A stretch of DNA of 31,419 nucleotides from a virus, in IMG/VR virus record IMGVR_UViG_3300009788_000236, positions 1-31,419 of that record; one strand, 5' to 3'. The notes below the pieces were generated by a model. It did no database searches. It saw nothing but the letters and a program-made list of their open reading frames with translations, and was not told where the DNA came from. The position numbers were made by a program, and so were the translations under genes. Numbering within the stretch: position 1 is the first letter of the stretch; each line of letters begins with the position of its first letter. This document shows positions 1 to 31,419 of this stretch, piece after piece.

Positions 1-77
1 TACCCTGCCGTTGTCGGATACCCTGCCGTTGTCGGATACCCTGCCGTTGTCGGATACCCTGCCGTTGTCGGATACCC
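1..77. repeat. Four perfect 18-bp tandem repeats, coding
   Basis: The unit TACCCTGCCGTTGTCGGA occurs at 1-18, 19-36, 37-54 and 55-72 without a mismatch, then five bases of a fifth copy (73-77). On the minus strand it is in frame and encodes VSDNGR-type repeats. Because the unit is a multiple of three, copy-number change would alter protein length without a frameshift. The array continues beyond the window edge, so its total length is unknown. Confidence 0.95.
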
Positions 78-231
78 AGCAATCACCATCATGACTAAGG
101 TTTTTTTCTGCCTCGATCCATCCGCCGATATCACCAACTGAAATGCAACCAAATGCATTAACACAAATAATCTGCTTTAATTTGCGGCCAAACTCAACTT
201 TTTCTTTTCCTGTGAATTCATATTTTTTCAT
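1..231 (-). CDS. Phage protein with VSDNGR tandem repeats (3' end cut by window edge)
   Basis: This is an open frame of 77 codons from ATG 231 to the window edge, with no stop seen. The N-terminal part (residues 1-51) contains the pattern GGWIEAEKNLS followed by HDGDCWV. That pattern is known from phage proteins that continue into short turn-rich repeats, and here SDNGRV repeats follow every six residues. Such repeats usually build a beta-helix or beta-solenoid; this is inference from the pattern, and the molecular role is unknown. ATG 231 has an AGAG ribosome site 8 nt upstream. An in-frame ATG at 237 is too close to that site. The gene lies downstream of an FNR-like-box promoter at 262-302. 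Confidence 0.75.
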   Translation of the reverse strand, partial: MKKYEFTGKEKVEFGRKLKQIICVNAFGCISVGDIGGWIEAEKNLSHDGDCWVSDNGRVSDNGRVSDNGRVSDNGRV

Positions 232-261
232 AATCATTACTCTACTTGTGTGTGTACCTAC

Positions 262-302
262 AATATAGTCGCTATTAAAAATAAAACATTGATGCAGATC
301 AA
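262..302 (-). promoter_or_regulatory. FNR-like-box promoter 1
   Basis: Read on the minus strand, TTGATCTGCATCAA (302-289) is followed by 21 bp ending in C and then TATATT (267-262). The box is a perfect TTGAT-N4-ATCAA match. It faces the partial gene starting at 231. No -35 hexamer lies at the usual 17 bp, so the box probably substitutes for it. Confidence 0.75.
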
Positions 303-352
303 CTTATCATGTTATATCCTAAGTTATCGGCAATAAGCCTTTATTAATTCGA

Positions 353-925
353 TCATGATTCCACTTGGCCTATCGAAATAGAGCCGGGAGCCTGATCACC
401 AAATACATCCCAACCAGGCGCAGCACTACGGGCGAACATTTCAAGTTTAATCATTCCATCTTGATACCTTGCGTCTATCTGCTCACGAAATAGGTCTGGT
501 TTTTTTGAGTGGACGCCCGGATAAACCTCGTCAGTACCCACATACTGGTTGCGCTTGCCTTTCTGTTTGCTGCACATACTACCCTTAACGAATAGTAATA
601 TAAATTCACAGTCGGACATTCCCCATGGCCCGCAAGCTGCGTGTGGTTTTCCGCTGGCTTTCTTTTTGTTCCACACCTTGTCGACGCGAATAAACCTAAA
701 CCCCCACGCGCCACTAACAATCATTGCCTCTTCCATAAATGCGCCAGTTACCCACATATGAAGCACGCAGTTCTCGCCGGCAACTGAATTAACATCCATT
801 TTACACAAATCTCTAATCGTCATAGCGCTATAGTCCAACTTGCCAAACCGGCCAGATCGCGGCCCTTTACTACCATACTTCCAAGGTGGATCGGCATAAA
901 TAACGTCATATTTTTTATTGGTCAT
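353..925 (-). CDS. MT-A70 family DNA adenine-N6 methyltransferase
   Basis: The 190-residue product opens with a Rossmann-type segment and the catalytic DPPW motif at residues 12-15, the signature of MT-A70 family adenine methyltransferases. It is expected to methylate adenine N6 in DNA using S-adenosylmethionine. Phages use such solitary enzymes against host restriction or to mark their own DNA. The target sequence cannot be read from the protein. ATG 925 is preferred over GTG 928 because it lies 6 nt after AAGGA and overlaps the upstream stop in TGATG, which suggests translational coupling to the 57-residue gene before it. Confidence 0.88.
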   Translation of the reverse strand: MTNKKYDVIYADPPWKYGSKGPRSGRFGKLDYSAMTIRDLCKMDVNSVAGENCVLHMWVTGAFMEEAMIVSGAWGFRFIRVDKVWNKKKASGKPHAACGPWGMSDCEFILLFVKGSMCSKQKGKRNQYVGTDEVYPGVHSKKPDLFREQIDARYQDGMIKLEMFARSAAPGWDVFGDQAPGSISIGQVES

Positions 926-1098
926 CACATATCCTTATTATTTGGTAACGAAACGCTGTACCCTAGCCTGGTCAGCGTAACTTCAAGAATATTAGCCATG
1001 CGAACTAAATCAGCAATAGAAATTTCTTTATCGTCAAACATGACCTGTAGAAAATTATCAAACGGCGGCTTCTGCTCTTTAATTTTAAATCGTTCCAT
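925..1098 (-). CDS. Small protein (57 aa) coupled to the methyltransferase
   Basis: This short frame runs from ATG 1098 (AAGGG 6 nt upstream) to TGA 927-925, overlapping the methyltransferase start by one base. The product begins MERFKIKEQKPPFDNFLQVM and contains a stretch around residues 27-45 (ISIADLVRMANILEVTLTRL) that looks like a short helix-turn-helix or helical hairpin. It matches no family I can name. It is the first gene of a two-gene unit under the box promoter at 1124-1164. Its coupling suggests a role accessory to the methyltransferase or a regulatory one, which is inference. Confidence 0.7.
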   Translation of the reverse strand: MERFKIKEQKPPFDNFLQVMFDDKEISIADLVRMANILEVTLTRLGYSVSLPNNKDM

Positions 1099-1123
1099 TA
1101 TTTACCCTTAGTTGCATTGCTTA

Positions 1124-1164
1124 ACTATAGCCCATCTATTTAAAATTGCTTTGACCTAGATCAA
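1124..1164 (-). promoter_or_regulatory. FNR-like-box promoter 2
   Basis: Minus-strand reading gives TTGATCTAGGTCAA (1164-1151), 21 bp ending in C, then TATAGT (1129-1124). The right half-site has one mismatch (GTCAA). It drives the small gene at 1098 and the MT-A70 methyltransferase. Confidence 0.75.
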
Positions 1165-1176
1165 GTTTTAGGCATA

Positions 1177-1202
1177 AAAAAAGAGCAATTAAGCCCTTTT
1201 TT
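1177..1202 (-). terminator. Rho-independent terminator after the HTH gene
   Basis: An A-run (1176-1182), GAGC, a six-base loop (AATTAA), GCCC and a T-run (1197-1202) form a roughly 10-bp stem with one A/C mismatch. It is close to symmetrical and may act in both directions. On the minus strand it follows the stop of the HTH gene at 1215 and isolates it from the next promoter. Confidence 0.65.
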
Positions 1203-1214
1203 ATCAGAAGAGTG

Positions 1215-1454
1215 TTACTTCTTCTTTTTCTTTGTGACCTTTGCTTTAGATACCTTAGCGGCAAGGTCTGCTGGTGGGTTTTTAATTTCGCCGCTTTCTA
1301 TTCGGCCTATTGTTCCGTCATCCCTACCTGTTGCAGTTCCAATCTGCTTAAGTGTAGATCCCTTTTTAACTTGTTTACGGATGGCTTTTCTTGCTTTTGC
1401 GCCGGTGTTCTTTCCGGCTACTCCCTTTTTTGGTTTGCTCGCCTTCTTTGCCAT
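1215..1454 (-). CDS. Lysine-rich helix-turn-helix protein
   Basis: The 79-residue product has a very basic N-terminal third (KKASKPKKG and further K/R), a central helix-turn-helix-like segment (TLKQIGTATGRDDGTIGRIE, residues about 34-53) and a lysine-only C-terminal tail. The layout suggests a DNA-binding protein, either a small regulator or a histone-like coating protein. The HTH core is shorter than a full XRE domain. ATG 1454 is chosen because GAGGA lies 6 nt upstream; the longer frame from 1487 starts inside the promoter. It has its own weak promoter and a terminator, so it looks monocistronic. Confidence 0.75.
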   Translation of the reverse strand: MAKKASKPKKGVAGKNTGAKARKAIRKQVKKGSTLKQIGTATGRDDGTIGRIESGEIKNPPADLAAKVSKAKVTKKKKK

Positions 1455-1486
1455 GACATTTCCTCGGTTAGTTACTTGGCGCATCA

Positions 1487-1515
1487 ATTATAACACGAAC
1501 AACAAATAAACCTAA
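1487..1515 (-). promoter_or_regulatory. Possible sigma70 promoter for the HTH gene
   Basis: On the minus strand a perfect TATAAT (1492-1487) is preceded at 17 bp by a poor -35 (TTAGGT, 1515-1510). It overlaps the stop codon of the PAPS-reductase-like gene. No FNR-like box is present. Confidence 0.45.
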
Positions 1516-2558
1516 AAATCAGTTGCGTTGTAATCTGTGTCAATAAAAAAATCCTCTTGATATGGTTCGCAACTCTCACCACATCCAGATGTTGAGTCAT
1601 TACGTGATTTAATCATCATGCGCAATGTTATGGCATCTAATTCTTTTGATTGATTAAATAAATCTATGGTGGTTCTTTTCCCTCTAAAAAACTCTTGTCT
1701 TTTTGGATTCACATTCTTATATTTCCTCTCCATGTCACGCATAAAATCAAACCGCTCTGGAGACTCTATTGCAATCAACCACAATTTTTTATCTGACTTT
1801 TTCCAGCAAGTCTTGCAATTACCCTCATGATCTTCAAGCTCAAGCCTGAAATCTTGATCTTCCCAAAATGAATTAACATCCTGTTTGTCGTATTGAACAA
1901 AATCGCACAACGGGTAAATAATATTGTTTTTATGATTCTTTAATGAGTCAATCTTCCTGTTAAATATATCTCTTTCTTTTTGTGTTTTGAAATTATTATT
2001 TATATACAATAGAATCTTTTCAGCGCGCTGTAATTTTGAAAGTCTGCTTATTTTATCAAGCATCCTCCATTCATCTGGATCAATACCTATCAAATTTAAT
2101 GTATCGCGTTTGATTTTTGATAGAATTCTATTTGGCTCATCTGCGCGCATACCTATCGCTATTTTATAATTCTGTGCGCCAGTTGATTTTATATAATCAT
2201 TTATTGGTAAGTTTTTTAGTCTGCTGCTGCAATGCGGTGATGTTCTATTGGGGATGCCCTCCTTTTTAATTAATTCTTCAAATGGCTCCCCTCTCCTTGA
2301 TGCACTTTCAAAATCAACAATTTTATGCCTAACACCCTTACCCTTAATTGGACTTACAACGGCCTCGATCCACACGACATTCAACTTAAATAACTTATCG
2401 CACTTCTCAATAAATTCAAGTGTTTCTTCATTTTCTTGGCCTGTGTTTGCAAATATATAGGTTATGTCATAATCATCAAATCCACTACATTGCAATATAC
2501 CGCACATAGAAGCCGATGTTTCCCCACCAGAAAAGCTTACAAATAGTTTATTCTTCAT
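1512..2558 (-). CDS. PAPS-reductase-like PP-loop ATPase domain protein
   Basis: This 348-residue protein has the PP-loop SGGETS at residues 10-15, typical of the adenine-nucleotide alpha-hydrolase family that includes PAPS/APS reductases and DndC. Further conserved features are HCSSRLK (109-115), GMRADE (136-141), a YPL segment near 215 and a CKTC pair at 248-251, with CGESC at 326-330. The cysteines suggest a metal or Fe-S site or sulfur transfer. Phages often carry such proteins without other sulfate-assimilation genes, so a role in nucleic-acid modification is more likely than assimilation; this is inference. GAGAGGG lies 6 nt before ATG 2558. The gene follows the replication genes and is probably cotranscribed with them. 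Confidence 0.8.
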   Translation of the reverse strand: MKNKLFVSFSGGETSASMCGILQCSGFDDYDITYIFANTGQENEETLEFIEKCDKLFKLNVVWIEAVVSPIKGKGVRHKIVDFESASRRGEPFEELIKKEGIPNRTSPHCSSRLKNLPINDYIKSTGAQNYKIAIGMRADEPNRILSKIKRDTLNLIGIDPDEWRMLDKISRLSKLQRAEKILLYINNNFKTQKERDIFNRKIDSLKNHKNNIIYPLCDFVQYDKQDVNSFWEDQDFRLELEDHEGNCKTCWKKSDKKLWLIAIESPERFDFMRDMERKYKNVNPKRQEFFRGKRTTIDLFNQSKELDAITLRMMIKSRNDSTSGCGESCEPYQEDFFIDTDYNATDF

Positions 2559-2614
2559 AATTTACCCTCTCCATTAAAAGCTATACATTAAACCCTAGTG
2601 CTCATGAGTCATCG

Positions 2615-3307
2615 TTAAGCTTTGCCGCGCAGTTTGTTTTTAATGTCTTTGATCATGTCCATTTTCCGCTGCTTGCTATCTGCCTTTTGCTGCTCAGACA
2701 TGCCAGCCTTGACGGTTTCTGGCGTTGGTAATTGGTGATCATCAAATGAGGGTTCAGGCTCGACATAGCCAGAGTTTATAAGGCTTTGGTACTGATCATT
2801 AAAATACTTATCTGCCTGATTCGATTCCATCCTCCTAAATGCAAACCAGTCGATCTTTTTACACAAATCAACAATAAGTGGTCGCTTAGATACTGTTTTT
2901 TGACCAAGCCCATTATTACTAAAATACCGATCGGAGTCTTGATATTCAAAGCAGTCTCGCATGGCCTTATGCGCATCGGGGTAGCCAAAATCTTCTGGTG
3001 ATGGCTTGCACCATGAAATAAATTTACCGGGTGATGGTAGAAAGTCTGATTCGTGCTTACGAGCCTTGGCAAATCCAAACTTGATTTGGGCCAGAGTATT
3101 AATGCCACTCTCGTTAAATGCTTTCGTCCATTCCATCTTTGCAGCATTCAAGGTTTTATCTGTTTTCCAGTTATATTTCCAAGCTGGGAATATTAAGGAT
3201 AGTTGATCAAATACTTTATTGATTATATTTTTAGCGAAGTCATCAATAATAATTTCATCAGGTTTGTAGTTTTGCAGTGTCTTGCCAATTTCAGCTAAGT
3301 CTCTCAT
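2615..3307 (-). CDS. Lambda P-type replication protein (DnaB helicase loader)
   Basis: The 230-residue product matches the lambda P family: the segments FPAWKYNW, EWTKAFNESGI, QIKFGFAKAR and FLPSPGKFISWC align with FPASL, QWVLAFRENGI, QVNAGMRVAR and FLPSPGQFVAWC of lambda P. It should bring host DnaB to the phage origin. The length is close to lambda P (233 aa). ATG 3307 has AAGGA 7 nt upstream and sits two bases after the upstream stop. A longer frame from ATG 3394 also has a ribosome site but would overlap the upstream gene by 86 nt. It follows the DUF1376 gene, the usual initiator/loader order. Confidence 0.85.
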   Translation of the reverse strand: MRDLAEIGKTLQNYKPDEIIIDDFAKNIINKVFDQLSLIFPAWKYNWKTDKTLNAAKMEWTKAFNESGINTLAQIKFGFAKARKHESDFLPSPGKFISWCKPSPEDFGYPDAHKAMRDCFEYQDSDRYFSNNGLGQKTVSKRPLIVDLCKKIDWFAFRRMESNQADKYFNDQYQSLINSGYVEPEPSFDDHQLPTPETVKAGMSEQQKADSKQRKMDMIKDIKNKLRGKA

Positions 3308-3308
3308 G

Positions 3309-4085
3309 TTAAAATCCTTGGTCTTGTAAGTGCCAATCACTGTTGGCTGATTTTTGCAAAATATCTTGGTCGTTTGACTTGGTGTTGTTTTCATAGGTGC
3401 CCTCTACTATTTTAAGCCAGTTAGCAGGCTTTAATATCCAATCTATATTGCACTGCCAACTTGAAGATCTACCCATTAAGAAATCCGAATCATTTATGTA
3501 ACTGAAAAACTTACTCCACTCTCCTGGTGAATCGAACTTCTCAACAATCCAGATATGCTTAATGCGCTTTTTTCTAGACTCGTTCAATTTAGAAATTTTT
3601 GGTAACTCTGGTAAAGATCCATGGAATGCATCAACGATTAGTTGATAAGGTATTTTATTGGTTAATGGTTCTTGGTTATTGGTTATTGGTTTATGGTTAT
3701 CTTTCAATCCGGTTTCTTCTGGGTTAGCTAAATTAACCGACTGGGTTATTTCTGGGTTATCTTTGGGTTTTGAAGGTCTACCACCTAATTTCCCGTTAGC
3801 CCTTGCCGTACCAGCCTTTGATTTATATTTTTGTATTTCAATGGAGGCGCGATCATTTATCCATCCGTCATCAGTTTCCTGCCAGAATTCATTGAGTACA
3901 GTTCTCACTTCCTCCTGGAATTCACTCATGCCTATTGATTTTGCTATCCTAGCAAGCTCACATGAAAGCGGTTTTTCTGTCTCATAATAAAGGTCTAACA
4001 TTCGCCTGAATGCTAAATCTTCCATTAGTGACATTCGCATGGTCGCAAACGAGTAGTCTTTAATATTGAATTGATAGTAATGCAC
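3309..4085 (-). CDS. DUF1376 (YdaU-like) replication protein
   Basis: The N-terminus HYYQFNIKDYSFAT followed by MEDLAFRRMLDLYYETEKPL (about residues 2-39) is the signature of the DUF1376/YdaU family, found in prophages at the position of lambda O. A lysine/glycine-rich linker (KLGGRPSKPKDNPE) leads to a low-complexity stretch (KPITNNQEPLTN) and a C-terminal domain of about 110 residues. The expected role is origin recognition with the downstream P-type loader. The start codon is GTG 4085, supported because the family signature begins directly after it and GAGG lies upstream. The low-complexity stretch is encoded by iteron-like DNA. Confidence 0.82.
   Translation of the reverse strand: MHYYQFNIKDYSFATMRMSLMEDLAFRRMLDLYYETEKPLSCELARIAKSIGMSEFQEEVRTVLNEFWQETDDGWINDRASIEIQKYKSKAGTARANGKLGGRPSKPKDNPEITQSVNLANPEETGLKDNHKPITNNQEPLTNKIPYQLIVDAFHGSLPELPKISKLNESRKKRIKHIWIVEKFDSPGEWSKFFSYINDSDFLMGRSSSWQCNIDWILKPANWLKIVEGTYENNTKSNDQDILQKSANSDWHLQDQGF
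3659..3771. other. Candidate replication origin: iteron-like repeats inside the DUF1376 gene
   Basis: Plus-strand DNA at 3659-3701 consists of closely spaced GGTTA/TGGTT units (GGTTATTGGTTATTGGTT and variants). A second group at 3721-3771 repeats GGGTTA units (GGGTTATTTC, GGGTTATCTT, GGGTTTT). In lambda the origin is a set of iterons inside the O gene. The same location, repeat character and flanking AT-rich DNA suggest the origin here. Confidence 0.5.
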
Positions 4086-4117
4086 TGTTACAATACCTCA
4101 TTAGTTAAGTTAATCAG

Positions 4118-4141
4118 CGGCCTTTGCAGGGGCCGTTTTTT
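4118..4141 (+). terminator. Hairpin with T-run (terminator-like)
   Basis: CGGCC (4118-4122), an 8-base loop and GGCCG (4131-4135) are followed by six T (4136-4141). The polarity is for plus-strand RNA, although both neighbouring genes are on the minus strand. It would block antisense transcripts running out of the replication genes. On the minus strand it lies just after the RHH gene but lacks a downstream U-run. Confidence 0.5.
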
Positions 4142-4274
4142 ATTTCCCTTCCAACACTTCGCTAAGTATCTTATTAGCTACCCAAGAAACAGACCGATCA
4201 TCTTGCTTGGCCTTTTTCTCTAATAGTTCAATTACCCGTTTTGATAAATTCAAGCTTCGAATTGATTTACTCAT
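4140..4274 (-). CDS. Ribbon-helix-helix (Arc/CopG-type) DNA-binding protein, 44 aa
   Basis: ATG 4274 (AAGGAG upstream) to TAA 4140-4142 encodes 44 residues beginning MSKSIRSLNLSKRVIELLEK. A short beta strand (SIRSLNL), a helix (SKRVIELLEKKAKQ) and a second helix after DRSVSW fit the ribbon-helix-helix fold of Arc/CopG repressors. It is the first gene behind a sigma70 promoter facing left and sits beside the divergent rightward box promoter. That is the classic place for a repressor of the early control region; targets are inferred, not shown. Confidence 0.78.
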   Translation of the reverse strand: MSKSIRSLNLSKRVIELLEKKAKQDDRSVSWVANKILSEVLEGK

Positions 4275-4303
4275 TTTTGTTCTCCTTTATTTAAGCTTAT
4301 CTA

Positions 4304-4332
4304 ATCTTAACAACTTATGTTAATATAGTCAA
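4304..4332 (-). promoter_or_regulatory. Leftward sigma70 promoter for RHH and replication genes
   Basis: On the minus strand TTGACT (4332-4327), 17 bp, TAAGAT (4309-4304), about 30 bp before the RHH start. It is the only promoter seen upstream of RHH, DUF1376, P and the PP-loop gene. Unlike the nine box promoters it has a proper -35. Confidence 0.65.
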
Positions 4333-4366
4333 CACCGATAAAGTAAATCAAAAACATTAACAAAAC

Positions 4367-4407
4367 ATGATCCAGATCAAAGTTAATTCCAGATAACCCG
4401 CTAAACT
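4367..4407 (+). promoter_or_regulatory. FNR-like-box promoter 3
   Basis: ATGATCCAGATCAA (4367-4380; one mismatch in the left half), 21 bp ending in C, TAAACT (4402-4407). Its spacer is nearly the same as that of promoter 4, suggesting duplication. It is divergent from the sigma70 promoter at 4304-4332 and drives 4439-5050. Confidence 0.72.
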
Positions 4408-4438
4408 AAGTGTAATTAAATAAACGGAGCAAGATAAA

Positions 4439-5050
4439 ATGAAATTAACAGATTTTATAAAAAAGGTAGCATACATTGGTGATAGTAAAATGGCTAATGG
4501 CAGTCCAACTTATTACAGTAAGTTTGATGACAGCTATATGACACTTGTCGGCATGGAAGATAATTTAAAATTCCTTGCCGATAGAGAAATTACTCAAGAG
4601 TTAACGCATGGCGTAGGCTTTAGCCCTAAAGACAATAAGTGGTACGGTTGGAGTTATAGAGTTATTTTTGGCTTTACAATCGGATCTGAGTGCAAGAAAG
4701 GTGATTGTGCTTATGTAGCATCAACCCCAGAAGAGCTTATAGAAGATCGTTATAATTTCTTTGTTGATATTAGTGAAGATTGCGCCCAGCAACATAAAGA
4801 CGAATGCCAAATTTTAGAGGATAGAAGCGGCATAAGAATACTGACCACCCCAATTAAAATGGCAATAGCAAAAGGCATTGATGACATTGTTGATGTGATG
4901 GAGGGTGAAAAAAATTGTGCTGACTTACCAGAGGAAACTCTATTTAAAGATGATTTCCACACCGTTAAATGTGGTCGTGGTGAGTGGGTAGCTAAAACTT
5001 TATCTGATGCCAAATTAATGGCAATTGATTTTAATGAAGGTGTTAGTTAG
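4439..5050 (+). CDS. Early phage protein of unknown function (203 aa)
   Basis: The product begins MKLTDFIKKVAYIGDSKM and is acidic. It contains KWYGWSYRVIFGFTIGSECKKGDC (about residues 66-90, split here by aromatic and cysteine residues) and a lysine-poor C-terminus ending in a segment (GRGEWVAKTLSDAKLMAIDF) typical of small early phage proteins. No catalytic motif is visible and I cannot assign a family. CGGAG lies 8-9 nt before ATG. It is the first rightward early gene under box promoter 3. Confidence 0.8.
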   Translation: MKLTDFIKKVAYIGDSKMANGSPTYYSKFDDSYMTLVGMEDNLKFLADREITQELTHGVGFSPKDNKWYGWSYRVIFGFTIGSECKKGDCAYVASTPEELIEDRYNFFVDISEDCAQQHKDECQILEDRSGIRILTTPIKMAIAKGIDDIVDVMEGEKNCADLPEETLFKDDFHTVKCGRGEWVAKTLSDAKLMAIDFNEGVS

Positions 5051-5109
5051 GAAAATAAAATCACCGCAAAAAAACTATAGTTAAATGACTACATTAAAAG
5101 GAAATGATT

Positions 5110-5370
5110 ATGAACGAATTGGACTTAATGAAAGAAATTGCCACCGCAAGCAATCAAGGAGATCAACAAAAATTATCAAAGATAATAATTGATAATGATT
5201 TCGAGGGAAAGAACATGGCAGTAACTATTGCCATTAGCGGTTTCAATCTAACCGAAGAAAATGTGCATAAAAATATTGAAGCAGCAAAGAAGCTGGCTAA
5301 TCTAGACGAACCTAGCGAGTTTAGGGAGTCAATGAGGCACTCAATATTAAACGAGATGCTAAAAACTTGA
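5110..5370 (+). CDS. Unknown small protein (86 aa)
   Basis: The predicted product is helical and charged (MNELDLMKEIATASNQGDQ...), without cysteines or membrane segments. ATG 5110 is preferred to ATG 5104 because AAGGA is 7 nt away from the former and overlaps the latter. The stop TGA (5368-5370) lies inside the next FNR-like box. No function can be assigned. Confidence 0.7.
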   Translation: MNELDLMKEIATASNQGDQQKLSKIIIDNDFEGKNMAVTIAISGFNLTEENVHKNIEAAKKLANLDEPSEFRESMRHSILNEMLKT

Positions 5371-5407
5371 TCCACATCAAAGTTAAATTCAGATAACCCG
5401 CTAAACT
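5367..5407 (+). promoter_or_regulatory. FNR-like-box promoter 4
   Basis: TTGATCCACATCAA (5367-5380), 21 bp ending in C, TAAACT (5402-5407). The box overlaps the stop codon of the previous gene. It drives 5435-5695. Confidence 0.75.
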
Positions 5408-5434
5408 AAGTGTATTAATAATTGGAGAGTAATT

Positions 5435-5695
5435 ATGCAAAATTATATCGGCCCACAATGCTTTGGTGGCGTACCAGTTACTATCACACCATCGGTTAAG
5501 TGTGAGAAGAAAGTCAAGAGAACATGGCGGGAAAGATTGTTTAGTTTTCCTTTGCTCAAGAAATATAAAATTGAATATGAATTCAAAGAAACAATCGAAG
5601 ATGGACAAGTTCTGAGGACTGATAAGGGTCTATTCATGAATGAAACTACTTGGCATAAATACAGACTAGAATTAACACAGAGAAGCTTGACTTAG
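5435..5695 (+). CDS. Small early phage protein with basic WRERLF segment (86 aa)
   Basis: The product contains KKVKRTWRERLFSFPLLKKY (about residues 26-45) followed by a C-terminal part with GLFMNETTWHKYRLEL. The basic tryptophan segment followed by a residue stretch marking a mature start (VLRTDKGLFMNETTW) recurs in small proteins of many phages whose function is unknown. GGAGAG lies 5 nt before ATG. The stop TAG lies within FNR-like box 5. Confidence 0.75.
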   Translation: MQNYIGPQCFGGVPVTITPSVKCEKKVKRTWRERLFSFPLLKKYKIEYEFKETIEDGQVLRTDKGLFMNETTWHKYRLELTQRSLT

Positions 5696-5727
5696 ATCAA
5701 AGTTAATCCCGAATAATAGTCTATGCT
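5687..5727 (+). promoter_or_regulatory. FNR-like-box promoter 5
   Basis: TTGACTTAGATCAA (5687-5700; one mismatch in the left half), 21 bp ending in C, TATGCT (5722-5727). It overlaps the end of the preceding gene and drives the genes at 5755-6608. Confidence 0.74.
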
Positions 5728-5761
5728 TAAATAAATACAACGGAGATGAATAAAATGAGCA
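5728..5761 (+). repeat. Translation-leader cassette, copy 1
   Basis: A 34-bp stretch holding the CGGAG ribosome site, ATGAATAAA and ATGAGCA start region. It recurs with one extra A at 5922-5956. It marks a duplicated gene leader rather than a protein-level duplication. Confidence 0.8.
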
Positions 5762-5928
5762 ACCAAATAATTAAAGGCGATGTAGTAGCGACTACATTTG
5801 ATAGTGACTTACTGCTTGTTGACCACGTTATTGAAAATGAATTATGGATCAAGGTTGACGGTTCAGATGCATTGTTTGTTATGCATGTTAATGACGTTAA
5901 AAAAATGTATCGCCAAGTAACTAAATAA
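5755..5928 (+). CDS. Unknown small protein (57 aa)
   Basis: The product (MSNQIIKGDVVATTFDSDLL...) looks like a small beta-rich protein and ends in VNDVKKMYRQVTK. No family is recognised. ATG 5755 is chosen because GGAG lies 9 nt upstream, whereas ATG 5746 directly abuts it. Its leader is shared almost exactly with the following gene. Confidence 0.68.
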   Translation: MSNQIIKGDVVATTFDSDLLLVDHVIENELWIKVDGSDALFVMHVNDVKKMYRQVTK

Positions 5929-5956
5929 ATACAAACGGAGATGAATAAAATGAGCA
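5922..5956 (+). repeat. Translation-leader cassette, copy 2
   Basis: Second copy of the 5728-5761 leader, different by a single inserted A. The two downstream proteins are unrelated after the first residues. Confidence 0.8.
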
Positions 5957-6156
5957 GTTTAAGATGCAGAATCGGATGGCATGATTGGAACGAATATGGC
6001 GAAGCGGTAAAGGGATATGCAAACAATGCCCAGTTTAAATCTTGCAAACGATGCAACAAGATCACATACACAACCAGTTATGCTGATCAAGCCAAGCCGC
6101 AGGAAGTGAATAGAACTACCAAGCAAGGCACCGAAATAAATCAAATAGAGGAATAG
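5950..6156 (+). CDS. DUF1660-like small zinc-binding phage protein (68 aa)
   Basis: The arrangement C-x3-GWHDW near the N-terminus followed by KSCKRCNK (about residues 31-38) resembles DUF1660 prophage proteins, in which a Cys, a His and a CxxC are thought to bind zinc. The cellular role is unknown. The start is placed at ATG 5950 by the same reasoning as for the previous gene. Confidence 0.68.
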   Translation: MSSLRCRIGWHDWNEYGEAVKGYANNAQFKSCKRCNKITYTTSYADQAKPQEVNRTTKQGTEINQIEE

Positions 6157-6158
6157 TT

Positions 6159-6383
6159 ATGTTAACCGAGAAAGAAAACATTAAATACCAACTTGAAACA
6201 CTGGCATCTTATGAGCCAAGTGACTTAGACCACCCTGAATTTGAAGTTGCTTATGAGGATGGTAATGGCAACGAAGGATTTGCAACAGTGTGTTGTGTTG
6301 ATTTGGCTGAAAGTACAATACATCTAATCAATCAACTTGAAAAAGAAATTGATGACCTGCTGAATGTGGTTCCACCCAAATAA
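6159..6383 (+). CDS. Unknown acidic small protein (74 aa)
   Basis: A strongly acidic product with a predicted helical C-terminus (INQLEKEIDDLLNVV). GAGGA is 7 nt before ATG and overlaps the previous stop region, so it is probably in the same transcript. The acidity and size would fit a DNA mimic or protein inhibitor, but nothing specific is visible. Confidence 0.72.
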   Translation: MLTEKENIKYQLETLASYEPSDLDHPEFEVAYEDGNGNEGFATVCCVDLAESTIHLINQLEKEIDDLLNVVPPK

Positions 6384-6407
6384 ATAACAGAACAAAGGAG
6401 ATAGATT

Positions 6408-6608
6408 GTGCAATACCAACCTAAAGGTGGAATGTGTGCCGCATGCGAAAGTAAGCATAAGGATTGCTCTGGTTTGGATTTTAGCTCAATGCGTAAGTTG
6501 TCAATTTACCGTAACGTCAACACCTTTGTTGGCCATGAAGATATTGCAATAGTTAAGTGTGATCAGTTTAATCACGAAAAAATTGATCTAAATCAAAGCA
6601 GCAATTAA
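6408..6608 (+). CDS. Cysteine-containing early phage protein (66 aa)
   Basis: The N-terminus MQYQPKGGMCAACESKHKDC with a later VKCDQF carries four cysteines that could hold a zinc ion. Short proteins with the same opening are common in early regions of tailed phages, with no assigned function. The start is GTG 6408, supported by AAGGAG at 7 nt. The 3' end of the reading frame runs through FNR-like box 6, which encodes IDLN. Confidence 0.75.
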   Translation: MQYQPKGGMCAACESKHKDCSGLDFSSMRKLSIYRNVNTFVGHEDIAIVKCDQFNHEKIDLNQSSN

Positions 6609-6623
6609 AAACTAGACTACACT
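6583..6623 (+). promoter_or_regulatory. FNR-like-box promoter 6
   Basis: TTGATCTAAATCAA (6583-6596), 21 bp ending in C, TACACT (6618-6623). The box lies wholly inside the preceding coding region. It drives 6650 onward, including the recombination genes. Confidence 0.75.
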
Positions 6624-6649
6624 GATAACTACTAACAAGGGGAACGAAG

Positions 6650-6880
6650 ATGAAAACTAAATTATATTTATACGCGACAGATTACGGACAACTGATTTTA
6701 TCACGCCCATATGTCGGCAATGATTTCGAATTAATGGAAACGTTTGATGCTGACATTAAGTCAACACCCGAGCAACTGGCAGAAGCCAACGCTAGGGTTA
6801 AGGTTAATATGACCAGCCCCAAAGATAAGCGAATTGTCGAACTTGAGGCTCAACTAGCAGAGGCGCAATCAAATGCTTAA
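6650..6880 (+). CDS. Unknown small protein with C-terminal helix (76 aa)
   Basis: The N-terminal half (LYLYATDYGQLILSRPYVG) looks like beta strands; the C-terminus (RIVELEAQLAEAQSNA) is a short coiled-coil-like helix. No family is recognised. AAGGGGAACGAAG precedes ATG. It overlaps the next gene by 8 nt. Confidence 0.75.
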   Translation: MKTKLYLYATDYGQLILSRPYVGNDFELMETFDADIKSTPEQLAEANARVKVNMTSPKDKRIVELEAQLAEAQSNA

Positions 6881-7136
6881 AGTAACGATTAACGGCGAAC
6901 AGATGAAGTTTAACAAGTTTTTATCACACGCACTAGCCGATGGCATTGAAGCACTGACAAAGCTCCGTGACTTGGCTGCTGGTGAGTTTGACGATATCGA
7001 GCAGAATATCCATATAGAGATTCTGGACGAAGGGCAATACAGCCTGATTCTTGAGCATCACATGGGATATGACCAGGCAATAGACCGCTTAACAGGTCTT
7101 GAATATCAGCATGGGGAGTGCCAGAGCAATGGATAA
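6873..7136 (+). CDS. Unknown small protein (87 aa)
   Basis: The product has a central acidic helix-rich part (LTKLRDLAAGEFDDIEQN) and no recognised motif. GAGG lies 9 nt before ATG inside the previous gene. It overlaps the annealing-protein gene by 8 nt, which implies translational coupling within the recombination operon. Confidence 0.72.
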   Translation: MLKVTINGEQMKFNKFLSHALADGIEALTKLRDLAAGEFDDIEQNIHIEILDEGQYSLILEHHMGYDQAIDRLTGLEYQHGECQSNG

Positions 7137-7677
7137 CCTAGAGTTGTGGCTAAGTGTCGAAAAGACCAATCCAGCGCACACTAAACCAGTCACGTTTGGG
7201 CGTAAAATTACCGCAATTGACCCCTACCAGCAGATGAAAAATGCAACAGCTAAATTCGGGCCCGTTGGTATCGGGTGGGGTTGGAGTGTTGAGCGTGTTG
7301 AATATTTGCCAACAAATGAAATGGCTTTACTTATTCGGATGTGGCACACAAATAAGTCCAACACATTCGACCAATGGGGGCAAGCCTCGTTATTTATCGA
7401 CAATGCCGAAAAGAAGAAAGATACTGATTGCTTTAAAAAAGCCACGACTGACGGTGTGACAAAGTGTCTTTCACTTATCGGGTTTAACGCTGATGTATTC
7501 CTTGGCAAGTATGACGATAATAAATATGTGCAAATGTTGAAGCAAGAGTTTGCACAGCAGAAAAAGCCAACTGAAAACGATCTAGTGTGGGTTGGTAATA
7601 TCAAGTCTGGCGTGAGTCAGCTTAATCAAATTACTGACGATCAATACCGAAAATATATCGAAGGACTATTAAAATGA
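7129..7677 (+). CDS. Rad52-like single-strand annealing protein (probable)
   Basis: The 182-residue product has the order found in phage annealing proteins of the Rad52/Sak-like group: an aromatic GPVGIGWGWSVE segment (about residues 43-54), then a mid-region with the DCFKKATTDGVTKCLSLIGF stretch followed by ADVFLGKYDDNKYV. These are expected to anneal complementary single strands during recombination-dependent replication. Family placement is from pattern memory, so the exact group is uncertain. Location next to a DEDD exonuclease and upstream of SSB supports the role. ATG 7129 is chosen over upstream in-frame ATGs that fall within the previous gene. Confidence 0.62.
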   Translation: MDNLELWLSVEKTNPAHTKPVTFGRKITAIDPYQQMKNATAKFGPVGIGWGWSVERVEYLPTNEMALLIRMWHTNKSNTFDQWGQASLFIDNAEKKKDTDCFKKATTDGVTKCLSLIGFNADVFLGKYDDNKYVQMLKQEFAQQKKPTENDLVWVGNIKSGVSQLNQITDDQYRKYIEGLLK

Positions 7678-8393
7678 ACATCTTTATAGACATTGAGACA
7701 ATTCCAGACCAAACGCCTGGAGCAGTAGATTTAATAAAATCGGAGTTAACCGTGAAGGCTCCAGACCTAACTAAGCCAAAATTAATTGACGCTTTGGATC
7801 TCGGTTCGGATGGCAAGTTTAAAACCGTACCCGAGCTAAAAGAGTTATGGATTGAAAAGTTTGGTGACGAAGCCAAGGAGCAGCAAGCTAAAGAAAAGTG
7901 GCTTAAAACTTCATTTGATGGCGCTAAAGGTCAAATTTGCTGTATATGTGCCAGCACTGGCGGCAAGATTGCATCGTTTACTGGTGGCGAAAAAACGATA
8001 CTAACATCACTCAATCAATGGTTGATTGAAAAGTATTCGTTTGATCAGTACCAGCCTGACGTTACATTCATTGCACATAACAAGGCTTTCGATTTGCCGT
8101 TTATGCATAAGAGATTCATTATAAATAAAATCAAGCCAGAGTTTAAATTCAAACCACACGCTCGCCACCCTGTTAACTTTTGCACTATGGAAGAATGGTC
8201 AGGGTTTAACGGTAAAGTGTCTCTTGATAACCTGTGCGGCTATCTTGGCGTAAAGGGGAAGCTTGAGGGCATGGACGGCTCAAAGGTTTGGCCTGAATAC
8301 CAACAAGGCAACATTGATAAGATAACCGAATACTGCATTGATGATGTGCGGTGCTTGATTGATGTTTATAATCGATTAACCTTTAACTATTAA
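7674..8393 (+). CDS. DEDD-type 3'-5' exonuclease
   Basis: A 239-residue RNase H-like nuclease. ExoI motif FIDIET has D6 and E8; the ExoII region HNKAFDLPF is at about 135-143 with its aspartate near 140; ExoIII motif YCIDDV is at about 220-225. This resembles predicted PolB-like 3'-5' exonucleases encoded by phages. It probably resects or proofreads DNA with the annealing protein, whose gene it overlaps by 4 nt (ATGA). An insertion-like stretch (residues about 20-80) separates ExoI from the core. Confidence 0.82.
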   Translation: MNIFIDIETIPDQTPGAVDLIKSELTVKAPDLTKPKLIDALDLGSDGKFKTVPELKELWIEKFGDEAKEQQAKEKWLKTSFDGAKGQICCICASTGGKIASFTGGEKTILTSLNQWLIEKYSFDQYQPDVTFIAHNKAFDLPFMHKRFIINKIKPEFKFKPHARHPVNFCTMEEWSGFNGKVSLDNLCGYLGVKGKLEGMDGSKVWPEYQQGNIDKITEYCIDDVRCLIDVYNRLTFNY

Positions 8394-8410
8394 CACATAA
8401 GGGCAATACA

Positions 8411-8602
8411 ATGTTTGAATTAAAAGAATTTGACCCGCCACTAAAACAAGTACCTACCTTTAATGAAAGCGTTTGTAAGGGTTGTTATTTTAATCATGGT
8501 GAAGGTGATATCGGTTGTCATAAATTCGATAGCGCGACGATTGACGATGTTGAGTGCTACGATTTCAAAACCGGTAATGATTTGATATTTACAGTGATTT
8601 AA
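8411..8602 (+). CDS. Small cysteine-rich protein (63 aa)
   Basis: CKGCYFNHGEGDIGC with a later ECYDF gives a four-cysteine pattern like the 66-residue protein at 6408. It probably binds a metal. AAGGG lies 7 nt before ATG. Its leader TTAACACATAAGG is repeated before the next gene. Confidence 0.7.
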   Translation: MFELKEFDPPLKQVPTFNESVCKGCYFNHGEGDIGCHKFDSATIDDVECYDFKTGNDLIFTVI

Positions 8603-8619
8603 CACATAAGGAGATTAAC

Positions 8620-8781
8620 GTGAAACCTATGGGGCGAAAGTTTTACAAAGATAAAACAGGCGGTAAGCACCATGTTAGATTTTATGGTAAATTTTTCGCT
8701 TGGTGGACTGATATCTGCGAGCCGAATAAAAAAGCAGAAAGACAGGCGGCAAAGGCAGAAATTAACCAAAACTTGATCTAA
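8620..8781 (+). CDS. Small basic protein (53 aa), GTG start
   Basis: The frame from GTG 8620 (AAGGAG at 6 nt) to TAA 8779-8781 encodes 53 residues with a basic, aromatic core (HHVRFYGKFFAWW) and a lysine/alanine-rich C-terminal helix. The stop codon lies inside FNR-like box 7. No family is recognised. The alternative ATG three codons later is too far from the ribosome site. Confidence 0.68.
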   Translation: MKPMGRKFYKDKTGGKHHVRFYGKFFAWWTDICEPNKKAERQAAKAEINQNLI

Positions 8782-8813
8782 ATCAACTTTATTTTCACCG
8801 CATAGGCTATACT
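8773..8813 (+). promoter_or_regulatory. FNR-like-box promoter 7
   Basis: TTGATCTAAATCAA (8773-8786), 21 bp ending in C, TATACT (8808-8813), the best -10 of the set. It drives the leader at 8814-8978, the gene at 8979 and probably the RNA at 9270-9460. Confidence 0.78.
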
Positions 8814-8978
8814 AAGAGAGTCAAAGCAAAGGAATAACCGAGGAATAAATTATGCAAACGCAAGGGTAAAGCCCTAGATTTAAGTATGTAACCGATTGAC
8901 GACCGAGAGCATGACCAAATCCCCAACGCCCCTTAAGTGGGGCTTTGCGGTGAAACTATTAAATAACTAGGATAAATT
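8814..8978 (+). other. Long leader with mini-ORF and hairpin
   Basis: After promoter 7 comes a ribosome site (GAGGA) and a five-codon frame MQTQG (8852-8869). Non-coding sequence follows, with a GC-rich hairpin: GCCCC (8928-8932), loop TTAAGT, GGGGC (8939-8943), then TTT. The hairpin has only a short T tail, so it may be a weak attenuator or an mRNA structure rather than a terminator. Confidence 0.4.
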
Positions 8979-9257
8979 ATGACTGCACAAACAGCCTGTA
9001 ACGCACCAGCACCATCAAAGCAACCAAACCACGAAGCCTTATTGGATGCAATTAACCAAGTACGCGAAGTATTACAACACATTAGCGATCTCAAGTGTAG
9101 ACTTGGCATTAATACTCTAACACCAGTAGAGCCGGGGGAAAAAGTAGAGCAACCTTGTAATTTGGTATCGACATTAAACCACTTGCCCAATGAAATATGC
9201 TCTTTAACGAGCGAAATTCACGATGTAATAAATGACATCGAAAGCGGCTTAATTTAA
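8979..9257 (+). CDS. Unknown small protein (92 aa)
   Basis: The N-terminal tail is rich in Ala, Pro and Asn (TAQTACNAPAPSKQPNHE), followed by two helical stretches (ALLDAINQVREVLQHISDLK and a C-terminal HLPNEICSLTSEIHDVIND). No family is recognised. AGGA lies before ATG. It is separated from the next gene by the structured region at 9270-9460. Confidence 0.72.
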   Translation: MTAQTACNAPAPSKQPNHEALLDAINQVREVLQHISDLKCRLGINTLTPVEPGEKVEQPCNLVSTLNHLPNEICSLTSEIHDVINDIESGLI

Positions 9258-9269
9258 CAATCAACCATA

Positions 9270-9460
9270 GAGACTGTATAACAGAGTGAGTTAGGTAACT
9301 GCCGTAGTATGACTGCCAACTGTTAGTGTGATGCTAAACGAAAGATTTGCGGAGCCGAGCTGATTCAGCGTAGACGCTATGAAACAAATACTCGATAAAT
9401 TGGCTAGATAATTAAATCCCGATTGGTCATTGGGCTAACTCACTCTAGCTATACAGTCTC
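9270..9460 (+). ncRNA. Candidate structured RNA closed by a 22-bp helix
   Basis: GAGACTGTATA (9270-9280) pairs with TATACAGTCTC (9450-9460), and GAGTGAGTTAG (9284-9294) pairs with CTAACTCACTC (9435-9445). Only a 3x4 internal loop separates them, so the ends form a 22-bp helix. Inside are further hairpins: AGCG-TAGA-CGCT (extended by TCA/TGA) near 9365-9385, and CCCGAT-TGGTC-ATTGGG at about 9418-9433. The region has no credible reading frame and lies between two genes of the same strand. The ribosome site for the next gene follows directly, so it could be a cis-regulator or a processed RNA. No known family is recognised. Confidence 0.55.
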
Positions 9461-9479
9461 AACAACAAGGAATAACAAA

Positions 9480-9986
9480 TTGAATCAGCCGAAAAAGTGG
9501 GATTATTATGCGTTCTCTCAATATTATTGGGTTAATCACCACGGCTTCTTGATGTGGTGGGGTGTTGATGAATACGTCAGGTCAACTAAAACGATTGCAG
9601 AGGTAGAAAAAGAAGTTAAAAAGATGGCAAAGGAGGCTTTAAAAAGCGGCACTAAAGCTGATCGAGTACCAGTAAAGCGCAAAAGTAAGATCAACGATGA
9701 TAATATGGCATGGGTCATGGCTATGCTGAATTCGGGCAAGAAGTACAAAGATATCGCAGCAAAATTTGGCGTATCAATCGGAAAAATTAGCAGCATTGCC
9801 AAGGAAAATGGTATTAAGCGAGGCATAAAAGAAATACCTACTGGGGATATGACTGAGATTATCAAAATGTTAACCAATGGAGTAATCAGAAAAAAAGTAG
9901 CGGAAAAATTCGGACTGTCAACTACTCGCGTTAACAATATAGCGAAAAAGAATGGCATCAAAAGCAGAAAGCAGAAGCAGGAGTAA
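9480..9986 (+). CDS. Tandem helix-turn-helix protein (168 aa), TTG start
   Basis: Two similar Hin/resolvase-type helix-turn-helix units are visible. The first is KKYKDIAAKFGVSIGKISSI near residues 84-103; the second is VIRKKVAEKFGLSTTRVNNI near 138-157. Each is followed by AKENGIK or AKKNGIK. The N-terminal part is aromatic (DYYAFSQYYWVNHHGFLMWW). This is probably a sequence-specific DNA-binding regulator or recombination accessory protein; no catalytic domain is seen. TTG 9480 is chosen because AAGGA lies 8 nt upstream and earlier frame positions fall inside the RNA candidate. Confidence 0.72.
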   Translation: MNQPKKWDYYAFSQYYWVNHHGFLMWWGVDEYVRSTKTIAEVEKEVKKMAKEALKSGTKADRVPVKRKSKINDDNMAWVMAMLNSGKKYKDIAAKFGVSIGKISSIAKENGIKRGIKEIPTGDMTEIIKMLTNGVIRKKVAEKFGLSTTRVNNIAKKNGIKSRKQKQE

Positions 9987-9990
9987 TAAC

Positions 9991-10161
9991 ATGAGTAGGA
10001 CAGATAGAATATATAACCTAATTAGCGATTTAGAAAGCATTCTTGGTGTTGATAATGACGAGTTGATAGAGTTATGTTACGAACTAGATACAGCGTCAAA
10101 CATAGAGCGCGAAGTTGAAGATAAATTAACTAAGATGCTGGCAAAATCAAAAGCAAAATAA
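9991..10161 (+). CDS. Unknown small helical protein (56 aa)
   Basis: ATG 9991 has AGGAG 7 nt upstream; the longer frame from 9952 starts inside the previous gene. The product (MSRTDRIYNLISDLESILGV...) is predicted to be helical and charged, ending in lysines. No function is assigned. Confidence 0.68.
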   Translation: MSRTDRIYNLISDLESILGVDNDELIELCYELDTASNIEREVEDKLTKMLAKSKAK

Positions 10162-10173
10162 CAGGAGCAAGAC

Positions 10174-10779
10174 ATGCACACAGTATCGGGCTTAATACGT
10201 AAGCCGCCATATATCAAAACAGGCTGCGGTCAAGATGGCCAATCAACAATGTATATCGTTGAGTTGTCTGAAATGGTCAAAGACTACAAGACCAGCGTAA
10301 AAACATACTCGAATTATTCGGCTATGCTATTTGCCAAATCACCCGGCGCGATTGAATTTTATAACTCAGCACTGGCAGAAGGTTCGTTTGTAGTCATTAG
10401 CGCAGAGAAGATTAAGGTTGAGCAGCGCGAGAATCAGGGCAAGAATTACGTTACATTGCATATGGATAACCCTCGGCTTGAAAACGCGAACTATAGTAGC
10501 AATGCAGCACCGGCTCAACAGGCACCACAACAATCAGGGTTTAACCAACCGCCACCGCAACAACGGGCGCAATCGCAAGGTGATTATCGCAACGGTAGTC
10601 AGTCGGGTTATCAAGATCAAGTGCCACCGCAAGACTTTCAACAAGCACAGTCGGGATTTGCACAACAACAGGCTCAGCCGAAAATTAACCCACAAGAGCC
10701 ACAAGGTGAATGGGACGATTCGATCCCGTTTGCTCCAGTCGGCTTGCAATACAACAACCATTTTATTCACGCAATTTAA
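10174..10779 (+). CDS. ssb: Single-stranded DNA-binding protein with C-terminal extension
   Basis: The N-terminal 110 residues are compatible with an OB-fold. A glutamine/proline-rich linker (about 111-175) follows, as in bacterial SSB proteins. The acidic DDSIPF at 181-186 resembles the SSB tip that recruits repair proteins, but here it is followed by 15 more residues (APVGLQYNNHFIHAI) instead of ending the protein. It should bind the ssDNA made by the neighbouring exonuclease and replication machinery. AGGAG lies 7 nt before ATG. Confidence 0.72.
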   Translation: MHTVSGLIRKPPYIKTGCGQDGQSTMYIVELSEMVKDYKTSVKTYSNYSAMLFAKSPGAIEFYNSALAEGSFVVISAEKIKVEQRENQGKNYVTLHMDNPRLENANYSSNAAPAQQAPQQSGFNQPPPQQRAQSQGDYRNGSQSGYQDQVPPQDFQQAQSGFAQQQAQPKINPQEPQGEWDDSIPFAPVGLQYNNHFIHAI

Positions 10780-10815
10780 CCAAACTTAACGCGCTTAACG
10801 GCGCAAGGAGATAAC

Positions 10816-11010
10816 ATGGCTTCATTAATAACTAAATTATTTTTAATTCTTGCAATGGTTTGGTATTTACCAGTGATAATCGCATCAATATCAGTTGTGC
10901 CAGCAGTAATTCATGGCGGCTGGTGGATAGTGCTATCGGTATTTTTGTGGATCGTATCAGTGCTGACAATACTGGCTAAGATTGCATTTACCAACAACCA
11001 TATAATTTAG
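10816..11010 (+). CDS. Small membrane protein (64 aa, two TM segments)
   Basis: Two hydrophobic stretches (about residues 5-27 and 34-57) separated by a short turn make this a two-span inner-membrane protein. AAGGAG lies 5 nt before ATG. It has no recognised family. It is expressed with early genes rather than the lysis genes, so a superinfection-exclusion role is possible but not shown. Confidence 0.7.
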   Translation: MASLITKLFLILAMVWYLPVIIASISVVPAVIHGGWWIVLSVFLWIVSVLTILAKIAFTNNHII

Positions 11011-11018
11011 GAGGTAGT

Positions 11019-11198
11019 ATGCGGGTCAAAAACTTAAAAGAAGTATTACGCGAAGCTTACAAGCAAGGCTATGTGAATGCGTGTGCAGATAATCGTAATG
11101 GGGAACTACAACTTGATGAATCAGACTATGACGATTGGGTCTCTGAGGTAGGTTCTGAAATGGAAGTGGGTGACATTAAAATAAAGGTTGAATTATAA
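11019..11198 (+). CDS. Small acidic protein (59 aa)
   Basis: ATG 11019 follows GGAGG; the stop overlaps the next start in TAATG (11196-11200). The acidic product contains LREAYKQGYVNACAD and LDESDYDDWVSE. No family is recognised. Overlap suggests translational coupling to the following gene. Confidence 0.72.
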   Translation: MRVKNLKEVLREAYKQGYVNACADNRNGELQLDESDYDDWVSEVGSEMEVGDIKIKVEL

Positions 11199-11425
11199 TG
11201 CTATCCCCTACAGTAACCATCGACAACGACCAATATTGCCGCGATGACAAGGGCGCTATACTCAAATGGTCAGGCAGTAAATTCATCGAGCGAAAGTTTG
11301 ACGCAAGCATTCCAGGCGACAAGATGCTTCGAAACAAAATCAACGCTGAAATAACTTTGCTTGAAGATGTCGCGCAGATGAGCAATAAGATTAATTTTTT
11401 ACGCAGCAAAGGGATAAGGGCTTAG
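11198..11425 (+). CDS. Unknown small protein (75 aa)
   Basis: The product (MLSPTVTIDNDQYCRDDKGA...) has a mixed beta/alpha composition and a basic C-terminus (NKINFLRSKGIRA). No motif is recognised. Its start overlaps the upstream stop by one base. Confidence 0.7.
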   Translation: MLSPTVTIDNDQYCRDDKGAILKWSGSKFIERKFDASIPGDKMLRNKINAEITLLEDVAQMSNKINFLRSKGIRA

Positions 11426-11428
11426 ATT

Positions 11429-11581
11429 ATGAACGAGTATAAATTTTACTACGAAGCGGCACCGATTAGCGAGGTAGTTAAAACGCAGGTTATCGAAGCG
11501 GCTAATATGATGCGCGCTATCACCGTATTTTATTCAGATAAAATATATAATATTAATGTGTTTAAAATTGAGCAAACTTGA
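11429..11581 (+). CDS. Unknown small protein (50 aa)
   Basis: ATG 11429 to TGA 11579-11581 encodes MNEYKFYYEAAPISEVVKTQ and 30 more residues. The stop codon lies inside FNR-like box 8. A weak upstream GGGATAAGGG may act as the ribosome site. No function can be assigned. Confidence 0.62.
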   Translation: MNEYKFYYEAAPISEVVKTQVIEAANMMRAITVFYSDKIYNINVFKIEQT

Positions 11582-11618
11582 TCTAAATCAAAGCAAAGCC
11601 CAAATAACCTGCTATGCT
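11578..11618 (+). promoter_or_regulatory. FNR-like-box promoter 8 (upstream of lysis region)
   Basis: TTGATCTAAATCAA (11578-11591), 21 bp ending in C, TATGCT (11613-11618). It is the last plus-strand box and reads into 11651, 11779 and then the endopeptidase and holin genes without an obvious terminator. Confidence 0.76.
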
Positions 11619-11650
11619 TTAAATAGTCGATAACAAGTTAAGGAAATGTA

Positions 11651-11764
11651 ATGGACGAATATGAGGAACACTTAATTAAATCCGCTGCACACTTTGAAGG
11701 TTTTGTTGTTGGAGGCGCTTTAATGACAGTGATCTGTATAGCCTTATTTTTTATTTTTGGTTAA
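11651..11764 (+). CDS. Tiny membrane protein (37 aa)
   Basis: ATG 11651 (AAGGA 6 nt upstream) encodes an acidic amphipathic N-terminus (MDEYEEHLIKSAAHFE) and one hydrophobic helix (about residues 17-37). It is the first gene of the transcript leading to the lysis genes. An antiholin- or regulator-like role is conceivable but unsupported. Confidence 0.6.
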   Translation: MDEYEEHLIKSAAHFEGFVVGGALMTVICIALFFIFG

Positions 11765-11778
11765 ATAACGGAGGCATT

Positions 11779-11985
11779 ATGAAAAACACATTTAAAGTAA
11801 CATTCGAACCTGATAGATATTACAAAGACCGCTTTGCATATCCGCCTCATAGCTTTCTAATTACAGCATCAAACGAATCAATGGCAGTCGGCAGGGGCTG
11901 GAAAGAGTTAAAGAAAACAACTGACATAACTCGCTATGTGATGAAAGAGGTTAAAGAATTAACCATTTTGGACGAGGACGATTAG
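11779..11985 (+). CDS. Unknown small protein (68 aa)
   Basis: The product (MKNTFKVTFEPDRYYKDRFA...) looks like a small beta-alpha protein ending in acidic residues. GGAGG lies 4 nt before ATG. It is two bases upstream of the endopeptidase gene. No family is recognised. Confidence 0.7.
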   Translation: MKNTFKVTFEPDRYYKDRFAYPPHSFLITASNESMAVGRGWKELKKTTDITRYVMKEVKELTILDEDD

Positions 11986-11986
11986 C

Positions 11987-12334
11987 ATGAAAGTATCTGA
12001 CCACTTTTACCGTGATGAGTTCGCATGTGAATGTAATTGCGGATTTGCAGCCGTTGATATTGAATTATTAATGCTGCTTGAACAGTTGCGCACCTATTAC
12101 CGCCGACCAGTTGTAATTAACTCGGCGTGTCGATGTGATGCGCATAACAAAGCAGTAGGCGGCGCTGATGGCAGTAAACATCGTTTAGGCATAGCAGCAG
12201 ACGTTGTGGTAACCGGAATATCTCCAGATGATGTCTATAACTACTTAAACGGCATCAAGCCTCACAGCCTCGGTTTAGGGCTTTACGATACATTTGTGCA
12301 TTTGGATGTTAGAGAAATTAAGGCGAGGTGGTAA
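11987..12334 (+). CDS. Peptidase M15 (M15_3) endolysin, L,D/D,D-endopeptidase type
   Basis: A 115-residue compact M15-type zinc peptidase. The family pattern SKHRLGIAAD has the zinc-binding H65 and D72, and VHLD provides H105. It would cleave peptide cross-bridges in host peptidoglycan to release virions. There is no signal peptide, so export must depend on the holin downstream. The N-terminal FYRDEFACECNCG carries cysteines that are frequent in phage M15 proteins. GAGG lies about 9 nt before ATG. Confidence 0.9.
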   Translation: MKVSDHFYRDEFACECNCGFAAVDIELLMLLEQLRTYYRRPVVINSACRCDAHNKAVGGADGSKHRLGIAADVVVTGISPDDVYNYLNGIKPHSLGLGLYDTFVHLDVREIKARW

Positions 12335-12335
12335 A

Positions 12336-12548
12336 ATGAGTAAACAATCAGAGGCAAAGATAAAGCAAAACTACAACCCAAAGCCAGATCCGCAACAGTG
12401 CGCGAACTGCAAGCACTTCAAAAGCGATACTATAGGCACTGTGGGGTGGGATAAAAAAACTTACTATCAGGAGAAAAATCTTCGGTGCGGCATAGGTGGT
12501 TTCGCAATTAAAAAGCGCGGTGTTTGCACTGATCATAAATTTAAATAA
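12336..12548 (+). CDS. Small zinc-ribbon-like protein (70 aa)
   Basis: CANCKHF at about residues 23-29, RCGIGG near 52 and VCTDH near 63 supply cysteines for a likely zinc site. ATG 12336 (two bases after the endolysin stop, GAGG upstream) is preferred over the ORF start inside the endolysin gene. Function unknown. Confidence 0.72.
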   Translation: MSKQSEAKIKQNYNPKPDPQQCANCKHFKSDTIGTVGWDKKTYYQEKNLRCGIGGFAIKKRGVCTDHKFK

Positions 12549-12567
12549 TCAGACATTAGAGGTGAGT

Positions 12568-12735
12568 ATGAGTAGGCTAGGTGATTACGATAGATGGTTC
12601 AAGCCTTGTAAATGTGGTCACGACTCAGGTCGAGTAAGTGAGGGTAGCAAAGCAAGATGTTGGCATTGTGGCTCTCAACTTTACCGTGATTATAGCGAAA
12701 GGGCATTAAAGCCAAAACCAAGTGCGAAAAAGTAG
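12568..12735 (+). CDS. Small zinc-ribbon protein (55 aa)
   Basis: Two cysteine pairs, CKCG and CWHCG, about 20 residues apart, suggest a rubredoxin-like zinc ribbon. GAGG lies 5 nt before ATG 12568. The leader AGACATTAGAGG recurs before the next gene. Function unknown. Confidence 0.72.
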   Translation: MSRLGDYDRWFKPCKCGHDSGRVSEGSKARCWHCGSQLYRDYSERALKPKPSAKK

Positions 12736-12750
12736 ACATTAGAGGATAAC

Positions 12751-12921
12751 ATGGGAATAGCTAAAGATTTAGACATCGCAGCAGCGAAAGAAGCATTAAA
12801 CCAAGCTGGTATTAGCGGTCAAGAAGATTGCAAATGCTGCCAACCAAGTATTGTTTACATGGCCAGAAAAGCCAGACACAAAATTAAACAACTTGAATCA
12901 GAAATGCAAAAGGATAAATAA
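12751..12921 (+). CDS. Small helical protein with CxCC motif (56 aa)
   Basis: ATG 12751 (GAGG 5 nt upstream) encodes a helical protein with CKCC near residue 27-30 and a charged C-terminal helix. The stop codon directly abuts the holin ATG at 12922, so the two are coupled. No family is recognised. Confidence 0.7.
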   Translation: MGIAKDLDIAAAKEALNQAGISGQEDCKCCQPSIVYMARKARHKIKQLESEMQKDK

Positions 12922-13413
12922 ATGAAATGGTCTAGTTTAGGCGAAAAGATAGCAGAGTTTGCCCCGTTACTCGGTAGCGTTGTTGGCGGCCCTGCTGGTG
13001 GTGTAATCGGCTCAGTGATAGCAACAGCATTTGGTGTTGAAGATAATCCAAAGGCTATCGCCCAGGCTGTCAGAAACGATCCAGAGGCAGCGGTTAAGTT
13101 ACGCAAAATTGAACTTGATAACAAAGCCGAACTTGAGCGAATCAAGATGGAAGAAGCCAAGGCGGTTATTGCCGATAAACAAAATGCAAGATTGAGCCAT
13201 CAGCACAGTAAAATGCCAGCGGTATTGAGTGGCGTTTTATCATTAGTGATTGTTGGCATTATCTATTTACTATTTTATACGCCGGTTCCAGAGGGTAGCA
13301 AGGACGTTTTATTTATGCTACTGGGTGTTGTCGTTAAAGAGTGGGGCGGTGCAATGCAATACTGGTTTGGCACAACACGATCCAGTGCAAATAAAGATAT
13401 GAAAGGGAGGTAA
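12922..13413 (+). CDS. Holin of the 3-TM gene-transfer-agent type
   Basis: A 163-residue protein with a glycine-rich N-terminal hydrophobic part (about residues 11-38), a charged helical middle (KLRKIELDNKAELERIKMEE) and two membrane segments at about 95-118 and 125-145. This fits the 3-TM holin family (GTA_holin_3TM). It would form the membrane lesion that lets the M15 endolysin reach the cell wall. AAGGA lies within the upstream gene end. Confidence 0.78.
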   Translation: MKWSSLGEKIAEFAPLLGSVVGGPAGGVIGSVIATAFGVEDNPKAIAQAVRNDPEAAVKLRKIELDNKAELERIKMEEAKAVIADKQNARLSHQHSKMPAVLSGVLSLVIVGIIYLLFYTPVPEGSKDVLFMLLGVVVKEWGGAMQYWFGTTRSSANKDMKGR

Positions 13414-13418
13414 ATAGA

Positions 13419-13844
13419 GTGACAACAATCGCATATCACCACAAATCAAAAACAATCGCAGTCGATAGTCGGTACACCAGAGGCGATATCATAGAGACTG
13501 ATAAAGGACGCAAAACGAAAACAAATGATCGCGGACTATGGGTATTCGCAGGTGCATCGTGTGACTATGATGCTCTAATGCTACTTAATCACGGAGATAA
13601 GGTTGATATAAGACCCGCTTGTGGTGCAATATTAATATCAGACGGAGATGCTTATTCGGTTGATACTGATAATAATGGCGTTTGTTCAATCGAGATATTA
13701 ACCGAGGACTTAACTGTTGGCTCGGGACAATATTTCGCAATGGCAGCAATGGATTTCGGCAAATCCGCAAAAGAGGCCGTGAAATACGCAGCAACACGCG
13801 ATATATACACAGGTGGCAAAGTCCACGAATTTAAGTTAAAATAG
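13419..13844 (+). CDS. Proteasome beta/HslV-like Ntn-hydrolase fold protein
   Basis: The 141-residue product opens MTTIAYHHKSKTIAVDSRYT, like HslV and proteasome beta subunits (Thr after Met, then an aspartate about 15 residues on). LWVFAGASCDYDALM aligns with VIAGFAGGTADAFTL of HslV. Removal of Met would expose Thr2 as an N-terminal nucleophile; a lysine pair lies 30-33 residues later. It is either a peptidase or a catalytically dead relative. It starts at GTG 13419 with GGAGG 8 nt upstream, directly after the holin. Confidence 0.7.
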   Translation: MTTIAYHHKSKTIAVDSRYTRGDIIETDKGRKTKTNDRGLWVFAGASCDYDALMLLNHGDKVDIRPACGAILISDGDAYSVDTDNNGVCSIEILTEDLTVGSGQYFAMAAMDFGKSAKEAVKYAATRDIYTGGKVHEFKLK

Positions 13845-13863
13845 TGATATTAGGAGATAAGTT

Positions 13864-14064
13864 ATGCCAACAGTAGAAAGCGGCTTGAGATGGTTTAGAG
13901 ATAAACTATCAAGCATGATAATGCCACTCCAGAACGATGATGTGACTACTGACTCGTTAAGGGTAAAAATAACCAGAGAAGGGGTTGATTTAGATATCGA
14001 CTCGCTGCTGACTAATCGGATTGTTACCGAGAATATGCAAAAAATTAAGGCGATGAAATTATGA
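13864..14064 (+). CDS. Unknown small protein (66 aa)
   Basis: The product (MPTVESGLRWFRDKLSSMIM...) has an amphipathic N-terminal helix and an acidic middle, with no recognised motif. AGGAG lies 7 nt before ATG. Its stop overlaps the next start (ATGA). Confidence 0.7.
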   Translation: MPTVESGLRWFRDKLSSMIMPLQNDDVTTDSLRVKITREGVDLDIDSLLTNRIVTENMQKIKAMKL

Positions 14065-14156
14065 ATAGCGAATACGATGGCGTTACAAGCGATGAAGAAC
14101 AACTTTGTGATACAATGCCACCAATCTGCATCGATAACGGATTTACAGGCGTTTAA
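14061..14156 (+). CDS. Tiny acidic ORF (31 aa)
   Basis: ATG 14061 overlaps the previous stop in ATGA. It encodes 31 acidic residues ending NGFTGV. Support is the overlap and a credible stop-start layout; the product has no recognised motif. It could be non-functional. Confidence 0.45.
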   Translation: MNSEYDGVTSDEEQLCDTMPPICIDNGFTGV

Positions 14157-14189
14157 CCATAGATTTTTAACACAACCGAAGGAACGACT

Positions 14190-14276
14190 ATGCCAGGCAA
14201 TCCAAACCCAACACCCGAACCGCAAACAGGCACAGGTGATGGTCAGACTAGGCCACCACCAAAGCCAGAAGAATGA
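14190..14276 (+). CDS. Tiny proline-rich protein (28 aa)
   Basis: ATG 14190 (AAGGA 6 nt upstream) encodes 28 residues rich in Pro, Gly, Thr and Gln (MPGNPNPTPEPQTG...PPPKPEE). It overlaps the next start in ATGA. Similar small proline-rich ORFs are common in phage lysis/tail-fibre regions. Confidence 0.55.
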   Translation: MPGNPNPTPEPQTGTGDGQTRPPPKPEE

Positions 14277-14746
14277 TCAACTTACTATTCATAGCATTAT
14301 TCAGTTTATTTTTATTCCATAGCAGGACTAGGGTTAGCGCCCTTGTTCTGCTTTTTGCGTATGCTATTTATTTTATTTACATTAAAGGTCTTATCGGGTT
14401 TGATATGTATTTCTTCAAAGCCTGTATTGATCTTGCTATATTCAGTGTATTAATGATCACCTACCATGATAGAAACAAAAATTTGGAGCGAGTTGCATTA
14501 TGCGCATTGTCTCTTGTTTGCATCAATAGTATAGGTTTTACAATGTATTGGTACTACATGCAGCCAACGATTTATAATATTTTATGTACAATGATGATGC
14601 TGGCTCAAATATACTTTTTGACAAGGACTTTGGACAATGGAATACGAGTATATAAGGGGCGCAATTGGCTTTATTATCCTAATCTTGGCTGGCTTTATTG
14701 TGTGGCTAAGTTGCATCCTGTCCAAATTAAGGAAGAAAATTCATGA
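14273..14746 (+). CDS. Polytopic membrane protein (157 aa)
   Basis: Four to five hydrophobic segments are visible: about residues 2-15, 22-40, 44-62, 70-90 and 95-115. A basic C-terminal tail follows. It has no recognised family; candidates are an accessory holin or an inner-membrane protein. It overlaps both neighbours (ATGA at each junction), so it belongs to the lysis operon. Confidence 0.75.
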   Translation: MINLLFIALFSLFLFHSRTRVSALVLLFAYAIYFIYIKGLIGFDMYFFKACIDLAIFSVLMITYHDRNKNLERVALCALSLVCINSIGFTMYWYYMQPTIYNILCTMMMLAQIYFLTRTLDNGIRVYKGRNWLYYPNLGWLYCVAKLHPVQIKEENS

Positions 14747-15033
14747 ACACCCTTGCAGAGATATCGACAGCGATAAAGACTGGAGCGGTAACGGCAGCAA
14801 CAAGCCCTAAAACTGGAGTCGCCACATTAGCAGTAGCAGCGGTTGAAAAGTGGTGGATTGAGTGGGGTAATGCATTTATCGATGCTTGCGCAACCATAGT
14901 TGGGCTTATAGTTTTTATTTTACTGGGTGTTGTCTACTTTCAAACGATAATCAAAAAGCGGATAGAAATCAAAATCGGCATAAGAACATTAGAAGAATTA
15001 GACGCAAAGAAAAAACTCCGCGAAGGCAAGTAA
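14743..15033 (+). CDS. Small single-TM protein (96 aa)
   Basis: An alanine/threonine-rich N-terminus is followed by one membrane helix (about residues 47-69, ATIVGLIVFILLGVVYF) and a basic C-terminal tail (KKRIEIKIGIRTLEELDAKK). It may be a second holin-like or spanin-region component. ATG 14743 overlaps the previous stop, with AAGGAAG upstream. Confidence 0.7.
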   Translation: MNTLAEISTAIKTGAVTAATSPKTGVATLAVAAVEKWWIEWGNAFIDACATIVGLIVFILLGVVYFQTIIKKRIEIKIGIRTLEELDAKKKLREGK

Positions 15034-16722
15034 ATGCCCACTATAATAAACTACGATTTATCAACTTCCGACAAAGGCACAGGCAATACCCGCTATACGT
15101 TGATTCAAGATTGGCTCGACGAGATGCTGATTGCTTACCCTGATTTAGTCGCTTCTGATGTAGTGCCAAGACTCAATATTTATAACGATTTTGGTGCGGG
15201 ATTAAGCGAAAACCGCATTGATTTTAATAATTTCACAACAGACTCTACACGAAAGTTTATCCTTGAGGTTGTTGATGGTGAACGGCACGATGGCACACCC
15301 GGCACCGGCTTTCATTTAACCCATAATACGATTGAATTTATATTTATATTTAGAGACAGACACGTAGATATTATTGGTTTTGAACTGTCATGCCCAAGTG
15401 CAACAAAAGAAGTATTTTACGCTCCAGACAACGCACTAATAAAAGATTTCCTTATCCATGACTATGGCACAAAAAACGTAATAAATCACGGCGGCAACAC
15501 TTGCCGGATGGAAAATGGCATTATATACAATATAGCACCAGCAGCATCGGGTGACACATCCATACCTGTTCGACACTCAATACTAAATAACGTCATAATA
15601 TGCGCAGAAGATTCGACAGGAGCGGTAGCGGGTGGCTACAATGGTGACATTGTTGTTCATGAGTCAGAATGTAACGATGTTTATATCTACCACGATCACG
15701 AAATGGTCACATACGAGACATTCAGAGGTTGCACAGGTGACTATAACGCCGCACTAGCAATCAATGGCACAATCCCCGGCGGCAATAGCATTAACATCAC
15801 AGACGCTAGTGATTTAAACGATCCGATAAACGATGATTACCGACTCAAATCAGGCTCAAGCTTGCGAACATCAGGCACAGGCGGCGGGGTTTTGGGTGCT
15901 GATTTTATAGTAAGCGCCGAAGGGGAATTTAATGTATACTGGATACCAACAAACAGGATTCAAACGATGAAAAAGAACGTAGCAGGTCAAAATGCAGGGT
16001 TTAAAGCCGTGAATATCTCGGATGGATTAGCATTTACCTCTGCCATTTCAGTATTTGTTCAAAAAGATAACGGTTCGAGAATAGCCGGGGCTGGAGTTGT
16101 TACCCATAAAGGTGGGGGGAATCACAATTACGTTCCGACACAAGCGGAAACCAACGGTGATTATATTAAGTTTTCAGCGGAGGCTGCCGGAGCTGTTATA
16201 GACTCAGAAATCGTATACCCAACATACCCTCAGACAACCGATAACGACACAAAGATTAGCGCAATCCCAACAGTCGATCACACATCAGCAATCGCAGCAA
16301 TCCCGACTACAGATTATTCATCTTCAATAACAAGTATATTAGCAGACACTAATGAACTTCAACTAAATCAAGATAACTGGAACACGGCAACCGGATTCAA
16401 CACAGTCGCACCAGATAATGCCAGCATAACGGCTATTCTAGCGGATACTAACGAGTTACAAACTAATCAAGGCAATTGGCTTACTGCAACCGGCTTTAAC
16501 ACTGTAGCGCCTGATAACACATCAATAGCACTAATACTGGCAGACACTAACGAGCTCCAGGGTAATCAAAGCAATTGGTTAACGGCAACAGGATTCTCAA
16601 CACATACGGCGGCGGATATTTGGGCAGCAGCAACGAGGTCGCTAACAGTAGGGGTAGATATAATTAAAATAAGAGGCCATGCACTAACTGGTGACGGATC
16701 AGCCGCTCCATTTGATGTCTAA
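15034..16722 (+). CDS. Beta-helix fibre/virion-type protein with 33-residue repeats
   Basis: The 562-residue product has an N-terminal region resembling right-handed parallel beta-helix proteins, with the NDDYRLKSGSSLRTSGTG hallmark near 260-280. A beta-rich middle module follows (about 300-400). Next come three 33-residue repeats (ILADTNELQ.NQ.NW.TATGF), and a C-terminal AADIWAAATRSLTVG cap. Such proteins are usually fibres or adhesins of virions. It starts directly at the previous stop (AAGG 7 nt upstream). Its position between lysis genes and terminase is unusual for a tail fibre. Confidence 0.68.
   Translation: MPTIINYDLSTSDKGTGNTRYTLIQDWLDEMLIAYPDLVASDVVPRLNIYNDFGAGLSENRIDFNNFTTDSTRKFILEVVDGERHDGTPGTGFHLTHNTIEFIFIFRDRHVDIIGFELSCPSATKEVFYAPDNALIKDFLIHDYGTKNVINHGGNTCRMENGIIYNIAPAASGDTSIPVRHSILNNVIICAEDSTGAVAGGYNGDIVVHESECNDVYIYHDHEMVTYETFRGCTGDYNAALAINGTIPGGNSINITDASDLNDPINDDYRLKSGSSLRTSGTGGGVLGADFIVSAEGEFNVYWIPTNRIQTMKKNVAGQNAGFKAVNISDGLAFTSAISVFVQKDNGSRIAGAGVVTHKGGGNHNYVPTQAETNGDYIKFSAEAAGAVIDSEIVYPTYPQTTDNDTKISAIPTVDHTSAIAAIPTTDYSSSITSILADTNELQLNQDNWNTATGFNTVAPDNASITAILADTNELQTNQGNWLTATGFNTVAPDNTSIALILADTNELQGNQSNWLTATGFSTHTAADIWAAATRSLTVGVDIIKIRGHALTGDGSAAPFDV
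16324..16620 (+). repeat. Three 99-bp coding repeats
   Basis: Units begin at 16324, 16423 and 16522, exactly 99 bp apart, and encode the repeated SI...ILADTNELQ.NQ.NW segment. The protein units are close to identical while many third positions differ, so the repeats are old and selected at protein level. Confidence 0.85.
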
Positions 16723-16922
16723 TGAGTTTATCTATTGACGGGCTATTTAAAGCAGGGTTATTTTCTGAGACACTATTTGCAGATGGATTATTTAGAGAAG
16801 GAGAAGTAAGTATAAGTGCAACATGGTCAGTCAAAGCAATTCAGACAACGGAATGGACACATCACCCATGCGAATTAGATAATTGGTCAGAGGTTGCAAA
16901 AACAAATACAACATGGTCTTAA
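16722..16922 (+). CDS. Small partner of the fibre-like protein (66 aa)
   Basis: Start overlaps the previous stop in TAATG. The N-terminus repeats the pattern DGLFKAGLF/ADGLFREG, and the C-terminus repeats tryptophan/threonine motifs (NWSEVAKTNTTWS). Small proteins of this type follow fibre-like genes in several phages. A structural or assembly role is likely; no family name is certain. Confidence 0.65.
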   Translation: MSLSIDGLFKAGLFSETLFADGLFREGEVSISATWSVKAIQTTEWTHHPCELDNWSEVAKTNTTWS

Positions 16923-17033
16923 TTACGATTTAAACGCAATAAAAGCGAATAACTATTCAAATTAGTAAGTAAATAGGCGGGGATATATATCAAATACCGT
17001 TTATTTATGCAAATAACCGAATTAAGAGGAAAT

Positions 17034-17522
17034 ATGGCAGCACCTAAAGGCAATCAATTCTGGAAAGCAAGAGCCAAGCATGGTCGGGATAAGATATTTA
17101 AAACTCCCGACATCATGTTTGAGGCTGCTTGTGAGTATTTCCAATGGTGCGAAGATAACCCGCTAAATAAAGCTATAGTCTACCAAGGCGTTGTAACTGG
17201 ACAAGAGAGCCTATTAAGGGCAATGACTATTAAAGGCTTGTGTATTTTCCTGCATGTTAACTCGGTTTATTTCAATAAATTTGAATCTGAATTAAATAAA
17301 GAAACCGATGAGGGGAAAGATTTTTGCAAAGTCATAAATGCAATCAAAGAAATAATCGAAATTCAGAAGTTTGAGGGCGCTAGTGCTGGCCTATTAAATC
17401 CAAATATTATTGCAAGAGATTTAGGTCTGAGTGATAAAATAAATCAGGAGGTTACAGGCAAAGATGGCGGGCCAGTAGAAGTAAACACATTCAACTTTAT
17501 CCCAGTGAAGTCTGATGGCTAA
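17034..17522 (+). CDS. Terminase small subunit
   Basis: The 162-residue product begins MAAPKGNQFWKARAKHGRDK, like gp3-type small terminases. Helical DNA-binding N-terminal half, then a conserved acidic/charged C-terminal region. It recognises the packaging site and activates the large subunit. ATG 17034 has GAGG 4 nt upstream and is preferred over the in-frame ATG at 17007. It overlaps the large subunit by 8 nt. Confidence 0.82.
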   Translation: MAAPKGNQFWKARAKHGRDKIFKTPDIMFEAACEYFQWCEDNPLNKAIVYQGVVTGQESLLRAMTIKGLCIFLHVNSVYFNKFESELNKETDEGKDFCKVINAIKEIIEIQKFEGASAGLLNPNIIARDLGLSDKINQEVTGKDGGPVEVNTFNFIPVKSDG

Positions 17523-19068
17523 CATAGATATTGAGTATGTTAGCAAGCTTCACCCAATCTTTACTAAACCCAAGCGAATTAAAATAATTGTTGGTGGTCG
17601 TGGCTCAACCAAATCAACGGGCATTGCTGATTATGTTGCTGCTAAACTAACAAACGGTGAATTGTGGTGTTGTGCCAGGGAAAACCAAAACTCAATCGAG
17701 GAGTCAGTACACCGAACCATACTCGACGAAATAGCCAGATTAAATATAAATGGCTTTGACGACACAAAGACATCAATCACACATCCTTCAGGTGGTCGTA
17801 CATTCTATCGCGGCCTAGCTCGCAACATAACCTCACTTAAATCTACACTATCGGGCGTTGATGGCTTATGGATTGAAGAAGGCGAGGACATATCAGCCAA
17901 CACATTAAGAGTATTAACTGCATCCGTTCGGTTAAGTGCTAAAGACACTGAGGCTTTACTTGATGGTAATAAGTTAACCAACATTGACCAGCTTAATGAT
18001 CTCTTGCTTGACTCCGATATGAAGATGCCTGAAATAATAATAACTATGAATCGGGGCAAAAGGTGCGGCGCAGTAGCTCAGAAGTGGCTAGCAAGGGCTG
18101 ATAGTGAGTTAGCAAGGTGTGGATACTACGAAGATGATACAATCATGGTCTGTCAGATGAATTACACTGATATGCCTCAGTCATGGTTCATAGCTTCAGG
18201 CCTGGAGCAGGAGCGATTAGATGATGTCGATAAGCTAACCCAGGCTCAGTACGATCACAAATGGCATGGTGCATATCTTGATGAAGTAGAAAACTCAATA
18301 ATTAAACCTGAATGGGTTGATGCGTGTAAGGATGCGCATAAACTGGAAAGGCTCAAGAAAGTATTTGAACCTCACGGCGCTAAGATAGTATCACACGATC
18401 CTTTTGATGATGGTGGCGATGCTGCTGGACTTGCATTAAGACATGGATCAATCATTAAAGCAGTCAAGAGTAAAACATCTGGTGAAATTGATGAGTGTTG
18501 CGATTGGGCAACAGATCACGCCCTGGAATGGAATGCTGACATATTTCGCTGGGATGGCGGCGGCATGGGTACTGGACTCAAGCGACAAGTATCAGATAAC
18601 TTTAAAGGCACTAAGGTTCAATACCAGATATTCGATGGCTCATTATCAGGCAAAGGCATGGACAATGCTGAAAAGGTTTACTTGCCAGACGAAGCTCAGC
18701 GAGATGCCAACCCTAAGAAGTTTAAGGACACATTCAGGAATAACCGGGCGCTTTACTATACCGACTTGGCTGATCGTTGTTATAACACTTACAGGTGTGT
18801 TGTCAAAGGGCAATATGTTGATCCTGACATAATGATTAGCTTTGATAGCGATGGAATTCAAGATTGGGAGTTGCTAAGAACTCAACTGTGCAGCATACCG
18901 AAGAAAGATAACGCTAACGATTTGATACAGATACTAGGTAAAGCAGAGATGAAGCTATTAAGCATTGAATCGCCCAATGAAGCTGATTGTGTTATGATGT
19001 CATTAGCTAAAGCACCAGCTAAGCAACAGTGGCGTGAAAACAAGCAAAGAACCAGGAAGAGAGCATAA
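17515..19068 (+). CDS. Terminase large subunit (packaging ATPase/nuclease)
   Basis: A 517-residue terminase. Walker A GGRGSTKS at 27-34, Walker B VDGLWIEE at 115-122 with the catalytic glutamate at its end. The C-terminal half has the nuclease-type acidic residues, with SHDPFDDGG near 294 and RWDGGGMG near 345. It is the motor that pumps DNA into the prohead and cuts it. It overlaps the portal start (TAATG). Confidence 0.93.
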   Translation: MANIDIEYVSKLHPIFTKPKRIKIIVGGRGSTKSTGIADYVAAKLTNGELWCCARENQNSIEESVHRTILDEIARLNINGFDDTKTSITHPSGGRTFYRGLARNITSLKSTLSGVDGLWIEEGEDISANTLRVLTASVRLSAKDTEALLDGNKLTNIDQLNDLLLDSDMKMPEIIITMNRGKRCGAVAQKWLARADSELARCGYYEDDTIMVCQMNYTDMPQSWFIASGLEQERLDDVDKLTQAQYDHKWHGAYLDEVENSIIKPEWVDACKDAHKLERLKKVFEPHGAKIVSHDPFDDGGDAAGLALRHGSIIKAVKSKTSGEIDECCDWATDHALEWNADIFRWDGGGMGTGLKRQVSDNFKGTKVQYQIFDGSLSGKGMDNAEKVYLPDEAQRDANPKKFKDTFRNNRALYYTDLADRCYNTYRCVVKGQYVDPDIMISFDSDGIQDWELLRTQLCSIPKKDNANDLIQILGKAEMKLLSIESPNEADCVMMSLAKAPAKQQWRENKQRTRKRA

Positions 19069-21134
19069 TGGCAAAGATGAAAGAGACTGACTTAGTAACG
19101 CTACTTGATGCTGCTAACAGTGACTCAGTTGCATTCAGCGGCGAGTTCAATGCTGCCAGTGAGCAAGCGCTTGAGTATTACATGGGCATGCCATTTGGTG
19201 ACGAAGAAGAAGGCCGGTCAAGCTTAATATCAACCGATGTTCAAGACGTTGTTGAAGCCGATATGCCATCACTCGCAAGGACTTTCCTTGGCTCAAGTCA
19301 AGTAATGAAGTTCACGCCTTTATCTGATAAACCTGAAGATGAGAAGGAAGCGGATCAGAAAACTAAATACGTCAACTGGTTAATACGCCATCAACCCGAA
19401 AGCTTTGCAACACTTCACGGATGGATGAAATCAGCAGAGATCCAAAAAATATCAGTCGTTAAATACTTTGTCGAGGATACACTAAAAACAACTGAGCATG
19501 AGTTCACCGGGTTAAGTGACTTTGAAGCCGTTGCGCTTGAAGAAGATTTAAACGATGAGGATGTGAAGTCAGTTGACATTGCCGAAACAACCGAGCCAGA
19601 AGAAGATGGCAAGTTTGATATTACTTTCCGTGTTACTAAGGGCCAGCAAAAGCTACGAATTTGCGGTATCAGATTAGATAACTTCAGAGTTTCACGATTT
19701 GCAACCAGCTTGGAAGATGCTGAACTTGTCGGTGATGATGAAATACTCACAAGAGGTGAATTACTATCACAGGGATTCACACGCAAGCAGATAAGCGAAA
19801 TAACACGCATAGGTGCAGACCAAAACGAAAATAATCAGTCTCAACTTAAAGATGTAACATTCCACGATGAAAACGATAGCGATGATTCAGACGGTAACGA
19901 GATCACAGATTGGGCAAGCGAAGAAATATTAATCGAGAACCGATACGTTAGGATTGACTTTGATGATGATGGCATTGCAGAGCGACGGTATGTTAGGAAG
20001 TCAGGGCAAATTGTTTTAGTCAACGAACCTTTCGATCATGTTCCCTATGCTGCATTATCTGCCATCTTAATGCCTCACAAGCTTATTGGTCGTAGTCGTG
20101 CAGAGTTAGTAATGGAAACGCAACGGGCAAAGTCTGAGATGCTTCGTGGTGCTGCTGATAACACGTATATGGTAAACAATCCCCGCAACCTAGCAGACGA
20201 AAACGTAAACATTGACGAATTAAACGATGTAATTGCTTACGGTACGGTTCAAGTCAAAGGCGAGGGTACGGCGGCAAGTTCAATATTCCCGCTAACAGTT
20301 CCATTTGTTGCCGATAAAGCGATCATGATGCTTAACTATCTTGATCAGCAACGAGCAAACCGAACCGGCGCATTAGCAACATCGCAATCACTGAACGCTG
20401 ATGATCTTAATCAGGAGACAGCGACCCGATTCACAGGTATCGAGAAGTCAGGTGCGGAGAAGGTCGAGTTAGTCGCTCGGGTATTCGCTGAAACAGGATG
20501 GGCTAAACTATTTGAAGGTGTTGCGTGGATGGTCGGGCGCTTCCAGAATACCGAAGTTGAAGTTATGGTATTGGGTGAGCAATTAACCGTTGACCCGACC
20601 AATTGGAAGTTTGATCACCACGTTGTTTCCGAGGTGGGCTTAGCAATATCAGATAACGAAGAATCGGTTCAGACTTTAACCGGTATCATGGCAGACCAGA
20701 ACATTCTAAAGGCTGAGGGTAGCACATTAGTCGATGATAAGAAGCGATATAACGTACGTGAGCGATTAATCAAGGCAACTGGCCTTGGTAGTATCAGAGA
20801 CTTTTACAACGACCCTGAAGCACCAGAGGAAACATTGCTTGCTGAAAATGAAGTAATGCGCCAACAACTTGAATTGATGGGGCAACAGTTACAAGCATCA
20901 GCCAACCCACTTGCGGAGGCGGAAGCAATCAAGCGAGAGGGTGACATTGCAATTGCGCGGGGTAAGCTAAGCCTTGATGCTGCTAAATTGCAAGCAGATA
21001 GCCAACAAGCCGATGCACAGTTAATACTTGACCAGCGTAAACAGTTAAGCGATTTAGCTATCAAGATAACCGAGTTAGAATTACAGGCTGGCAAAGACTT
21101 AAGCAAACAAGTCGAAGATAACAAACAGGTATAA
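19068..21134 (+). CDS. Portal protein (P22/p19 podovirus type)
   Basis: A 688-residue portal. The N-terminal part has DVQDVVEADMPSLARTFLG and a segment near 110-140 typical of the podoviral portal family. The C-terminal 120 residues form a glutamine/alanine-rich coiled coil (EAIKREGDIAIARGKLSLD), like the P22 barrel. It forms the dodecameric gateway at one capsid vertex. Start overlaps the terminase stop. Confidence 0.9.
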   Translation: MAKMKETDLVTLLDAANSDSVAFSGEFNAASEQALEYYMGMPFGDEEEGRSSLISTDVQDVVEADMPSLARTFLGSSQVMKFTPLSDKPEDEKEADQKTKYVNWLIRHQPESFATLHGWMKSAEIQKISVVKYFVEDTLKTTEHEFTGLSDFEAVALEEDLNDEDVKSVDIAETTEPEEDGKFDITFRVTKGQQKLRICGIRLDNFRVSRFATSLEDAELVGDDEILTRGELLSQGFTRKQISEITRIGADQNENNQSQLKDVTFHDENDSDDSDGNEITDWASEEILIENRYVRIDFDDDGIAERRYVRKSGQIVLVNEPFDHVPYAALSAILMPHKLIGRSRAELVMETQRAKSEMLRGAADNTYMVNNPRNLADENVNIDELNDVIAYGTVQVKGEGTAASSIFPLTVPFVADKAIMMLNYLDQQRANRTGALATSQSLNADDLNQETATRFTGIEKSGAEKVELVARVFAETGWAKLFEGVAWMVGRFQNTEVEVMVLGEQLTVDPTNWKFDHHVVSEVGLAISDNEESVQTLTGIMADQNILKAEGSTLVDDKKRYNVRERLIKATGLGSIRDFYNDPEAPEETLLAENEVMRQQLELMGQQLQASANPLAEAEAIKREGDIAIARGKLSLDAAKLQADSQQADAQLILDQRKQLSDLAIKITELELQAGKDLSKQVEDNKQV

Positions 21135-21137
21135 CTA

Positions 21138-21160
21138 AAGCCCTGTTATTAGCAGGGCTT
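21138..21160. terminator. Bidirectional terminator between portal and moron
   Basis: AAGCCCTG (21138-21145), loop TTATTAG, CAGGGCTT (21153-21160): a perfect 8-bp stem with T-rich flanks on both strands. It lies between the convergent portal and moron genes and can end transcripts from either side. Confidence 0.8.
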
Positions 21161-21554
21161 ATTTATCATCGCCATATCCCATAACAGTAACACCATAGAT
21201 TAAAAACGAATCACTGGTTTTTTCTTTGACATCATGGATAAACCAATCATAGACAGCATTAAATTGATCTCTGTCATAGTTTATAAATTTATACCCATCA
21301 TCAAGATTAGAAACTGTGAATATATTCTTCACTAATTGCTCAAGACTTACGCCGCTATATTCTTTTCTGAGTGGATCTGGCTTCTTGGTTACTTTGTAAT
21401 CGTTAATAATCTCCATGCTGTCAAGATCATCAACAGGAATTTCATGCGCCTTACCCTTGTGCTCAACTCCTTTAATGATCACCTTTTGAGTATCTTCAAC
21501 ATCAAACCCCGATGCTTCGATGAACGCCCTTAGTAATTTTATCTCGTTAGTCAT
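21159..21554 (-). CDS. Moron protein B, unknown (131 aa)
   Basis: The product (MTNEIKLLRAFIEASGFDVE...) is acidic and soluble, with mixed alpha/beta prediction and no known motif. AGGA is 6 nt before ATG. It is second in the two-gene inverted cassette; the upstream gene ends three bases before. An accessory, defence or counter-defence role is inferred from the layout only. Confidence 0.72.
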   Translation of the reverse strand: MTNEIKLLRAFIEASGFDVEDTQKVIIKGVEHKGKAHEIPVDDLDSMEIINDYKVTKKPDPLRKEYSGVSLEQLVKNIFTVSNLDDGYKFINYDRDQFNAVYDWFIHDVKEKTSDSFLIYGVTVMGYGDDK

Positions 21555-21556
21555 GA

Positions 21557-21814
21557 TTATTCCTCGCCGGTTTTGTCGCGTAACTCAGTATTTAGATAGT
21601 TAATTACACTTTCTAAATACTGCTTTTTAGTTATGTTATACACCTCAACTGATGTCATTCCGTTTAACTCATGCCTTTCAGTGGTGAAGTGATCACTATG
21701 TTCCTTTACGAATAAAGGGGATTTTAAATTATCCAGCATTTTGGCAATGTCACTAATAACTGCGTCACATATATGTTCAATAACTAAATCTTCGTTTGTT
21801 CTAATCTTAATCAT
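21557..21814 (-). CDS. Moron protein A, unknown (85 aa)
   Basis: A small acidic product (MIKIRTNEDLVIEHICDAVI...) with a helical character and no known family. AGGA lies 6 nt before ATG 21814. It is the first gene behind box promoter 9. Confidence 0.72.
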   Translation of the reverse strand: MIKIRTNEDLVIEHICDAVISDIAKMLDNLKSPLFVKEHSDHFTTERHELNGMTSVEVYNITKKQYLESVINYLNTELRDKTGEE

Positions 21815-21843
21815 TATTATTCCTAAATTAAAATTTCCCTCTA

Positions 21844-21884
21844 AGCATAGACCATCCTGAGAATATTACATTGATCTAAATCAA
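21844..21884 (-). promoter_or_regulatory. FNR-like-box promoter 9 (moron)
   Basis: Minus-strand TTGATTTAGATCAA (21884-21871), 21 bp ending in C, TATGCT (21849-21844). Same architecture as the eight early copies, but placed within the late structural region and facing against the flow of transcription. Confidence 0.77.
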
Positions 21885-21889
21885 CTAAA

Positions 21890-21918
21890 TTGTCACTAAC
21901 TAGCAAAAAGGTTATAAT
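21890..21918 (+). promoter_or_regulatory. Near-consensus sigma70 promoter for scaffold/capsid genes
   Basis: TTGTCA (21890-21895), 17 bp, TATAAT (21913-21918), about 29 bp before the gene at 21948. It reads into scaffold and capsid. The FNR-like palindrome of the moron lies just upstream, but its spacing to this -10 is 28 bp. Confidence 0.7.
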
Positions 21919-21947
21919 GCACAACGAGATAACCAATCGGAACTCAT

Positions 21948-22256
21948 ATGGCAACAAATAAAGACAGGCAAGAGCAACTTATTCAAGCGCATGAGCAAGT
22001 TAATATGGCTGCTTATGCTAAACAAATCATCGACAACCCTGCTTATCAATACGCTATGACAGCGATTCGCGCTGACAAGATAGGCAAGTTTGAATCTTCA
22101 GGTTACAAGCAGTCTGATGAGCGTGAGGAACTCTGGAGGCAGATGAAAACCATAGCAGACTTTCAAAAAGCATTAGAAAACACGATGAAAACGGGCAAGC
22201 TAGCCGAGCAAAACATAGGCAAGCTTGAAAAATTACTTAAAAGAATGTTAAAATAG
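21948..22256 (+). CDS. Unknown helical protein before the scaffold (102 aa)
   Basis: A charged, helix-rich product (MATNKDRQEQLIQAHEQVNM...) with a lysine-rich C-terminus (LEKLLKRMLK). Small genes between portal and scaffold are common in podoviruses and may be virion assembly factors. No family is recognised. Confidence 0.72.
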   Translation: MATNKDRQEQLIQAHEQVNMAAYAKQIIDNPAYQYAMTAIRADKIGKFESSGYKQSDEREELWRQMKTIADFQKALENTMKTGKLAEQNIGKLEKLLKRMLK

Positions 22257-22294
22257 CTAAGATTTAGTTAAATTGACCAATAAAGGATAAATAA

Positions 22295-23137
22295 ATGACA
22301 ACAGACAATCCATTAATGGAACCTGATGCCTTTTACGCAAAGGAAGAAACTAAAACAGAACTCATTGAGACAACTGTTGAAGAAGAAACCGAAATCGAAA
22401 CCTCCCAGGAGGAGCCAGCAACCGAGGAAGACGAAACAGAGGAAGTAGAAGCCGAAACGGAAGCTGAAGAGACTGAGGAATATGTCTTTGAAATCAACGG
22501 TAAAGAATACACCGAAGATGACATAGATAAGCTCGAAAAGGGCAACATGATGCAGTCTGACTATTCACGCAAAACCGCAGAAATTGCCGAGACTGTCAAA
22601 CTTAAGGTGGCAGACCAAGTAAATTCTGAAATGTCAGAGCTACGGAATACAGTGCTGGAATTGCAAGCCACCATTGAAGCCGAAGAAATCGACTTGAATG
22701 AATTGCGCGAAGATGACCCGGATGAGTACATTAAAGTTATTGAGCGGAAGCAGAAGCAAGAGAAATTGCTTGCCGATGCCAAAGCTAAGTTAAGTGATAA
22801 CGCACCATCTAAAGAAGATGAGGCAGCAGAGCAGCAAAAGCTAATATTGGCTAATCCCACTTGGGTTGAGGATGGGAAGCCGACAAAAGCTTATAAAGCT
22901 GATATGGAATTACTTAACACTTTCTTTACGGCTAACGAATGGAGCGCAGAAGATCAAGCGCAAATCGGTAAGTCGGTATATTGGCAAGCAATCTTAAAGG
23001 CAGCAAGGTTTGACGAGTTGCAAAAAAAAGTAAAGCCGATGAAGAAGAAAGTCAAAAAGGCTCCAGTGGTCAAAAAGCCGAAAGGCGGCGTTAAAAAGGC
23101 AGCACCAAAATCTGATGCTGATTTATTTTATTCATAA
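22295..23137 (+). CDS. Scaffolding protein (capsid assembly)
   Basis: The 280-residue product is highly acidic in its N-terminal third (runs of E and D, residues 20-60). A helical region follows (ELRNTVLELQATIEAEE and neighbours), and a lysine-rich C-terminus (KPMKKKVKKAPVVKKPK). This acid-helix-base pattern is typical of internal scaffolds, the basic end binding the capsid protein. It is directly before the capsid gene. Confidence 0.8.
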   Translation: MTTDNPLMEPDAFYAKEETKTELIETTVEEETEIETSQEEPATEEDETEEVEAETEAEETEEYVFEINGKEYTEDDIDKLEKGNMMQSDYSRKTAEIAETVKLKVADQVNSEMSELRNTVLELQATIEAEEIDLNELREDDPDEYIKVIERKQKQEKLLADAKAKLSDNAPSKEDEAAEQQKLILANPTWVEDGKPTKAYKADMELLNTFFTANEWSAEDQAQIGKSVYWQAILKAARFDELQKKVKPMKKKVKKAPVVKKPKGGVKKAAPKSDADLFYS

Positions 23138-23151
23138 GTAAGGTTTAAATT

Positions 23152-24168
23152 ATGGCTACACTAAGCGTACAAAATCCTACCCTCTTGGATTGGGCAAAGT
23201 CCCGAGATCCAGATGGTAAGACCGCAAAAATTGTGGAGATGCTAGCCCAAACCAATTCAATGCTTGAAGATCAAGTATGGGTTGAGGGTAACGAGGCAAC
23301 TTCACACCGAACAACTATCCGAACAGGTTTGCCAACTGGTTTTTATCGTATGATGAACCAAGGTACACCACCTGAGAAAGCAACCGAAGCACAGATTGTC
23401 GAAAGTATCGCAATGCTGGAAGGTCGCTCTCACGTTGATGTTAAGCTTGCTGCATTGAACGGTGATGTTAACGCATACCGTATGCAAAAAGCCCGCGCAC
23501 ACATGGAAGGTATGAGCCAAACCGCGCAGACTACATTAATTTACGGTTCAAATGCAAACCCTGAAGAGTATGTAGGTTTTGCTAATCGTTATAATGATCT
23601 CTCTGCTCCTAATGCCGACAATATCATCGATGCTGGTGGCACTAGCACGGATAATATGTCAGTTTGGCTGGTCGGTTGGGGTTCAGAAACTGTACACGGT
23701 ATTTTCCCCAAAGGCTCAAACGCTGGTTTAAGCCATGAGGATTTGGGTATCGATGATGTTGATGATGCTTCTGGCAATCCATTCCGCGCATACAAAGACC
23801 TGTTTCAACAAGATGCTGGCTTAGTGGTCGCTGATTGGCGTTACACAGTACGCATTGCAAACATCGATAACAGCGATTTAATTGCCGCTACCGGTACGCA
23901 AGCGTCAACAGCGGCTACAGCAGTTATCAAGCTTATGTCACGCGCAATCGATCACATTCCATCGATTGATTCGGTTAAGCCTGTATTTTACGTTAACCGT
24001 ACTTTAGCGAGTCATTTGCGTGTTGCAGCACTAGACAAGTCAAACTCTGTCGTATTGATTGAGCCAGCTCTTAACCAGTTTGGTCGCACAATTCACCAGA
24101 TGACTTTCCTTGGCATTCCGGTACGTTTACAGGATGTCTTAACCGTTGCTGAAGCGCGAGTAATTTAG
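23152..24168 (+). CDS. Major capsid protein (BPP-1-type, HK97 fold)
   Basis: The 338-residue product matches in overall sequence pattern the capsid proteins of BPP-1-like podoviruses: an N-terminal segment TLLDWAKSRDPDGK, GLPTGFYRMMNQGTPPEKA near residue 58-76, and TTLIYGSNANPEEYVGFANR near 126-145. Position between scaffold and cement protein fits. Expected to form the T=7 shell. AAGG is 8 nt before ATG. Confidence 0.87.
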   Translation: MATLSVQNPTLLDWAKSRDPDGKTAKIVEMLAQTNSMLEDQVWVEGNEATSHRTTIRTGLPTGFYRMMNQGTPPEKATEAQIVESIAMLEGRSHVDVKLAALNGDVNAYRMQKARAHMEGMSQTAQTTLIYGSNANPEEYVGFANRYNDLSAPNADNIIDAGGTSTDNMSVWLVGWGSETVHGIFPKGSNAGLSHEDLGIDDVDDASGNPFRAYKDLFQQDAGLVVADWRYTVRIANIDNSDLIAATGTQASTAATAVIKLMSRAIDHIPSIDSVKPVFYVNRTLASHLRVAALDKSNSVVLIEPALNQFGRTIHQMTFLGIPVRLQDVLTVAEARVI

Positions 24169-24177
24169 GAGATTATT

Positions 24178-24651
24178 ATGATTTTAGACAACTTACTATT
24201 ATTATCTGACGATCAGGCTGTTACAGCCAGTGCAGTCGGAACTAACGTGATTGACCTATCAGTTGCGCGTGGTGTTGGCAATGGCGAGCCTTTAGCTGTT
24301 ATCTTCAGCGTAACGGTAGCCGCAGATCAAACATCTTCTGACGAAGATTATACCTTTGACGTTGAGACTGCTACTAATGCAGCCCAATCAACAGGTGTGC
24401 AGCTTCTTGGTCGGCGCGTCTTTGAAAGTGGCACACCTACCGCTCCAGCGCAAGATGCAGATCTGTTAGTTGCTGGATTTGTATTTGCCATTCCTATCCC
24501 ACCCGTTACTGGTGATGAGATTGGTCAATTCTTAGGTATTCGCTACGTGACTGCTGGTTCGACTCCGACCATCACTGTTAAAGCATGGGTTGGCTTGCTG
24601 TCTGATGTTAGCCAGTATGTTGCTTATGCTGACAACGTGACAATCGGGTAA
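24178..24651 (+). CDS. Capsid cement/decoration protein (Bbp16-like)
   Basis: A 157-residue beta-rich protein that follows the capsid gene. The pattern SDDQAVTASAVGTNVIDL and a C-terminal FLGIRYVTAGSTPTITVKAW resemble the jellyroll cement protein of BPP-1 (Bbp16 type) that stabilises the capsid surface. GGAG lies 6 nt before ATG. Confidence 0.72.
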   Translation: MILDNLLLLSDDQAVTASAVGTNVIDLSVARGVGNGEPLAVIFSVTVAADQTSSDEDYTFDVETATNAAQSTGVQLLGRRVFESGTPTAPAQDADLLVAGFVFAIPIPPVTGDEIGQFLGIRYVTAGSTPTITVKAWVGLLSDVSQYVAYADNVTIG

Positions 24652-24896
24652 TGGAAGTACAAGCTAAAAAGCGTGGTTTTTTTGGCGGTTTATATCGGCG
24701 TCCAGGGGATAAATTCAACTGTTCCCAGGGTGAATTTTCAGAGAATTGGATGGAAGTCGTAACGACTAAAACCAAGCCTTATGAAAAGCCTGAGTATGAG
24801 CCGTTAGAAATTCCAGCGTTAATGCAAAAACCCGATGCCAAGGAAGATGTAAAGGCAAAGGACAAGCCGAAACGGAAGTACAACCGCAAGAAATAA
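24651..24896 (+). CDS. Small basic protein after cement gene (81 aa)
   Basis: Start overlaps the previous stop in TAATG. A folded-looking N-terminus (KKRGFFGGLYRRPGDKFNC) is followed by a proline- and lysine-rich tail (KPKRKYNRKK). A virion-associated role is plausible; no family assignment. A terminator follows it. Confidence 0.72.
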   Translation: MEVQAKKRGFFGGLYRRPGDKFNCSQGEFSENWMEVVTTKTKPYEKPEYEPLEIPALMQKPDAKEDVKAKDKPKRKYNRKK

Positions 24897-24899
24897 TAT

Positions 24900-24922
24900 A
24901 AGGGGATTCGTCCCCTTCTTTT
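24900..24922 (+). terminator. Rho-independent terminator with TTCG loop
   Basis: AAGGGGA (24900-24906), loop TTCG, TCCCCTT (24911-24917), then CTTTT. A strong 7-bp stem with a stable tetraloop. It would separate capsid genes from tail genes, allowing higher capsid expression. Confidence 0.82.
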
Positions 24923-24934
24923 CATAGGTGAATC

Positions 24935-25576
24935 ATGGCAATATCGACTTATAACACATTAGTAGATTCAATCATTGCGTGGTCACATCGTAACGATCTT
25001 GATTTGTTAATACCTAATTTTATCTCATTGGCTGAGACTGAGTTTTATGCCAATCCTGAAGAACCTTTAGAAATCCGACCAATTGAAAAAACGGCGACTG
25101 CTACAGCAGTGGGTTTGCCTATTGGTAGCGGATCGCGTTTTGTTGCATTGCCTACTGACTTTATCAGCCAACGAGACTTTAGGATTGAGATTAACGGGGT
25201 TGAGGGTTTTAGATTGAATTATGAGGTGCCTAGCGCGCTTATCATAAGAGATCAAACTGGCACACCTTGCCGTTACACTATTACTGACCAAATAGAGCTA
25301 GACATCGTTCCTGATACAGATTACACGCTAACACTTAAATATTTTGCCAAAGTAACACCGCTAACAGTATCGAATCAAACAAATGAAATCCTAACAAGTG
25401 ATCCTAATATCTATCTTTATGGTGCATTACATCAATTATTCACTTATTCAGAAGATGACAACGAATCAATTAAATATTTCAATAAATTTATTGGTGCCAT
25501 AAAAGGCGCTAATAAACGAGCCAAAAAAGGCCGATACTCACAGACCCGCGCGAAACTACGCAGAGCCACACCATGA
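24935..25576 (+). CDS. Head-tail adaptor (podovirus type)
   Basis: The 213-residue product begins with a helical NTLVDSIIAWSHRNDLDLLI and ends in a basic helix (RAKKGRYSQTRAKLRRATP), as in podoviral adaptors related to P22 gp4. Middle part is beta-rich (RFVALPTDFISQRDF). It would join the portal to the tail proteins. It overlaps the next gene by 4 nt. Confidence 0.75.
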   Translation: MAISTYNTLVDSIIAWSHRNDLDLLIPNFISLAETEFYANPEEPLEIRPIEKTATATAVGLPIGSGSRFVALPTDFISQRDFRIEINGVEGFRLNYEVPSALIIRDQTGTPCRYTITDQIELDIVPDTDYTLTLKYFAKVTPLTVSNQTNEILTSDPNIYLYGALHQLFTYSEDDNESIKYFNKFIGAIKGANKRAKKGRYSQTRAKLRRATP

Positions 25577-26982
25577 CATTCACAACCGTACCTGTACAGG
25601 TTGCAGGGCCATCTTATCAATCGCGCAGCAGACCACTATCATCACAACTAACGATGAATATGTATCACCAGACTAGCGCACTTGGTAAAGATCAATTAGT
25701 TTTGCATTCATTCCCCGGCCAAAGTCTTTTAAGTGCAGTCTCAGGTGCTGACCGTGGCGCACACATAATGAAAGAAGTATTATTCCACGTTGTCGGCGGT
25801 ATTCTTTACGAGATCAATTCTGCTTATGTGCAAACTAATCGCGGTGCGGTATCGGGAGCAGGGCGCTGCATTATGGCTGACGATGGCATTAATTTGGTTA
25901 TTGTTAGTGATATAGTTCAGGTTTACAATAGCTCGACTCAGACAATGACAACCGTTACTGATGCTGATATTGTCGGTGCGATCTCAGTTGCTTTTCTCAA
26001 TAATCAATTTCTTTATACTAAACCAGACCTAACCACAGTTTCAACGGTGGGTGATCCACTTACTGCGAATGGACTTGATGCAGTTGGTGCAGAGTCAAGC
26101 CCTGATGATTTGGTAAGGGACTTTGTTTACGATCAAACTATTTATAGGTTCGGCAAACGTACTTGTGAGCTTTGGTACAATACCGGAGTTGGCCGACCAC
26201 CGATTGATCGGATTGAAGGGCAAGCTTTCACTGTTGGTTTAGCGGCTATTCACTCAATAGCCAATACTGACAATGCCATTTATTGGCTAGGCGATGATCG
26301 GGCAATATATCGCACTGTGGGCGATGCTAAGGAGCGCATAAGTGACGATGGGATAAGCAATCATCTTGAGTCATTTAACACGATAGATGATGCTATAGGC
26401 TACACATTCACGCTTCAAGGACAAGACTTTTACCTGATAACATTCCCAACTGAAAACAAGACATTTTTAGTTAATGAATCACTAGGTAAAAATGGATGGG
26501 TTAATTTATCATCCGGTGTGAGCGAGGATGCTTATTCTGGAACTTCATTTGCTAATGCCTACGGTAAAAATTTAGTATTCAATAACGGTTCTTTGCTTGA
26601 GTTAAAGCTTGATGAATACACGCAAGATTCAGACACATTAATCAGGGAAAGAATATTAGCAAGTATTAATTCAGATATTTTAGGCGTTAAAGGTCGTGCA
26701 ATTAAATTCTCCAGGCTTGAGTTAATAATGGAGCAAGGCATTGGACTAATTACCGGGCAGGGTGAAGATCCAAAAATCATAGTTGAATATTCAATTGATG
26801 GTGGTCGATCATTTGCTTCAGGTGGATTCGTTAGTGTTGGTCGTGCCGGTGAACATACGCTGAGGGTTGAATGGTTTAAGATAATCCGATGCACTGACTT
26901 GATAATTAAGTTGCGTATAAGTGACCCGGTGCCGATCTCAATCTTTTCCGGCGCTGTTGACATTAAACTGGTGGGCAGATGA
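25573..26982 (+). CDS. P22 gp10-like packaged-DNA stabilisation / tail hub protein
   Basis: The 469-residue product opens FTTVPVQVAGPSYQSRSRPL and contains beta-propeller-like motifs (YRFGKRTCELWYNTG; HSIANTDNAIYWLGDD), as in the P22 gp10 family. It forms the tail hub that plugs the portal and stabilises packaged DNA. Overlaps adaptor and downstream genes (ATGA). Confidence 0.82.
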   Translation: MTFTTVPVQVAGPSYQSRSRPLSSQLTMNMYHQTSALGKDQLVLHSFPGQSLLSAVSGADRGAHIMKEVLFHVVGGILYEINSAYVQTNRGAVSGAGRCIMADDGINLVIVSDIVQVYNSSTQTMTTVTDADIVGAISVAFLNNQFLYTKPDLTTVSTVGDPLTANGLDAVGAESSPDDLVRDFVYDQTIYRFGKRTCELWYNTGVGRPPIDRIEGQAFTVGLAAIHSIANTDNAIYWLGDDRAIYRTVGDAKERISDDGISNHLESFNTIDDAIGYTFTLQGQDFYLITFPTENKTFLVNESLGKNGWVNLSSGVSEDAYSGTSFANAYGKNLVFNNGSLLELKLDEYTQDSDTLIRERILASINSDILGVKGRAIKFSRLELIMEQGIGLITGQGEDPKIIVEYSIDGGRSFASGGFVSVGRAGEHTLRVEWFKIIRCTDLIIKLRISDPVPISIFSGAVDIKLVGR

Positions 26983-27452
26983 CACGATCCAACCCACCAC
27001 CACATATAAGATTAACACCCGAAATTCGTAAAAATAGGGCGCTGGCTGATGTGCTCGATAAGTTAGCTTTTGATATGTTTTTATTATGGAAGCGCACAGG
27101 TGGATCAACTGACTCGATTGAAGAAGGCGAACAAGTACAAACATCGACGAATTCTCGCGTATCAAGAAACGCAGCACGAATAAATTCTCTTGAATTAAAA
27201 GAGTTTGAGATAATCCCAACAACAGTAAGTTTAACAGCCGAAGAATTCCAGATTATCGTCTGCAAAAATGTAAGCGAGATCACGATCACGTTAGATCCAG
27301 ATGCTCTTGAGGGTGACGAAGTACACATAAAAAGGAGGGGCGGCTCGGTGATAGTTGCCGGCTCAATTGATGGATTTACAAATAAAACAATTAACGTACT
27401 TAATTATTCGATGCATTTGGTATTTGATGGCGCAGATTGGAGCGAAATTTAA
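26979..27452 (+). CDS. Tail-region virion protein with fibre-like C-terminus (157 aa)
   Basis: A helical N-terminal half (ALADVLDKLAFDMFLLWKRT) is followed by a beta-rich domain (GDEVHIKRRGGSVIVAG) ending HLVFDGADWSEI, a signature found at ends of many phage fibre-like or virion proteins. Function beyond virion association is not known. ATGA overlap upstream, TAATG overlap downstream. Confidence 0.68.
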   Translation: MTRSNPPPHIRLTPEIRKNRALADVLDKLAFDMFLLWKRTGGSTDSIEEGEQVQTSTNSRVSRNAARINSLELKEFEIIPTTVSLTAEEFQIIVCKNVSEITITLDPDALEGDEVHIKRRGGSVIVAGSIDGFTNKTINVLNYSMHLVFDGADWSEI

Positions 27453-28681
27453 TGAGTAATAATGTTTTACCCGACCCGCTGAACGTCCAACTAAAAGACT
27501 TTGAAGGGAAGGCAGCACATAATACTGTTTTTGGTGAATTAACAACAGGGGAGAGGGTTGATGATATCAGTGTTCAACTTCAATACTCCCTATCTGCATT
27601 CGACTTTGCAGATCCAGCCGGTGATCTCACTGGTACTGGTTCAGTCATTCACTCTGGAAGTGAGGGATTTGTTAGTTCAGGAGTTGGTGTAGGTACTGCT
27701 AAGTTAGTAACTAAAGACTCGTTAAGGTATCGCCCAGGGCATGAATTTTTGAGTATGTTTACATCAACATTCACAACTGGAGAACCCAACACATTTCAAC
27801 ACCATGGTCTACTCAACGACACGGACGGTTATTATATTGGTTATGATGAAGCTGATTTTAGTGTGTTTAGGTTAAATGATAGTGTTGAGACTCCCATACA
27901 TCAGAGTGCGTTTAATAAGGATAAACTAGATGGTACTGGTGATAGTGGCTTTACTCTAGATCCAACAAAGAAGAATTTTTATAAAATCAGCGGTGGATGG
28001 CTTGGTATAGCCCCTTGTTTTTTTAGTGTTTATACTGGTGCTGAAAACGGGTGGGTTGTATTTCATATTATTGACCTAGTTAATTCACAAGTAGGCCCAA
28101 TAATACAAAACCCATCATTACCGATCACTTTTGAGTGCGGGAGAACTTCTGGAACTGGTGCTGATCTACGCGTCGCAACTAGCTCCATGCGCGCCGGGGT
28201 TGTCGGAGAAAGTGACGAGGATAATAATTCCAACCGAAGATTTGGCGATTTTATTTTAAACTTTACTGTCGCAGCGGGAACAATAACACACCTAATGGCA
28301 TTAAAACCAAGGGCAACATATCATGGTAAGTCCAATCATGTTCGGTCTGTTGTTGAGATTATTGTATCTACCAACCAGACAAATAAGGATCTAGTATTTA
28401 AGGCTTACGCGCCATCCAGTATCACATTGAGTACACCACTTATATATTCTGATTTCAACACCGAGGAATCAGTTATTCAGATATCAAAGACGGCGGCAAC
28501 AATAACAGAATTATCACCAGCAACCGATGTTGCGGTTGTTCTAGCGAATAATTTTAGAGACAATATTGAAGTCAAGGGGTTTAATTTATATAACGGTGAC
28601 GAAGCTATATTTGCAGTAGAAACAGGGCCTGGTGGTGGAGGTGATGTGTCACTTCAACTTAACTGGAGGGATGAATTCTAA
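27452..28681 (+). CDS. Fibre/tail-type structural protein (409 aa)
   Basis: Product begins MSNNVLPDPLNVQLKDFEGK and contains a concanavalin-like beta sandwich pattern: RYRPGHEFLSMFTSTF near 96-111, DGYYIGYDEADF near 128-139, and NGWVVFHIIDL near 205. Proteins of this pattern are phage virion components with unknown partners. The upstream in-frame ATG at 27437 lies inside the previous gene; ATG 27452 overlaps its stop (TAATG) and has GGAG 9 nt upstream. Confidence 0.72.
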   Translation: MSNNVLPDPLNVQLKDFEGKAAHNTVFGELTTGERVDDISVQLQYSLSAFDFADPAGDLTGTGSVIHSGSEGFVSSGVGVGTAKLVTKDSLRYRPGHEFLSMFTSTFTTGEPNTFQHHGLLNDTDGYYIGYDEADFSVFRLNDSVETPIHQSAFNKDKLDGTGDSGFTLDPTKKNFYKISGGWLGIAPCFFSVYTGAENGWVVFHIIDLVNSQVGPIIQNPSLPITFECGRTSGTGADLRVATSSMRAGVVGESDEDNNSNRRFGDFILNFTVAAGTITHLMALKPRATYHGKSNHVRSVVEIIVSTNQTNKDLVFKAYAPSSITLSTPLIYSDFNTEESVIQISKTAATITELSPATDVAVVLANNFRDNIEVKGFNLYNGDEAIFAVETGPGGGGDVSLQLNWRDEF

Positions 28682-28824
28682 TGGCATTACAAGAATCAAC
28701 AACAGCGACATCAGCATATGACCCGAAAACATACACTACCATTTATGATTCATCAACATTCACAACCATCGATAGTGGCATAACATCGGTAAGTATCAAA
28801 AAAATTCGCTACCTTTCAGTTTAA
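28681..28824 (+). CDS. Tiny threonine/serine-rich protein (47 aa)
   Basis: ATG 28681 overlaps the previous stop in TAATG. It encodes 47 residues rich in Thr/Ser and Tyr (YDPKTYTTIYDSSTFTTID) ending in basic residues. Composition suggests beta structure; it may be a short virion or tail protein. Confidence 0.6.
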   Translation: MALQESTTATSAYDPKTYTTIYDSSTFTTIDSGITSVSIKKIRYLSV

Positions 28825-28825
28825 T

Positions 28826-28978
28826 ATGAAGCTAGATGGCGACATTCCAAAAATACAACAGGCCGATCAGTCGCTATTAGATCTGAGCGATGTTGAAGGC
28901 GCATTAACAAACAGGGGATTTCGGTGCAACATAGTGATCAATGGAAGCTTTGTTGAAGTTGGCGTTTTTTGGGATTAA
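28826..28978 (+). CDS. Tiny unknown protein (50 aa)
   Basis: ATG 28826 follows two bases after the previous stop. Product MKLDGDIPKIQQADQSLLDL... ends VEVGVFWD. No motif recognised and no clear ribosome site, so translation is probably by coupling to the upstream gene. Confidence 0.58.
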   Translation: MKLDGDIPKIQQADQSLLDLSDVEGALTNRGFRCNIVINGSFVEVGVFWD

Positions 28979-28990
28979 TGAGGATAAACT

Positions 28991-29332
28991 ATGGCAACAA
29001 CACCACTAACGCCAATTGTTTCGGCTTTCGACTTAACAACTGCATGGCAACAACTTTATACAGTGCCAAGTGATCAATTGAGTGCTGGTATTGATGCTGC
29101 TGTATTTAATAACTATTCATCTTTAAATGTAACTTATAGTGTTCGCATTGTGCAAAGTGGCACAGCAACAACACTAAATGAATTAATCAGCGATAAAACA
29201 ATTAGGGCAAATAAAAATGATTTAGCACCGTCGATCATAGGCCAAGCAATACAAGTGGGTGGCACAATCGAAGCAAAGGCAAGTGCTAACTCAAGCGTGA
29301 GCGTTGCAATGACTGCGACACTGACAAGCTAA
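28991..29332 (+). CDS. Small virion-type protein (113 aa)
   Basis: The product (MATTPLTPIVSAFDLTTAWQ...) is predicted to be beta-rich, with an Ig-like or tail-fibre-tip composition (IQVGGTIEAKASANSSVSVA). AGGA is near the ATG. It sits among tail genes. No family is certain. Confidence 0.7.
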   Translation: MATTPLTPIVSAFDLTTAWQQLYTVPSDQLSAGIDAAVFNNYSSLNVTYSVRIVQSGTATTLNELISDKTIRANKNDLAPSIIGQAIQVGGTIEAKASANSSVSVAMTATLTS

Positions 29333-29763
29333 TGATCAAACTAATAACGCCTAAAGAAGCGTGTAAGGTGCTTTGTCACCCTGAGATATATGACGTTATC
29401 AGTGATGACAATTCCATACCTGCTGACGAGTTTGAGCCATCTGAAGATTGTGAATATATTGGTGGGTTTATTGAAGATAAATTGTTTGCAGTAATGATTT
29501 ATCACGAATTCAGGGATGGTGTAAAATTGCACATTCAAGTGCTTCCAGAGTATAGAGAGCATTTAAGTATTGAATTTGGGCGTGACGGTTTAGAGTATGG
29601 ATTATCGAAGAATATACCGATTTATTGCGACATTCCGAAGATTTACCCGAATGTAAAGCGGTATGCTGAATCATTTGGATTTGAAGTTATCGAGGCTATT
29701 AGTCAATGTACTGAAAAAAATGGTATAATCGGCGATAGTGAATTATTAAAGTATATGAGTTAA
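29332..29763 (+). CDS. P22 gp14-like GNAT-fold protein (DUF2824 type)
   Basis: The 143-residue product shows GNAT-like segments: LHIQVLPEYREH (motif A) and YPNVKRYAESFGFEV (motif B). Synteny matters: P22 gp14 lies between the tail-hub/needle genes and gp7, exactly as here. Gp14 is needed for assembly of the DNA-injection proteins in P22; whether acetyl-CoA is bound is unknown. It overlaps the previous gene by one base (TAATG). Confidence 0.72.
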   Translation: MIKLITPKEACKVLCHPEIYDVISDDNSIPADEFEPSEDCEYIGGFIEDKLFAVMIYHEFRDGVKLHIQVLPEYREHLSIEFGRDGLEYGLSKNIPIYCDIPKIYPNVKRYAESFGFEVIEAISQCTEKNGIIGDSELLKYMS

Positions 29764-29775
29764 ACGGGATCAATT

Positions 29776-30588
29776 TTGGGATTCGTGCGTGATTTGACAG
29801 GGAAAACAGCAGTTAAGGCTGCTGGACAGGCCGGTGATTTACAGGCTGAAACGGCAAGGGAGCAAGCTGAATTAACTCGACAAGTCGGGCAAGAGGCTGC
29901 TGCATTACAACAACCATTTGCAGATGTTGGGCAGCGTGGTGTTGATTTGGCTGGATTTTTAGCAGACCCACAGGCTCAGTTTGACTTTTTGCAAAGCAAT
30001 CCGTTATTGCAATTATCTATTGACCAAGCTCAACAGCCATTATTAAGATCGGCTGCTGCTGGTGGTCGTGCATCTGCTGGTGATACGCTTCAAGACTTAC
30101 AGCAAAGCGCATTAGCAACAGGTCAAGGGTTAATAGGTCAGCAACGAAGCGATATACTTAATCTATTAAATCTCGGTCAAGGAACAGCCACAGCGCAAGG
30201 TAACTTACTGACTGGTCAACAAGCACAGGCAGCAGGGTTAGAAACAGGCGGTACAGCAGCAGAAGCGGCTGGCATAGTCGGTGCTGCAAATGCGAGAGGT
30301 GCGAGAGCTAATAAAATATTAGACATTGGTAAGGATGCCGCGCAGTTTGCAATGTTTGCATCAGACCCACGACTCAAGACAAATAAAAAGTTAATTGGCG
30401 AAGAAAACGGATTCAACAAGTGGTTGTGGGATTGGAATGAATTGGCTTATAAAGAGTTTGGTTTATCTGGTTCAGGTTTTGGCGTTATGGCCGATGAAGT
30501 GCTAGAGAAACGCCCTGATGCAATATATTATGTTAACGGATTCATGCAGGTTAACTATGACAAAATAGGGGTAACACATGGCCGTTGA
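29776..30588 (+). CDS. P22 gp7-like DNA ejection protein with S74-like C-terminus
   Basis: A 270-residue protein starting with TTG (GGGA upstream). The first 190 residues are alanine/glutamine-rich and helical (ETAREQAELTRQVGQEAAAL), as in P22 gp7-type ejected proteins. From residue 196 SDPRLKTNK begins a domain resembling the S74 chaperone peptidase: WLWDWNELAYKEFG, FGVMADEVLEKRPDA, and VNYDKIG. It overlaps the next gene by 11 nt. Confidence 0.75.
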   Translation: MGFVRDLTGKTAVKAAGQAGDLQAETAREQAELTRQVGQEAAALQQPFADVGQRGVDLAGFLADPQAQFDFLQSNPLLQLSIDQAQQPLLRSAAAGGRASAGDTLQDLQQSALATGQGLIGQQRSDILNLLNLGQGTATAQGNLLTGQQAQAAGLETGGTAAEAAGIVGAANARGARANKILDIGKDAAQFAMFASDPRLKTNKKLIGEENGFNKWLWDWNELAYKEFGLSGSGFGVMADEVLEKRPDAIYYVNGFMQVNYDKIGVTHGR

Positions 30589-31419
30589 TCCAAGAATATC
30601 ACTCGCTGCTAATGTGCCTGATTTACCAGATTTATTTGGTGGTTTTATACAAGATCAGCAACAAGTCGGAGCACTTGAGCAGCAGGGATTACAAACCGAC
30701 CTACTAAAAGCTCAACAACCGGCACGACTACAAGCAGCACAAGAGGCAGCAAGTCCGTTATCACAAATGAATCGGCGTGAAGCCGCAAAGTTAAAATCAA
30801 TCGTCCAAGGTGCGCAGATATTAGATCCATTTCTTCAGGCTGGAGATATTTCAGGCGCAAGGAATTCGTTAATCGCACGTAAAAAACGGCTTTCAGAAAT
30901 AGGCTTGCCAACTGAAACAACAGACGAAGCTTTGGCACTACTTGATAGTGATCCTGATTTATTGGCGCGTAGAACTCAGCAAGCATTACAGTTAGGTGGT
31001 GTGGGTCGCGCACAACAAACACCAGCGGCTACGCAAGAATTTCAAAATTTAATTACCATCGCTCAAGATCCAAATGCAACTGAATTAGAAAGGAATGCTG
31101 CAAAAATCAAGTTGCGCACAATGGCACCAGCAGGAACATCAGCACAAGAGAGGATAGCTGCAAGCCCTGATATTACAAGTCAAGTTGCAAGCTCAGTCGG
31201 TACTATAGAAGAAGCAAAAGAGACAGGGAAGCAAACCGCTAAACTCGAATTTGAACCAGAGATAGAGGGTGAAAAAGCTAAAGCTAAAGCTAAAGTTAAA
31301 CTTAAAACTGAACCACAAATAAGGGCAGCGATTAAAGCAGCAGAAAAGCTTGCAACAGAGCGCGGTGACGTATTAACCGACCTACAAAGGGCTGAAGCTG
31401 CACTACCCGGATTGCGTGA
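30578..31419 (+). CDS. Second ejection-type virion protein (3' end beyond window)
   Basis: Open frame from ATG 30578 (AGGGG 6 nt upstream) with no stop before the window end: 280 codons. It is alanine/glutamine-rich and helical (QQQVGALEQQGLQTDLLKAQ near 27-46), with a repeated AKAKAKVK stretch near 237-246. Composition and position after the gp7-like gene match the P22 gp20/gp16-type ejection proteins. Confidence 0.72.
   Translation, partial: MAVDPRISLAANVPDLPDLFGGFIQDQQQVGALEQQGLQTDLLKAQQPARLQAAQEAASPLSQMNRREAAKLKSIVQGAQILDPFLQAGDISGARNSLIARKKRLSEIGLPTETTDEALALLDSDPDLLARRTQQALQLGGVGRAQQTPAATQEFQNLITIAQDPNATELERNAAKIKLRTMAPAGTSAQERIAASPDITSQVASSVGTIEEAKETGKQTAKLEFEPEIEGEKAKAKAKVKLKTEPQIRAAIKAAEKLATERGDVLTDLQRAEAALPGLR

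What the first reader, a model, noticed from the sequence alone, without database searches (positions are those of the whole stretch)
9270..9460. About 190-nt structured RNA candidate in the early region
The two ends pair over 22 bp (11+11, separated by a 3x4 internal loop), with several hairpins inside, and no credible protein frame. Its closing helix ends about 20 bp before the TTG start of the tandem-HTH gene. I do not recognise a known RNA family. It could be a cis-regulatory leader, a stable phage ncRNA, or a processed RNA.
Basis: partly seen in the sequence, partly recalled or inferred. Interest (0 to 1): 0.78.

Follow-up and report, generated by a model that had tools for sequence, protein, structure and literature searches.

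The report
Phage tRNA-like RNA with sealed ends
The spot is one copy of a previously uncatalogued family of phage RNAs whose two ends zip into a 25-base-pair stem around a swappable, often tRNA-like core; it occurs in unrelated aquatic phages and resembles a phage T4 RNA whose job has been unknown for decades.

Summary
Window 9270-9294 pairs with 9435-9460 exactly as described, the strongest inverted repeat in the window, with a non-random fold and no reading frame. It is not isolated. Inverted-repeat and pattern scans of IMG/VR, then a covariance model, gave 30 copies on 27 phage contigs. A model built without the window finds 9270-9460 at 47.6 bits (E 1.6e-8; next match 12 bits). The closing helix covaries (10-11 pairs with two-sided changes; 96% of cells paired versus 26-46% when slid), and G·U far outnumbers A·C (71:9), so selection acts on RNA of this strand. 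Cores are exchangeable; about a third carry strand-specific tRNA T-arms, several also D-arms. Copies lie either 18-20 nt after tRNA genes or directly before the ribosome-binding site of early (mostly recombination) operons, in phages with unrelated terminases. One locus shows the same flanks without the element. No Rfam family matches, and 398 sampled Pseudomonadota genomes lack it. Closest known RNA by architecture: T4 RNA C (species 1), function unknown. Best reading: a processed, stable tRNA-mimicking phage RNA. The family's existence is strongly supported; processing and trans function are inferred. The window copy itself has no canonical T-loop.

The parts
9270..9294 (+). 5' arm of the closing helix (outer GAGACTGTATA, inner GAGTGAGTTAG)
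   Evidence: pairs with 9435-9460; matched end to end by held-out model R2
9295..9434 (+). variable core; no sequence match to any other copy
   Evidence: fold; blastn of the core against all held loci finds only itself above chance
9418..9434 (+). T-arm-position hairpin CCCGA-TTGGTCA-TTGGG, directly abutting the inner (acceptor-like) arm; its loop is not the canonical T-loop
9435..9460 (+). 3' arm of the closing helix (inner CTAACTCACTC, outer TATACAGTCTC)
9461..9482 (+). 3' flank AACAACAAGGAATAACAAA-TTG with ribosome-binding site and start of the HTH gene; AACAA also follows copies in other phages
9480..9986 (+). downstream tandem-HTH protein gene (HTH_7 family match)

Best explanation
Window 9270-9460 encodes one member of a new family of phage structured RNAs, read on the + strand. 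Shown: a conserved, covarying terminal helix of about 25 bp seals a variable core. In many members the inner half of that helix stands where a tRNA acceptor stem would, followed at its 3' side by a tRNA-like T-arm and sometimes a D-arm. The unit is discrete, exchangeable between phages, and placed in early or tRNA transcripts. Inferred: the RNA is cut out of the polycistronic transcript by a double-strand-specific RNase such as host RNase III acting on the long helix. This leaves a stable, uncharged tRNA-mimicking RNA, as T4 RNA C appears to be. It then acts in trans on host factors that recognise tRNA bodies, most likely as a decoy or inhibitor (tRNA nucleases, tRNA-based defence, processing enzymes). 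[quoted passage not shown]
For: Held-out model R2 finds window 9270-9460 at 47.6 bits, E 1.6e-8, and held-out L261 at 42.4 bits; 97 loci (1.07 Mb) give no other hit. It finds three further copies not used to define the family. Helix covariation: 11 pairs with two-sided changes, 28 cells vs 9.5 in shuffles, 92% paired vs 25-42% slid; same on the full-length alignment. G.U 71 vs A.C 9 in the arms, so RNA-level selection on this strand. T-arm hairpins in 8 of 27 copies vs 0.22 in shuffles; T-loop motif 13 on the + strand vs 2 on the - strand. Four copies 18-20 nt downstream of tRNA-His, -Leu, -Tyr, -Trp. Eight copies directly upstream of a ribosome-binding site, five of them heading recombination operons with Sak, Erf, RecT or exonuclease. 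Empty site in L043. T4 RNA C has a T-arm abutting its end helix and is detected by Northern (PMC9697503).
Against: No expression data. The window copy has no canonical T-loop and Rfam's tRNA model does not match it even at E 10. Most copies lack a clear T-arm. The cores share no common sequence, so a common trans function is uncertain. R2 does not match T4 RNA C, so that link is architectural only. RNase III processing is inferred from helix length alone. The phages in which it occurs come from a limited set of metagenome projects.
Confidence: 0.45

Rival explanations
1. A purely cis-acting RNA: the sealed helix is an RNA-processing, mRNA-stabilising or translation-setting leader for early phage operons and a processing signal after tRNA genes; the core is only a spacer and has no trans function.
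For: Eight copies sit 13-26 nt before start codons of early genes, including the window copy; several head recombination operons with different annealing proteins. The cores vary freely while the helix is conserved.
Against: Many copies lie in long intergenic ncRNA or tRNA loci with no coding start within 200-600 nt, or before structural or endonuclease genes. Strand-specific tRNA-like cores are conserved between copies, which a mere spacer would not need.
Confidence: 0.27
2. A non-autonomous mobile DNA element (MITE-like, or homing-endonuclease-linked) whose inverted repeats are recombinase sites and whose tRNA-like content is captured debris.
For: Precise presence or absence at one site with TA at the junctions in some copies; scattered in phages with unrelated terminases; tandem copies; endonuclease-type genes next to several copies.
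Against: The G.U vs A.C asymmetry of 71:9 and the compensatory changes show RNA pairing is selected on one strand. The ends vary (TAGTCTG, AAGCCTG, AAGCGTACATA, GAGACTG) together with their partners, unlike fixed transposase sites. Cores vary more than ends. No consistent target duplication: the window has ATA on the left and AAC on the right.
Confidence: 0.15
3. A phage version of bacterial Y RNA (YrlA type): long end stem plus tRNA-like module, bound by a Ro60/TROVE protein.
For: Same general layout; one carrier contig (L238, G024) encodes a TROVE protein at L238:5100-6395 on the same strand as the element.
Against: TROVE in 1 of 26 carrier records vs 1 of 50 non-carrier records; eight other TROVE phage loci lack the element; no YrlA/Y_RNA match.
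Confidence: 0.05
4. A promoter or transcription antitermination element: TGTATA in the 5' arm is a -10 box, or the nascent RNA acts like the HK022 put site.
For: Promoter-proximal position in early operons; TGTATA is conserved in the arm.
Against: No -35 match upstream (mean 2.2 of 6 vs 2.5 in shuffles). TGTATA changes together with its 3' partner, so the pairing rather than the box is kept. Several copies lie in structural-gene or post-tRNA positions.
Confidence: 0.06

Closest known systems
Phage T4 RNA C (rnaC, species 1 RNA), 139 nt, in the T4 tRNA cluster
   Same: Phage-encoded, next to tRNA genes, about 140 nt; ends pair; a T-arm (CCGGG-UUCGAAU-CCCGG) abuts the 3' strand of the end helix; extra domain inserted; not a tRNA. 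Function unknown (PMC3014915, PMC9697503).
   Different: End helix in T4 is short and interrupted, not a conserved 25-bp helix; no sequence or model match; a single site in T4, not a scattered exchangeable unit.
Bacterial Y RNA (YrlA) bound by Ro60/Rsr
   Same: Long stem made of the two ends plus a tRNA-like module (layout recalled from general knowledge).
   Different: No Ro60 co-occurrence beyond chance, no Rfam match; lies in phage early operons and tRNA loci.
tRNA and tmRNA
   Same: D-arm and T-arm hairpins, acceptor-like helix; L155 folds as a cloverleaf.
   Different: No CCA end, acceptor helix extended to about 25 bp, anticodon arm missing or replaced; not called by ARAGORN or Rfam.
HEARO RNA (IscB omega RNA, RF02033)
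   Same: Structured RNA of mobile DNA; one HEARO lies between copies of this element.
   Different: Separate family; the element itself does not match HEARO.

Membership tests
The new family (model R2: sealed 25-bp end helix) | Significant match to a covariance model built without the window copy | tested here: met
   47.6 bits, E 1.6e-8, exact ends 9270-9460; next best 12 bits
The new family (model R2: sealed 25-bp end helix) | Compensatory changes in the helix, RNA sense strand | tested here: met
The new family (model R2: sealed 25-bp end helix) | tRNA-like T-arm in the core (present in about a third of members) | tested here: inconclusive
   Window has a 5-bp/7-nt hairpin in the T-arm position but loop UUGGUCA, not UUCRANY
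Known Rfam RNA families | Match at gathering score, or to E 10 | tested here: not met
   none at gathering; only CRISPR-repeat noise at E 7.9 in the window element; in ten sibling loci only ordinary tRNA genes
tRNA / tmRNA | Called by ARAGORN or Rfam RF00005/tmRNA | tested here: not met
   best sibling L009 17.5 bits, E 0.37
Bacterial Y RNA (YrlA) | Linked Ro60/TROVE gene | tested here: not met
   1 of 26 carriers vs 1 of 50 controls; none in the window record
Bacterial Y RNA (YrlA) | Binding of Ro60 | not testable with these tools
   needs a binding assay
T4 RNA C (species 1) | Sequence or covariance-model homology | tested here: not met
   R2 gives no match in L282, the T4 tRNA region
T4 RNA C (species 1) | Stable discrete RNA seen on Northern during infection | not testable with these tools
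   shown for T4 (PMC9697503); no RNA data for the window phage
MITE / transposon | Target-site duplication at both ends | tested here: inconclusive
   TA at the junctions in some copies and an empty site; not in the window copy
RNase III processing substrate | Cleavage of the helix by RNase III | not testable with these tools
   helix of 22-25 bp is long enough by general knowledge; inference only

The most novel reading that the evidence does not exclude
A new class of exchangeable RNA cassettes in phages: a covarying, sequence-conserved terminal helix acts as a portable excision frame that carries different tRNA-mimicking cores (decoys against tRNA-targeting host defences), is passed between unrelated phages sharing hosts, and explains the otherwise mysterious stable RNAs of phage tRNA clusters such as T4 RNA C.
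Probability: 0.22. Interest if true: 0.87.

Novelty: new variant of a known kind. Interest (0 to 1): 0.66.

Why it matters
Stable non-tRNA RNAs of phage tRNA clusters have been known from T4 for decades with no function. This family supplies some 30 natural variants with a common removable helix, exchangeable cores, an empty site and tRNA-like modules, so core, helix and context can be tested separately. If the cores are tRNA decoys, they would add an RNA-based arm to phage counter-defence. It also shows that a structured RNA can be inherited as a discrete unit across unrelated phages, and it is missing from the current RNA family database.

Tried and rejected
(1) Primary-sequence relatives of the window copy: none in phages, in exonuclease/terminase relatives, or for the core alone; structure search was needed. 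(2) Bacterial Y RNA: suggested by the layout and one TROVE gene, dropped because TROVE is no more common in carriers than in controls. (3) Promoter in the 5' arm: no -35 signal. (4) First covariance model R1 (arms with the core cut out) failed to find its own members because it cannot span the core; replaced by R2 from full-length copies. (5) Cultured phages: arms with masked core, several cores and flanks gave only tRNA genes or chance matches; the one lead is a unit after the tRNA genes of about 190 Vibrio phages resembling L197's core (E 0.03), not matched by R2. (6) Bacterial genomes: 6 pattern hits without a partner arm; 0 of 398 Pseudomonadota genomes with R2, though no positive control genome exists there. 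(7) HTH gene relatives in IMG/VR: none. (8) T-box, attC, retron and pRNA resemblances were considered from memory only and set aside for lack of the partner features.

Full report
What is there. The record is a 31,419-base IMG/VR virus contig. It is the strongest inverted repeat in the window by a wide margin (score 40 vs 28). The 191-nt stretch folds with z = -4.0 on the + strand and -6.2 on the - strand and holds no frame of 50 aa. Rfam gives nothing at gathering level and only CRISPR-repeat noise at E up to 10. No DNA match exists in 50,697 cultured phage records.

Finding relatives. Relatives of the terminase and of the early exonuclease were fetched and scanned for long end-paired units. 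This produced L029, L009, L102, L124 (two in tandem) and L136 with ends close to AGTCTGTATATATGAGTGAGTTAG...CTAGCTCATTCTTATATACAGATT. Two pattern scans of IMG/VR gave more. In the first scan true units separate cleanly from chance by pairing of the partner arm: 14 hits at 41 or more against the rest at 25 or less. In the second the clear units score mostly 35-51 and some chance hits reach 32; L261, which scores 30.6 there, was accepted as a diverged copy and later confirmed by the model. The list held 27 copies on 26 contigs.

The family test. A covariance model was built from 25 full-length copies without the window. Over the whole window with filters off it finds 9270-9460 at 47.6 bits, E 1.6e-8; the next match elsewhere has 12 bits. 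L261, also held out, scores 42.4 bits, and the rest of 1.07 Mb of other loci gives nothing. Over 43 records it adds three unseen copies: G046, a phage whose terminase is 74% identical to the window's (L014), and second copies in G010 and G022. Total: 30 copies on 27 contigs. E-values from this tool are rough, and the pattern scans were partly guided by the window's own ends, so the held-out test is strong but not blind.

RNA, not DNA. On the arm alignment, 92.4% of cells pair against 25-42% when slid, and 11 pairs show two-sided changes (28 cells against 9.5 in shuffles, 0 of 500). On the full-length alignment the figures are 96.3% against 26-46% and 10 pairs. The second copy in G022 has AAGCGTACATA / TATGTACGCTT, a compensated replacement of most of the outer helix. 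G.U pairs outnumber A.C mismatches 71 to 9. Cells are not independent because sequences are related, but G.U appears in about ten different pairs. Selection therefore acts on RNA pairing, on the strand that is + in the window.

The core. Cores are about 40-145 nt and fall into small families: L168/L009, L136/L264/L260, L102/L227, L220/L029, and L245/G046. L245 and G046 carry almost the same core in different closing helices, and L168 and L009 carry related cores in different genomic settings, so cores and frames recombine. T-arm hairpins occur in 8 of 27 copies against 0.22 in shuffled cores. The T-loop motif occurs 13 times on the RNA strand and twice on the other. In L009, L168, L263 and L155 the T-arm abuts the inner arm with tRNA spacing; L168 and L245 also have D-arm hairpins (GCGCATTGGTAGCGC, AGCTTAATTGGTAAAGC), and L155 folds as a cloverleaf. 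The window copy has a 5-bp, 7-nt-loop hairpin in the T-arm position (CCCGA-TTGGTCA-TTGGG) but not the T-loop sequence, and its core matches no other copy.

Where it sits. Four copies begin 18-20 nt after tRNA genes (His in L136, Leu in L227, Tyr in L264, Trp in L247), behind a shared CCTTTCAAG spacer. Eight copies, the window's among them, end 13-26 nt before a start codon. Five of these head early operons with different recombination proteins: RecT, exonuclease and SSB in L029 (read from the sequence), Erf-like and exonuclease in L009, Sak and Gam in L220, Erf and exonuclease in L263, an exonuclease-family protein in L255. Others precede endonuclease-like, tail or head genes. Terminases of carriers are 28-71% identical to the window's or not detectable. 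L043 has the same flanks as L195 and L136 without the element, and the model finds none in that record, so the unit is discrete. Sampled Pseudomonadota genomes lack it (0 of 398).

Mechanism. Shown: a covarying sealed helix, exchangeable partly tRNA-like cores, placement inside what look like polycistronic early or tRNA transcripts. Inferred: excision by a double-strand RNase (the helix is long enough for RNase III by general knowledge), stability of the product, and trans action on tRNA-recognising host factors. [quoted passage not shown] A purely cis role is the main rival.

Comparison with the known. T4 RNA C, fetched and folded here, has paired ends and a perfect T-arm abutting the 3' strand, with inserted domains. 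Its role is unknown (PMC3014915) and it is seen by Northern as a late RNA (PMC9697503). It is the nearest architectural analogue; it is not a member by model. Bacterial Y RNAs share the layout, but TROVE is not enriched (1 of 26 vs 1 of 50). tRNA and tmRNA tests fail. Literature searches found no description of this family; only open-licence papers were searchable.

Verdict. A real, new phage RNA family; confidence in its existence and in the window's membership is about 0.95. Confidence in the full processing-plus-tRNA-mimic mechanism is about 0.45.

Noticed in passing
L285:815-1043 (-), contig IMGVR_UViG_3300023222_000094: A HEARO RNA (RF02033, IscB omega RNA; 105.8 bits) lies between two copies of the element and begins right after AAGCCTGTATAT, as if inserted into the 5' arm of a third copy.
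   Followed up: partly
L238:5100-6395 (-): A 431-aa TROVE/Ro60 protein in a phage that also carries the element; relatives in eight other viral contigs.
   Followed up: partly
L271:696-937: A second sealed unit with a different, about 42-bp closing helix and a T-loop-like motif, directly next to the element; similar large units at L028:2721-2981 and L190:5355-5480, suggesting a wider superfamily.
   Followed up: partly
L136:850-965, L124:1640-1745, L227:495-590, L043:120-220: A second conserved structured RNA ending in a T-run, just upstream of the tRNA genes or the element; looks like an independently terminated small RNA.
   Followed up: no
L235:2977-3055 (Vibrio phage K172, OZ195673) and about 190 related Vibrio phages: Right after four tRNA genes, a short end-paired unit shares GACCCGCAAGCC...TAAATCGATAAGAGTCA with the core of L197 (E 0.03); a possible cultured model.
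   Followed up: partly
L271:648-683, L245:595-629, cores of L029 and L220: A recurring hairpin with loop TGGGGTTTTGCAGAATA on varying stems, found both inside element cores and free-standing nearby.
   Followed up: no
L033:583-914: A very long nested inverted repeat (span 332) in a noncoding stretch of another terminase relative, with GGGTAGG repeats.
   Followed up: no
window 1512-2558 (-): PAPS-reductase family gene in the window phage; a gene with the same annotation lies about 700 bp from the tRNA cluster in Vibrio phage K172.
   Followed up: no
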